Positions 1 to 48,897 of a stretch of DNA of 48,897 nucleotides are shown here, piece by piece; positions within the stretch are counted from its first letter, which is position 1, and each line of letters starts with the position of its first letter. A model generated the notes under the pieces. It was given only the letters and a program-made list of their open reading frames with translations, did not search any database and was not told the DNA's origin. Made by a program: the position numbers and the translations under genes. This stretch comes from Minisyncoccota bacterium (GTDB lineage Bacteria > Patescibacteriota > Minisyncoccia > Phycocordibacterales > UBA9973): positions 1 through 48,897 of the forward strand of contig JAGOSH010000006.1 in NCBI GenBank assembly GCA_018062425.1, written 5' to 3'.

Positions 1-58
1 TCACAAAAACGCGCATATAAAAAGACTGGACTTCTCCAGTCTTTTTGCGTTTTTGTGA
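1..58 (+). terminator. Nested hairpin, probable terminator
   Basis: An 11-bp stem (20-30 with 35-45, loop CTTC) lies inside a second perfect 12-bp stem (1-12 with 47-58). The inner stem ends in a T-run, so it looks like an intrinsic terminator for a gene left of the window. The outer arms extend it and also read as a terminator on the other strand. Confidence 0.6.
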
Positions 59-70
59 AGACGGAAACAT

Positions 71-226
71 GTTTTTCTAGTAAGAAAAACGGTTGAGTCC
101 GGGGCTGGAAAATTTGTGAGCGACGGCGAACAAATTATTGTGGCTCACTCTGTATTCTGACGAAGAATTATTTGTAGCCACAAGTGAAGACGGAAACGTG
201 ATTTCGGACGTTCGACGTCCGAAATC
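71..226. ncRNA. Hairpin-rich non-coding region, candidate structured RNA
   Basis: No gene is visible between 59 and 306. The stretch holds several stems: 71-78 with 83-90 (8 bp, 4-nt loop); 138-145 with 176-183 (8 bp) enclosing 154-158 with 164-168 (5 bp); and 200-211 with 215-226 (12 bp). A 14-bp direct repeat (GTGAAGACGGAAAC) occurs at 55-68 and 184-197. The density of stems suggests a structured RNA or a mobile palindromic element. No known RNA family was recognised, and strand and ends are uncertain. Confidence 0.3.
200..226. repeat. Palindrome, copy 1 of a two-copy element
   Basis: A perfect 12-bp stem with loop TCG. Its core TTCGGACGT-NCG-ACGTCCGAA recurs at 38874-38894, where it joins two convergent genes. 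The copy here may terminate transcription before the K+ channel promoter or may be a small repeated palindrome. Confidence 0.55.
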
Positions 227-269
227 ATCGGCTCTCAAAAAATATGCTATAATTACATCACCAATGTTG

Positions 270-306
270 TTGAAAGCTATAAACGAATTATATATAATTA
301 TTTGAA
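270..306 (+). promoter_or_regulatory. Promoter of the K+ channel gene
   Basis: TTGAAA (270-275), 17-bp spacer, TATAAT (293-298), then 8 nt to the ATG at 307, so the mRNA should have essentially no leader. The -10 lies in a perfect 14-bp palindrome AATTATATATAATT (286-299). The 29 bp from 270 match 1527-1555 with two mismatches. Confidence 0.7.
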
Positions 307-675
307 ATGACTAAGAATCATAAAGAGGAGTTAGGGCGATCAGTAATAAAGAGAAAGCACGACCAGTACCATATTGTTGCTGCTATTTTTGTGATTGTCT
401 TTTTTATCACACTCGGCACAGTCAGCTTCCATATTTTAGAAGATTGGAGTTTTGCCAAGAGTTTTTATTTCTCTGTCGCGACGCTAACTACAGTAGGGTA
501 TGGGGATTTGCACCCGACTTATGATGTTTCTAGGACCTTTGCTGCTTTTTATATTTTATTCGGAGTAGGCTCGACCTTGGCGGCTATTACCGTCATAGCT
601 ACAGATAGAATCAACGTCACCGCTGCCAGAATGCGTGACAACGCTTTGGCCAGAAAAGAAAAAAGAGAAGAATAA
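307..675 (+). CDS. Two-helix potassium channel (Ion_trans_2 type)
   Basis: The 122-residue protein has two membrane helices (about residues 23-45 and 76-98) around a re-entrant pore loop. The loop carries the K+ selectivity filter TVGYGD (residues 62-67). This is the minimal KcsA-like architecture, giving a tetrameric K+-selective channel in the cytoplasmic membrane. The basic N-terminus and a short charged C-terminal tail are cytoplasmic; no RCK/TrkA-N ligand-binding domain follows, so gating is unknown. The ATG at 307 is chosen because it sits 8 nt after a consensus -10 box. The gene is monocistronic and ends at a bidirectional hairpin shared with the convergent HNH-like gene. Confidence 0.85.
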   Translation: MTKNHKEELGRSVIKRKHDQYHIVAAIFVIVFFITLGTVSFHILEDWSFAKSFYFSVATLTTVGYGDLHPTYDVSRTFAAFYILFGVGSTLAAITVIATDRINVTAARMRDNALARKEKREE

Positions 676-678
676 GAA

Positions 679-718
679 TTTTAAACAAAAAAAGAACCCG
701 GGTGGGTTCAGTTTAAAA
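679..718. terminator. Bidirectional terminator
   Basis: GAACCC (694-699) pairs with GGGTTC (704-709). Outer arms TTTTAAAC (679-686) and GTTTAAAA (711-718) also pair. The A-run at 687-693 becomes a T-tract on the minus strand. It separates the convergent K+ channel and HNH-like genes. Confidence 0.7.
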
Positions 719-721
719 GGG

Positions 722-964
722 TTAGAAACTTTTTTTGAAAGCGTCATCAAAGGAGTTCCCGAGGAAATCTCGAGCAAGACCTTCATAGAATTCTTTGGGC
801 TGTTCTGGTGAAAATGGAATTTGATTTTCCAGTTTTCCATGACATCTCTGACAGAGGACAACTTTTTCGTTGTTGCCATCTCTGTCTTTTCCAAAGAACC
901 GTTGCGGGTAAATGTGGTGCTCGGTCATGGCAGCATCGCAACCACACTTGGGACAAGTGGCCAT
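722..964 (-). CDS. Small HNH-like zinc protein
   Basis: An 80-residue protein with CPKC (residues 4-7), a histidine pair followed by IYPQRFFG (HH at 16-17), and LCQRCH (about residues 37-42). Spacing and the HHI-P / LC-x2-CH pattern match HNH nuclease domains, where two CxxC pairs bind structural zinc and the HH/H residues bind the catalytic metal. It is shorter than most HNH enzymes, and the C-terminal half carries no further motif. It could be a free-standing nuclease or only a zinc-finger protein. It stands alone, convergent with the K+ channel gene. No clear promoter or ribosome-binding site was seen. Confidence 0.55.
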   Translation of the reverse strand: MATCPKCGCDAAMTEHHIYPQRFFGKDRDGNNEKVVLCQRCHGKLENQIPFSPEQPKEFYEGLARDFLGNSFDDAFKKSF

Positions 965-1058
965 CCGTATTAATTTGAATAGATGAAAGAAGGTGTACGT
1001 AGTGATACTACAACATATTATGCAGTAGTCAACAAAGTGTTCAATGCTTAATTAGGTA

Positions 1059-1454
1059 TTAAACAGGCAGAGCTTCAAATTTTTCCTTTGTGTTTTTCGT
1101 TGGAGCGATGTCGTAGATGTCGGTAGGGGAAATGATTAGAAGGCCTTTGACTATTCTGTCTGGCAACATTTCCCGAATCCAGGTTACAGCCTGGTCGAAT
1201 TCTGCACCAGTTGTTTTGTATTCCACTGCACCTTTGATTTGATAACCCATCATTTTAGTCCAACAAACCAAGGATACGTTTTTATTTTCGAGAATGTTTT
1301 GAAGGGTTTTGTCCATGAAATAGTTAATAAGCCAAATTTTACCCTCCACTACTTTGAGTGAAGATACAGGCACCACATTCAAACCCGATGCGCCCGAGGT
1401 AGCTAAAGCTTTCGAATCGGCTGAGGTGATGAATTGTTCCACGTGTATTTCCAT
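1059..1454 (-). CDS. Pyridoxamine 5'-phosphate oxidase-like split-barrel protein
   Basis: A protein of about 131 residues whose N-terminal half (TSADSKALATSGASGLNVVP, then KIWLINYFMDKTLQNI and NVSLVCW) follows the pattern of the PNPOx/flavin-reductase-like split barrel: a strand reporting small-molecule access, a strand naming the function, then a helix contacting FMN phosphate. Such proteins bind FMN or F420 as dimers in the cytoplasm; the substrate cannot be told here. A GTG lies two codons upstream (1458-1460), but ATG at 1452-1454 is preferred because it falls exactly 6 nt after TATAAT, giving a leaderless start. The 94 bp between this gene and the HNH-like gene contains nothing recognisable. 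Confidence 0.6.
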   Translation of the reverse strand: MEIHVEQFITSADSKALATSGASGLNVVPVSSLKVVEGKIWLINYFMDKTLQNILENKNVSLVCWTKMMGYQIKGAVEYKTTGAEFDQAVTWIREMLPDRIVKGLLIISPTDIYDIAPTKNTKEKFEALPV

Positions 1455-1488
1455 ACACACATTATACTCCTACTTGAGTTACTGACAA
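1455..1488 (-). promoter_or_regulatory. Leaderless promoter of the split-barrel gene
   Basis: On the minus strand: TTGTCA (1488-1483), 16-bp spacer, TATAAT (1466-1461), six bases, ATG at 1454. Initiation 7 nt after the -10 would fall on the A of ATG. Confidence 0.7.
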
Positions 1489-1526
1489 ATTTTTATCTAG
1501 AGTACAACGAGGGTTTTCCTATACTA

Positions 1527-1561
1527 TTGAAAGCTAGAAGCGAATTATATATAATATTTGT
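1527..1561 (+). promoter_or_regulatory. Leaderless promoter, twin of 270-298
   Basis: TTGAAA (1527-1532), 17-bp spacer, TATAAT (1550-1555), six bases, ATG at 1562. The whole 29-bp promoter is a near copy of the K+ channel promoter, so the two small genes may be co-regulated. Confidence 0.7.
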
Positions 1562-1744
1562 ATGAATAGTAACGAAGTACCCAAAAAGTTAATAATTCCA
1601 GGAGAAAAACTAGAAGCCCAAGAGGTAAAGTTAGAGGTTCCACCAGTTGGGCTTATTTTACCCAAGGTTGAGATAATAAAACCACCAGAACCCGAATTTA
1701 AGCAAGATCAAAAGATAATTCTACCCGGCGACCTTCAATCTTAA
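1562..1744 (+). CDS. Proline-rich 60-residue protein, function unknown
   Basis: This small charged protein has no membrane helix and no signal peptide. It is built of short hydrophobic and proline steps with a loose internal repeat: LIIPGE near the N-terminus and IILPGD near the C-terminus, with PPVGLILP and KPPEPEF between. Such composition suggests an extended or disordered linker or binding peptide. It is supported as a real gene by its consensus promoter exactly 6 nt from the ATG and by a strong terminator right after the stop. No family was recognised. Confidence 0.6.
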   Translation: MNSNEVPKKLIIPGEKLEAQEVKLEVPPVGLILPKVEIIKPPEPEFKQDQKIILPGDLQS

Positions 1745-1752
1745 TTTCCAAC

Positions 1753-1780
1753 AAAAAAGAACCCTTCCTGGTTCTTTTTT
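1753..1780 (+). terminator. Intrinsic terminator
   Basis: An A6-GAACC arm (1753-1763) pairs with GGTTC-T6 (1770-1780), an 11-bp stem with a 6-nt loop. It closes the small proline-rich gene and insulates the pilus operon. Confidence 0.85.
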
Positions 1781-1825
1781 GTTGCTTACTCCTCTCTAAT
1801 CTATTATGATACCAATAAAGATACT

Positions 1826-2197
1826 ATGGCGAAAAAGATTAAAAAAATTTTGGTAGTAGAAGACGAGAGGCCCATGGCGCGGGCGCTGGAGCTCAAACTC
1901 ACCCACGAAGGCTTTACCGTAACTGTTGCCTACAATGGCGAGGAGGCTTTGGTTGCACTTGAGAAAGATACCTTCGATATGGTGATGCTCGACATCATGA
2001 TGCCGAAATTGGATGGTTTCGGAGTACTAGAAGAAATGAAAGTTAAGAACTATAAAATTCCAGCGATAGTATTGTCGAACCTAGGTCAAAGCGAGGATGA
2101 AAAAAGGGCCCGAGATTTGGGTGCAAATAAATTTTTCGTTAAATCAAATACTCCGATAATGCGAATAGTGGATTACGCGAAAGAAATTTTACGCTAG
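1826..2197 (+). CDS. CheY-like single-domain response regulator
   Basis: A 123-residue receiver domain with no output domain. The acidic pocket is E12-D13, the phospho-acceptor is D56 in MVMLDIMMPK, the switch Ser is S84 (VLSN) and the conserved Lys is K106 (FFVKS). It would be phosphorylated by a histidine kinase and act by protein contact. It opens the type IV pilus cluster, 28 nt before pilB, and the only kinase in the window closes the same cluster at 8282-10111, so the two are a plausible pair controlling pilus assembly or motor activity. The start is taken as the ATG at 1826; no ribosome-binding site is seen. Confidence 0.85.
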   Translation: MAKKIKKILVVEDERPMARALELKLTHEGFTVTVAYNGEEALVALEKDTFDMVMLDIMMPKLDGFGVLEEMKVKNYKIPAIVLSNLGQSEDEKRARDLGANKFFVKSNTPIMRIVDYAKEILR

Positions 2198-2212
2198 TTG
2201 TTATTTGTATGT

Positions 2213-2225
2213 TAAAATAATATCA
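2213..2225 (+). promoter_or_regulatory. Probable -10 element before pilB
   Basis: TAAAAT (2213-2218) stands 7 nt before the pilB ATG at 2226. No good -35 was found. It could give a separate leaderless pilB transcript in addition to read-through from the regulator gene. Confidence 0.4.
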
Positions 2226-3896
2226 ATGAAAATTGATGAACAAAAATTAACAAAAGTTCTACTCGAAGAAAACTACATTACCGAAGATGATTTCAGAAAA
2301 GCCGAAGCGGAAGCTCTAAAAGAAAAAATCAGTATCGTCGCGTACCTTATCAAGACGGGGTTAATTTCTCGTAACTTGATAGGCGAGGCCCTGGCGGAAT
2401 CCTTTGGTATTGTTTATACAGACATCGATTTAAAAAAACCAAGCAAAGAGGTTTTGGATTTGATTCCCGAAGTCTTTGCCAAGGAGTGGCGGGTTATACC
2501 AGCCCAGGCAGTAGATAGCGTCGTGACTGTAGCTACCGATAATCCCGCCAAAGAAGGCTTGGAGTTAGAGTTAAAGAAGATTTTACCTGGAAAGCAAATA
2601 AGTATTACATATTCTCTGCCGGACGACATCGATCAGGCTTTTTTGCTTTATCAAAAATCTCTAGAAACCAGATTTTCAAAAATCATTGCCAGCCAGGGAC
2701 GAGTAGCTCCGGAGATATTGGGCGAGATATTTGAAGATGCTTATGCTTTCAATGCTTCGGACATACACTTTGAACCGGGGATCAAGGACGCCTTGGTACG
2801 TTTCCGAGTAGACGGCGTGCTCAAAGACGCAGGTAAAATCCCAAAAGAGTTTTATGAAAACATTTTGAACCGTATCAAAGTCGAAAGCAGATTGCGCATC
2901 GACGAACATTATGCGGCGCAGGATGGTTCCATGCGTTATACCTCGAAAGTTAGATCAGAAAGCGGGGAGTCTAGAGTTTTCGACCTTAGAACATCAATCG
3001 TTCCAACAGTGGAAGGTGAGAAGGTTGTGCTCCGAGTACTCTCGTCCTATGTCGAAGGATTAGCCTTGTCAGACTTGGGGTTTTCGCCCGAGAATAAGTC
3101 AAAAATCGAACAAGTCGCAGCCAGACCCTTTGGTATGATACTCGTCGTCGGTCCTACCGGTTCTGGTAAAACCACCACCCTCTACGGTGTTTTGAAAATG
3201 TTGAATAATAGAAATGTAAACATAACTACCATCGAAGACCCAGTAGAGTACAAGGTATCTGGCATCAACCAAATTCAAACCAACCAAGAAACTAATCTGA
3301 CTTTTGCCAAAGGTTTGCGCTCCATTGTTCGTCAAGACCCAGACATCATATTGGTTGGTGAAATCCGCGACGAAGAAACAGCCGAAATAGCAGTGAATGC
3401 TGCACTCACTGGGCACTTACTTTTGTCTACTTTTCATTCCAACGATGCCGCCACTGCGATACCGAGATTGCTGGACATGAACATCGAGCCGTTCCTGCTA
3501 GCTTCTACCGTCGAGATCATTATTGGGCAGAGGTTGGTCCGCAAAATATGTGACGTTTGTCGTTTCAGTGTAGAAGTGACCGAAGAAGATGTAGCAAAAC
3601 AATTCAAAGCTGCCGCTAGCTTTTTCCCAGGCAAGCATACTTTGTATAAAGGTAAGGGTTGCAATGCTTGTGCAGGTACTGGCTACAAGGGGCGCACAGC
3701 TATTTTTGAATTTATCGAGATAACGTCTCCAATGGAAGAATTGATTTTGAAAAATCCTTCTTCTAGCGAGATCTGGAAGTTGGCAAAGAGCGAAGGTGCT
3801 CGTTCGCTGTTTGAAGACGGTATCGAAAAAGTAAAAAACGGTGTCACCACACTCGAAGAATTGCTTCGTGTTGCACCTCCACCCGAAGCACATTAA
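2226..3896 (+). CDS. pilB: Type IV pilus assembly ATPase PilB (GspE family)
   Basis: About 556 residues. The N-terminal MshEN/T2SSE_N domain (residues 1-140) is followed by the secretion ATPase core: Walker A GPTGSGKTTT (about 309-318), Asp box, Walker B IILVGEIRDEE and the His box TGHLLLSTFHSND. A tetracysteine zinc site (CDVC and CNAC, about 440-485) marks PilB/GspE extension ATPases rather than PilT. The hexamer powers pilin extraction from the membrane. An upstream frame-compatible start at 2205 exists, but ATG at 2226 is chosen because it begins the MKIDEQKL domain and lies 7 nt after TAAAAT. No PilT retraction ATPase or prepilin peptidase is in the window. Confidence 0.93.
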   Translation: MKIDEQKLTKVLLEENYITEDDFRKAEAEALKEKISIVAYLIKTGLISRNLIGEALAESFGIVYTDIDLKKPSKEVLDLIPEVFAKEWRVIPAQAVDSVVTVATDNPAKEGLELELKKILPGKQISITYSLPDDIDQAFLLYQKSLETRFSKIIASQGRVAPEILGEIFEDAYAFNASDIHFEPGIKDALVRFRVDGVLKDAGKIPKEFYENILNRIKVESRLRIDEHYAAQDGSMRYTSKVRSESGESRVFDLRTSIVPTVEGEKVVLRVLSSYVEGLALSDLGFSPENKSKIEQVAARPFGMILVVGPTGSGKTTTLYGVLKMLNNRNVNITTIEDPVEYKVSGINQIQTNQETNLTFAKGLRSIVRQDPDIILVGEIRDEETAEIAVNAALTGHLLLSTFHSNDAATAIPRLLDMNIEPFLLASTVEIIIGQRLVRKICDVCRFSVEVTEEDVAKQFKAAASFFPGKHTLYKGKGCNACAGTGYKGRTAIFEFIEITSPMEELILKNPSSSEIWKLAKSEGARSLFEDGIEKVKNGVTTLEELLRVAPPPEAH

Positions 3897-3900
3897 TACG

Positions 3901-4995
3901 ATGACAAAGATCAATCCAAAAGGACGGATAAATTTTTTCGAAAATCTTTTTTTAAGCAAGGAAAAGGATTATTTTTTCGCTAACCTGAGCATGTTGCTCG
4001 AAGCTGGCATGACGGTCATGGATGCTATTTCTGCGCTGGCCAAGGAAACGCGTTCGAAGCCGATGCAGAGGATTTTGTCCAAAATGATGGATGATATTGA
4101 AAATGGTTTTCCGCTATCCCAATCACTTTTAAACAACGGATTAGCCAGTACCCATACGGCATCTATAATCCGTGTGGGAGAAGAGTCGGGCAGACTGGCC
4201 CAAAATCTGAAAATCATCGCGGTGAGTGAAGAGAAAAGTCACGAATTCCGTTCCAAAATACGTTCGGCCATGGTCTATCCCGTGTTCGTATTTGGTGTCA
4301 CTATTGTAGTTGGGCTAGCGGTAACCTGGTTTATTTTACCGCGTTTAGCGAGTGTCTTTGACCAGCTCAATGTTACTTTGCCTCCGCTGACCAAGGCTCT
4401 GATCGCGCTTGGTGCTTTCCTTGGGGAATACGGTGCCATTCTGGTACCAGGAATAATTGTTTTTTTAATACTAAGTTTATATTTTTTATTTTATTTCCCC
4501 AAAACAAAACACATAGGTTCGGGGATTCTTTTCTCGGCGCCTGGGATAGGCAAGGTGTTGCATGAAATCGAGCTCGCCCATATGGGGCACATTTTGGGTA
4601 CATTACTTTCGTCCGGTATACCGGTTGTAACCGCACTCGATTCTTTGGTTGAGGCTACGGTATCACATAAACACAAAATTTTTTACAAAAAGATTAAAGA
4701 AAATATCAGCGAAGGAAATTCTTTTGCTCGAACCTTTGATGTTTTGCCGGAGACTAACAAATTTATACCGGTGACTATCGTACGGCTTATAATCTCTGGT
4801 GAACAATCTGGCAAGTTGTCGGATACTTTTACTAAAATCAGCGCGCATTTTGAGTCCAAGATCGACAACACTACTAAAAATCTTTCTGTTATTTTCGAAC
4901 CAGTGCTGTTGGTTATCGTTTGGCTGGGAGTGGTCTTGGTGGCGCTGGCGGTAATCTTACCTATCTATAGTTTGGTGGGTAATTTTAATCAATGA
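3901..4995 (+). CDS. pilC: Type IV pilus inner-membrane platform protein PilC
   Basis: A 364-residue protein with two T2SSF domains (about residues 20-145 and 225-345), each starting with a cytoplasmic helical bundle (DYFFANLSMLLEAGMTVMDA; AHMGHILGTLLSSGIPVVTA) followed by membrane helices, including a pair at about 125-210 and a C-terminal one (VLLVIVWLGVVLVALAVILP). PilC couples the PilB motor to pilin insertion. The start is ATG 3901, 4 nt after the pilB stop; a longer frame would run back into pilB and carries no conserved sequence. The TGA stop overlaps the next ATG as ATGA. Confidence 0.92.
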   Translation: MTKINPKGRINFFENLFLSKEKDYFFANLSMLLEAGMTVMDAISALAKETRSKPMQRILSKMMDDIENGFPLSQSLLNNGLASTHTASIIRVGEESGRLAQNLKIIAVSEEKSHEFRSKIRSAMVYPVFVFGVTIVVGLAVTWFILPRLASVFDQLNVTLPPLTKALIALGAFLGEYGAILVPGIIVFLILSLYFLFYFPKTKHIGSGILFSAPGIGKVLHEIELAHMGHILGTLLSSGIPVVTALDSLVEATVSHKHKIFYKKIKENISEGNSFARTFDVLPETNKFIPVTIVRLIISGEQSGKLSDTFTKISAHFESKIDNTTKNLSVIFEPVLLVIVWLGVVLVALAVILPIYSLVGNFNQ

Positions 4996-5447
4996 TTAAA
5001 GGTAAAAGAGAAAACAATAGTCGCGGGTTCACTATGATTGAAATGATTTTGGTGGTTGCCCTAATTGGAATCATTTCGGGTATAGGCTTACCGCTTTTTA
5101 ACATGATGTCAGGTAGTAATGACCTCGATGTAGCCGAAAACATGCTGGTTGCATCTCTCCGTCGGGCAGAAGTGTTGGCGGCGGCTTCACAAGGAGACAG
5201 CGAATGGGGTGTGGGTGTAGTACCCGGAGCCTTTGTGCTTTTCAAAGGATCGACTTATGCCACGAGAGATGTTGGTTTTGATGAAGTTTATGATATTACT
5301 GATTCAATCCAAACAAGCGGTATGACGGAAGTGGTATTTTCTAAAATGTCTGGAGTTCCGCATTTTGTGGGCGGAGTAACATTAACAAGCCCAGGTGGGG
5401 AGACCAAGCAAATAACAGTCAATGAAAAAGGCAAAATTGATTTTTAA
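4992..5447 (+). CDS. Minor prepilin (GspH/FimT-like)
   Basis: A 151-residue type IV prepilin. A short basic leader ends at G12, cleaved before F13 (RGFTMIEMILVV), with the conserved glutamate at mature position 5 and an unbroken hydrophobic helix to about residue 35. The rest is a small globular domain of beta character. GspH/FimT-type minor pilins start filament assembly at the tip. The ATG overlaps the pilC stop and the 3' end overlaps the next gene by 26 nt, so the pilin genes are translationally packed in one operon. Signal processing would need a prepilin peptidase encoded elsewhere. Confidence 0.85.
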   Translation: MIKGKRENNSRGFTMIEMILVVALIGIISGIGLPLFNMMSGSNDLDVAENMLVASLRRAEVLAAASQGDSEWGVGVVPGAFVLFKGSTYATRDVGFDEVYDITDSIQTSGMTEVVFSKMSGVPHFVGGVTLTSPGGETKQITVNEKGKIDF

Positions 5448-6822
5448 ATTAAAGAGCGGTTTCTCGATAGTAGAAGTGCTTCTAGCTACTTCTCTTTTTG
5501 GTCTTTTAGTTGTCGGGATTGCTGGTTCGTACCTGTATGGAGAAGAATCAACTATGCAATCCGGAGCTCACAGTAGGGCTGTGTATCTAGCCGAAGAAGG
5601 ACTCGAAGCTACCAGAAACCTAAGAGACAATGCTTTTGCAAATTTAACAGATGGAGACCACGGGCTAGCCATACAAGCAGGGCATTATATTTTTTCTGGG
5701 AGTTCTGATATATCTGGTATTTATACTCGCCAAATTACGGTCAAATCTATCGATGATAACAGGAAAGAAGTCACAGCCAATGTTACTTGGAATCAAAGTA
5801 ATTTGCGTGCTGGAGATGTGTCTTTGGTCACTAGACTCACGAATTTTTTTGCTGCTTTGGGTGATTGGTCCAATCCTTTCAAAGAAAGTTTGTTTAATAT
5901 CGCCGGTAATCAAAATGCAGTGAAGGTCCAGGTGGTTGGCGACCATGCTTATGTTATCAGAGCTAACAATAATTCCGCGAATTTTTATATCGTAGATGTC
6001 AGTAATCCTGCCTTACCAGTTCAAGTCGGAACTCTGAATTTATCCAACACACCTCAAAACATTTTTGTAGAAGGGAATTTTGCTTATATTGCTAGCAACA
6101 GCGACAGCAGGGAATTACAAGTTGTAGATGTGACAAATCCAGCCTTGCCAGCCATAGCAGGAGTGTACGACGACCCAGGAACAGACGACGGACGAGGTAT
6201 TTATGTATCAGGAGGTCACGCCTACATGACTTTTGCTTCCGGTGTCGACTTTGCCGTTATTGATGTGTCTAATCCTAATTTACCAGCCATAGCAGGGTCG
6301 CTAAACATAGCAAATGTTCCGAACGAGGTTTTTGTTTCAGGGAAATACGCATACATCGCTTCGAGTAGTAACACAACGGAGGTTTTGGTAGTAGACGTAA
6401 ACGTGCCGGCAAATCCTGTTTTGGCTGGTGCGCTTAACCTGCCCGGCAATACTGATGCTAATACTGTATCCATGAATGGCAGTAATTTATATGTTGGACA
6501 AGGAAATACTTTGCGAGTAGTTGATACTTCAAATCCGCTTGCTCTTGTTTTGTCCGGGAGTTTGATTGTTGGTAATGCAATTACAGACATCGCACTTGAT
6601 TTGGGATCTGCAGGGGATTTACTTTTCCTTTCTAGTTCAGATAATGCAACTGAGTTTGAAGTCATCGACGTATCAGTTTCAGCCTTGCCAGTATTGTTCG
6701 GAGTTTTGGACACTCCAGGGGTTGATAATTTAAATGGTGTGGCTTACAGTCCCACCCTTGATCGTGCTTTTGGAGCAAGCGATAATAATGCAGAAGAGTT
6801 TCAAGTTTTCGCACCACAATAA
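5422..6822 (+). CDS. Prepilin fused to a seven-bladed LVIVD beta-propeller
   Basis: A 466-residue fusion. Residues 1-35 form a prepilin signal (SGFSIVEVLLA: cleavage after G13, Glu at mature +5) and membrane helix. Residues 36-160 resemble a PilV/GspI-type pilin body (AVYLAEEGLEATRNLRDNAF). From about 165 to the end run seven repeats of the LVIVD pattern, an AYI/AYV strand then a VVDVSNPALP-type strand: ANFYIVDVSNPALP, ELQVVDVTNPALP, FAVIDVSNPNLP, EVLVVDVNVPANP, TLRVVDTSNP, EFEVIDVSVSALP and a final EFQVFAPQ. Seven blades imply a closed propeller displayed at a pilus tip, probably for binding a surface or host. The target is unknown. It overlaps the preceding pilin gene by 26 nt. Confidence 0.85.
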   Translation: MKKAKLIFKLKSGFSIVEVLLATSLFGLLVVGIAGSYLYGEESTMQSGAHSRAVYLAEEGLEATRNLRDNAFANLTDGDHGLAIQAGHYIFSGSSDISGIYTRQITVKSIDDNRKEVTANVTWNQSNLRAGDVSLVTRLTNFFAALGDWSNPFKESLFNIAGNQNAVKVQVVGDHAYVIRANNNSANFYIVDVSNPALPVQVGTLNLSNTPQNIFVEGNFAYIASNSDSRELQVVDVTNPALPAIAGVYDDPGTDDGRGIYVSGGHAYMTFASGVDFAVIDVSNPNLPAIAGSLNIANVPNEVFVSGKYAYIASSSNTTEVLVVDVNVPANPVLAGALNLPGNTDANTVSMNGSNLYVGQGNTLRVVDTSNPLALVLSGSLIVGNAITDIALDLGSAGDLLFLSSSDNATEFEVIDVSVSALPVLFGVLDTPGVDNLNGVAYSPTLDRAFGASDNNAEEFQVFAPQ

Positions 6823-6824
6823 TT

Positions 6825-7343
6825 ATGACTAAAACGTACACACAAAAAAAAGGTTTCACTCTAGTAGAGACAATGCTGTATGTTGTTGTCGCCGGGACAC
6901 TAGTTCTATTCATGAGCTTGTTCACGGGCATGATAGTAGACGCGAGGATAAAGAATCGAACTATCGCTGAAGTAGAAGAGCAAGGTGCCCACGTTCTGCG
7001 AGTAGTAACACAATCAGTCAGGAATAGTAATTCCGTCAACGCACCCGCGGCAGGTGTTGTTGGCGCGACCCTAAGCCTAGGAAACATCGACCCTCTACTT
7101 AACCCAACGATTTTTGATTTAAATGGCAGTACTTTGAGGATAAAAGAAGGTGTGGGAGCTCCCATCGAGCTAACCAACTCACATGTTGCTGTATCTAGTT
7201 TGAATTTTGAAAACCTGTCGGAGCTCAATACTCCAGGAGTCGTTCGCGTGTCCTTTGTCCTAACTCATCTAAATCCGGAAAGTAGGAATGAATATGATTT
7301 TAGTAAAACATGGAGCACTAGTATAAGCTTACGCGATAACTAA
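6825..7343 (+). CDS. Minor prepilin (PilW/GspJ-like)
   Basis: A 172-residue prepilin with leader MTKTYTQKKG, cleavage before F11 and Glu at mature +5 (GFTLVETMLYVVV), followed by a hydrophobic helix to about residue 30. The mature domain (residues 45-172) has the GspJ/PilW habit: a helical stretch HVLRVVTQSVRNSNSVN, then beta strands with ILDLNGSTLRIKEG-like sequence. It lies 2 nt after the propeller pilin and 1 nt before the next gene. In the minor pilin complex this would be a wide tip subunit. Assignment to PilW rests on order and general form only. Confidence 0.75.
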   Translation: MTKTYTQKKGFTLVETMLYVVVAGTLVLFMSLFTGMIVDARIKNRTIAEVEEQGAHVLRVVTQSVRNSNSVNAPAAGVVGATLSLGNIDPLLNPTIFDLNGSTLRIKEGVGAPIELTNSHVAVSSLNFENLSELNTPGVVRVSFVLTHLNPESRNEYDFSKTWSTSISLRDN

Positions 7344-7344
7344 A

Positions 7345-7755
7345 ATGGTAAAAACTTATAAAAAAATAAAATCAAAAGCTTTCGTTACATTGATTGGAGT
7401 CATTGTATTTGGTAGTGTATGTATATCGCTGGTGGTGGCTATTTTGATGCTAGGCATCGGTAGCAGTAAAACGAGTATTGCTGTGTATCACAGCAGGCAA
7501 GCGCTCTTTGCGGCACACGCATGCGCTGAAGAAGCGTTGGAAACCATCAGGGAGAATCATTCCTTCGCTGGTAACGGGAATCTAACTTTAGATGCTGCTA
7601 GTTGCAATTTTGCTGTGACCGACAAAGGTGGAGAGAGTAGAAATGTTGCATCTTCGGGTAGTGTTGGTACAATAACAAGGAAAGTCGAGATTGAAATTGA
7701 CGCCATTAGTCCAGTGATTAATGTAACGTCTTGGCAGGAAGTTGCCGACTTCTAA
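7345..7755 (+). CDS. Atypical minor pilin-like protein (PilX/GspK-like position)
   Basis: A 136-residue protein with a basic N-terminus and one hydrophobic helix (residues 14-37, AFVTLIGVIVFGSVCISLVVAI). It lacks the canonical Gly before the cleavage site (Ala12 instead) and has no Glu at mature +5. GspK/PilX-type minor pilins, which cap the tip, are the ones known to lack Glu5, and this gene holds the corresponding place after the PilW-like gene. Two cysteines (in HACAEEALE and ASCNFAV) could form a disulfide. The later region (SRQALFAAHACAEEALETIREN) matches the start of PilX-like pilin bodies. Confidence 0.65.
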   Translation: MVKTYKKIKSKAFVTLIGVIVFGSVCISLVVAILMLGIGSSKTSIAVYHSRQALFAAHACAEEALETIRENHSFAGNGNLTLDAASCNFAVTDKGGESRNVASSGSVGTITRKVEIEIDAISPVINVTSWQEVADF

Positions 7756-7799
7756 GCCAGAGGAGTTTTATTATTTAAAAATTAACAAATAAATTACAC

Positions 7800-8282
7800 A
7801 TGAATAAGAATTATAAAAATAAAAAAGGTTTTACATTACTTGAAGTTCTGTTGGTTGTAGCTGCAATCGGAATATTGGCCGGAATAGTTATCGTTGCTTT
7901 AAACCCAGGCAAACAATTGGGCGATACTAGAAATGCGCAACGTCGCAGTGATGTGAATACTGTACTAAATGCAGTTTATCAATACGCCATAGACAACGAT
8001 GGTAACCTGCCGACCGCTATTGATGCCGTCACTGGTAGCTCTCAGGTATTAGGAACCGCAGCTTCAGGTTTGGATTCAACTTGTACTGCTACAACCACAG
8101 TAGCTGCCGGAATTGATTTATCTGCTGACCTTGTACCAACTTACATAGTTGGAATTCCGTCTGATCCAAAGACAGGCACAGCTGCCAATACTGATTATTA
8201 CATTAACAAAGACGCAAATGGTCGTCTGACTGTCGGTTCTTGTGATCCTGAACAATCTGCTGTGATTAGCGTTACTCGCTAA
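7800..8282 (+). CDS. Probable major type IV pilin
   Basis: A 160-residue prepilin with a classic signal (KKGFTLLEVLLVVAAIGILA; cleavage after G10, Glu at mature +5). It then carries NPGKQLGDTRNAQRRSDVNT and QYAIDNDGNLP, the signature seen in many Parcubacteria and Gram-positive-type pilins. Two cysteines (STCTAT and GSCDPE) probably make the C-terminal disulfide loop. The 44-nt gap upstream, long for this operon, contains AGGAG at 7760-7764, but too far from the ATG for a usual ribosome-binding site. The gap may allow separate expression, as expected for the most abundant subunit. The stop TAA overlaps the next ATG. Confidence 0.85.
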   Translation: MNKNYKNKKGFTLLEVLLVVAAIGILAGIVIVALNPGKQLGDTRNAQRRSDVNTVLNAVYQYAIDNDGNLPTAIDAVTGSSQVLGTAASGLDSTCTATTTVAAGIDLSADLVPTYIVGIPSDPKTGTAANTDYYINKDANGRLTVGSCDPEQSAVISVTR

Positions 8283-10111
8283 TGAATATATCCACCGCAA
8301 TACTTTTTCTTTTCCTTGGTGTTGGTATCATCACCAAGGAAAGATGGCGGGGTAATCTAACCAAACTTTTGGGTTTGGTAACTTCTATTATTGTTATTTT
8401 AGAATCCCCGACAATTCACTATTTTGGTGGTTTTAATAAATTAGTTGATCTTTTGGGTGGTCCTTCGTCGCTGTATGAAAAGTCAGTACTTTTCCTTGTG
8501 GGTATAGTATTAGTACTTTCGCCGAGAAGTATTTTGCGAAAGTTTTACTTCGTGGAGTTTACAACTGGATTGTCTTTCTTGTTTTCTGCGTTGTACACCA
8601 TCGGGTTTCTTTTTAAGAACACGGGTATCCTGTCCTACTCTTTTTACCAAGGAGCGCATCCTTATGTGGCCATTCTAAGTACTGTATTTTCATTGACCGC
8701 TTTCTTGATTCTGCGTTCTCGTTATGAAACACGAGAAGCACTAAGCAAAAAACTTTTTCTGCTAGCTATTATTTTCTCTGGAGTTTTGTTTGCTTTAAGT
8801 TACGCATCTTATGTTAGTAACCGATTTACCGATTCAAATTTCGATCCAAAGTTACTTGCAGGTTTTGTGCCTACAGCTATCGCTCTGTTGGGTGTAGTAG
8901 TGAGCGTGCTCGTTCTGTTGGTAGTCTACGCGTTCTCGTCCCTGCGGGAGCGTACAGTGACCTATGCTAGTGAAGTCACCAAAGGTTTGCGACAAGCGAA
9001 AGCAAAAGACGAAGCTATGTTGCTTTCGATCGGCGAGGGCCTGGTGGCTACGGGTAAAGACGGTAACATCGTATTTGTGAATCGTGCCTTTGAGGATTTG
9101 ATGGGTTGGCACGAAGAAGAAGTACAAGGAAAACTTTTTGTTAATTTGGTTCAAATGTTTGATGAAGAAAACCGGGAAATTGAAAAGCAAGACAGACCAA
9201 TATACAAAATACTTCGTGCTCCTTCATCAAGCACCACGAAAGCTACGATAACTTCGAATATGCATTACAAGAGGAAAGACGGCACCATTTTCCCAGTGGC
9301 GATAACCATTTCTCCTATTGTAGTTGAAGGTCAGATCATTGGTGCAGTGGAAGTGTTCCGAGATATTACAGAAGAGAAAGCGGTAGACAAAGAAAAAACA
9401 GAATTCGTATCTTTGGCTTCACACCAGCTCCGCACACCTCTTTCGTCGGTTAACTGGTACACCGAGATGTTGCTAACCGGTGATGCTGGTAAATTAAGTA
9501 AAATGCAGAAAGAATACGTAAAAGAGATTTATGCTGGCAATCAACGCATGATAGATCTGGTAAATGATTTACTCAACGTGTCGCGTCTAGAACTTGGAAC
9601 ATTCTCCGTAAATCCAGAAAAAGTAGACATAGTGTCGGCTGCATTCCTGGCTATCGATGAACAAAAGCAAGAAATCAAGAAAAAGAAAATCAAGATGGAA
9701 ACGGATTTTCCTGACGAGCGTCCACTAGAGATAGATGCCGATCCAAAATTATTGCATATGATTTTTCAAAACCTACTTTCTAATTCGGTAAAATACACAC
9801 ATGAAAAAGGCAATATAAAAATTGCCGTACTAAAAGAAGATGATTTTATTTTAATAAAAGTTACTGACAATGGAATCGGAATACCAAAATCGCAACAAGA
9901 AAAAATATTTACCAAGCTTTTCCGGGCGGATAATGTGAAGGGCGAAGACGTAGAGGGAACTGGCCTAGGGTTATATATCATAAAATCCATCATTGAAGAG
10001 TCAGGGGGTACTATTTCTTTCGAATCCAAAGAAGGCGAAGGTACTACTTTCACTGTGGCGTTGCCACTTCTCGGAATGAAGAAGAAAGAAGGTTCTAGAG
10101 AGCTAAGCTAG
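8282..10111 (+). CDS. Membrane PAS-domain sensor histidine kinase
   Basis: A 609-residue kinase. Residues 1-225 contain about seven membrane helices resembling a 7TM sensor. A PAS domain follows at about 240-365 (SIGEGLVATGKDGNIVFVNR ... GAVEVFRDITEEK). Then come HisKA with the phosphorylated His in SHQLRTPL (about residue 380), and HATPase_c with N box NLLSNSVKYT (about 496), G1 DNGIGIP and G2 GTGLGLYI (about 559). It senses a membrane or intracellular signal and phosphorylates a response regulator, plausibly the one at 1826-2197. Its ATG overlaps the pilin stop, tying it to the pilus operon. It converges on rmuC with 11 bp between, without an obvious hairpin. Confidence 0.9.
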   Translation: MNISTAILFLFLGVGIITKERWRGNLTKLLGLVTSIIVILESPTIHYFGGFNKLVDLLGGPSSLYEKSVLFLVGIVLVLSPRSILRKFYFVEFTTGLSFLFSALYTIGFLFKNTGILSYSFYQGAHPYVAILSTVFSLTAFLILRSRYETREALSKKLFLLAIIFSGVLFALSYASYVSNRFTDSNFDPKLLAGFVPTAIALLGVVVSVLVLLVVYAFSSLRERTVTYASEVTKGLRQAKAKDEAMLLSIGEGLVATGKDGNIVFVNRAFEDLMGWHEEEVQGKLFVNLVQMFDEENREIEKQDRPIYKILRAPSSSTTKATITSNMHYKRKDGTIFPVAITISPIVVEGQIIGAVEVFRDITEEKAVDKEKTEFVSLASHQLRTPLSSVNWYTEMLLTGDAGKLSKMQKEYVKEIYAGNQRMIDLVNDLLNVSRLELGTFSVNPEKVDIVSAAFLAIDEQKQEIKKKKIKMETDFPDERPLEIDADPKLLHMIFQNLLSNSVKYTHEKGNIKIAVLKEDDFILIKVTDNGIGIPKSQQEKIFTKLFRADNVKGEDVEGTGLGLYIIKSIIEESGGTISFESKEGEGTTFTVALPLLGMKKKEGSRELS

Positions 10112-10122
10112 TTTTTCTTTTT

Positions 10123-11217
10123 CTATTCTATTTCAGGCTTTACTACTTCTAGCAAATTTAGTTCTGGGCTTGTGCCAGCAATGCGAAGCACATCTTTGTC
10201 TATTTTCTTGAGTTCTTTGTTGGATGCATTGTAGTGGTTGGACACTGTGTTTAATGCATTGCCAAGCTTGTTGTGGTATTCCTCGTAAGCCTTCAAATGC
10301 TTGCCTAGGTCTTCAACTTTCTTGATGATGTCTTTTGCAGATTCCTCAATCTTGAATGCTTTGAATCCATAGAGTACGGACTGCAGGTAGGCCATAAAGG
10401 TAGTAGGGGAAACTACGATAACTTTCTTTTCGTTGTAGGCGTAGTCGATAAGGTTCCTGGTGTTTACTTTGATGGAACCAACTTCGTTTACAAGTAGATC
10501 ATAATATATCGCTTCTGCGGGAATATACATAAAAGCAAAAGGAAGGGTGCCTTCTTCGGGGCGGACATATTTCGAAGTCTCATCAATGCGTTTCTTTAAA
10601 TCATTCTTGAATTCTTTTTCTAACTCTTCGCGTTGTCTGTCGTCTATGGCATGCACCACGCGGTCGTAGTTGTCGAGCGAGAATTTCGCATCAATTGGTA
10701 TGATACCTTCTTTGGTGATGATAATTGCGTCTACTGTTTCTTTGTTCTTGAACTCATGTTGCATCTTGTACTGACCTGGAGCCAAAGTATTCGAAAGGAT
10801 TAGTTCTAAAGAAGCTTCACCCCAGTTGCCTCGCTGTTTCTGATGCTTCAGAGTCTTCTCCAAGTTGGAGAGCTTGTCCGCGATGTTTATGAATTCTCTG
10901 GTAGCTTCATTGGTTTTGGTCTGTTCGCGAGTGACGTCGAGCAGGCTACGGCTTACTTGCTCGTTTATATCTTTGATTAATTTCTGAGAGTCAGAGAACT
11001 GGGCCCTTACCACGTCCTGCATGTCTCGGCGGGATTCTGTAAGGCTTGAATTAAGTGTCTTCGCCAGTTCTGCCATTTGTTGTTGCAATAGCAAGAACGA
11101 CTGATCTTTATCACTGTTTGTGTTTTTGCGATTCTTGCCAAAAAACACATACATAAAATATATGCCGATACCGAAAACCACGGCAACGAATATTAAAATT
11201 TGAGTTACGATTTCCAT
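10123..11217 (-). CDS. rmuC: RmuC-family DNA recombination protein
   Basis: A 364-residue protein with one N-terminal membrane helix (about residues 5-26), a long coiled coil (about 38-125), and the RmuC nuclease-like core: RGNWGEASLE, then PIDAKFSLDNY and FMYIPAEAIYYDLL. RmuC proteins limit DNA rearrangements and are thought to have a restriction-endonuclease-like fold. The membrane anchor and coiled coil are normal for the family; the length is slightly short. The ATG lies 7 nt after a minus-strand TAAAAT box, predicting a leaderless mRNA. It is divergent from the small membrane protein at 11300. Confidence 0.88.
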   Translation of the reverse strand: MEIVTQILIFVAVVFGIGIYFMYVFFGKNRKNTNSDKDQSFLLLQQQMAELAKTLNSSLTESRRDMQDVVRAQFSDSQKLIKDINEQVSRSLLDVTREQTKTNEATREFINIADKLSNLEKTLKHQKQRGNWGEASLELILSNTLAPGQYKMQHEFKNKETVDAIIITKEGIIPIDAKFSLDNYDRVVHAIDDRQREELEKEFKNDLKKRIDETSKYVRPEEGTLPFAFMYIPAEAIYYDLLVNEVGSIKVNTRNLIDYAYNEKKVIVVSPTTFMAYLQSVLYGFKAFKIEESAKDIIKKVEDLGKHLKAYEEYHNKLGNALNTVSNHYNASNKELKKIDKDVLRIAGTSPELNLLEVVKPEIE

Positions 11218-11230
11218 GTCTTATATTTTA
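11218..11230 (-). promoter_or_regulatory. Probable leaderless -10 of rmuC
   Basis: On the minus strand TAAAAT (11230-11225) is followed by 7 nt and the rmuC ATG. A -35 is not clear. Confidence 0.5.
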
Positions 11231-11255
11231 GCAGGTTAGTGGAAAATTGTAGTGG

Positions 11256-11284
11256 TTGACAAGTTTATTTTGTTATTGTAGTCT
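11256..11284 (+). promoter_or_regulatory. Promoter of the two-helix membrane protein
   Basis: A consensus -35 TTGACA (11256-11261), 17-bp spacer and a weak -10 TAGTCT (11279-11284). This promoter leaves a short leader of about 10-18 nt and so differs from the leaderless ones. Confidence 0.5.
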
Positions 11285-11299
11285 AATTTTGAATTAAAG

Positions 11300-11488
11300 A
11301 TGCACTTTATGAAAAATAACTATGATTCTGATTATGGTATCGAGTGGTACCATGTTCTTGGTGGGCTGATTTTTTTGGGACTAACTTTGGTAAAAGTTTT
11401 ACCGTTCCTGTTGTCTCCGAAAGTATTATGGCCTGTCGGAATAATTGCTGCACTCTTGTTAATTCGAGGGTGGCTCTTAAGAAACTAA
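11300..11488 (+). CDS. Small two-helix membrane protein, unknown
   Basis: A 62-residue protein with a short acidic N-terminus and two hydrophobic helices, about residues 19-38 (HVLGGLIFLGLTLVKVLPFL) and 41-58 (VLWPVGIIAALLLIRGWL). The start may be ATG 11300 or ATG 11309, three codons later. No family was recognised. It has its own promoter with a consensus -35 and ends 29 nt before a strong bidirectional terminator, which supports it as a real gene. Confidence 0.6.
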   Translation: MHFMKNNYDSDYGIEWYHVLGGLIFLGLTLVKVLPFLLSPKVLWPVGIIAALLLIRGWLLRN

Positions 11489-11517
11489 AGAAACTAAAAA
11501 ATATCTTTTCACAAATC

Positions 11518-11543
11518 AAGTAGGCCCCGGGGCCTACTTTTTT
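11518..11543. terminator. Bidirectional terminator, perfect 22-nt palindrome
   Basis: The 22 bases at 11518-11539 form a perfect self-complementary palindrome (GTAGGCCCCGGGGCCTAC core) flanked by a T-run to 11543 and by A-rich sequence upstream. It separates the small membrane protein from the convergent DnaQ-like gene and touches the latter's stop codon. Confidence 0.85.
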
Positions 11544-12258
11544 ATTTACCTAGATAGTGCTTGAGAGTATAAATCCAATCTTCATCTAATACATCAGACT
11601 TAACTTTCTCGGCATATAGCCATTCTAGCCAACCACGGTCTTCTTTGACCACGTCTTCAATCCTTTTGCCTTTATGCTTGCCAAAGTTTAGTTTTTTAAA
11701 TATTGACGGATGGGAAGAAATCTTGACCATCTCATCTATGGCTTGGTGTTCGCTCATACTGTCGTGCTCCATGATTTTCTTCTTTAACCTTTCAAAAAGT
11801 TGCTCTAGTACCAATACATCGCCCAGCGCATCATGGGCTTGAGCTTCTACCTCGATTTCGAGCAGATAGCGCAGATATTGCAGGTTGTAACGCTCTATTT
11901 TTTCTTCGGGGTCCAAGTGTCTGGCAACTCTGAGGGTGCAGATGAAATTCGCTGGAATGATATCTTCTTTTTTTATAATCATCAGGTCAAATGGTGCGTT
12001 GTGGGCTACCACCACAGAGTTGGCATCCTCGAAAAGATTTTTTATTTTCTTACTATCAGGGCTTTCTTGAAATGAAGGCTTACCGTCTAGCATCTTGTTC
12101 GAGATATGGTGCACTGCGGATGCCTCTGGGGGAACCTTGAAAGGGGGTTTATACAGCCCAACGAACTCACCGTCGACGGACTTGTAAGCTATCTGGCATA
12201 AATAGTCATTTTCGGTATTTCCGGTAGTTTCGGTGTCAAAAAATATGATTTTGCTCAT
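11542..12258 (-). CDS. DnaQ-like 3'-5' exonuclease with C-terminal DUF3820
   Basis: A 238-residue protein. Residues 1-160 form a DEDDh exonuclease: D8 and E10 (FFDTETTG), D91 (AHNAPFD), H142 and D147 (HDALGD). The C-terminal part (about 190-230) has FGKHKGKRIEDV followed by DRGWLEWL, the DUF3820 pattern found attached to DnaQ-type exonucleases. It could proofread or trim DNA or RNA ends; no polymerase domain or PHP partner is nearby. The minus-strand ATG lies exactly 6 nt after TAAAAT, in a divergent promoter only 27 bp long that is shared with the YqeY gene. Confidence 0.85.
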   Translation of the reverse strand: MSKIIFFDTETTGNTENDYLCQIAYKSVDGEFVGLYKPPFKVPPEASAVHHISNKMLDGKPSFQESPDSKKIKNLFEDANSVVVAHNAPFDLMIIKKEDIIPANFICTLRVARHLDPEEKIERYNLQYLRYLLEIEVEAQAHDALGDVLVLEQLFERLKKKIMEHDSMSEHQAIDEMVKISSHPSIFKKLNFGKHKGKRIEDVVKEDRGWLEWLYAEKVKSDVLDEDWIYTLKHYLGK

Positions 12259-12285
12259 ATGGTTATTTTAGCATATAATACATGT
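12251..12285. promoter_or_regulatory. 27-bp divergent leaderless promoter
   Basis: Plus strand: TTGCTC (12251-12256, inside the exonuclease gene), 17-bp spacer, TATAAT (12274-12279), six bases, ATG 12286. Minus strand: TAAAAT (12270-12265), six bases, ATG 12258. The two -10 boxes are 3 bp apart, so only one polymerase can occupy the site at a time. Confidence 0.7.
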
Positions 12286-12735
12286 ATGTTACATCAAGAA
12301 ATAAAATCTGGGATAAAAGAAGCCATGATGACCAAAAACGAGGTGCTACTTAAGGCGCTGCGCAACATGGTGGCCGCTTTTATGACCGAAGTCATGACTA
12401 AGGGCAGGAAACCGGATGAATTTCTTACTGACGAGGAGGTTATCGCTGTGATTACCAAGCTCTCAAAACAAAGAAAAGACTCAATCGAACAATTCAAAAA
12501 AGGTGGACGCGAGGACTTGGTGAAGGAAGAGGAAGCTGAGCTCGCCATACTAGAGAAGTATTTGCCAGCCATGATGGATCAATCCGAAGTAGAAAAACTA
12601 GCAAAAATGAAACAAACCGAACTAGGACTAAACGATGTGACCAAGAAAGGCATCCTAATGGCGGCACTCATGAAAGATTTGAAAGGCAAGGCGGACGGGT
12701 CGGTGGTGAAGACGGTAGTTGATTCTCTTTTTTAA
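12286..12735 (+). CDS. yqeY: GatB/YqeY domain protein
   Basis: A 149-residue protein of the YqeY family, related to the C-terminal tail domain of GatB/GatE. Typical features are the start HQEIKSGIKEAMMTKN, LLKALRNMVAAF, then KQRKDSIEQFKKGGREDLV and EEAELAILEKYLPAMM. YqeY is suspected to help tRNA-dependent amidotransfer, but its role is not settled; gatB lies 2.3 kb downstream. A frame-compatible ATG at 12259 would add nine non-conserved residues; ATG 12286 is chosen because it follows TATAAT by exactly 6 nt. The MYG1-like gene follows after 3 nt. Confidence 0.88.
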   Translation: MLHQEIKSGIKEAMMTKNEVLLKALRNMVAAFMTEVMTKGRKPDEFLTDEEVIAVITKLSKQRKDSIEQFKKGGREDLVKEEEAELAILEKYLPAMMDQSEVEKLAKMKQTELGLNDVTKKGILMAALMKDLKGKADGSVVKTVVDSLF

Positions 12736-12738
12736 AGT

Positions 12739-13683
12739 ATGAAAACACTAGTAACCCACAATGGAGCAATTCATGCGGACGATTTGTTTGCCGCCGCTGC
12801 TCTTTCTCTTTATCTTGATAGCAAGGGTGAGAGTAGTAAAGTAATTCGTTCCCGCGACAAGGAGTCTATCGAGTCAGCTGACTACGTTTTCGATGTTGGT
12901 GGTATATATGATCCTGCTAAAAATCGTTTTGACCACCATCAAAAAACTGGTCCAGGCAAAAGGGCTAACGGAGTTCCTTTTGCGTCTTTCGGTTTGATTT
13001 GGAAACACTTCGGACTTGATTTGTGTGCTGGTGAGAAAGAAGTTTGGCAAAAACTTGATACGGAGATAGTTTGCCCAATTGATGCCAGCGATAATGGTCT
13101 AGATGTATCTCGTTCAATATTTTCTAATGTGGGTGAATACAAAGCTAGTAGAACTTTCATAATATTTACCCCAACTTGGCAGGAGGACACCGGTTCGATA
13201 GATGATGCATTTAGAAATCAAGTTGTGGAAGCTAAACGTGTATTGCGTAGAGAAATAGAAGTAGCTAAATCGGATGTGTTAGGGAAAAGAATAATACTCG
13301 ACGCTTATAAAAAAGCTAAGGACAAACGCATTGTAGAGTTACCCAACAATTTTCCTAGGTATTTATACCAAAACGTTCTATCTTCTTTGCCTGAGCCTAT
13401 CTACATGATTTGTAAAAGCCGTTTTAGTAATACCTGGAAAGTTGAAGCTGTAACTAAAAGTCCAGATACTATGGAAAGTCGTAAATCTTTTCCAGAAAGC
13501 TGGTGTAGGGGTGTTGATCATGATACAGAACTTCCGAAATTGTCTGGTGTAGCAGATGCTACTTTTTGTCACCGTGGTGGTTTCCTTGTTGATGTTGGTT
13601 CCTACGAAGGAGCCATCAAGATAGCTGAAATATCATTACAAGCTAAAGAAAAGAAAAGTATATGGCATTTATTGACGAAATAA
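12739..13683 (+). CDS. MYG1-family (UPF0160) metal-dependent hydrolase
   Basis: A 314-residue protein of the MYG1 family in the DHH phosphoesterase superfamily. Motif I is THNGAIHADDLFA (residues 6-18) and the DHH-type motif is FDHHQKTGPGK (about 64-74); the middle carries CPIDASDNG. Human MYG1 is a 3'-5' RNA exonuclease, so an RNA-processing role is plausible, though the bacterial function is unproven. It lies 3 nt after yqeY and its last 22 nt overlap the start of obgE in another frame, linking it to a ribosome-assembly GTPase. Confidence 0.82.
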   Translation: MKTLVTHNGAIHADDLFAAAALSLYLDSKGESSKVIRSRDKESIESADYVFDVGGIYDPAKNRFDHHQKTGPGKRANGVPFASFGLIWKHFGLDLCAGEKEVWQKLDTEIVCPIDASDNGLDVSRSIFSNVGEYKASRTFIIFTPTWQEDTGSIDDAFRNQVVEAKRVLRREIEVAKSDVLGKRIILDAYKKAKDKRIVELPNNFPRYLYQNVLSSLPEPIYMICKSRFSNTWKVEAVTKSPDTMESRKSFPESWCRGVDHDTELPKLSGVADATFCHRGGFLVDVGSYEGAIKIAEISLQAKEKKSIWHLLTK

Positions 13684-14651
13684 GTTTTCATGGGTCAGCG
13701 GGCCGTGGTGGTAATGGTGTAGTTCGTTGGCGCCAAGAAAAATTCATACCAAAGGGCGGACCTGCTGGTGGCGATGGTGGCCGAGGTGGGGACTTTTATG
13801 CTGTCGGAGTACGCGACATCGGTATCCTAGCTAAATATAAATCGAAAACTAAATTTGCAGCTGAAAACGGTGAAGACGGTGGCAAGAAAAGTCTGCATGG
13901 CGCTCAAGGCGATGATTTTTTACTCGAGCTACCTGTCGGTTCAATAATCAAAAATCTAAATTCCGGTGAAGAATGGGAACTGTCCGAGGAAGGACAGAAG
14001 GTAATGCTTCTCAAGGGTGGATTCGGTGGATTCGGTAACGAACATTTCAAAAGCTCTCGTGACGTCGCTCCGAAAAAAGCCAACGCTGGTGGCGCCGGGG
14101 AAGAAGGAGAATTCCATGTCGAGCTACAACTTTTTGCTGACATGGGTTTGGTGGGTTTGCCGAATGCTGGCAAGTCTTCACTCCTCAATATGGTAACCAA
14201 CGCCAAGGCCAAAGTTGCCGACTATGCGTTCACCACACTTGATCCGAACTTAGGAGACTTTTACGGATTTATCATTGCCGACATTCCGGGTATCATCGAA
14301 GGCGCCGCCGAAGGTAAGGGGTTAGGTATAAAGTTCCTACGCCATGTGAAGCGTACTAAAATGCTGGCTCATCTAGTTTCTTTTGAAAACGAAGACATGA
14401 TGGGTGTCTACAAAGAAATTCGCAAAGAACTAGCAAAATATGATAAAGAAAATAAATTAGGTGCTGATGGATTGTCTGAAAAAGAAGAAATAATAATTCT
14501 TACTAAAACTGATGTCTCTACTCCAGAAATTGTCGCAAAAAAAGTAAAAGAATTTCAGAAGCTTAAAAAGAAAGTTTTCACACTGTCTTTGTATGACGAC
14601 AATAGCGTAAAAACTTTTTCTGGCGAGATTTCAAAGATATTATCTGTGTAG
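13662..14651 (+). CDS. obgE: Ribosome-assembly GTPase Obg/CgtA
   Basis: A 329-residue GTPase. The N-terminal Obg fold (about residues 1-155) has the glycine-rich pattern (GGPAGGDGGRGGDFY). The G domain has G1 GLPNAGKSS (about 165), G2 within AFTTLDPN, G3 DIPGIIEGA, G4 TKTD and a short G5 region. Obg binds the 50S subunit and couples ribosome maturation to GTP and stress signals. It lacks the C-terminal OCT domain of many Firmicutes Obg proteins, giving the short length. The ATG lies inside the 3' end of the MYG1-like gene, so translation is probably coupled. Confidence 0.95.
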   Translation: MAFIDEISFHGSAGRGGNGVVRWRQEKFIPKGGPAGGDGGRGGDFYAVGVRDIGILAKYKSKTKFAAENGEDGGKKSLHGAQGDDFLLELPVGSIIKNLNSGEEWELSEEGQKVMLLKGGFGGFGNEHFKSSRDVAPKKANAGGAGEEGEFHVELQLFADMGLVGLPNAGKSSLLNMVTNAKAKVADYAFTTLDPNLGDFYGFIIADIPGIIEGAAEGKGLGIKFLRHVKRTKMLAHLVSFENEDMMGVYKEIRKELAKYDKENKLGADGLSEKEEIIILTKTDVSTPEIVAKKVKEFQKLKKKVFTLSLYDDNSVKTFSGEISKILSV

Positions 14652-14733
14652 ACTTGACTTATTTTAAATCTGTTGTATTCTTGTAGGAAGATTTTTGTTA
14701 TACTTGTTTTTTTAATTTTTAAAATATATTTTT

Positions 14734-14838
14734 ATGTTTGAGGAAAAAAATATAGCATTTGCAGTTATACTAGTTGTAATCATACTAGTCACACGGTGGC
14801 TTTTTAAGTCGCTCGACGATGAATTGAGTAAGCCGTAA
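14734..14838 (+). CDS. 34-residue single-helix membrane peptide
   Basis: A short open frame beginning MFEEKNIAFAVILVV, with one membrane helix (about residues 7-24) and a charged C-terminus (KSLDDELSKP), a composition typical of real small membrane proteins. TAAAAT (14720-14725) lies 8 nt before the ATG, in line with other starts in this window. An alternative promoter (TTGACT at 14653-14658, 16-bp spacer, TATTCT) lies further upstream. Function is unknown. Confidence 0.4.
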   Translation: MFEEKNIAFAVILVVIILVTRWLFKSLDDELSKP

Positions 14839-14860
14839 ATCTCACTGCTTTATATTTATG

Positions 14861-14905
14861 TAGGGTTCTCAAATCCCTATTCCGAGTTTCTTGTAACAAA
14901 GAAAA
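14861..14905 (+). ncRNA. Paired hairpins in the obgE-gatB gap, possible small RNA
   Basis: The gap 14839-14997 contains a 5-bp stem with a 9-nt loop (14861-14879) and a second stem with one bulge (CGAGTTTCTT at 14883-14892 with AAGAAAACTCG). A terminator-like hairpin follows at 14933-14963. Together they could be a small RNA or the tail of the peptide mRNA. The first hairpin looks like a tRNA T-arm but its loop is 9 nt, so it is not a tRNA. Confidence 0.25.
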
Positions 14906-14932
14906 CTCGCAGAAAAAAACTGACAACTTAGT

Positions 14933-14970
14933 AAGTCCGATAGCTATAAAGTTAATCGGGCTTTTGTTTT
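14933..14970 (+). terminator. Intrinsic terminator upstream of gatB
   Basis: A 9-bp stem with one G-T pair (14933-14941 with 14955-14963) is followed by a T-rich tail. It ends whatever is transcribed across 14734-14930 before the gatB promoter. Confidence 0.6.
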
Positions 14971-14984
14971 ACCTATTTTATTGC

Positions 14985-14997
14985 TAAAATACGCTTT
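14985..14997 (+). promoter_or_regulatory. Leaderless -10 of gatB
   Basis: TAAAAT (14985-14990) lies 7 nt before the gatB ATG. A possible weak -35 lies in the T-rich tail of the preceding terminator. Confidence 0.5.
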
Positions 14998-16440
14998 ATG
15001 GAGAAGAAATATTATGTAACCATAGGGCTCGAGATTCATGCGGAGCTGAAGACCAAGACCAAGATGTTTTGCAGCTGCAAGAATGATCCTGATGAAATAA
15101 AGCCGAATACGAACATTTGCCCGGTATGTATGGCCCACCCAGGAGCACTGCCTGTGCCGAACAAGAAAGCTATAGAGCAAGTCATAAGGGTTGGTCTCGC
15201 CATCAACGGCAACATTGCTGACTTTTCGGAATTTGATCGCAAAAATTATTTCTATCCCGATATTCCAAAAGGCTATCAGATTTCTCAGCTGAAATACCCG
15301 ATAGTATCCGGTGGGCGTCTGGCTAGTATGGACATAACCCGTATTCACCTCGAGGAAGATACTGGAAACAACAAGCATTACGAGGATAAAAGTGGCGGGT
15401 ATTCCTTGATCGACTTTAACCGCGCTGGTGTGCCACTGATGGAGCTTGTTACCGAACCGCATACTTTTGAAACAGCGGAGGAAGCCGCAAAAGTTGCCAG
15501 CAATTTTGCCAAAGAATATCAACTGCTTCTGCAGTATATCCATGCGTCTGAAGCAAACATGGAGAAAGGCGAGATGCGCGTAGAGGCGAATGTGTCTGTT
15601 TCGCCCGAGAAAGACAAACTTTGGAAAGGATACGTCGAAGTAAAAAATTTGAATTCTTTCAAGACTGTAGAGAAAGCTATCAAATACGAAGTAGACCGAA
15701 TGATAGAACTCTGGGAAGAAGGAAAAGAAGCCGAAATAGTCAAAGAAACTCGTGGTTGGGATGAAGCCAAACAGAAAACCGTGTCTCAGCGGAAAAAGGA
15801 ATCATCAGAAGACTACCGGTATTTCCCTGATCCTGATCTACCAAAGATGAAACTCCACGAAGCCTTCGATTTAGAAAAAATGAAGTCTGACCTACCTGAA
15901 TTGCCAGAAGCAAAACGCGCACGCTATCGCAATTATTTTGGAATCAAAGATGAAGATATTGAAAGTTATATCAATGATACTGAGTTGGCTTCATGGTTTG
16001 AGGAAGTTGCTAAAATACTTGGTGATAAAGAAAAAATCAAAACTGCTTCCAACTATGTAACTTCGGACTATGTCGGTTTGAAAAAAAATAATCCAGAAAT
16101 CAAGCTACCAAGTGGTTCAAATTTTGCGGAACTCATGAATATGGTGACTGAAAACCAAGTTTCATCCAGAGCTGCAAAGGATATTTTGGCAATGATTGTC
16201 CTAAACGATGAGTCACCTTTGAAAATAGCTACCGAGAAAAATCTTCTTCAGAAAAATGACGAAGGAGAGTTGAAAGGCATAGTAGAAAAAATAATTTCTG
16301 AAAATCCGGAAGTTGTAGCAACCTACAAAGCTGGTAAAGAAAACGCCATCATGTCCCTAGTCGGTAAAATAATCAAAGAAACAAACGGTTCTGCGAATCC
16401 GCAGGTAGTGATTAAGTTACTCAAGGAGCTGATAGTATAA
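14998..16440 (+). CDS. gatB: Asp-tRNA(Asn)/Glu-tRNA(Gln) amidotransferase subunit B
   Basis: A 480-residue GatB. It starts with the kinase-like cradle (GLEIHAEL, residues 10-17), a zinc site (CSC near residue 24 and CPVC near 41), KNYFYPDIPKGYQISQ, and DFNRAGVPLMELVTEP. The helical and tail (YqeY-like) domains at the C-terminus end in NPQVVIKLLKELI. GatB activates mischarged Glu-tRNA(Gln) or Asp-tRNA(Asn) in the GatCAB complex. Here gatC and gatA are not adjacent, so the operon is split. Downstream is an unrelated orphan after 16 nt. Confidence 0.95.
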   Translation: MEKKYYVTIGLEIHAELKTKTKMFCSCKNDPDEIKPNTNICPVCMAHPGALPVPNKKAIEQVIRVGLAINGNIADFSEFDRKNYFYPDIPKGYQISQLKYPIVSGGRLASMDITRIHLEEDTGNNKHYEDKSGGYSLIDFNRAGVPLMELVTEPHTFETAEEAAKVASNFAKEYQLLLQYIHASEANMEKGEMRVEANVSVSPEKDKLWKGYVEVKNLNSFKTVEKAIKYEVDRMIELWEEGKEAEIVKETRGWDEAKQKTVSQRKKESSEDYRYFPDPDLPKMKLHEAFDLEKMKSDLPELPEAKRARYRNYFGIKDEDIESYINDTELASWFEEVAKILGDKEKIKTASNYVTSDYVGLKKNNPEIKLPSGSNFAELMNMVTENQVSSRAAKDILAMIVLNDESPLKIATEKNLLQKNDEGELKGIVEKIISENPEVVATYKAGKENAIMSLVGKIIKETNGSANPQVVIKLLKELIV

Positions 16441-16456
16441 TTTTTTTTATTAAACC

Positions 16457-17095
16457 ATGACAGAAACAGTTTCTCCCAACAGCAAAACGCCTGAACAAAT
16501 ACTAGAAGATAATTTTCACGTGCGATTAAGAGAGCTTGAGAAAGACACCCCCGACCTCGTTTCCATTTTTCGTATTTTAGCAAAAGAAGGTTATGATCGT
16601 GTGCCTCATTTTTATCGAACGATGCTATACCGTCTTCAAGCAGCAGGTAGATTTTCTTACATGTTTAATAAAACAGTAGGTGATACTTTCAGAGGAGCAC
16701 TCAATAATGGTGGATCTAAGATAAAAATAAACCCAGAAGATAATGTGAAGGAAATTGCGGAAAAATCAGCAAAGACTGAAATTGGCAGAGAAGATCTTTT
16801 GCAGGTTCTTGATCAAATGAAGGCGTTAGGTAAAGACGCTGTAATAGCAGCAAGAATGAAACATATTTTCAATAAAAGTATTAGCGATGAACAAGAAAAA
16901 TTAGTAACTCAATATGATGCATTAAATTCTCAGTTGCTTAGTTTGGCATATTCTTGCCCTGCAACACTCTTATTATATTTTTATCAGAACAAAGATTTAG
17001 GGTTTCTCTGGGGCATGAATGAGTCTAGTAGATTAAGAGATATTGCCACAGGTTACGATTTCACGTTTTCTCAAACTGTGGGAGAAAATTGGTAG
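16457..17095 (+). CDS. Hypothetical helical protein, 212 residues
   Basis: No family was recognised. The sequence is predicted mostly alpha-helical and soluble, with a charged N-terminal half (EQILEDNFHVRLRELEKDTP), a repeat-free middle (NVKEIAEKSAKTEIGREDLL), and a more hydrophobic segment near residue 160-178 (SLAYSCPATLLLYFYQ) that is too polar at its edges for a clear membrane helix. It follows gatB by 16 nt, with TATAAT overlapping the gatB stop but 15 nt from the ATG, so it may be co-transcribed or have a short leader. It begins a stretch of AT-richer, lineage-restricted genes. Confidence 0.6.
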   Translation: MTETVSPNSKTPEQILEDNFHVRLRELEKDTPDLVSIFRILAKEGYDRVPHFYRTMLYRLQAAGRFSYMFNKTVGDTFRGALNNGGSKIKINPEDNVKEIAEKSAKTEIGREDLLQVLDQMKALGKDAVIAARMKHIFNKSISDEQEKLVTQYDALNSQLLSLAYSCPATLLLYFYQNKDLGFLWGMNESSRLRDIATGYDFTFSQTVGENW

Positions 17096-17144
17096 AAAAA
17101 TGTTAATGAAAATATAAATTAATAATAATGTTTAAGCAATAACA

Positions 17145-18008
17145 ATGAAAACACTACGCGAATACATCAAAGAAGCAGGAGAGAAAGGAGTAGCTATTGG
17201 GCATTTTAATATTTCAAATCTCGAGGCATTGCATGGGATATTTAATGCTGCTAAGAAGCTAAATTTGCCAGTCATCATCGGCGTTTCAGAAGGTGAAGAG
17301 AAATTTGCCGGGATTGAGGAGGTTGTGGCTTTAGTTAAAACTTTGAGGGAAGAGAATGATTTCCCAATATTCCTAAATGCTGACCATCATGCAAGTTTTG
17401 AAACTGTGAAGAAATGCATCGACGAAGGTTTCGATATGGTTATCATAGACGTAGCCAAGCTTTCATTCGAAGAAAATGTAGCGGTTACTAAACAATGCGT
17501 AGAGTATGCTCATGAAGTAAATAAAAATACAGGACGTGACGTACTTGTCGAAGCAGAAATCGGTTACATAGGTTCTGGTTCAAATATCAAAGACACTGTA
17601 CCAGAAGGCGCAGGAATTTTGACGAAGCCGGAAGAAGCAAAGAAGTTTGTGGATGCTACCGGTATTGATCTGCTCGCTCCTTCTATCGGCTCTATTCATG
17701 GACTTATAAAGTCTGGCAAGCCACACATTAATGCCGAACTAACAAAACAAATCAGAGAAATCACAGGTATACCGTTAGTGCTCCATGGTGGTTCAGGGCT
17801 CCGAGATGAAGACTTTACCAATGCTATAAAAGCTGGAGTACAAATAGTTCACATCAATAGCGAAATACGACTAGCTTTTCGAGATGCTGTAGAAAAATCA
17901 ATCAAAGACATGCCAGAGGAAATAACCCCAGCCAAAATCCTGCAACCCGCAGTAGATGCGATAGAGAAAGTGGTGGAAGAAAGAATGAAACTTTTTAATA
18001 TGATGTAA
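17145..18008 (+). CDS. Class II fructose-bisphosphate aldolase family
   Basis: A 287-residue zinc aldolase of the FbaA/GatY/KbaY family. Zinc and catalytic motifs: NADHH (about residues 82-86), VEAEIGYIGSG (about 134-144), SIHGL (about 183) and LHGGSG (about 212), ending in a variant phosphate-binding motif HINSEIR. The reaction is the reversible aldol cleavage of fructose 1,6-bisphosphate or a close analogue such as tagatose 1,6-bisphosphate. The first motif has Ala-Asp-His-His where FBA enzymes usually have LDHG, so substrate preference is not certain. It stands between two orphans, with no other glycolytic gene nearby. Confidence 0.85.
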   Translation: MKTLREYIKEAGEKGVAIGHFNISNLEALHGIFNAAKKLNLPVIIGVSEGEEKFAGIEEVVALVKTLREENDFPIFLNADHHASFETVKKCIDEGFDMVIIDVAKLSFEENVAVTKQCVEYAHEVNKNTGRDVLVEAEIGYIGSGSNIKDTVPEGAGILTKPEEAKKFVDATGIDLLAPSIGSIHGLIKSGKPHINAELTKQIREITGIPLVLHGGSGLRDEDFTNAIKAGVQIVHINSEIRLAFRDAVEKSIKDMPEEITPAKILQPAVDAIEKVVEERMKLFNMM

Positions 18009-18016
18009 TAAATTTT

Positions 18017-18751
18017 ATGAAGATGAAATACGTACAAATTTTGCTTTTAATTTTGTTTATATTAATTACTTTACTTTTTTACAAAGTAAATTTTGGAGCA
18101 GGAAATACGGACAAAATATTTATTACTATCACAACATTTTTCTTTTCTATTTTTACTGGGTTTTTCATCACCAGACAAGGCAGTCGTTATACAAAAATCC
18201 GTGAAATCATAAGTAATTTTGACGGTAAAATGTCTGGAAGTTACCGTGTTGCAGGAAACATCTCACAAATAGTTCAAGACAAGGTCGGGGCAACCATAAA
18301 AGCCCATTATGAAAAAATTCTTGAGTCAAAAAAGTGGGACTACCATTTCGTTAATAAATCAAACACTATATCAAGTATTCATAAAATTTTAGAAGAAGAG
18401 ATAGGAAGCAGTAAACAAGAAACACTTCGTAACCAGTCTGTGGGTAGGGTACTGGCGAATGTTGGTGACTGCCAAGTTCTCCGTAAAAATATGATTATGA
18501 TTTACCAGGAGAGAATTCCTAGCTTTCAATGGTTTCTGATCTGTTTCTTTGTACTTATTCTTTTGTGCGCTGTTAGTGTAATACCATCAAGCGGTTTTAT
18601 TCTAGGTTCAATACTTAAATCAGCTTTTGTTGTGTCCATCCTTTCGGTTGTGGTGATCCTGCACAACTTGGACAATTTGCACTTGTTCGAAAATTTTATT
18701 GGTGAAAATTCCGCAAAAGACGTTATGGACTTAATTGAAGGGAGTAAATAA
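18017..18751 (+). CDS. Four-helix membrane protein, bestrophin/DUF4239-like topology
   Basis: A 244-residue protein with two N-terminal membrane helices (about residues 5-22 and 33-52), a polar central domain of about 110 residues, and two C-terminal helices (about 173-192 and 200-222). This 2+2 arrangement with FFITRQGSRYTKIREIISNFDG after the second helix resembles DUF4239/bestrophin-like proteins, but no motif proves it. The start may be ATG 18017 or 18023. The NUDIX gene begins 1 nt after the stop, and a GGGAG sequence inside its last codons serves that gene. Confidence 0.5.
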   Translation: MKMKYVQILLLILFILITLLFYKVNFGAGNTDKIFITITTFFFSIFTGFFITRQGSRYTKIREIISNFDGKMSGSYRVAGNISQIVQDKVGATIKAHYEKILESKKWDYHFVNKSNTISSIHKILEEEIGSSKQETLRNQSVGRVLANVGDCQVLRKNMIMIYQERIPSFQWFLICFFVLILLCAVSVIPSSGFILGSILKSAFVVSILSVVVILHNLDNLHLFENFIGENSAKDVMDLIEGSK

Positions 18752-18752
18752 T

Positions 18753-19190
18753 ATGAAACTGAAAATCGACAAACAATTTATTGCTGTCAGAGCAATCATT
18801 AAAAAAAATGAAAAGTTTCTGATAATTCGAGAATCGAACAAATACAAGGACGGAACGAACCATGGTTCTTATGATTTTCCCGGTGGCAAGTTAAATATAG
18901 GCGAATCTGCTCATAAGGCTCTCTTGAGGGAAGTAAAAGAAGAAGCTGGTATGAATGTTAAGGTATTGCAACCAGTTCATGTAGATGAATGGTATCCCAA
19001 AGTTCACGGACAACAGTTTCAAATTGTGGGAGTATTCTTTATGTGTGAACCTATTGGAAAAACTATTAAATTGGGTAATGACCATGACGAATACCGATGG
19101 GTAACTATTAACGAATCAAAAAAATACAAACTAATGCCTGCTGTTACGAATGCTTTCAAGGTGTTAAATGACACGCGTTTGCCAAAGTAG
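18753..19190 (+). CDS. NUDIX hydrolase
   Basis: A 145-residue NUDIX protein with the full box GKLNIGE-x7-REVKEEAGM (about residues 43-66), which coordinates Mg2+ for cleaving nucleoside-diphosphate-linked compounds. The substrate cannot be told; small MutT-like members clean oxidised nucleotides or trim mRNA caps. It is one of few genes here with a clear Shine-Dalgarno sequence: GGGAG lies about 8 nt before the ATG, inside the end of the previous gene. A TTG start at 18735 is in frame but would add non-conserved residues. Confidence 0.88.
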   Translation: MKLKIDKQFIAVRAIIKKNEKFLIIRESNKYKDGTNHGSYDFPGGKLNIGESAHKALLREVKEEAGMNVKVLQPVHVDEWYPKVHGQQFQIVGVFFMCEPIGKTIKLGNDHDEYRWVTINESKKYKLMPAVTNAFKVLNDTRLPK

Positions 19191-19231
19191 AAGAACTAAA
19201 AATATAGACAAACTTTTGACCGATATGTTTT

Positions 19232-20980
19232 ATGCAGAATCAAATAAAAAACTGTAAAAATTGTAAAAAAGATTTTACTATAACTAGTAGCAATTTTTCT
19301 TTCTACGAAAAAATTAAAGTTCCGCCACCAACGTGGTGCCCTGATTGTAGGTGTATGAGACGCATGGTACATCGTAACGAAAGAACACTTCATCGAAGAA
19401 TTTGCGATATAACTGGGAAAAATATAATTTCTATATATCGCCCAGATTGTCCATACACCATCTGCGACAAAGATTATTATTTTTCTGATGCTTTTGATCC
19501 ATTTTCGTACGGAATCCCTTATAATCCTGATAAAAGCTTTTTTGACCAATTCTACATTTTCGCAAAAAAGGTTCCGCTTAGTTCTTTGTTTGTAAGAAAC
19601 TCCATTAATTGCGAGTACAATCAAGACATGGGTGGATCCAAAGACTGTTACCTTTGCTCTAGAACTCATAATTCCCAAAATATGCTTTACACTTATAGGG
19701 GGAATAAATCGAATTATTGTGTGGATTGTTTTCAGTCGTTACAAAGTTCTGAGTTCCTGTATGAATGTATAAATGTTGTAACATGTAGCAATAGCAAGTT
19801 TTTAAATTTTTCTGATAAATGTTCTGACTCAGCGTTCTTGTATAACTGTACTGGATGTGTGGACTGTTTTATGTGTACTGACCTTCGAAACAAGCAATGT
19901 TATTTCAAAAACAAACAATATTCTAGAGAAGAATATAAGAAAATTATAGATTCTTATTCTTTGTCTTCATATAGTGGACAAGAGAAGGCCTTTAAAGAGT
20001 TTGAAGATTTTTTAAAAACACAGCCCAGGAAAAATTTAAATATCATTAGATCAAACGATGTTATAGGAGATAGTATCTCGGATTCGAAAGATTGTAATAC
20101 TGTTTTTAATGTAAAATCATTACAAAATTGTTCGTATATATGGGACTCGAGTAACTTTACAGATTCAATGGATACATATTCAGGCATGTCTACAGAACTT
20201 ACCTATGAAGCCACTGCTACTACCGGGCATAGCAATAATTGTCATTTTTGTGTGAGGGTTTATGAAGGTTCTCGTGATTGTGAATATAGTTGGTTTTTAC
20301 AAAATTGTTCAAGTTGTTTCGGTTGTGTCGGGCTTAAAGATCAGGAGTATTGTATTTTTAATGTTAAATATACAAAGATTGAGTATTTTGAATTATTATC
20401 AAAAATAAAGTTTAAGATGTTAGAAGATGAAGAATATGGAGAATTTTTCCCAATGTACATGTCCCCGTTTGCGTATAATGATACTGTAGCTTATGAATAT
20501 TTCCCTTTGACTCTAGAAGAGACAGAGAAACAAGGAATGAAATGGGGGGAAACAGAAGATAAAAATTATAAACCGACAAAATTATTTTCAGAGTTACCTG
20601 ACGATATTGACGAAGTAGAGGATTCTGTCCTAAAAGAAATAATTTCTTGTGAACATGATGGGGGTTGTAAGCACGGCTGCACTAAAGCTTTCAGAATTAC
20701 TGAAAATGAACTTTCCTTTTACAAAAGACGAAAGATACCTCTTCCAAGGAAGTGCCCTAATTGTAGATATTACAGACGTTTAGAATACCGTAACCCTACA
20801 ACCCTACGAACAGCTGTTTGTATGTGTAAAGGATCAGAATTAAGTAATGGTGTATATAAAAATACTATAATCCATGAGCATGGGGTATCGTTATGTGGTA
20901 AAAATATTGATACGACAATGAAAGAAAATTCCGGTTTTCTTGTTTACTGTGAAAATTGCTACAAGAAAGAGGTGTTTTAA
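19232..20980 (+). CDS. Cysteine-rich protein with duplicated zinc modules
   Basis: A 582-residue protein with dozens of cysteines and no signal peptide. A zinc module of about 45 residues occurs at the N-terminus (C8, C11, C36, C39; FYEKIKVPPPTWCPDCR) and again near 475-520 (FYKRRKIPLPRKCPNCR), each followed by RR...RN. Between them are cysteine-paired repeats: CVDCFMCTDLRNKQCYFKNK ... REEY (about 210-235) and CSSCFGCVGLKDQEYCIFN ... IEYF (about 361-386), whose period suggests a solenoid. It resembles large zinc-ribbon proteins seen in Patescibacteria genomes; no catalytic motif is visible. A nucleic-acid-binding or redox scaffold role is possible but unproven. It stands alone on an AT-rich stretch. 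Confidence 0.6.
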   Translation: MQNQIKNCKNCKKDFTITSSNFSFYEKIKVPPPTWCPDCRCMRRMVHRNERTLHRRICDITGKNIISIYRPDCPYTICDKDYYFSDAFDPFSYGIPYNPDKSFFDQFYIFAKKVPLSSLFVRNSINCEYNQDMGGSKDCYLCSRTHNSQNMLYTYRGNKSNYCVDCFQSLQSSEFLYECINVVTCSNSKFLNFSDKCSDSAFLYNCTGCVDCFMCTDLRNKQCYFKNKQYSREEYKKIIDSYSLSSYSGQEKAFKEFEDFLKTQPRKNLNIIRSNDVIGDSISDSKDCNTVFNVKSLQNCSYIWDSSNFTDSMDTYSGMSTELTYEATATTGHSNNCHFCVRVYEGSRDCEYSWFLQNCSSCFGCVGLKDQEYCIFNVKYTKIEYFELLSKIKFKMLEDEEYGEFFPMYMSPFAYNDTVAYEYFPLTLEETEKQGMKWGETEDKNYKPTKLFSELPDDIDEVEDSVLKEIISCEHDGGCKHGCTKAFRITENELSFYKRRKIPLPRKCPNCRYYRRLEYRNPTTLRTAVCMCKGSELSNGVYKNTIIHEHGVSLCGKNIDTTMKENSGFLVYCENCYKKEVF

Positions 20981-21004
20981 AGTGTAATCTAAATAAGATT
21001 TTGG

Positions 21005-21017
21005 TACAATAAAAACT
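21005..21017 (+). promoter_or_regulatory. Leaderless -10 of the FAD oxidoreductase gene
   Basis: TACAAT (21005-21010) lies 7 nt before the ATG at 21018. The -35 is weak. Confidence 0.5.
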
Positions 21018-22772
21018 ATGAAAGAAGAAATTAAGAAATTTTTTAAGGGGGATTTGGATGACAGTGAAGAAACACTGGTGAAATACTCGCACGATGCGAG
21101 TGTTTTCGAGGTGAAGCCCCAGGTTGTGCTTTTCCCGAAAGATTCAGAAGATGTAAAAAATTTAGTTAAATGGGTAGGCGATAATAAAGAAAAGTATCCT
21201 GCCATCTCGATAACTTGCCGATGCGCGGGTACGGACATGTCTGGTGGATCTATAGGGGAATCTATAATACTCGATTTCACAAAATACATGAACAAATTGA
21301 TTGGTGGGCCAAACCCGATAAAAAATTCTACTGGCTCAACGCTTCCTGGAGTATCAGGTGGCAATCAAAATTTTTTACCATTTGCGGGTACTATCACAGT
21401 CGAACCGGGTATGTTTTACCGGGATTTTGAAAAGATTACCAAAGAAAAAGGCATGATCCTGCCTTGTTATACCGCTTCGAAAAATTTAAATGCCATGGGT
21501 GGTATGTTTGGCAACAATTCCGCTGGTGAGCGTACATTGCGTTTCGGCAAGACAGAGGAATACATCGCCGAGGCCCAGGTTGTGTTTGCCGATGGTAATG
21601 AGTACACGGTCAAACCACTTTCCAAGAACGAACTAGAAGCAAAGATCTCTCAGAACGATTTTGAAGGTGGTGTGTACAAAAGAATATTTAATCTTATAAC
21701 AGAAAATGCAGAGGATTTGAAAAACGCCAAACCCAAAGTTCACAAAAATTCAGCGGGCTACACTCTGTGGAACGTTGTTGACTTTGATGGTGTCCGTGGT
21801 GAGGCAGAGTATTTCGATTTGAACAGAATCTTGGTTGGGTCACAGGGCACACTCGGTATTGTTACCCAAATCACTTTTAAGCTTATTGAAGACCCAAAAT
21901 ACCGTAAACTACTCGTGCTCTTTATGCGAGACATGAATTTGCTCCCTGGTTTGGTTAACAAAATTTTAGTACACAATCCAGAAACAATAGAAACATATGA
22001 TGACAAGACTTTTTTCTTGGTGCTTAAATATATCAAGGATTTTACAAAGCTCTTGGGTGTTGGCAACTTACTGAAACTTATGTTTAGTTTTGGGCCAGAG
22101 GCGTTGATGACACTCCGGCACGGTTTCCCAAAACTAATAATTCTGGTTGAGTTTGCTGGTAGCAATCAGGCAGAGGTAGACTTGGAGGCCAAGAAGACCT
22201 TGGAGAGTTTGAGGATGTATAAAAAAATAGGATTACATTTGACTCGGAGTGAGTTTGAAGCCAAAAAATATTGGACCATCAGACACGAAGCTTTTAATCT
22301 GATTCGTTATCATTTGAAAAAAGTAAAATCCAAACCTTTCATTGATGACGTAGTAGTACGCCCAGAACATTTACCAGAATTCATGCCAGAGTTGTACAAA
22401 ATACTTGGCGAATATAAAGACGAGATGACTTTTGCTGTCGGCGGTCATGCCGGGGATGGTAACTTGCACATCTATACTTTAGTAGACCCGAGTGATCCAA
22501 ATTTAAAACAGATGGTCCTAGATGTGTCTGACAAGGTGTATACGTTGGTAACCAGGCTTGGCGGTTCGATCACTGCGGAGCACAACGATGGACTCATCCG
22601 AACCCCATATTTGAACAAGATGTATAATCCGAAAATAATCAATATTTTCAAGGACATAAAGGGTATTTTTGATTTAAAACACATACTTAATCCCGGTAAA
22701 AAAGTACCCGAAGACAACTACGGTCCCGGCACTCGTGAGTATTTAATAGCCCATATCCCATCCAACAAGTAG
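21018..22772 (+). CDS. FAD-linked oxidase, D-lactate/glycolate dehydrogenase family
   Basis: A 584-residue flavoenzyme of the FAD_binding_4 (PCMH) plus FAD-oxidase_C type. The FAD domain has CRCAGTDMSGGSIGE (about residues 67-81), ASKNLNAMGGMFGNNSAGER and GSQGTLGIVTQITFKL. The C-terminal domain has GGHAGDGNLH (about 473-482), the metal-binding motif of Dld/GlcD enzymes, and EHNDGLIRTPYL. It would oxidise a D-2-hydroxy acid such as D-lactate and pass electrons to an unknown acceptor. No cysteine-rich partner subunit is adjacent. A proline/glycine-rich insert near residues 94-115 (GGPNPIKNSTGSTLPG) lies beside the FAD domain and is unusual. Confidence 0.85.
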   Translation: MKEEIKKFFKGDLDDSEETLVKYSHDASVFEVKPQVVLFPKDSEDVKNLVKWVGDNKEKYPAISITCRCAGTDMSGGSIGESIILDFTKYMNKLIGGPNPIKNSTGSTLPGVSGGNQNFLPFAGTITVEPGMFYRDFEKITKEKGMILPCYTASKNLNAMGGMFGNNSAGERTLRFGKTEEYIAEAQVVFADGNEYTVKPLSKNELEAKISQNDFEGGVYKRIFNLITENAEDLKNAKPKVHKNSAGYTLWNVVDFDGVRGEAEYFDLNRILVGSQGTLGIVTQITFKLIEDPKYRKLLVLFMRDMNLLPGLVNKILVHNPETIETYDDKTFFLVLKYIKDFTKLLGVGNLLKLMFSFGPEALMTLRHGFPKLIILVEFAGSNQAEVDLEAKKTLESLRMYKKIGLHLTRSEFEAKKYWTIRHEAFNLIRYHLKKVKSKPFIDDVVVRPEHLPEFMPELYKILGEYKDEMTFAVGGHAGDGNLHIYTLVDPSDPNLKQMVLDVSDKVYTLVTRLGGSITAEHNDGLIRTPYLNKMYNPKIINIFKDIKGIFDLKHILNPGKKVPEDNYGPGTREYLIAHIPSNK

Positions 22773-22779
22773 CAAATAT

Positions 22780-22814
22780 TTGCTTTATAAAGTTTTTTGT
22801 ATATAATAGCCCTT
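22780..22814 (+). promoter_or_regulatory. Leaderless promoter of the bL25 gene
   Basis: TTGCTT (22780-22785), 16-bp spacer, TATAAT (22802-22807), 7 nt, ATG 22815. Confidence 0.7.
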
Positions 22815-23453
22815 ATGTTTTCAATCACAGCAAAAACAAGAGATTTGAGCGCCGACCTCGAGAAGATGAGGTCAAATGATGAGATGCCGTCCGTATACTA
22901 CGGATCCGGTGTTGCCTCTACATCAATTTCTGTACCAAAAATCGCTTTCCAGAAAATCTGGAGAGACGCGGGTGAATCAACACCGATCGAACTTACAGTT
23001 GATGGCAAGAAAGTGAACGTACTAATCCACGACGTGGCTATGCACCCAGTTACAAACGAACCTATACACGTAGACTTTTTGGTAGTTGATATGAGTAAGA
23101 AAATTTCTGTCTCCGTTCCTCTAGAATTCGTTGGTGTTGCTCCTGCAGTAAAGAGTGGATTGGGTATTTTGGTCAAGGTTCTATACGAGATCGAAATCGA
23201 AGCATTACCGAAAGATTTGCCACACAATATCGAAGTTGATATCTCAACTCTCGTGGACGCAGAAAGCCAGATTGCAGTATCAGACTTGAAAATGCCAACT
23301 GGGGTGACTGCTATAGCCAAAGCTTCTGAAGTTGTAGCTGCTATCGCTCTACAAAAAGAAGAAAAAGAAGAAGAATCTGCTCCTGTTGACCTATCTGCAA
23401 TTGAAGTAGAAAAGAAGGGTAAGAAAGAAGAAGAAGCCCCAGCTGCCGAATAA
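22815..23453 (+). CDS. rplY: 50S ribosomal protein bL25 (CTC form)
   Basis: A 212-residue bL25 of the long, CTC type. The N-terminal 5S-rRNA-binding barrel (residues 1-90) includes MPSVYYGSG and HPVTNEPIHVDFL. The C-terminal TL5 domain (about 95-180) has VPLEFVGVAPAVKSG and LPKDLPHNIEVDIS. It ends in a lysine/glutamate-rich tail. Long bL25 proteins stabilise 5S rRNA in the large subunit. A TTG at 22797 is in frame, but it lies upstream of the -10 box, so ATG 22815 is the likely start. Confidence 0.92.
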   Translation: MFSITAKTRDLSADLEKMRSNDEMPSVYYGSGVASTSISVPKIAFQKIWRDAGESTPIELTVDGKKVNVLIHDVAMHPVTNEPIHVDFLVVDMSKKISVSVPLEFVGVAPAVKSGLGILVKVLYEIEIEALPKDLPHNIEVDISTLVDAESQIAVSDLKMPTGVTAIAKASEVVAAIALQKEEKEEESAPVDLSAIEVEKKGKKEEEAPAAE

Positions 23454-23478
23454 GTTTCCAAAATCTCTCTAAAAATGT

Positions 23479-23491
23479 TAAAATAAAAACT
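23479..23491 (+). promoter_or_regulatory. Leaderless -10 of the transglycosylase gene
   Basis: TAAAAT (23479-23484) lies 7 nt before the ATG at 23492. Confidence 0.45.
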
Positions 23492-24850
23492 ATGGCGTAC
23501 AAAAAACCCATAGTTTTTATTTTGTTACTTTGCGTTTTATTCTATAGCAAAGTTTCTGTATCAGATGCAGCTGTTGATTGTCTGACACTTTCCACTACCT
23601 CGCCCCAAGCAGACAAGGATTTTTGCAGGAATGAACTCGTTAACATAGAAAGACAACTCGAAGAATTACTAAACAAGCAAAAAGCGCAACAAAAAGACAC
23701 CAGCACCTTGAAGGGTGCAGTGGATAGTCTAAACGCAGAGATTAAAACTTTACAAACCAAGGTGAAAGCCAGGTCTTTAGCTATTGCTAGCCTCAAGGTT
23801 TCTATCAATGAAAAATCTTCCAAGATAGCTACCCTAGAAGAAAAAATAGATAAACAACATGAATCTATAGCTCAACTGCTTCGAAATACCAACGATTTCG
23901 ACAATGAGAATCTGTTGCATTTACTAATGTCTGATAACAGCCTGTCTGATTTCTATGCCGACCTAGAATCATATTCATCCATCAAAGAATCAGTAAAGCG
24001 ATCGGTTGACCAAATCAGAGGTGTAAAAACTGAAACCGAAGAAGAAAGGAAACAGCTCGAAGAAAAAAGGAATGCTGAGACCGACGCCAAAGCTAGCCTC
24101 GAAAGTGCTCAGAAAAAAGTCGCTCAAGCTGAAGTAGAGAAAAAGAAACTTTTGTCTATTTCAAAAAACAAAGAATCCGAGTACAAAAAGCTTGCTGCCG
24201 AAAAGAAAGTCCAAGCTGACAAAATTCGTAGTGCACTGTTTAACTTGGCCGGTATTTCAACCAAGATTGAATTCGGTACGGCTCTTGAGTATGCTAACCA
24301 AGTTAGTAAAATAACAGGTGTAGATCCAGCATTCCTTTTGGCTATACTTACCCAAGAAAGTAATTTGGGATCAAATGTGGGTCAGTGTTATCTGACGAAT
24401 ACCGATACCGGAGCTGGGGTGGGCAAAAACACAGGTACTCCATTTTCGAATGTTATGAAACCGAGTCGTGATGTGGGACCATTCCTAGATATCACTAACA
24501 AACTTGGGTTCAACGCTTTCAAAACAGCGGTGTCTTGTCCTATCGCGGGGGTTGCCGGCTGGGGTGGGGCTATGGGGCCTGCACAGTTTATACCTTCAAC
24601 TTGGAAAATATTTGAAAAGAGATTAGAGAGTGCTTTGGGTCATTTTGCGAACCCTTGGTCGCCGGCAGATGCCTTTATGGCCTCTGGAATGTACCTCACA
24701 GACCTAGGGGCGGTTGGGGATAGCGCCAGTGCTCAAAATAGGGCTGCCTGCAAATACTATGGCTCTGGGGGGTCGTCTTGTTCCTACAGTAAAAGTGTCC
24801 AAAAGCTGAAAACCAAGATCCAAGACAACATAGATTTGCTTCAAAGTTAG
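23492..24850 (+). CDS. Secreted coiled-coil protein with lytic transglycosylase domain
   Basis: A 452-residue exported protein. A signal peptide covers about residues 1-26 (KKPIVFILLLCVLFYSK). Residues 45-250 are a long coiled coil of the PcsB/EnvC kind, which in those proteins regulates peptidoglycan hydrolases through FtsEX. The C-terminal domain (about 265-410) is a lytic transglycosylase: catalytic Glu in ILTQESNLG and the MltB/SLT_2-like motif GGAMGPAQFIPSTW. It would cleave glycan strands during growth or pilus passage. The coiled coil and transglycosylase in one chain is an uncommon combination. bL31 follows after 23 nt. Confidence 0.8.
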   Translation: MAYKKPIVFILLLCVLFYSKVSVSDAAVDCLTLSTTSPQADKDFCRNELVNIERQLEELLNKQKAQQKDTSTLKGAVDSLNAEIKTLQTKVKARSLAIASLKVSINEKSSKIATLEEKIDKQHESIAQLLRNTNDFDNENLLHLLMSDNSLSDFYADLESYSSIKESVKRSVDQIRGVKTETEEERKQLEEKRNAETDAKASLESAQKKVAQAEVEKKKLLSISKNKESEYKKLAAEKKVQADKIRSALFNLAGISTKIEFGTALEYANQVSKITGVDPAFLLAILTQESNLGSNVGQCYLTNTDTGAGVGKNTGTPFSNVMKPSRDVGPFLDITNKLGFNAFKTAVSCPIAGVAGWGGAMGPAQFIPSTWKIFEKRLESALGHFANPWSPADAFMASGMYLTDLGAVGDSASAQNRAACKYYGSGGSSCSYSKSVQKLKTKIQDNIDLLQS

Positions 24851-24873
24851 AAATGTGTTAATCTAGAAAAATT

Positions 24874-25092
24874 ATGAAAAAAGGTATCCACCCAAAATAC
24901 AGTAACAAAGCACAAGCCATCTGCGCTTGCGGAGCAGTTTTTTCTATTGGTTCTACTCTAGATGAGATCCGAGTTGAAATCTGCAGTCAGTGTCATCCTT
25001 TCTACACCGGTAACGAAAAAATTCTAGACATAGCTGGACGTGTAGACAAGTTCAAGAAGCGTATGGCTGCTGCCAGTGCTGCAAAAAAATAA
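24874..25092 (+). CDS. rpmE: 50S ribosomal protein bL31, zinc-binding form
   Basis: A 72-residue bL31 starting MKKGIHPKY, with the zinc site CAC (about residues 18-20) and CSQC (about 38-41), so it is the C+ form. bL31 bridges the subunits. It ends in an alanine/lysine-rich tail. The gene is followed directly by the structured element at 25100-25188 and RF1. Confidence 0.93.
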
Positions 25093-25099
25093 CCAACTA

Positions 25100-25188
25100 G
25101 AGCCTGGATAATTTTTGCGTCATCGCCCTCGGAGCCATAAGGATAGGGGACGGCCGACGCTTAAAATTGTCCAGGCTCGTTTGTTTTA
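25100..25188 (+). promoter_or_regulatory. Large structured element between rpmE and prfA
   Basis: GAGCCTGGA (25100-25108) pairs with TCCAGGCTC (25170-25178). Further in, the arms continue imperfectly to GCGTC and GACGC. A central CCCT/AGGG pairing is possible. The stem is followed by a T-rich run (GTTTGTTTT) ending 2 nt before the RF1 start codon. It may terminate rpmE mRNA or attenuate prfA. No riboswitch family was recognised. Confidence 0.5.
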
Positions 25189-26154
25189 ATGAACCTAGAA
25201 GAATTAAAAAAAAATCATCAAACAAGTTATCTAGCAGAAATGCTGGAGCGTTTGAATCGGCAAGAAGCTGAAGTACGAACAATGTTGGAGAGCGATGACA
25301 GCCTGCATGACCTAGCCGGAGAAGAATTGAAGGCTATTCAAACAGAAAGAGAAAACATTGAAAAGCAAGTTGAGGACATCCTAGCAAAAGAAAAAGAAGA
25401 AGATGAATTCCCAAATGAAATCGTGCTCGAAGTCAGAGCTGGTGCTGGAGGCGACGAAGCCGCACTCTTTGCTTGGGAGCTCGCTCATATGTACGAACGG
25501 TATGCAGAAATAACCGGCTGGCAATGGAAGGTAAACTATGAATCAAAGAACGACATCGGTGGTTACAAAGAAGCTTCTTTCGAAGTAAAAGGTAATGATG
25601 TGTATAAATCTCTGATGAATGAAACCGGAGTGCATCGAGTACAGCGAGTACCAGCTACCGAGAAAAATGGCAGAGTGCATACTTCTACGGCATCTGTGGC
25701 GGTGCTTCCGATCAAGAAGAAAGTAAATTTTGAAGTTAACCCCGCAGAGTTCGAAATGGAATATTCGCGTTCAGGCGGCAAGGGCGGCCAGAACGTGAAC
25801 AAAGTTGAAACCGCAGTTCGCATAATCCATGTACCGACAGGACTCGACGTTAGATCAACCAACGAACGTTCGCAGTTGGCTAACCGAGAAAAGGCGATGG
25901 CTATACTTCTAGCCAAATTACAACAAAAGAAAGAAGAAGAAGAAGCCAGGAAGTATTCCGGTGAACGAAAGAATCAAATAGGTAGTGGGGACCGGAGCGA
26001 GAAAATCCGCACATATAACTTTCCACAGGACAGAATTACCGACCACCGGATCAAGAAATCTTGGCACAATCTGCCGAAAATCATGGAGGGAGAAATCCAG
26101 CCAATAATCTCTGACTTGCTCTCTGGTGTAGTGGGGGAAGAAGACGAAGACTAA
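25189..26154 (+). CDS. prfA: Peptide chain release factor 1
   Basis: A 321-residue class I release factor. The catalytic GGQ is in SGGKGGQNVNKVETA (about residue 200), and the codon-recognition PxT motif reads PAT (VPATEKNGRVHTS), so it is RF1, reading UAA and UAG. RF1 is usually about 360 residues; the N-terminal domain here is shorter. UGA is nevertheless a stop in this window, so an RF2 is expected elsewhere. The ATG directly follows the T-rich tail of the structured element with no ribosome-binding site. An ABC transporter gene follows after 20 nt. Confidence 0.93.
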   Translation: MNLEELKKNHQTSYLAEMLERLNRQEAEVRTMLESDDSLHDLAGEELKAIQTERENIEKQVEDILAKEKEEDEFPNEIVLEVRAGAGGDEAALFAWELAHMYERYAEITGWQWKVNYESKNDIGGYKEASFEVKGNDVYKSLMNETGVHRVQRVPATEKNGRVHTSTASVAVLPIKKKVNFEVNPAEFEMEYSRSGGKGGQNVNKVETAVRIIHVPTGLDVRSTNERSQLANREKAMAILLAKLQQKKEEEEARKYSGERKNQIGSGDRSEKIRTYNFPQDRITDHRIKKSWHNLPKIMEGEIQPIISDLLSGVVGEEDED

Positions 26155-26174
26155 TAGTTTAATTTTTTTAAAAA

Positions 26175-27944
26175 ATGAAAAACAAAAGAATATTTTATTA
26201 TTTCTGGGAATCAGCCAAAAAGCATCGATTTTGGTTTTTTTTCATGTTTCTGTGTTATGGTATCGCCAGCATATCTTCGAACACGCTCAGCCCACTTCTT
26301 TTTAAGAAGATTATTGATTTGATTGAAGCAAAGAATTACCTAGACGTTTCTCGCGACGAGATCATGTATATTGTTTTGCTTATCGGCTTGAACACTCTTG
26401 CTTTTAATATATTTTACCGCATTGGTGACCTATCCCTAAATAAATTTGAGGCCCGTAGCATGCGTGACCTCAGCCGAGATACTTTTAACCGCTTGTTGAA
26501 ACATTCTTATTCTTTTTATGCCAACAGTTTTGCTGGATCACTTGTTGCTAAGGCCAAAAGGTTTACCACCTCCTTTGAAGGAATTGTGGACAAGATTTCT
26601 CTGGAGGTTTACTTTATTATACTCAAGTTAACTGGAATCTTTGTGGTTTTGTTTATCCAGGCTCCAAAGGTGGCTTATGTTTTTTTGGCTTGGTTTATCT
26701 TGTATGTAGGTATTACATTTATTTTTGTTAAAAAGAAAAGAAAATATGACCTAAAGATAGCCGAAGCGGACTCGGAGGTCACGGCTTCTTTGGCTGACGT
26801 CATCACTAACATAATAAATCTTAAAATATTTGCTTCTTCAAAATCAGAATCGGTTCGACACCAGGAAGTTTTGCAAAAGGAATATATAGCAATCATCAGA
26901 AGTTGGATGTTTACCAACTGGCAATGGCTCTTTCAGGGTTTGATGATTGGAGTACTTCAGATAAGCACAATATTCATCATGGTAGATATGTGGCTTCGGG
27001 GTGAGGCATCGACAGGCTTAGTGGTGCTGGTGCAAACATACATGATCATTATCTTTGACCCATTGTGGGCAATCAGTAGAACATTGATCAAGTTTATAAA
27101 AGACCTGTCCAATGCAGAAGGGATGATCGATATTTTGGATAAACCGATCGATATCCTCGATCCAGAAAATCCAGAAGTATCGAGAATTAAAAACGGGGAC
27201 ATAAAGTTTGAAAATATTTGCTTTGCTTACGGTCAAAATAACAAAGTGTTTGAAAACTTCAATCTGCACATTAAACCAGGTGAAAAGATTGGTTTGGTGG
27301 GACGCTCTGGTGCTGGTAAGACAACGATAACCAAGATACTTCTGCGGTTCATTGATGTACAGTCCGGGACTGTTTTGATAGACGGACAAAACATAAAAAA
27401 CTTGTTGCAGGACGACCTGCGTTCAAACATTTCTTATGTACCTCAAGACCCGATATTATTCCACCGCACCATCGAAGAAAATATCAGTTATTCTAAAGAA
27501 AATTCAACCAAAGAAGAAATTGTCGAAGCAGCCAAGAAAGCCCATGCTCATGAATTCATATCAAACTTCCACAAGGGATACGATACTCTGGTAGGTGAGC
27601 GTGGTATCAAACTCTCGGGTGGAGAAAGACAGCGGGTAGCCATAGCTCGAGCTATGCTCAAAGATGCACCGATCATAGTACTCGACGAAGCAACCAGCTC
27701 ACTCGACAGTGAAAGTGAATTCTACATCCAAGACGCTTTCAATAAACTTATGGAGAACAAGACCACCATAGTCATAGCGCACCGGCTTTCTACAATCAAA
27801 AAGATGGATAGAATAATAGTATTAGATCAGGGTGGTATCGTTGAGGAGGGTACCCACGAAGAACTCATATCCAAGGACGGACAATATGCAAAACTCTGGA
27901 ATCACCAGACTGGGGGATTCTTGGAGGGGGTAGATGAAGACTAG
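26175..27944 (+). CDS. ABC exporter, fused membrane and ATPase domains (A)
   Basis: A 589-residue half-transporter. Residues 1-310 hold six membrane helices of the ABC exporter type. The ATPase domain has Walker A GRSGAGKTT (about 375-383), signature LSGGERQR, Walker B IIVLDEATSSLD with its catalytic Glu, and the switch His in VIAHRLST. A second half-transporter follows after 32 nt, so the two may form a heterodimer. Substrates of this family range from lipids to peptides; none is indicated here. It lies 20 nt behind prfA. Confidence 0.9.
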   Translation: MKNKRIFYYFWESAKKHRFWFFFMFLCYGIASISSNTLSPLLFKKIIDLIEAKNYLDVSRDEIMYIVLLIGLNTLAFNIFYRIGDLSLNKFEARSMRDLSRDTFNRLLKHSYSFYANSFAGSLVAKAKRFTTSFEGIVDKISLEVYFIILKLTGIFVVLFIQAPKVAYVFLAWFILYVGITFIFVKKKRKYDLKIAEADSEVTASLADVITNIINLKIFASSKSESVRHQEVLQKEYIAIIRSWMFTNWQWLFQGLMIGVLQISTIFIMVDMWLRGEASTGLVVLVQTYMIIIFDPLWAISRTLIKFIKDLSNAEGMIDILDKPIDILDPENPEVSRIKNGDIKFENICFAYGQNNKVFENFNLHIKPGEKIGLVGRSGAGKTTITKILLRFIDVQSGTVLIDGQNIKNLLQDDLRSNISYVPQDPILFHRTIEENISYSKENSTKEEIVEAAKKAHAHEFISNFHKGYDTLVGERGIKLSGGERQRVAIARAMLKDAPIIVLDEATSSLDSESEFYIQDAFNKLMENKTTIVIAHRLSTIKKMDRIIVLDQGGIVEEGTHEELISKDGQYAKLWNHQTGGFLEGVDED

Positions 27945-27964
27945 TTTGTAAATTAATATTAAAA

Positions 27965-27976
27965 TAAAATCCATTT
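27965..27976 (+). promoter_or_regulatory. Leaderless -10 of the second exporter gene
   Basis: TAAAAT (27965-27970) lies exactly 6 nt before the ATG at 27977. It suggests that the second exporter can be expressed on its own. Confidence 0.45.
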
Positions 27977-29755
27977 ATGAAAGGAATTTTAAATAGTCCG
28001 GTCGTATATCTTTGGCGAAAGATGTATGAGTATGCTGGCAATAGAAAGAAAAATATTAATCTAGCCACGTTTATGTTTGTGATGGCTACCATAGTTGTTG
28101 CTATACAACCTGTGGTTTTTGCATTATTTTTAAACTTCGTTCAAAAAAATGATCTAACGAAGCAAAATCTCCCGCATTTATTTTTAATACTACTTCTATT
28201 AGTTGCGACTGAGTTGGTTTTTTGGGTGTTTTGGGGACCAGCGAGGGTAATAGAACAAAAGAGTGCTTTCGCGGTTCGCAAGAATTACAAAGAATATCTA
28301 CTTAAGGGAGTTATGGCTCTGTCCTTGCCTTGGCACGCTGACCACCATTCCGGGGACACAATAGACAAAATAGAAAAAGGGAGCCTCTCGATTTTTTATT
28401 TTTCGATGGAAAGTCATAACTTTATATCTGCGTTCCTCAAGCTTTTAATATCTTTTAGCGTGCTGGCGTACTTTAGTTTGTACCCCTCATTGATTGTTAT
28501 TGTGATATCTATTTTTACTTTCTATATCATGTTTACCTATGATAAAAAGCTAGTTCCAGGATACAGGGTTGTGAACCGTTTAGAAAATAAAACAGCGGCG
28601 AAAGTCTATGATGTTATCAGTAATATCACTACTGTGATAATACTTCGCATTGAGAATCTGGTCTTTAAATCTATTAGTAAATCAATAGACAAACCACTGG
28701 GACAATTTAATGAAAATGTTTTGAATAATGAAAAGAAGTGGTTCTGGGCTTCGATTTTTGGACAAATCTCTGTAGCGCTTATGGTCGGTCTGTATTTGTT
28801 CTTGGGGGTCAAAGCGGGAACAGAGATTTTAATAGGATCAATTTATATTCTGTATAGTTATGCTTCTCGTGTCAAAGATACATTTTTTAGCTTTGCCCTG
28901 CTCTACAGTAACAGTGAAAAGTGGAAAGCGAGTATTCATAATGCTGAAGAAATATCGAAGGATTTTATACAAGCTGAGTTATCAGAAAACAAGCATCTGC
29001 CACGTAACTGGTCCTCGCTTTCGGTGAGAAATTTATCTTTTTCTTATCACGAGAGCGACGACGCGGACCTGCATCTCGATGAAGTTAATATAAGCTTCAA
29101 AAAAGGAGAGAAGATAGCTGTTATTGGAGAAAGTGGTGGTGGCAAGACTACTTTCTTGAAGCTTTTCCGCGGTCTTTATTTACCCAAGACAATTGTATTG
29201 GAAATAGATGACAAAGTACAAAATAACGACTTTAACTCAATCAGCGATTCAATCTCTTTGATACCTCAAGATCCAGAAATCTTTGCTACGACGATTCGAG
29301 AAAATATAACTCTGGGGGTGGAATATTCTGACGAAGAAATTTCAAAGTATACTGATCTTTCTGCTTTTACTGACGTGGCCACTAGACTACCCAAAGGGCT
29401 AGAATCAAATATAGTTGAAAAAGGTGTAAATCTAAGCGGGGGAGAAAAACAGAGGTTGGCTTTGGCTCGAGGTCTTCTCGCTTCGAAAGACAAAGATATT
29501 GTATTGTTGGATGAGCCTACCAGTAGTGTAGATTTTCATAATGAGTTGAAGATTTATGAAAATATATTTAAAGCTATGCCAGAGAAAACTATAATTTCAT
29601 CTATCCATCGACTTCACTTACTTTCACTATTTGATAATATTTACTTCTTCAAAGATGGAAAAGTCGTTGCCAATGGCAACTTAGATCAGCTTAAAAGTGA
29701 ATCTCCAGATTTTCAAAAGCTCTGGGAAAAGTATCTAAAGACCCAAAACCAGTAA
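27977..29755 (+). CDS. ABC exporter, fused membrane and ATPase domains (B)
   Basis: A 592-residue half-transporter with six membrane helices (residues 1-320) and an ATPase domain: Walker A GESGGGKTT (about 383-391), signature LSGGEKQR, Walker B IVLLDEPTSSVD with catalytic Glu, and switch His in SSIHRL. Unlike many heterodimeric exporters, neither this protein nor its neighbour shows a degenerate catalytic Glu or signature, so both sites may hydrolyse ATP. It is more diverged in the membrane part than the first. It may pair with the upstream protein or act as a homodimer. Confidence 0.88.
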   Translation: MKGILNSPVVYLWRKMYEYAGNRKKNINLATFMFVMATIVVAIQPVVFALFLNFVQKNDLTKQNLPHLFLILLLLVATELVFWVFWGPARVIEQKSAFAVRKNYKEYLLKGVMALSLPWHADHHSGDTIDKIEKGSLSIFYFSMESHNFISAFLKLLISFSVLAYFSLYPSLIVIVISIFTFYIMFTYDKKLVPGYRVVNRLENKTAAKVYDVISNITTVIILRIENLVFKSISKSIDKPLGQFNENVLNNEKKWFWASIFGQISVALMVGLYLFLGVKAGTEILIGSIYILYSYASRVKDTFFSFALLYSNSEKWKASIHNAEEISKDFIQAELSENKHLPRNWSSLSVRNLSFSYHESDDADLHLDEVNISFKKGEKIAVIGESGGGKTTFLKLFRGLYLPKTIVLEIDDKVQNNDFNSISDSISLIPQDPEIFATTIRENITLGVEYSDEEISKYTDLSAFTDVATRLPKGLESNIVEKGVNLSGGEKQRLALARGLLASKDKDIVLLDEPTSSVDFHNELKIYENIFKAMPEKTIISSIHRLHLLSLFDNIYFFKDGKVVANGNLDQLKSESPDFQKLWEKYLKTQNQ

Positions 29756-29768
29756 GCTGTATCTAGCA

Positions 29769-29911
29769 TTGCCTTTACTTTGATTATGTGTCATACTTAA
29801 GCCTAGTAGGTTTCGGAGAGCTTTTTGCGTTTCGTTTTCTACGTCCCGTCGAACGGGACATTATAAAGTATGTTTTGCCCGGTTTTTTGTAAAAACGGGA
29901 GAAAGTTTTTA
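29769..29911 (+). promoter_or_regulatory. Promoter and structured 5' leader of the RRM gene
   Basis: TTGCCT (29769-29774), 17-bp spacer and CATACT (29792-29797) predict a leader of about 108 nt, unlike the leaderless genes around. The leader has a perfect hairpin GTCCCGT-CGA-ACGGGAC and a second one (CCCG-G-TTTTT / AAAAA-CGGG) whose 3' arm runs into GGGAGAAAG, the likely ribosome-binding site. This arrangement could hide the site and let temperature or the RRM protein control translation. Confidence 0.5.
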
Positions 29912-30217
29912 ATGGCTACAAAGCTATACGTAGGGGGACTCCCTTACTCAACTACCGAAGATGCACTACGTGCACACTTCGCACAAGCAGGATCAGTTAC
30001 ATCTGCTGTGATTATCATGGACAAAATGTCCGGTCGCTCTAAGGGTTTTGGTTTCGTTGAAATGGCATCAGAAGAGGAAGCAGAAAAAGCTATCTCTATG
30101 TTCCACGACCAAGACTTTGATGGCAGAAAGCTCACCGTAAACATCGCTCGTCCAATGGAAGCTCGACCACCAAGACAAGGAGGTGGAAGTTTCGGAGGAG
30201 GACGCCGAGAATACTAA
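29912..30217 (+). CDS. Single-RRM RNA-binding protein
   Basis: A 101-residue protein with one RNA recognition motif: RNP2 KLYVGGL (residues 4-10) and RNP1 KGFGFVEM (44-51), followed by a short glycine/arginine tail (GGGSFGGGRRE). This is the form of bacterial glycine-rich RNA-binding proteins, often cold-induced and acting as RNA chaperones. A frame-compatible ATG at 29870 lies within the structured leader and is rejected; ATG 29912 follows a good ribosome-binding sequence. A strong terminator closes the gene. Confidence 0.92.
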   Translation: MATKLYVGGLPYSTTEDALRAHFAQAGSVTSAVIIMDKMSGRSKGFGFVEMASEEEAEKAISMFHDQDFDGRKLTVNIARPMEARPPRQGGGSFGGGRREY

Positions 30218-30237
30218 TCTCTGTAATCTAGTCAAAA

Positions 30238-30264
30238 AGCCACCCTTTACTGGGTGGTTTTTTG
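30238..30264 (+). terminator. Intrinsic terminator of the RRM gene
   Basis: CCACCC (30240-30245) pairs with GGGTGG (30252-30257), followed by a T-run. Confidence 0.85.
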
Positions 30265-30283
30265 TTTTAATAATAAATTATGA

Positions 30284-30295
30284 TAGATTTGATTC
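30284..30295 (+). promoter_or_regulatory. Possible leaderless -10 of the methyltransferase gene
   Basis: TAGATT (30284-30289) lies 6 nt before the ATG at 30296. TTTGTT stands 17 bp further upstream, in the terminator tail. Confidence 0.35.
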
Positions 30296-30874
30296 ATGAA
30301 ATTATTTTTTCGAAAAATTAGGCATAAAGCCATAATAAATAAATTACGAATACCGGCAAATGCTTCGGTATTAGATACTTCATGCGAAGACGGAAGTTTC
30401 TTGTCGGTGCTACTTTCTAAAAACCAGGGAAAGAATTTAAAATTATACGGCATAGATATCAACGAGCGGGAAATAGAAAAAGCAAAGGCTTTAATTCCAG
30501 AAGCGAGCTTTACTGCAACCGACAACAAATCCATACCGTTTCCGGATCGACATTTTGATGTGGTTATAAGCTCTATGACGCTACACCACATGTCTAACCC
30601 AAGTGAATCCATTAATGAAATGAAAAGAGTTCTGCGAGAAAACGGTTCTATCTACTTGGTAGACATCATAGCCAAGAACAGACTGTTCTATTTCTTTTTG
30701 AAGCGGTTAAAGTGCCCTGCGCCGTATCATTTTGAAAAGTTTTACTTCTTGCCGGACTTAGAGAAGTTGCTGTCAGGAAGTGGGCTCAAGGTTATGAAAA
30801 CAAATAGATCCTACATCATTCCAGTTGTTAACATTGTTATGCAAGTTTTGGTGCTCGAGGTCAAGACTGCTTAA
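30296..30874 (+). CDS. Class I SAM-dependent methyltransferase
   Basis: A 192-residue Methyltransf_11-like enzyme. Motif I is degenerate (VLDTSCEDGSFL where vLDvGcGtG is usual), motif II has YGIDINEREIEKA, and motif post-I/IV reads FDVVISSMTLHHM (about residues 83-95), followed by EMKRVLRENGSIYLVD. It is of the ubiE/arylamine type; the substrate is unknown. It stands alone between the RRM gene and tRNA-Ile. Confidence 0.8.
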   Translation: MKLFFRKIRHKAIINKLRIPANASVLDTSCEDGSFLSVLLSKNQGKNLKLYGIDINEREIEKAKALIPEASFTATDNKSIPFPDRHFDVVISSMTLHHMSNPSESINEMKRVLRENGSIYLVDIIAKNRLFYFFLKRLKCPAPYHFEKFYFLPDLEKLLSGSGLKVMKTNRSYIIPVVNIVMQVLVLEVKTA

Positions 30875-30894
30875 CTTGCATTTGTTGGATTTGT

Positions 30895-30923
30895 TTGCGA
30901 ATTAAAGCTTTATTTGTTATATT
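30895..30923 (+). promoter_or_regulatory. Promoter of tRNA-Ile
   Basis: TTGCGA (30895-30900), 17-bp spacer, TATATT (30918-30923). The tRNA begins 35 nt later. Confidence 0.55.
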
Positions 30924-30957
30924 CTCTAAACGGAGATTTGCTCCAGTTTTGTATTTT

Positions 30958-31029
30958 GAGCGTGTAGTTCAGTGGTAGAACGCTGTCCTGATAAGACAGA
31001 GGTCGATGGTCCGATTCCATCCACGCTCA
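30958..31029 (+). tRNA. tRNA-Ile (anticodon GAT)
   Basis: The cloverleaf is complete. Acceptor stem GAGCGTG (30958-30964) with CACGCTC (31022-31028), D stem GTTC/GAAC, anticodon stem CTGTC/GACAG with loop CTGATAA (anticodon at 30990-30992), variable loop AGGTC, and T stem GATGG/CCATC. The discriminator is A31029 and CCA is not encoded (CCG follows). The T loop reads TCCGATT, so position 55 is C rather than the usual U. Confidence 0.95.
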
Positions 31030-31057
31030 CCGATATTTGTAGCCACAAAGTTTATGC

Positions 31058-31069
31058 TACAATTCTTAT
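31058..31069 (+). promoter_or_regulatory. Leaderless -10 of the DUF212 gene
   Basis: TACAAT (31058-31063) lies 6 nt before the ATG at 31070. TTGTAG (31037-31042) with a 15-bp spacer is a possible -35. Confidence 0.5.
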
Positions 31070-31507
31070 ATGAATTATTTTTACTTACTTTTTCCAGTTG
31101 CGGTTTGGATCATTAGTCAGACTATAAAGTTCTGGGTTCGAGTTTACAAGAAAAATGTGCCGAACAATATTAAAGGTGCGTTCTGGGTATACGTCTGGGC
31201 TGGGGGAACTCCGAGCACTCACACTGCTATTTTAACTTCTAGTTTAGTGCTCGTGCTTTACCACTATGGGCTTTCTCCTGTTTTTACTTTCGCTCTGGCG
31301 GTTACGATGCTGGTACTCTACGACATGGTTGTGGACCGGAAAAGGGAAGAAATGCTAGAACAGTATTACATGAAAGACGCTTCGCTTTTAAGCGAGGTTA
31401 AAGACGGCTATATTCTGGATTTGGCAGGGCATACCCTCAAAGAAGTCCTCTGGGGTGCTGCCTTGGGAATAAGTATTGGAATAATCACTATATATTTTAT
31501 ATTGTAG
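31070..31507 (+). CDS. Divergent PAP2 family (DUF212) membrane protein
   Basis: A 145-residue membrane protein of the divergent PAP2/DUF212 family. It has the motif GGTPSTHTA (about residues 45-53, equivalent to GGMPSSHSA), a YDMVVDRKREE stretch and GHTLKEVLWGAALG at the C-terminus. In PAP2 phosphatases the His residues in these motifs are catalytic, so a lipid-phosphatase role is possible, but family activity is not established. It has about four membrane helices. It stands between tRNA-Ile and the ATP synthase operon. Confidence 0.85.
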   Translation: MNYFYLLFPVAVWIISQTIKFWVRVYKKNVPNNIKGAFWVYVWAGGTPSTHTAILTSSLVLVLYHYGLSPVFTFALAVTMLVLYDMVVDRKREEMLEQYYMKDASLLSEVKDGYILDLAGHTLKEVLWGAALGISIGIITIYFIL

Positions 31508-31512
31508 TAGAT

Positions 31513-31572
31513 TTGCATACCCAATAACTTTGCTCTATACTAGGTTATAAGCCTTATCCGGCTTTTGTTTTT
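31513..31572 (+). promoter_or_regulatory. ATP synthase operon promoter with leader hairpin
   Basis: TTGCAT (31513-31518), 17-bp spacer, TATACT (31536-31541). Directly after the start site a hairpin AAGCC/GGCTT (31549-31564) is followed by TTGTTTTT, ending at the GTG start codon. This is a terminator-like structure inside the leader and may attenuate the operon. Confidence 0.55.
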
Positions 31573-31827
31573 GTGGTAGAACAAGAAAAACAACCAAATA
31601 TTGAGGTGAAAAAAAGTGATAATGCCTGGCTTCGACCGGTTTTGACTTTCTATGCCAAGGTCACTTCGTGGGTGATTTTACCCCTGGTGGTGGCTGTCCT
31701 GTTGGGCAGGTATGTTAGTCAATCTTTCGGAAGTCAGAGTTGGTTTTTCTTGGCTGTTATAGGTGGATTTTTAATAACATGTTTTGGTATATACAGAGAG
31801 GTTAAAGAATACAAAAAAACTTTATAA
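31573..31827 (+). CDS. AtpZ/AtpI-family protein of the ATP synthase operon
   Basis: An 84-residue protein with two membrane helices (about residues 31-48 and 56-74), leading the ATP synthase operon, the place of AtpI/AtpZ. The first helix has WVILPLVVAVLLGRYVSQ and the second FFLAVIGGFLITCFGIYREV, the usual form of the AtpZ/AtpI family. Such proteins help assemble the c ring or supply Mg2+/Ca2+. The start is GTG at 31573. The gene ends 1 nt before atpB. Confidence 0.7.
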   Translation: MVEQEKQPNIEVKKSDNAWLRPVLTFYAKVTSWVILPLVVAVLLGRYVSQSFGSQSWFFLAVIGGFLITCFGIYREVKEYKKTL

Positions 31828-31828
31828 A

Positions 31829-32725
31829 ATGGCAACAAATAATTTAGAAACCACAGAACAATCAGTAAGTCACGAAGTAACTATTTACGCAGAACCTATT
31901 TTTCACATTGGTGGGCTTGAGGTGACGAATTCACTGCTCACGTCTTGGTTAGCTGTGTTGATAGTGCTTATTTTTTCTATAATCATTAGGATTAATTTAA
32001 AGAAAATTCCAGGGAAGCTACAGCATGTATTCGAGATAATTCTAGGGGGAGCGATTTCGCTTGTTGATCAAGTTACCAACGACAGAAAGGTATCCAATAA
32101 AATATTCCCAATTGTCTTTAGTGTTTTTGTATTTGTACTTATCAATAATTGGGTTGGAATACTGCCGTTTATTGGTTCGGTGGGCTATTATGCAATGCAC
32201 GACGGGCATAACGTATTCGTTCCTTTTTTTCGAGGTGGAACAGCAGATATTAACACTACCTTAACCCTGGGAATTGTTGCTGTTGTTGGTTCAAATCTAT
32301 TCGGAATCATAACACTCGGTGCATGGAAAACTCTAAATAAATATGTTAAGCTACAGGAGCTCGGGTCTATCTTTACGAAGGTTCGTAAGGATCCGAGTGT
32401 GCTTGTAGTAGCACCGGTATCTTTCTTTGTCGGTATAATAGAACTTATAGGAGAAGTAGCGAAGATAGCTTCGCTTTCATTCCGTTTGTTCGGTAATATT
32501 TTCGCAGGGGAAGTATTGCTATCTTCGATGGCTGCAATACTGGCTTTTATCCTGCCTACACCCTTCCTTTTCTTGGAAGTATTCATTGGGCTTATACAGG
32601 CATTGATTTTCGCCTTACTGACCACTGTGTATTTCACCATAGCGGCGCAAGATCACAGCGAACATGAAGAGCACGAACACGAGAAAGGAAAAGACAGTAG
32701 AAAGGAAGAGCTGGTTCACATTTAG
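31829..32725 (+). CDS. atpB: ATP synthase Fo subunit a
   Basis: A 298-residue subunit a with about five to six membrane helices. The essential arginine facing the c ring is in SLSFRLFGNIFAGE (about residue 218), and the C-terminal pair ends in LIQALIFALLTTVYFTIA. The tail (SEHEEHEHEKGKDSRKEE) is unusually charged and His/Glu-rich. A longer frame starting at 31784 would overlap the previous gene; ATG 31829 is chosen. With the c subunit it forms the ion path. Confidence 0.93.
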   Translation: MATNNLETTEQSVSHEVTIYAEPIFHIGGLEVTNSLLTSWLAVLIVLIFSIIIRINLKKIPGKLQHVFEIILGGAISLVDQVTNDRKVSNKIFPIVFSVFVFVLINNWVGILPFIGSVGYYAMHDGHNVFVPFFRGGTADINTTLTLGIVAVVGSNLFGIITLGAWKTLNKYVKLQELGSIFTKVRKDPSVLVVAPVSFFVGIIELIGEVAKIASLSFRLFGNIFAGEVLLSSMAAILAFILPTPFLFLEVFIGLIQALIFALLTTVYFTIAAQDHSEHEEHEHEKGKDSRKEELVHI

Positions 32726-32761
32726 TTTATTAAATTATTAATAAAAAGGTCATTATTATAA

Positions 32762-33037
<276 letters not shown>

Positions 33038-33056
33038 GTAAGTCTTCAAAATCATA

Positions 33057-33506
33057 ATGGAAGCACTGATTTCAACATTTCACATAGACTGGAAGTTAAT
33101 GGTCGCTCAGATCATTAACTTTGCTGTTGTCTTTGCGGCTTTGTATCTTTTAGCAGCTAAACCACTAAAAAAGTTGATACAAGAAAGAACAGAAGAAATT
33201 ACTACTGGGCTTTTGAGTGGAAAAGAAAACCAGACTCTTCTAGAGAATACCAAAAAAGAATACGAAGCAGTATTACTCAAAGCTCGCAATGAAGCTCATG
33301 AATTGCTACAAGAAACCAAAATAGAAGCAAATGCAAAGAAAGCTGAAATGCTTGAAGTTGCGAAAAGCGAAGTTGCTACTATTATAGAAAATGGCAAGAA
33401 AACCCTCGAAGCCGAGAAAACAAAAATGGTAAACGAAGCAAAAAACGAAGTTGCCAGTCTTGTAATCCAAGCAACTGAGAAAGTTTTGCAAGAAAAAAGC
33501 AAGTAA
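33057..33506 (+). CDS. atpF: ATP synthase Fo subunit b
   Basis: A 149-residue protein with one N-terminal membrane helix (about residues 12-34, WKLMVAQIINFAVVFAALYLL) and a long charged helix that dimerises to form the peripheral stalk. It lies 19 nt after atpE and 4 nt before atpH. A single b gene is present, so the stalk is a homodimer. Confidence 0.92.
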   Translation: MEALISTFHIDWKLMVAQIINFAVVFAALYLLAAKPLKKLIQERTEEITTGLLSGKENQTLLENTKKEYEAVLLKARNEAHELLQETKIEANAKKAEMLEVAKSEVATIIENGKKTLEAEKTKMVNEAKNEVASLVIQATEKVLQEKSK

Positions 33507-33510
33507 TTAA

Positions 33511-33915
33511 ATGTCCAAATTATCCGTAAAAAACATAGCAGAAGCAATATATGATGCGAGTCATGATAAATCTGGCAATGAGCTAGGGTTGGTGTTGAAA
33601 CGTTCAGCACAGGTCCTAAAGGATAAAAGGATGCTCGGTAAATCAAAGGATGTTCTGATCGCTCTGCAAAAGATGATCGACAAAAAAACTAATACAATCA
33701 GAGCGAAAGTAACTACAGCGAAACCATTGAGTCCCAGTGAAAGAAAAAAAATAGAAGAAGGAATAAAAGAAAAGTACAAAGGGGAAGTGATAGTGAGTGA
33801 ATTTTTTGAAAATAGAGAACTACTAGGAGGAATGAGGGTCGAAGTAGAGAATGAAATTCTAGACACCACATACAGAGCTAGGCTAGAGAAATTAGAAAAG
33901 TTTTTAATGAAATAG
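33511..33915 (+). CDS. atpH: ATP synthase F1 subunit delta, short
   Basis: A 134-residue delta subunit. The C-terminal part matches the family ([20 protein letters not shown] then [11 protein letters not shown]), but the N-terminal six-helix bundle that binds alpha is reduced: most delta subunits have about 175-180 residues. It still links the b stalk to F1. Identification rests on the C-terminal signature and on its place between b and alpha. Confidence 0.85.
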
Positions 33916-33919
33916 ATAT

Positions 33920-35419
33920 ATGTCAAACCACATCGTAGAAAATTTAAGAAAAGAAATAGAAGCTTTCAAAATAGATGAGAACGCTTTAAAGGTGGGTCAT
34001 GTGGTCGAAGTTTTCGACGGTATTGCCAAAGTTTCTGGCCTCTCTGATGTTAAATCTTCTGAAATGGTTACATTCTCTGGTGGGGAAACAGGTGTGGTTC
34101 TAAACCTCGAGGAAGACACAGTCGGGGTAATCATACTCGGTGACTTTTCTAAAATTGTTGAAGGCGACGAAGTAACTGCAACTGGCAAGATCTTGGAAGT
34201 TCCAGTAGGTGATGCACAAATCGGACGAGTATTAAATGCTTTAGGTCAACCTATCGACGGCAAGGGTGATGTGAAGACTTCAAAGTCATATCCAGTAGAG
34301 AAAGTTGCTCCAGGTGTGGTGACACGTCAAGGTGTAGACCAGCCAGTGCAGACAGGTATCAAAGCTATCGACGCTCTTATCCCAGTGGGTCGTGGTCAGC
34401 GCGAGCTTATCATCGGTGACCGACAGACAGGTAAGACGGCTATCGCTATAGATACGATTTTAAATCAAAAGGGTCAGAATATGATCTGTGTTTATGTTTC
34501 AATAGGACAAAAAGATTCCAAACTTCGCAAGTTACAAACTCGCCTAGAAGAAGGCGGTGCTATGGCATACACTATTATAGTTTCTGCAGGTTCTTCTGAG
34601 CCGGCAGCGCTTTCATACATCGCTCCATATGCGGGTGTAGCTATCGCAGAGTTTTTTATGGACCAAGGCAAAGATGTTTTAATAATTTATGATGATTTGT
34701 CTAAACACGCTGTAGCGTATCGAGAAATTTCGCTCCTTCTACGTCGTCCACCAGGTCGTGAAGCGTATCCTGGAGACGTTTTCTATCTACACTCTAGACT
34801 CCTTGAGCGTGCATGTCGCCGAAACCAAGACTACGGTGGAGGTTCTATCACCGCGCTTCCAATCATCGAAACTCAGGCTGGAGACTTGTCTGCATACATT
34901 CCAACCAACGTTATTTCTATCACCGACGGACAGATATTCCTCGAGACTGACCTTTTCTACAAAGGTATTCGTCCGGCAGTAAACGTCGGATTTTCGGTGT
35001 CTCGTGTGGGTGGTAATGCACAGATCAAGGCTATGAAGAAAGTGGCTGGAACTTTGAAACTTGACCTAGCGCAGTTCCGAGAATTAGAAGCTTTCGCACA
35101 ATTCGGTTCTGACCTAGACGATGCTACCAAGCGTCAGCTAGAACGTGGCAAGCGCGCTGTTGAACTACTCAAACAACCTCAGTACGCTCCGGTACTCACA
35201 GAACATCAAATCGTATCATTGTACGCACTGGTGAAAGGCTATATGGATGATGTACCAGTAGAGGCTATCAAAGCTTTTGAACAAGGGTTGATCGACTATA
35301 CAGACAACAATGCCAAAATGTTCCGCAAAGAAGTTCTTGATAAAAAAATGTGGACCGACGCCGGAGAAGCAGAGCTCAAGAAAGCAATCGAAGATTTCAA
35401 AGCTGGTTTTATGAAATAA
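33920..35419 (+). CDS. atpA: ATP synthase F1 subunit alpha
   Basis: A 499-residue subunit alpha, close to the family length. It carries the beta-barrel start, Walker [10 protein letters not shown] (about residues 166-174), the arginine-finger region and the helical C-terminus. Alpha holds the non-catalytic nucleotide sites. The ATG follows the atpH stop by 4 nt, with no ribosome-binding site. Confidence 0.97.
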
Positions 35420-35423
35420 ATTT

Positions 35424-36329
35424 ATGGCAGGAACCAAGGAAATTAAAAGACGAATAAAGAGTGTAAAGAACACAAAAAAGATAACCAAGGCCATGGAGCT
35501 TGTTTCAGCTTCCAAAATGAAACGTGCTGTCGCCAAAACTCTCGCTTCTCGTCTTTATGCCACTTATTCTTGGGAGCTTTTAACTTCTATTTCTGGCAAA
35601 CTAGACGAGGCAACTCATCCATTTTTTACAGAGAATACAGAGGGTAAGACTTTGATTATTTTAATTACTTCAAACAGGGGACTCTGCGGAGGCTACAATG
35701 CACAAGTTATCAAGAAAACTATTTTAAAAATAAAATCTCTAGAAAACGAACAAGTTGAATTTCTAACTATCGGCAAAAAAGGTGATGCAGCTATGCGCAG
35801 AGTTGGACAAGACGTCGTCGCTTCCTTTTTAGAGTTACCAGATATTATTTCTCTTTACGACATAAATCCTATTTCAAAGTTTATAAGTGGAGAATACAAA
35901 GCAGGTGTATATAAAAATGTATATGTTGCCTACACAGACTTTATTTCAGCTTTAACTCAAACACCAAGAATAAGAAAACTATTACCGGTTTCCAAAAAAG
36001 AACTAAAGAAAGCTATTCAAGATGTTGGAGACCAAAAATCGAGAGATTTGTTGGATACAAAGCAAGATACAGGAGAATATATTTTCGAAGGAGACACGGA
36101 TACGTTAATAGAATCTCTGGCAGAAAAATTGGTAAAGATGCAGATATATCAAATGTTACTAGAATCAAACGCTTCCGAACAGTCTAGTAGAATGATTTCA
36201 ATGAAAAACGCAGGCGATGCAGCAGGAGAAATGATAGACGACCTTACTCTGATGTTCAACAAGGCGAGACAGGCAAACATTACCAGAGAAATAAGTGAGA
36301 TCAGTGCCGGTATGGCGTCAGTTAGTTAA
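35424..36329 (+). CDS. atpG: ATP synthase F1 subunit gamma
   Basis: A 301-residue gamma, the central rotor shaft. It has the N-terminal helix EIKRRIKSVKNTKKITKAME, the Rossmann-like middle with LITSNRGLCGGYNAQV, and a C-terminal helix (MISMKNAGDAAGEMIDDL). It is slightly longer than E. coli gamma, with an insert around residues 205-225. Confidence 0.95.
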   Translation: MAGTKEIKRRIKSVKNTKKITKAMELVSASKMKRAVAKTLASRLYATYSWELLTSISGKLDEATHPFFTENTEGKTLIILITSNRGLCGGYNAQVIKKTILKIKSLENEQVEFLTIGKKGDAAMRRVGQDVVASFLELPDIISLYDINPISKFISGEYKAGVYKNVYVAYTDFISALTQTPRIRKLLPVSKKELKKAIQDVGDQKSRDLLDTKQDTGEYIFEGDTDTLIESLAEKLVKMQIYQMLLESNASEQSSRMISMKNAGDAAGEMIDDLTLMFNKARQANITREISEISAGMASVS

Positions 36330-37739
<1,410 letters not shown>

Positions 37740-37742
37740 AAA

Positions 37743-38189
37743 ATGTCAACGAAGCAAATAAAATTAAAAGTCGTAACCCCAGAAAAACTAATCCTAGAAG
37801 AACTAGTGGATTCTGTTACTGTACCTACTACTGAAGGGGAAATAGGTATTTTGCCAGATCACGTGCCACTTGTGGCCGGGCTTAAGTCTGGTGACATAGT
37901 AGCCAATACAAATGGCGAGGAAGTACCAATGGCTGTAGTTGGTGGATTTGTAGAAGTGAATAAAGTTGAGGGAGTGACGACGGTAGTTATACTCGCTGAC
38001 TTTGCCGAACATGTCGGAGAGCTTAGTGATGAAGCCATAGAACGCGCCCATGCTCGTGCAGCAGAGCTCAAGAAAGCAATGGAAGACAAAGAGCATGTAG
38101 ATTTCGAACACTTCGAATCCGAACTAGAACGCTCAATAACTCGTATTAAAATTGCCGACAAGTGGAGGAGTAAGAAGTATCGGAAATAA
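37743..38189 (+). CDS. atpC: ATP synthase F1 subunit epsilon
   Basis: A 148-residue epsilon with the N-terminal beta sandwich (TPEKLILEELVDSVTVPTTE, GEIGILPDHVPLVAGLKSG) and a C-terminal helical hairpin (about 95-148) that can inhibit ATP hydrolysis. The hairpin is longer than in minimal forms, ending in basic residues. It closes the operon; rsmI follows after 6 nt and is likely co-transcribed. Confidence 0.92.
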   Translation: MSTKQIKLKVVTPEKLILEELVDSVTVPTTEGEIGILPDHVPLVAGLKSGDIVANTNGEEVPMAVVGGFVEVNKVEGVTTVVILADFAEHVGELSDEAIERAHARAAELKKAMEDKEHVDFEHFESELERSITRIKIADKWRSKKYRK

Positions 38190-38195
38190 TTTTTA

Positions 38196-38873
38196 ATGTC
38201 TAATTTTTATATAGTAGCTACACCGATTGGGAATATGCAGGACATAACCCTGCGTGCTTTGGAGATTCTGAAAACTGTAGACATTATTCTGTGTGAAGAT
38301 ACGCGCACCACAGGTAGATTGCTCGAACGACATGGTATCAAGAACCATTTGATGAGCTATCACGCTCAAAGCAAACTCGCCAAAGTTGATAAAATTTTTG
38401 AGCTTATCGAAGAGGGTAAGAATATTGCGCTAGTGTCCGACGCTGGAACCCCAACTATTTCTGATCCCGGGGCATTACTGATTTCAAAGATAAAAGATAA
38501 ATTTGCCGATACTGTGAAAGTTATTCCAATACCCGGTGCAAGCGCGCTCGTCACAGCGCTATCGGCATCCGGATTACCAACCCACGAATTTGTATTCTTG
38601 GGATTTTTACCACATAAAAAGGGAAGAGAGACTTTGTTTAAAGAAATAGCGGAAGCAAAGAGGACGGTCATTTTCTACGAATCCACTCACCGTATGCTCA
38701 AAACCTTGGAAGCATTGATAAAATTCTGTCCAGATAAAAAAGTATGTGTCGCCCGCGAACTGACCAAGATATACGAAGAATTCAAAACAGGTAGCGCAGA
38801 AGAGCTTCTAACTTTTTTTACCGAAAACAAAGAAAAACAAAAAGGGGAGTTTGTAGTACTCGTATCTAACTAA
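38196..38873 (+). CDS. rsmI: 16S rRNA 2'-O-methyltransferase RsmI
   Basis: A 225-residue RsmI of the tetrapyrrole-methylase fold. Motifs are VATPIGNMQDITLRA (residues 7-21), CEDTRTTGRLL, SDAGTPTISDPG (about 80-91) and IPGASALVTALSASGLP. RsmI methylates the ribose of C1402 in the decoding centre. It is shorter than E. coli RsmI, lacking the C-terminal extension. Its stop codon is part of the palindrome shared with priA. Confidence 0.93.
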   Translation: MSNFYIVATPIGNMQDITLRALEILKTVDIILCEDTRTTGRLLERHGIKNHLMSYHAQSKLAKVDKIFELIEEGKNIALVSDAGTPTISDPGALLISKIKDKFADTVKVIPIPGASALVTALSASGLPTHEFVFLGFLPHKKGRETLFKEIAEAKRTVIFYESTHRMLKTLEALIKFCPDKKVCVARELTKIYEEFKTGSAEELLTFFTENKEKQKGEFVVLVSN

Positions 38874-38897
38874 TTCGGACGTCCGACGTCCGAATTA
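38871..38897. terminator. Bidirectional terminator made from two stop codons (palindrome copy 2)
   Basis: A 12-bp perfect stem (38871-38882 with 38886-38897, loop CCG). The rsmI stop TAA forms the first three bases and the priA stop forms the last three. The inner core repeats the palindrome at 200-226. Confidence 0.7.
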
Positions 38898-40805
38898 CAA
38901 TACGTCTTCTGGGTCGACTTGAATGTGAAAGTTCTCGTTGTTTGAAATTTCGTTCAAGATTTGGTCGAGCGCTGGATTCAAGGTTCCATCAACATAAATT
39001 TCCGGTAATGACCAAAGACTATTTTCCAATCTGAGGAGTATATTGTTTCCGTATATAACTGGTTCGAAAGCATCGAGCATTTCTGCGATTTCATTTTGAC
39101 TGCTTTTCTTTGCTTTCCCATCTTTAGAACTTATTTTAATGAATCTTTTGTATGGTGGATAACCCAAGCTCTGTCTGTCTGCGAGCTCTTCTTTTACATA
39201 GCTCGCCAAACTGCCATTCAATATAGAGGTTATTACTCCGTCGTCGGTGTTTCTGGTTTCAATGAATAAATCTTTGCTGGTTTTCTCTAGGGTTTGCAAA
39301 ATAAGTTGAAGGATTTTTTCACTAATTTTGAAATTTGGTATACTCCACAATGAATCAAATGACACCATTACCGAAAGGGGCAGGTTTTCTTTTATATAAT
39401 ACAAAGCCATTTCTGTTCCCAGGAGTATAGAGCCTGGTGTTTTTTCAAATTCCTTTATTGTTTTTTCTGCGCCAGCTTTGGTTCTGACCGCTTCTTTGTT
39501 GAGCTCAAAGATTTTTGTATCTGGAAAATGTTTGGTTAGTTCTTCGTAAACTAACTCCGTCCCAACACCGAGTGTTATCAGGTTCCAGCTACCACAATTT
39601 CCACAAACAGTATCAGGATTTTTTTCATGTTTGCATTTATTGCAGACAAATAGTCTTTTCTTTTTGTCTTTGCTCATATACAGCACCAGTGGCGCTTGGC
39701 ATTCGGGGCAGTACACTGGAGTCTCGCAATGTTTGCAAACAGTATAAGTTGCTAGTCCTTTGCGTAGGGTAAAAACGAAAACACTTTGACCTTTTTCAAT
39801 AGTTTTCCTAATCTGGTCCAAGCTTTCTTCGCTTACTACTTGCCACTTACTGTTTTCATTTTTCTTCACTCCTTTTTCGATGACACGTATTACTGTGTCA
39901 GTGTTTATCCGAAAGGATATTGGTCGGACTTCACCAAAGCCCATAATTTCTTTGCGCCCGATGGTTTCAAATCGGAGTAGCGTGTCTGACAGTATTAGTT
40001 TGATTTTTGTTTTTTGTGCGTAAAGTTCAGTAAAAGTTCGTAGGTCTATACCCGGTTCAGTTACTGATTTGTAGGAACTACTGCTCTCGTGTTCAAGCAC
40101 GATAACCCGGATATCATTTCTGGGTATTGAAAGGTATGGTGCGGTGCCCAGTATGAGCAGAGCATGTTCCGAAGCTACGGCCTGTTTTACAGACTCTTCG
40201 AGTTTCTTTTTGGACATACCACTGTAAAGGGTAACCACAAAGTTTTCGATTCCACGACTGAGTACGTTTTTAAAAAACTCGATATCGCTTTCCCTTGGTA
40301 ACACAATAAACACGGACTGATGCAGGGCAAAGGATTCACGGATCAGGGTTTTGTAATATGAAATTCTGTCTTCGGTGTTTGTTTGAAACAATACTTTTTC
40401 AGGTTTTACGTTGCTGTCAGGTAGGTTGTGGTCTTGGGTGTATTTTATAAAAAGTTTAGACAACTCATCATAGTTTTCTTTTAATACTTCTGGTATTAGG
40501 TGTGACAAAACAAAGTTTTTGTTCAGGATCGAATACTTGGCCAAGTCCAGTGCCGAGGTGACAAATTCGTTCCTGAGGATAGAGTGCCCTTTAACCTCTT
40601 CTATTTTGCGCAGATTGAAATCCGCCCCCTTGATTTGCATCTTGCTTTCTAGGGCTTCTTTTACCTCTATCACTAGACCTAGGATTTTCCTTTTCCTCAA
40701 AGAAATAGAAACTATGTCGTTTACATGGACAGAAAGAGAGGTGAAATACGTTAATTCCTCTTCAAAAGCTACTTTTTGGAGCGGTATAACTGTTACTACA
40801 AGCAT
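38895..40805 (-). CDS. PriA-like primosomal protein with degenerate helicase motor
   Basis: A 636-residue PriA homologue. Kept features: the zinc module with eight cysteines (C357, C360, C366, C369, C388, C391, C401, C404), LGVGTELVYEEL, the LLGTEMALYY and IPNFKISEKILQLILQ segments, and the C-terminal RQSLGYPPYKRFIKI. Lost features: Walker A (residues 139-152 read LFQTNTEDRISYYK where GVTGSGKT is expected), the DEAH box (VLEHES) and the AGRAGR arginine motif (QTLEKTS near 505). It should therefore not hydrolyse ATP and may only recognise forks or load the helicase. The gene symbol priA is not assigned because catalytic function appears absent. ATG 40805 lies exactly 6 nt after a TAATAT box. 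Confidence 0.85.
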   Translation of the reverse strand: MLVVTVIPLQKVAFEEELTYFTSLSVHVNDIVSISLRKRKILGLVIEVKEALESKMQIKGADFNLRKIEEVKGHSILRNEFVTSALDLAKYSILNKNFVLSHLIPEVLKENYDELSKLFIKYTQDHNLPDSNVKPEKVLFQTNTEDRISYYKTLIRESFALHQSVFIVLPRESDIEFFKNVLSRGIENFVVTLYSGMSKKKLEESVKQAVASEHALLILGTAPYLSIPRNDIRVIVLEHESSSSYKSVTEPGIDLRTFTELYAQKTKIKLILSDTLLRFETIGRKEIMGFGEVRPISFRINTDTVIRVIEKGVKKNENSKWQVVSEESLDQIRKTIEKGQSVFVFTLRKGLATYTVCKHCETPVYCPECQAPLVLYMSKDKKKRLFVCNKCKHEKNPDTVCGNCGSWNLITLGVGTELVYEELTKHFPDTKIFELNKEAVRTKAGAEKTIKEFEKTPGSILLGTEMALYYIKENLPLSVMVSFDSLWSIPNFKISEKILQLILQTLEKTSKDLFIETRNTDDGVITSILNGSLASYVKEELADRQSLGYPPYKRFIKISSKDGKAKKSSQNEIAEMLDAFEPVIYGNNILLRLENSLWSLPEIYVDGTLNPALDQILNEISNNENFHIQVDPEDVL

Positions 40806-40843
40806 ATTTCAATATTAGCACAGACTGTGATATATTACCCTTT
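40806..40843. promoter_or_regulatory. Divergent leaderless promoters of priA-like and mreB
   Basis: Only 38 bp separate the two ATGs. Minus: TAATAT (40817-40812), 6 nt, ATG 40805. Plus: TTTCAA (40807-40812), 18-bp spacer, TATATT (40831-40836), 7 nt, ATG 40844. The -35 of mreB overlaps the -10 of the priA-like gene. Confidence 0.6.
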
Positions 40844-41857
40844 ATGGGACTCTTTTCGAGGAAACTAGGTATAGATTTGGGCACTGCCAATACCTTGGTG
40901 TATTTGCCAGGTAAAGGAGTCGTAATAAACGAACCTTCAGTAGTGGCTGTATCAGAACAGGATAACAAAGTTTTGGCAATAGGAATAGAAGCAAAAGAAA
41001 TGGTGGGCAAAACGCCAGACTCCATCATCGCGTATAGACCAATGAAAGACGGGGTGATCGCAGACTATCGTATCACCGAGGCCATGCTCCGGTATTTCAT
41101 AAACAAAGCATTGGGTAAATTTAATTTTTGGAAACCAGATGTGATGGTCTCTGTTCCGGCTGGTGTAACTTCGACCGAGAGGCGCGCCGTTGTAGAAGCT
41201 GCCATTCGTGCAGGTGCGCGCAATGCTTTTGTTGTGAAGGAGCCTATCTTGGCGGCTATTGGTGCGGGTATTCCTATATATGAATCCAAGGGTCACATGA
41301 TCGTGGACATCGGTGGTGGGACTACTGACGTGGCTGTGATATCTCTCGGTGGCATCGTGGCCTCTACTTCGGTGAAATGTGCTGGTACTAAAATCGACGC
41401 TGCTATTGCCGACTACATCAAAAAGACTTTCAACCTAGCTATCGGTGACCGTACCGCAGAGGAAGTAAAAATAAAAATCGGTGCAGCGGTACCACTGGAA
41501 GAAGAACTTCGAGTTACTATCAAAGGACGGGATTACATTCAAGGTCTGCCACGTAGCGCTCAGGTCAGCACCAACGAAGTAGTTAAAGCCATAGACAGCG
41601 AACTCAAACAGATAGTAAAAGCGATCAAAGAAGTCTTGGCAGAAACTCCACCGGAATTGGCTTCCGACATCATCGACCACGGTATCATCATGACTGGTGG
41701 CTCTTCGCTTTTGCGCAATTTACCTGATTTGATTTATCGCAAGACTGGAGTGAAAGCTGTAGTGGCTGAAGATGCCTTGTATTGTGTTGCAAAGGGAACC
41801 GGTATTGCGCTCGAACACTTGGATACATACAAACGTGCTATTTTGAGCAAAAAATAG
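40844..41857 (+). CDS. mreB: Rod-shape actin homologue MreB
   Basis: A 337-residue MreB. It starts with the amphipathic-like MGLFSRKLGIDLGTANTLVY, and contains the actin-type nucleotide motifs: phosphate 1 GIDLGTANT, phosphate 2 MIVDIGGGTTDVAV and adenosine motif IIMTGGSSLLRNL. MreB filaments guide cell-wall synthesis. The usual mreC, mreD, pbp2 and rodA partners are not adjacent. It is followed by a holB-like gene after 12 nt. Confidence 0.96.
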   Translation: MGLFSRKLGIDLGTANTLVYLPGKGVVINEPSVVAVSEQDNKVLAIGIEAKEMVGKTPDSIIAYRPMKDGVIADYRITEAMLRYFINKALGKFNFWKPDVMVSVPAGVTSTERRAVVEAAIRAGARNAFVVKEPILAAIGAGIPIYESKGHMIVDIGGGTTDVAVISLGGIVASTSVKCAGTKIDAAIADYIKKTFNLAIGDRTAEEVKIKIGAAVPLEEELRVTIKGRDYIQGLPRSAQVSTNEVVKAIDSELKQIVKAIKEVLAETPPELASDIIDHGIIMTGGSSLLRNLPDLIYRKTGVKAVVAEDALYCVAKGTGIALEHLDTYKRAILSKK

Positions 41858-41869
41858 TTTTTTAAATTG

Positions 41870-42592
41870 ATGGATATTAATAAAGAAAATTTACATCATG
41901 CGTACCTACTGCTCGGTAATCGGGATTTTTTGTTGCCTAAGGTTATCGAATTAATAGAGGGTTTGGGTACAAATACTGTTTCTAATCCAGATTTTTTCAA
42001 ACTCGAAATTGATACTTTTAAAATAGATGATGCCCGCAGGCTAAAAGCTCAAACGAGCGAGAAAACTTTTGCGAGTGGAGAGGACACCAAGAAAGTTTTC
42101 GTAATTGCCGCGAATCAGTTTCTGCTCGAAGCTCAGAACACCCTGCTTAAAATTTTCGAGGAACCGGCTGAGAACGTACATTTTTTTGTAATAAGTGGAA
42201 ATGAACAAGCGTTTATACCAACTCTGCTTTCAAGGTTTTTTGTAATTAAATCAGAAGAGTCTACCTCCGCGAGGCAAGACTTAGTGGAAGAGGATAATGC
42301 ATTTTTAAACATGAGTTTAACTCAGAGGATCGAATATATAAAAAACATGTTGGCCGAGGCCAAAGAAGAGGATGAAGAGGAGGGTACAGGGGATTCACCT
42401 CGCACAGTTGCCTTAAATTTCTTGAACGGAATCGAAAGGTCTTTGTATCAAAAGTTTTTGAATAATAAATTTACCAAACTAGAAGTATTCGAACATATCT
42501 TCAAAGTCAGGCACAATCTACGCCAACCAGGTTCGGCACCCAAGATGCTACTCGAATCAGTTGCTTTGGCGATACCAGAGAAAATGTTATAA
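41870..42592 (+). CDS. DNA polymerase III delta'-like clamp-loader subunit
   Basis: A 240-residue protein of the DnaX/HolB AAA+ type. It starts HHAYLLLGNRD where delta' has HAYLFxGPxGxGK, so Walker A is missing, as in many delta' subunits. It keeps EAQNTLLKIFEEPAENVHF and a SRC-like TLLSRFF. It is short, without a clear C-terminal collar domain, and has an acidic stretch (EAKEEDEEEGTG) instead. ATG 41870 is chosen over the TTG at 41867. It probably helps load the sliding clamp. Confidence 0.75.
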   Translation: MDINKENLHHAYLLLGNRDFLLPKVIELIEGLGTNTVSNPDFFKLEIDTFKIDDARRLKAQTSEKTFASGEDTKKVFVIAANQFLLEAQNTLLKIFEEPAENVHFFVISGNEQAFIPTLLSRFFVIKSEESTSARQDLVEEDNAFLNMSLTQRIEYIKNMLAEAKEEDEEEGTGDSPRTVALNFLNGIERSLYQKFLNNKFTKLEVFEHIFKVRHNLRQPGSAPKMLLESVALAIPEKML

Positions 42593-42601
42593 TGCATTTA
42601 T
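42588..42601 (+). promoter_or_regulatory. Near-leaderless promoter of frr
   Basis: TATAAT (42588-42593) overlaps the stop of the clamp-loader gene and lies 8 nt before the frr ATG. Confidence 0.5.
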
Positions 42602-43141
42602 ATGAGTTACAATTTTTCCAATTTTAAAGCTGATTTGAAGAAAGTAGAGGACTTTTTGAGTAAAGGATATTCGGAACTAAACATCGGCCGGGCGTCGCCG
42701 ATGGTGTTGGATTCTGTATCTGTGGAGTCTTATGGCCAGAAACAACCTATCAAAAACGTAGCCTCTGTGTCCATCGAGGATCCAAAGACTTTGCGCATAA
42801 ACCCTTGGGACAAAAGCGTCATCAAAGAAATAGAGAAAGCTATAATGATAGCTGACCTGGGCCTTTCAACTGCTGTCGACGAATCCGGTATCCGAGTTAT
42901 TTTCCCTCAACTTACAGGTGAGACTCGTCAGAAATTAGTAAAAATCTTAAAGGACAGGTTAGAGGATGCCCGTATCTCAGTACGTAAAATCCGTCAGGAT
43001 GAAATAGACTTGTTGCAAAAAGCCGAACTGAATGAAGACGAATTAAAGAGAAGCAAAGATGACATCCAAAAAATCGTTGATGAAACAAACAAAAGCTTAG
43101 AAGCAATTTTTAGCAAAAAAGAACAAGAAGTTTTGAATTAA
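42602..43141 (+). CDS. frr: Ribosome recycling factor
   Basis: A 179-residue RRF with the three-helix bundle and small beta domain. Motifs: ELNIGRASPMVLDSVSVESYG, EDPKTLRINPWDKS, VDESGIRVIFPQLTGETRQK and VRKIRQDEIDLL. It splits the post-termination ribosome with EF-G. It is full length. The rseP ATG follows its stop after 2 nt. Confidence 0.96.
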   Translation: MSYNFSNFKADLKKVEDFLSKGYSELNIGRASPMVLDSVSVESYGQKQPIKNVASVSIEDPKTLRINPWDKSVIKEIEKAIMIADLGLSTAVDESGIRVIFPQLTGETRQKLVKILKDRLEDARISVRKIRQDEIDLLQKAELNEDELKRSKDDIQKIVDETNKSLEAIFSKKEQEVLN

Positions 43142-43143
43142 AA

Positions 43144-44241
43144 ATGAACATAATAATTTTTATTGTAATTTTGTTGGTGTTAGTGTTGGTGCACGAAATG
43201 GGGCATTTTGTTACTGCGAAATGGTTCGGCATACGTGTCGACGAATTCGGTTTTGGTTTTCCACCGAAGGCCATGACTTTATTTAAAAAAGGAGAGACAG
43301 AATATACATTAAACTGGCTACCCATCGGTGGCTTTGTAAAGATTTTCGGCGAGGACGCAAACGCAGAAAACACTTCTGGACCGGATGCAGGCAGGAGCTT
43401 TGTGAACAAACCAAAATGGCAACAAGCCATTGTACTTTTGGCTGGAATTGCTGCCAACTTCATATTGGCTTGGCTTTTGTTTTCTGTGGGCTTTATGTCC
43501 GGATTACCGACTTCAGTAGATTCCATCAGTGACAGCTCAAAACTACAGGATAAAAGTTTGGTTGTAGTTTCTGTGTTGCCGGATTCCCCAGCTTTCAAAG
43601 CGCAGTTAGAATCAGGAGACAAAATAATCAAACTAACAGCAGGTGAAGACGTGTTGACCGAAGCTAACCCAGCAACTCTACGTGAATTCATAGTTTCCCA
43701 TGATGAAAATATAACCGTTGAGTATGAAAGGAATTCAAAGTTAGTAACAACTCAAATAATGCCTATCCCAAGCTCAGCCGACGGCAAGCCCTCGATAGGT
43801 ATTTCTATGGCAGAAATCGGAATTTTAAAATTACCATTCTTTAGTGCCTTGGGCGAAGGTGCCAAATTTACTTGGGGTGTAACCAAGGGCACGGTAGTTG
43901 GACTCTATGGCATAGTCAAAAGCGCCGTTACTGGAGCAGGTAATGTCAAAGATTCCATCACTGGTCCTGTGGGCATGGTGGGAATAGTGGGGGATGCGTA
44001 CCAATTCGGCTTTGCTTACCTCATGTCCTTTGCTGCGCTTATTTCCATAAACTTAGCTGTTATAAACTTGGTACCATTTCCAGCCCTCGATGGTGGACGA
44101 CTACTTTTTGTCCTGATAGAAAAGGTAAAAGGTTCACGTCTCAATCCAAACATAGCCAACGTAGCCAACATGATAGGTTTCTGGCTACTCATACTGCTCA
44201 TGCTTTTCGTTACTTATAACGATATAGTTAAAATTTTGTAA
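43144..44241 (+). CDS. rseP: Site-2 protease RseP/RasP
   Basis: A 365-residue intramembrane metalloprotease. The zinc motif HEMGH (H17, E18, H21) is in the first membrane helix and the third ligand region is NLVPFPALDGGRLLF (about residues 305-319). One PDZ domain (about 118-205) lies between. It would cut membrane-bound regulators or remnant signal peptides. It is downstream of frr, a common arrangement (frr-...-rseP) although uppS, cdsA and dxr are absent here. Confidence 0.94.
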   Translation: MNIIIFIVILLVLVLVHEMGHFVTAKWFGIRVDEFGFGFPPKAMTLFKKGETEYTLNWLPIGGFVKIFGEDANAENTSGPDAGRSFVNKPKWQQAIVLLAGIAANFILAWLLFSVGFMSGLPTSVDSISDSSKLQDKSLVVVSVLPDSPAFKAQLESGDKIIKLTAGEDVLTEANPATLREFIVSHDENITVEYERNSKLVTTQIMPIPSSADGKPSIGISMAEIGILKLPFFSALGEGAKFTWGVTKGTVVGLYGIVKSAVTGAGNVKDSITGPVGMVGIVGDAYQFGFAYLMSFAALISINLAVINLVPFPALDGGRLLFVLIEKVKGSRLNPNIANVANMIGFWLLILLMLFVTYNDIVKIL

Positions 44242-44243
44242 AC

Positions 44244-44270
44244 AAAAAAGGTGGCTCATTGTGAGCCACC
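44244..44270 (-). terminator. Minus-strand terminator
   Basis: A perfect 9-bp stem GGTGGCTCA/TGAGCCACC (44250-44270, loop TTG). The A-run at 44244-44249 is a T-tract on the minus strand. It ends the gene at 44256, whose stop codon lies in the stem. Confidence 0.8.
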
Positions 44271-45029
44271 TAGAGGATCTATTGAATCCCAGAATTCATC
44301 AAAAAATATTCTCATTTTTTCGCAAACACCTCGTACTTTTTTAGAGTTTTTTGCACTTAGCGAGACTAGAGCGTCTTCGCAATACTTTGCATGAAACTCG
44401 TCATGTACAGCGTGCGAATACAAGTGCCAGAAAATGTCACCTTCAGCGTACTCCTCCTTTTTCCATTCTGGAAATGTGGTCTCAAATGCTTTAAGTATGA
44501 TCCAGTAGTCACCAAGTTCAGATGAAAGGGAAATACGATTTTCCCAATACCACAATACGGAAATAGCTCCGATTGATCCAGTATCTATTAATTCTTTCAC
44601 ATCACGTAACAAGTTTTGAACAGCTAAACTTCCCGTAGGTCGAATAAAAGTTCCAGCGTGCTTAAACTCTATTTCATAGTTTATTCCCAAGGCGGCAAGG
44701 AAAGTTTTTCTATCCTCTATATGAGGACCACCGTATTCAGAAAGTTCGCCATTTTCTTCTCGCAGATTTTGCTCAATTGCAAAAATGAATTTTTGCCTTT
44801 TTTCTTTCGACCAAAACCTTGATTCCGTCTCCACTATTACAAGAATGTATTCCAGTATTTGATTGAAGTGGTGAGACAATTCGTACCGTTTTCTTAGTAT
44901 AGTGACCAACCTTTCTCTGCTGTATTCGTTCGCTTTGAGTTTTTTTAGAGTTAGAGGTAAACAGTTATTTGTGTACCTTAAGCATTCTGCTTGGTGAATT
45001 TCGCCTAGGATATGAATGATACTTTTCAT
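44256..45029 (-). CDS. Possible HDO-type (heme-oxygenase-like) diiron enzyme
   Basis: A 257-residue, almost all-helical protein. A helix contains H206-x3-D210-x2-H213 (HAVHDEFH), the HxxxDxxH pattern of the third metal-binding helix in TENA/CADD/PqqC-like diiron oxidases. Other possible ligands are E95 or E98 with H103 (GELSEYGGPHIED) and E163 (VLWYWENR), spaced as expected. This fold carries enzymes such as CADD and UndA; the substrate is not known. The family call rests on motif spacing only. It lies 4 nt behind a 63-residue gene and is divergent from a TrmB-type regulator, which may control both. Confidence 0.5.
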   Translation of the reverse strand: MKSIIHILGEIHQAECLRYTNNCLPLTLKKLKANEYSRERLVTILRKRYELSHHFNQILEYILVIVETESRFWSKEKRQKFIFAIEQNLREENGELSEYGGPHIEDRKTFLAALGINYEIEFKHAGTFIRPTGSLAVQNLLRDVKELIDTGSIGAISVLWYWENRISLSSELGDYWIILKAFETTFPEWKKEEYAEGDIFWHLYSHAVHDEFHAKYCEDALVSLSAKNSKKVRGVCEKMRIFFDEFWDSIDPLGGSQ

Positions 45030-45033
45030 GGTG

Positions 45034-45225
45034 TTATTTGTTTTGTTGTGAATTTGTTACTTCTTTGTTGTATCTTTCCCGCATCTCTGCGGTAAACTCC
45101 ATTTCTGCTATTTGAACTACTAGCGGCAATCTAATCAACTCTTGAGGGGACAGAAAATCTACTCCTTTTTCTTTACAAAAGTCGTCGAAGCTAGGGGTAC
45201 TGACAGTTTCTTTTTGCTTAGCCAT
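45034..45225 (-). CDS. Small soluble protein upstream of the HDO-like gene
   Basis: A 63-residue protein with no membrane helix: acidic/lysine-rich, beginning MAKQKETVSTPSFDDFCKEK and containing LSPQELIRLPLVVQIAEMEF. It is not recognised. The second helical part could pair with the HDO-like protein encoded 4 nt downstream. Both are transcribed leftward from the gap facing the regulator gene. Confidence 0.55.
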   Translation of the reverse strand: MAKQKETVSTPSFDDFCKEKGVDFLSPQELIRLPLVVQIAEMEFTAEMRERYNKEVTNSQQNK

Positions 45226-45300
45226 AATGCTATTTATTTTTGAATGTACTGGTCGATATTGACTGGTTAGTATAATAGTGGTAAAGTAAGATTAAGTAAA

Positions 45301-45357
45301 TTTGTCGTCGAAAAGCGACAAAATACGTGAATTTATCAAATTATATATAATTCAAAC
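45301..45357 (+). promoter_or_regulatory. Regulator promoter with inverted-repeat operator candidate
   Basis: TTTGTCG (45301-45307) and CGACAAA (45316-45322) form an inverted repeat just upstream of the -35 position. TATAAT (45346-45351) lies 6 nt before the ATG and within the palindrome AATTATATATAATT (45339-45352). No good -35 is seen, which fits a promoter that needs a regulator. Further upstream ACTGGT is repeated at 45248-45253 and 45261-45266. Confidence 0.45.
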
Positions 45358-46116
45358 ATGAATATAGAATCAATTTTATCTTTAGTGGGTGTTACTGGAA
45401 GTGCTACCAGAGTATTCCTGGAGCTACTGCAAAATGGCCCTCAAACAGCTGCATTCTTGGCAAAGAAGCTTTCTTTGCCTCGACCTAGTATCTATGACTC
45501 ACTGCATTTGCTCGAAGCGAAAGACTTCGTGGTGTCTCAATCCGAAGAAAGGAAAACACTATTTTCAATTAACAATCCCGGGACTATTTTACAGAAACTT
45601 GATGACTCATCCACAAAATTAGAAAAAGCAAAAAAAGATTTCAAGGGAATGTTGCCAGAATTGCTGAAATCTCCACGGATAACTGAACCCAAGATAAAGA
45701 TGTTTGTAGGCAAGGAAGGTTGCCAGCAAACAATGCGGGACATCCTGTGGTACAAAAACATCGAGACATACACCCTGTGGCCAATGCACAAGATGATCGA
45801 GGTTTTGACTCCAGAATTTCTGGAATGGCACAACAAAAAAAGAGTCGAGAACAAAATGAGTTTAAAGTCTATAAGAAAGGAAATAGACAAAGTGGATTTG
45901 AAAAAATACCCATTTATCGGTGCAAAGAAAGAAGACTTAAGAGAAATAAAATTTCTACCCAAGAACGTAGATTTGTCTATGTCTTACTGGATTTATGCCG
46001 ACAATGTTGCCTTTGTCTCAGCTGGCAAAGAGTTGTACGGGTTTATTGTCCACAGCAAGGAATTCGCAGATATGATGAAATTCAATTTCAATATAATTTG
46101 GAATTCTAGAAAATAG
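45358..46116 (+). CDS. TrmB-type transcriptional regulator
   Basis: A 252-residue protein with an N-terminal winged helix (about residues 8-75: TAAFLAKKLSLPRPSIYDSLHLLEAKDFV), a coiled-coil linker (about 80-105) and a C-terminal domain (about 110-250) with sugar-sensing TrmB-like pattern (FVGKEGCQQTMRDIL, FVSAGKELYGFIVHSKEFADMM). TrmB regulators bind palindromic operators near promoters. Its promoter carries a candidate operator, suggesting autoregulation and control of the divergent two-gene unit. It converges on cysS with only 6 nt between. Confidence 0.75.
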   Translation: MNIESILSLVGVTGSATRVFLELLQNGPQTAAFLAKKLSLPRPSIYDSLHLLEAKDFVVSQSEERKTLFSINNPGTILQKLDDSSTKLEKAKKDFKGMLPELLKSPRITEPKIKMFVGKEGCQQTMRDILWYKNIETYTLWPMHKMIEVLTPEFLEWHNKKRVENKMSLKSIRKEIDKVDLKKYPFIGAKKEDLREIKFLPKNVDLSMSYWIYADNVAFVSAGKELYGFIVHSKEFADMMKFNFNIIWNSRK

Positions 46117-46122
46117 AAATAT

Positions 46123-47496
46123 TTAGATCTTAGAAACTTTTGGTCCTGAATCTGTATCTTCTATCTGGTAACCCATTCCAGCGGTAGCTCCACGTATTTC
46201 ATCACTTCTTTCCCAATCTTTATTTTTGCGAGCTTCTTCGCGTTCTAGTACGAGTTTTTGGATTTCTTCTGGAACTTCGTCTTCTTTTAAGTTTGCAAAG
46301 CCTAAAGAAAGGACTTTATCAAAATCCAAAATAGTAGCTTTTTTGTCGGCGTCAGAAACCTTTTCATCTTTCGTCAAATCCCATAGCAGGGAGATAGCGC
46401 GGGGAGTATCCAGGTCGTCGGAAATGCGTTCTCGGAACTTTTGCTGGTAAGTGGGGTCAATACTTCCCACAGACTCTCTAAGGTCCAAATACTGCCGATA
46501 TAGGCGTTTTAGGGCCACTTCAGAGGCTTCTAAGGCCTCCCAGTTGAAGTTCATCTTGGTGTGGTAATGCGCCATTAGGAGCCAGAAACGGTAGGCTAGG
46601 GGGTTGATACCTTTTTCTATTATGGTTCCTAGTTTTACGAAATTGCCGGCAGATTTAGCCATTTTTTGGTTTGCCATATCGACGTGTTCACTATGTAGCC
46701 AAAATTTTACAAATGGCTTTTTGCCGGTGGCGGATTCGGACTGAGCTATCTCGTTGGTGTGGTGTGTGGGGATCAGGTCGATGCCTCCAGTATGAATGTC
46801 GAATTGCTCACCCAGGAATTTAAGTCCGATAGCAGAACATTCTAGATGCCAACCAGGGAATCCGCGACCCCATTTGGATTCGTAACCCATAGTCGTGTTG
46901 AATTTCCAAAGCGCGAAGTCTTCTGGATTTTTCTTCTCGGGGTTTTCTGTGATCCTGGCATGTTCCTCGTCTCTTTTGGTTTTACCGCCAGTTAGAACTC
47001 CGTAGTCGGGCATTCGAGCTGTGTCGAAATAAATTCCGTCGCTGGTTTGGTATGCATAACCTTTTTCTTCTAATTTCTCTACGAGTTCTGCGTCCTCTTT
47101 TACATAGTCAGAAGCGAAATATATACCAGCGGGTTCTTTGATACTTAAACTTTTTAAATCTTCTTTAAATTTGTCTGCATAAAACTCTGCCAATTCTCGC
47201 ATGCTCGGAAGTGTCAGTTCTTTACCTTCACGAATTAGCGCGGCAGTCATTTTGTCTTCTCCACTGTCGGCGTCGCTCGAGAGAATTCCGATGTCGGTGA
47301 TGTTCATAACTCGTTTCACTTCGAATCCAGAATATTCTAAAGTTTTTTGCAAGATGTCAGCGAAAACATATGACCGCAGATTGCCGATGTGGGCGTAATT
47401 ATTCACCGTCGGCCCGCAGGTGTACATCCGAATTTCTTTTGGATCTATGGGTACAAACTCTTCTTTTGTCCGGGTCAGGGTGTTGTAGAATTGCAT
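46123..47496 (-). CDS. cysS: Cysteinyl-tRNA synthetase
   Basis: A 457-residue class I synthetase. C27 begins the zinc site (MYTCGPTVNNYAHIGNLRS); the HIGH motif reads HIGN (36-39) and the KMSKS motif reads KMAKS (NQKMAKSAGNF). Other zinc ligands are in WHLECSA and HTGGIDLIPTHHTNEIAQSE. Cys-tRNA(Cys) is made in two steps. Variants in both signature motifs are tolerated in the family. The gene is 1 nt downstream of the PerM-like gene and likely co-transcribed with it. Confidence 0.94.
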   Translation of the reverse strand: MQFYNTLTRTKEEFVPIDPKEIRMYTCGPTVNNYAHIGNLRSYVFADILQKTLEYSGFEVKRVMNITDIGILSSDADSGEDKMTAALIREGKELTLPSMRELAEFYADKFKEDLKSLSIKEPAGIYFASDYVKEDAELVEKLEEKGYAYQTSDGIYFDTARMPDYGVLTGGKTKRDEEHARITENPEKKNPEDFALWKFNTTMGYESKWGRGFPGWHLECSAIGLKFLGEQFDIHTGGIDLIPTHHTNEIAQSESATGKKPFVKFWLHSEHVDMANQKMAKSAGNFVKLGTIIEKGINPLAYRFWLLMAHYHTKMNFNWEALEASEVALKRLYRQYLDLRESVGSIDPTYQQKFRERISDDLDTPRAISLLWDLTKDEKVSDADKKATILDFDKVLSLGFANLKEDEVPEEIQKLVLEREEARKNKDWERSDEIRGATAGMGYQIEDTDSGPKVSKI

Positions 47497-47497
47497 G

Positions 47498-48529
47498 TTA
47501 TACAGGAAGCTCTTCTTTCTTGTCTTCGTATTCGTCGCGATAAATAGTAATCAAAGCGTAAAGTAGGGAAACGATAAGTGGACCAAAAAGGAATCCAACC
47601 GGACCCATGAAGGCCAAGCCACCGAGTACTGAAAATAGTACAAGGATCTGAGGAATTTTAATTTTTGAAGATATCACAATAGGGTTGAGTAGATTATCCA
47701 CCCAGCCTACGATCATAAATGCCCAGATACCCATACCGATAGCTTGGGGCACGTGCCCGGTAGCCACGAGGAAAATAACTGCCGGTATCGATACTAGTGC
47801 AGTTCCTACGGTCGGTAGCAGTGACCCTATGCCGGCTATAACACCCCAGAGCGCAGCAGAAGGTACCCCAGCTATTGCGAGTCCGACACCCATCAGGGTT
47901 CCCTGGATTACAGCTATTAATAAATATCCTTTTACTATGCCGTTGATTGATTGAGTTAGTCTATCTAGTATTTTGCCGTCATCGCGGTCAGCTAGGGGGC
48001 TGATTAATACTAATTCTTTTTTCCAGTGTGAACCATCTTTCAAGAAAAAGAAAATAGAAACAAGGGTCAAGAAAAATCCAAACAGAGTTGAAAGGGTAGA
48101 GGTGAATATGGCTGCTACGTTGCGAGTCATGAACACTATAAATTCAGAAACTTTTTCATTTAGATCGAATGATATACCTCCAGGCAAAAAGCCATTAACA
48201 GTAGTTTCTATTTTTTGTAGCACTGGTCCAGTTCCGCCGTTTTGAATCATCGAATAATACAGATCGTGGGTCTGGTTGAAAACCAAAACACCAAGCCCAA
48301 ACAGTGGACCACAGATTATCAATATGAAAAAAAATAAAGTAAGCAACGCAGCGAGGCCATTTGGCATGCCACGTTTTTTTAACCATTTATGAACAGGACT
48401 TAATACGACTGCGAAAGCCGCTGAGATAAGCATTATTGGTAAAAACGGCTTAAATATCAGAAAAGCTAAAAACAGAGTTAATAATAACAAGCCGAAAAAG
48501 AAATAACGCTCGATGATCTTTGTTTGCAT
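47498..48529 (-). CDS. AI-2E transporter/PerM family membrane protein
   Basis: A 343-residue protein with about eight membrane helices, including an N-terminal pair FFFGLLLLTLFLAFLIFKPF and AAFAVVLSPVHKWL. The family signature GVIAGIGSLLPTVGTALVS lies near residue 235. Members export quorum molecules, sodium or unknown substrates. An open frame runs upstream to 48841 on this strand, but ATG 48529 is chosen because it follows TATAAT by exactly 6 nt and the upstream part is non-conserved and antisense to rplU. Confidence 0.85.
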   Translation of the reverse strand: MQTKIIERYFFFGLLLLTLFLAFLIFKPFLPIMLISAAFAVVLSPVHKWLKKRGMPNGLAALLTLFFFILIICGPLFGLGVLVFNQTHDLYYSMIQNGGTGPVLQKIETTVNGFLPGGISFDLNEKVSEFIVFMTRNVAAIFTSTLSTLFGFFLTLVSIFFFLKDGSHWKKELVLISPLADRDDGKILDRLTQSINGIVKGYLLIAVIQGTLMGVGLAIAGVPSAALWGVIAGIGSLLPTVGTALVSIPAVIFLVATGHVPQAIGMGIWAFMIVGWVDNLLNPIVISSKIKIPQILVLFSVLGGLAFMGPVGFLFGPLIVSLLYALITIYRDEYEDKKEELPV

Positions 48530-48595
48530 GGTGTAATTATAGCAAAAATATGCTCTGGCTTGCAATTTATAAGGGTTTCGTGTAATATGGTTTGC
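48530..48595. promoter_or_regulatory. Divergent promoters sharing one palindromic -35
   Basis: The palindrome TTGCAA (48560-48565) serves both strands. Minus: 18-bp spacer, TATAAT (48541-48536), 6 nt, ATG 48529. Plus: 17-bp spacer, TAATAT (48583-48588), 7 nt, ATG 48596. Confidence 0.65.
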
Positions 48596-48897
48596 ATGGA
48601 ATTCGCAGTAATACAAACAGGCGGAAAGCAGTACAAAGTCGAGAAAGACTCGGTTATTTCTATTGAAAAACTCACCGGGACTTATGCAAAAGGAGACAAG
48701 GTTTCTTTCGACAAAGTTTTGCTCGTAGATGACGGTACAAATACTACTATCGGCGTGCCTTACATAACTGGAGCCAAAGTAGACGCTGAAATCACAGAAA
48801 TCGGCCGTGCTCGAAAAGTTCTCGTAATGAAATATAAACAAAAGTCTCGATACCTACGCAGAAACGGACACCGACAACCATTCTTTAAAGTAAAGAT
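48596..48897 (+). CDS. rplU: 50S ribosomal protein bL21, cut by the window end
   Basis: The frame begins MEFAVIQTGGKQYKVEKDS, the universal start of bL21, and ends in SRYLRRNGHRQPFFKVK, the near-complete C-terminal motif. About 100 residues are visible with no stop yet, so only the last few are missing. bL21 binds 23S rRNA in the large subunit. rpmA usually follows but lies outside the window. Confidence 0.95.
   Translation, partial: MEFAVIQTGGKQYKVEKDSVISIEKLTGTYAKGDKVSFDKVLLVDDGTNTTIGVPYITGAKVDAEITEIGRARKVLVMKYKQKSRYLRRNGHRQPFFKVK

Follow-up and report, generated by a model that had tools for sequence, protein, structure and literature searches.

How can two divergent genes be expressed when only 27 bp separate their start codons? 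The window analysed here, a stretch of 48,897 nucleotides from a Minisyncoccota bacterium, is part of contig C3 of a 529-kb genome that is 75.5% complete and whose closest named relatives are mostly Candidatus Nomurabacteria. It carries a gene for a DnaQ/ExoX-like 3'-5' exonuclease of 238 amino acids on the minus strand (11542..12258; Pfam RNase_T, 2.6e-16, and ExoX-like_C, 1.5e-7), hereafter dnaQ, and yqeY on the plus strand (12286..12735, 149 amino acids; Pfam YqeY, 4.5e-34), which is followed by MYG1-like and Obg-like genes (Pfam). We propose, with a probability of about 0.82, that the gap holds two back-to-back -10 promoters, that both mRNAs are leaderless and both genes expressed, and that the arrangement is a standard module of this genus.

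Two -10 boxes in a 27-bp gap

The starts given in the preliminary description are exact. The minus-strand ATG occupies 12258-12256 (CAT at 12256-12258 on the plus strand), the plus-strand ATG begins at 12286, and the 27 bp between them (12259-12285) read ATGGTTATTTTAGCATATAATACATGT. An alternative yqeY start at the ATG at 12259, which would give 158 amino acids, was rejected: relatives align from 12286, and the Pfam YqeY domain begins at residue 4 of the 149-residue form. The two hexamers reported earlier are likewise confirmed in the sequence. The minus box, TAAAAT (12265..12270; ATTTTA on the plus strand), and the plus box, TATAAT (12274..12279), are separated by 3 bp. A spacer of 6 nt leads from either box to its ATG, at 12259..12264 on the minus strand (AACCAT) and at 12280..12285 on the plus strand (ACATGT). 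With the A of the start codon taken as +1, both boxes fall exactly at -12 to -7. The entire space between them, 12271..12273, is taken up by TGC on the minus strand (GCA on the plus strand), the candidate extended -10 of the dnaQ promoter, a position at which relatives also carry TGN; the plus box has no preceding TGN in this genome. By eye, GGAG, GAGG and AGGA are absent from both strands of the gap. Of random shuffles of the 27 bases, 0.25% had both boxes at 6-8 nt, and the conservation described below is stronger evidence for promoter boxes than this statistic.

The -35 elements had been placed inside the opposing coding sequences. The geometry of that proposal is right, but both candidates are weak. 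On the plus strand, TTGCTC (12251..12256) lies within dnaQ, 17 bp before TATAAT; it falls below the threshold of the promoter scan, shares only TTG with the consensus TTGACA, and is perhaps a chance match. On the minus strand, GTAACA (12287..12292) lies within yqeY, 16 bp before TAAAAT, and was picked up by the scan, which returned two promoter-like sites in the region against 1.1 expected, the minus site being the only one at the gap. Since the minus box carries an extended -10, a -35 element may be dispensable there.

In the mechanism that we envisage, a sigma70-type polymerase would read each -10, the extended TGC-TAAAAT for dnaQ and TATAAT for yqeY, and transcription would begin on the A of each start codon, yielding leaderless mRNAs that ribosomes would take up at the 5' AUG. 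Only one polymerase would fit at a time, yet both of these unrelated housekeeping genes would still be expressed, with competition that is mild at most, and the compact module would represent the standard architecture of this genus of Patescibacteria.

The gene pair and its gap among relatives

The gene pair is widespread among relatives. yqeY is present in 55 of 60 relative genomes, and named genomes contributed 32 DnaQ loci. Both genes occur in 60 of the 62 loci collected (L002-L063; in the sampled DNA, L030 is without dnaQ and L062 without yqeY), and they are divergent in all 60. Removal of identical copies left 48 distinct loci, the window included, with start-to-start gaps of at most 39 bp in 16, 50-63 bp in 3 and at least 96 bp in 29, up to 716 bp at L060. 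Conservation of the gap had been suggested as a check on the promoter reading; the gene order is indeed kept in relatives, but the gap is at least 96 bp in 29 of the 48 distinct loci, so that the refuting outcome named in that description, longer gaps despite a kept gene order, holds in part. The divergent pair reaches as far as L060 and L061, which have 43-53% identity. A blast search with both genes did not find it in 20 order-level and 20 class- or phylum-level stretches, and we therefore treat the pair as a trait of the genus.

What is conserved is the position of the boxes. The dnaQ box lies exactly 6 nt from the ATG in 39 of the 48 distinct loci against 1.0 expected from shuffles, which correct only incompletely for the fact that the start codon was chosen with the box in mind, and TGN precedes the box in 38 of these 39. 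The 6-nt spacer takes 20 different sequences across the 39 loci; thus its length is kept and not its sequence. The yqeY box is found at 6-9 nt in 17 of the 18 distinct loci with gaps of up to 60 bp, with TGN in 16 of the 18. The common short form, N6-ATTTTA-n-CA-N6/7-TG-n-TATAAT-N6-ATG, amounts to a divergent pair of extended -10 boxes. The distance from box to box is usually 11-13 bp in relatives and ranges overall from 3 to 13 bp. Aligned by eye with loci such as L040, the 27 bp of the window look like the 35-bp module of the genus minus 8 bp. The same 27-bp geometry (box, GCA, TATAAT) recurs in another genome between dnaE and the gene for GAPDH (L134), so the layout can arise independently.

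Does the yqeY box of the window work at all? Conceivably only one promoter is functional, probably the extended -10 of dnaQ, with yqeY read from elsewhere and TATAAT a by-product of AT-rich sequence. That the plus box has neither TGN nor a good -35, and that the scan reports the minus site only, would fit such a reading. We nevertheless consider it unlikely, given that TATAAT matches the hexamer consensus in full and stands at precisely the right distance, that the box is retained in nearly all short-gap loci, and that the dnaQ coding sequence directly upstream leaves scant room for another promoter. Having lost the TGN of its relatives, the yqeY box of the window could still be the weaker of the two, or yqeY could be driven in part from elsewhere.

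In the 29 loci with long gaps, an insert often separates the box from the ATG, mostly at yqeY and otherwise at dnaQ, which indicates that a leaderless start is obligatory for neither gene. In most of these loci the segment between the yqeY box and the ATG is an inverted repeat. For 23 of the 28 loci with gaps of 90-300 bp, the 32 nt at one end of the leader were compared with the 32 nt at the other: the mean complementarity is 13.8 for ends from one locus and 7.1 for ends from different loci, and a leader's own partner arm ranks first in 14 of the 23. The hairpin arms of the long-gap loci (L003-L058) thus differ between genomes and match within one. By eye, one core family of inserts occurs in both orientations. 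No Rfam family matched the long-gap loci tested; among 12 sources, the one match was a tRNA in the window. As a general gene class, the order "-10, hairpin, ATG" has weak support: a scan found it at 15 of 635 genes of the genus against 10 of 2400 control ATGs, many matches being of low complexity, and at 1 of 167 genes of the genome itself against 2 of 480 control ATGs.

In several relatives a 6-bp palindrome, GTGCTA-TTT-TAGCAC, is visible over the minus box, and a regulator bound there might control both genes. We regard this as highly improbable, for the palindrome is absent from the window and one of its arms is the extended -10 itself. As a candidate operator, GTGCTANNNTARCAC was searched for and rejected: in 8 of 36 genomes of the genus it has 8 occurrences in all, 6 falling at the dnaQ-yqeY promoter and only 2 elsewhere, a distribution that does not suggest a regulon.

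Putative leaderless starts across genome, genus and phylum

The layout is not peculiar to this gene pair. In a sample of 185 kb (35%) of the genome, with 172 genes that have an ATG candidate, a -10-like box stands 6-8 nt upstream of 53 genes, compared with 15, 13, 12 and 12 at four control offsets. The corresponding figures are 208 of 661 for the genus (40-57 at controls), 72 of 311 for the order (13-17), 39 of 340 for the class or phylum (11-18) and 1 of 32 for a 40-kb E. coli control (0-2). Together with the conserved spacing in relatives, this genome-wide signature supports the earlier proposal of two leaderless genes back to back; judged from sequence, dnaQ and yqeY are both very probably leaderless.

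Divergent pairs with both genes of this kind and a gap of up to 60 bp make up 5 of 24 in the genome's own sample (0.12 expected; gaps of 16-38 bp) and 6 of 80 in the genus (0.24 expected), all six in the genus sample of 17 genomes lying in the 20 stretches examined first, from 6 genomes, and none in the next 20, from 11 genomes. None was seen among 57 pairs of the order (0.02 expected) or 36 of the class or phylum (0.07 expected). Unrelated housekeeping genes are paired in this way, namely HIT/RecJ, Sod/metallo-beta-lactamase fold and peptidase M1/ScpA. Other housekeeping pairs of this kind are DprA/seryl-tRNA synthetase, DnaE/GAPDH, DapF/RpiB, the mreB pair described below and, in two genomes of which one was scanned, DUF4446/aminotransferase V. 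The dprA and seryl-tRNA synthetase starts (L137, 7598/7613) are divergent with a gap of 14 bp, and their -10 boxes overlap. The putative double-leaderless divergent layout is general in this genus.

The window itself contains a second such promoter, with signals on both strands of 40806..40843, between a minus-strand gene starting at 40805 (weakly PriA-like) and mreB, starting at 40844. Its boxes lie at 40812-40817 (minus) and 40831-40836 (plus), both with TGN. A search of 36 genomes yielded 30 mreB loci. The leaderless box is present in 27 of these, preceded by TGN in 25, and 21 of the 30 also show a divergent leaderless partner at a distance of 36-39 bp. That partner is in 12 of the 21 a long ORF resembling the one in the window, with its weak PriA match, and in the other 9 a small gene of 103-115 amino acids; six of the nine small partners, as read, look alike (L165, L176, L177, L184, L187 and L189), and the one member scanned had no Pfam match. 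The mreB double promoter is conserved across the genus even where the partner gene changes. Hairpins similar to those before yqeY are seen by eye before mreB in L170, L179 and L186.

Is the closeness of the boxes selected so that the two promoters exclude each other, as an either/or switch? The preliminary description had argued that two polymerases cannot bind together and that expression should be mutually exclusive. The first half is plausible from geometry: with 3 bp between the boxes, two polymerases could not be bound simultaneously, and the gene pair and both boxes are conserved across the genus. In E. coli, moreover, one side of a bidirectional promoter can be repressed when its counterpart is strongly activated (PMC12825309, in the part of that report drawn on here). 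The second half finds no support. The spacing of the boxes varies, and by eye inserts split the boxes in L028, L032 and L037, so that an overlap of two polymerase sites is not conserved and the gene pair can do without exclusion. Unrelated housekeeping pairs have the identical layout, and the mreB promoter keeps it with different partners. In the same part of the E. coli work, five bidirectional promoters were tested: their basal activity was insufficient for the two sides to compete, and repression required strong activation of one side (PMC12825309); exclusion at the present locus is accordingly possible and not expected. We consider a switch very unlikely.

Why would such compact promoters suffice? 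SD-like motifs are at background in the genome's own sample (18 of 172 genes, against 21 of 172 at a control position) and in the genus (56 against 78 of 661), slightly above it in the order (57 against 39 of 311) and clearly above it in the class or phylum (90 against 34 of 340); the E. coli 40-kb control gave 15 of 32 against 2 of 32. The 16S rRNA of this genome (L193, contig 1) ends in ...GGTCGTGGATTAATTCAATTTG, without CCUCC. A 16S pattern with CACCTCCTT was found in 0 of 60 relative genomes, the anchor preceding it in 43 of 60. In a draw from the phylum the pattern was present in 39 of 78 genomes and the anchor in 52 of 78, and a genome of the same class (G134) retains the pattern. Among the 3' ends read, CCTCC is present in 0 of 30 from the genus and order versus 27 of 30 from the phylum, which marks the former as a lineage without anti-SD. 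Putative leaderless starts thus rise where the SD system falls, a correlation that implies no causal or temporal order. Loss of the SD/anti-SD interaction is likely the context of the leaderless promoters: we propose that, with no such pairing in the lineage, no leader is needed, and a compact module becomes possible.

To a wider reading we would give even odds. The order of Patescibacteria that comprises Nomurabacteria and kin would have dropped SD/anti-SD, with many transcription units starting leaderless; in the genus, divergent genes would have collapsed onto shared gaps of 14-38 bp that consist solely of a pair of -10 boxes, frequently of the extended type; and later inserts would tend to be hairpins closing just before the AUG, which could fold out and so restore a 5' end beside it. 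The findings suggest how genes start in a large uncultured bacterial branch, with no leader, no Shine-Dalgarno sequence and -10-only promoters. This has a consequence for the annotation of gene starts in these genomes, and it offers a natural setting for testing how ribosomes with no anti-SD in their 16S rRNA translate leaderless mRNAs. The significance of the finding does not require mutual exclusion.

Comparison with known systems

Deinococcus-Thermus and Mycobacterium tuberculosis keep the anti-SD, unlike the lineage described here, in which CCUCC is missing. As in the leaderless genes reported for both (PMC12340547 and PMC3898074, respectively, in the parts consulted), the -10 directly adjoins the ORF and a leader is absent, which at the present locus is what we infer. 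The same part of the M. tuberculosis study calls closely placed divergent promoters common and gives PrpD/Rv1129c as a pair in which both genes are leaderless. TGN precedes only 7% of the conserved -10 motifs there (PMC3898074), whereas the dnaQ and mreB promoters of these Patescibacteria almost always have it.

16S tails without CCUCC, accompanied by few or no SD motifs, have also been described (PMC6107228, PMC10783764); Table 4 of PMC10783764 lists single genomes of Ca. Campbellbacteria, Wolfebacteria and Peregrinibacteria and two of Absconditabacteria. The excerpts of these two reports describe neither an order-wide loss in Patescibacteria nor a tie to leaderless promoters, and a search of the literature on Patescibacteria/CPR, mainly at the level of abstracts and excerpts, found no link between anti-SD loss and leaderless genes. 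As far as the consulted parts of these sources go, leaderless genes, divergent leaderless pairs and anti-SD loss are each already known singly (PMC3898074, PMC12340547, PMC10783764, PMC6107228).

The closest structural parallel for the boxes may be sought in the bidirectional promoters of Warman and co-workers, whose starts, in the portions of the reports used here, lie 7-25 bp apart with 10, 18 and 23 bp preferred, and whose -10 elements are overlapping or symmetric (PMC12825309, PMC10268837). The dnaQ-yqeY gap resembles them in that its divergent -10 elements are too close for two polymerases. It departs from the definition as excerpted from PMC10268837 in that its putative starts (12258 and 12286) are 28 bp apart, outside the range of 7-25, and its boxes are separated by 3 bp instead of overlapping; it also differs in that both products would be leaderless mRNAs. 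Judged by their predicted starts, three other divergent pairs of this genus, with the shorter gaps of L137 (14), L068 (16) and L069 (23), fall within the range reported for bidirectional promoters.
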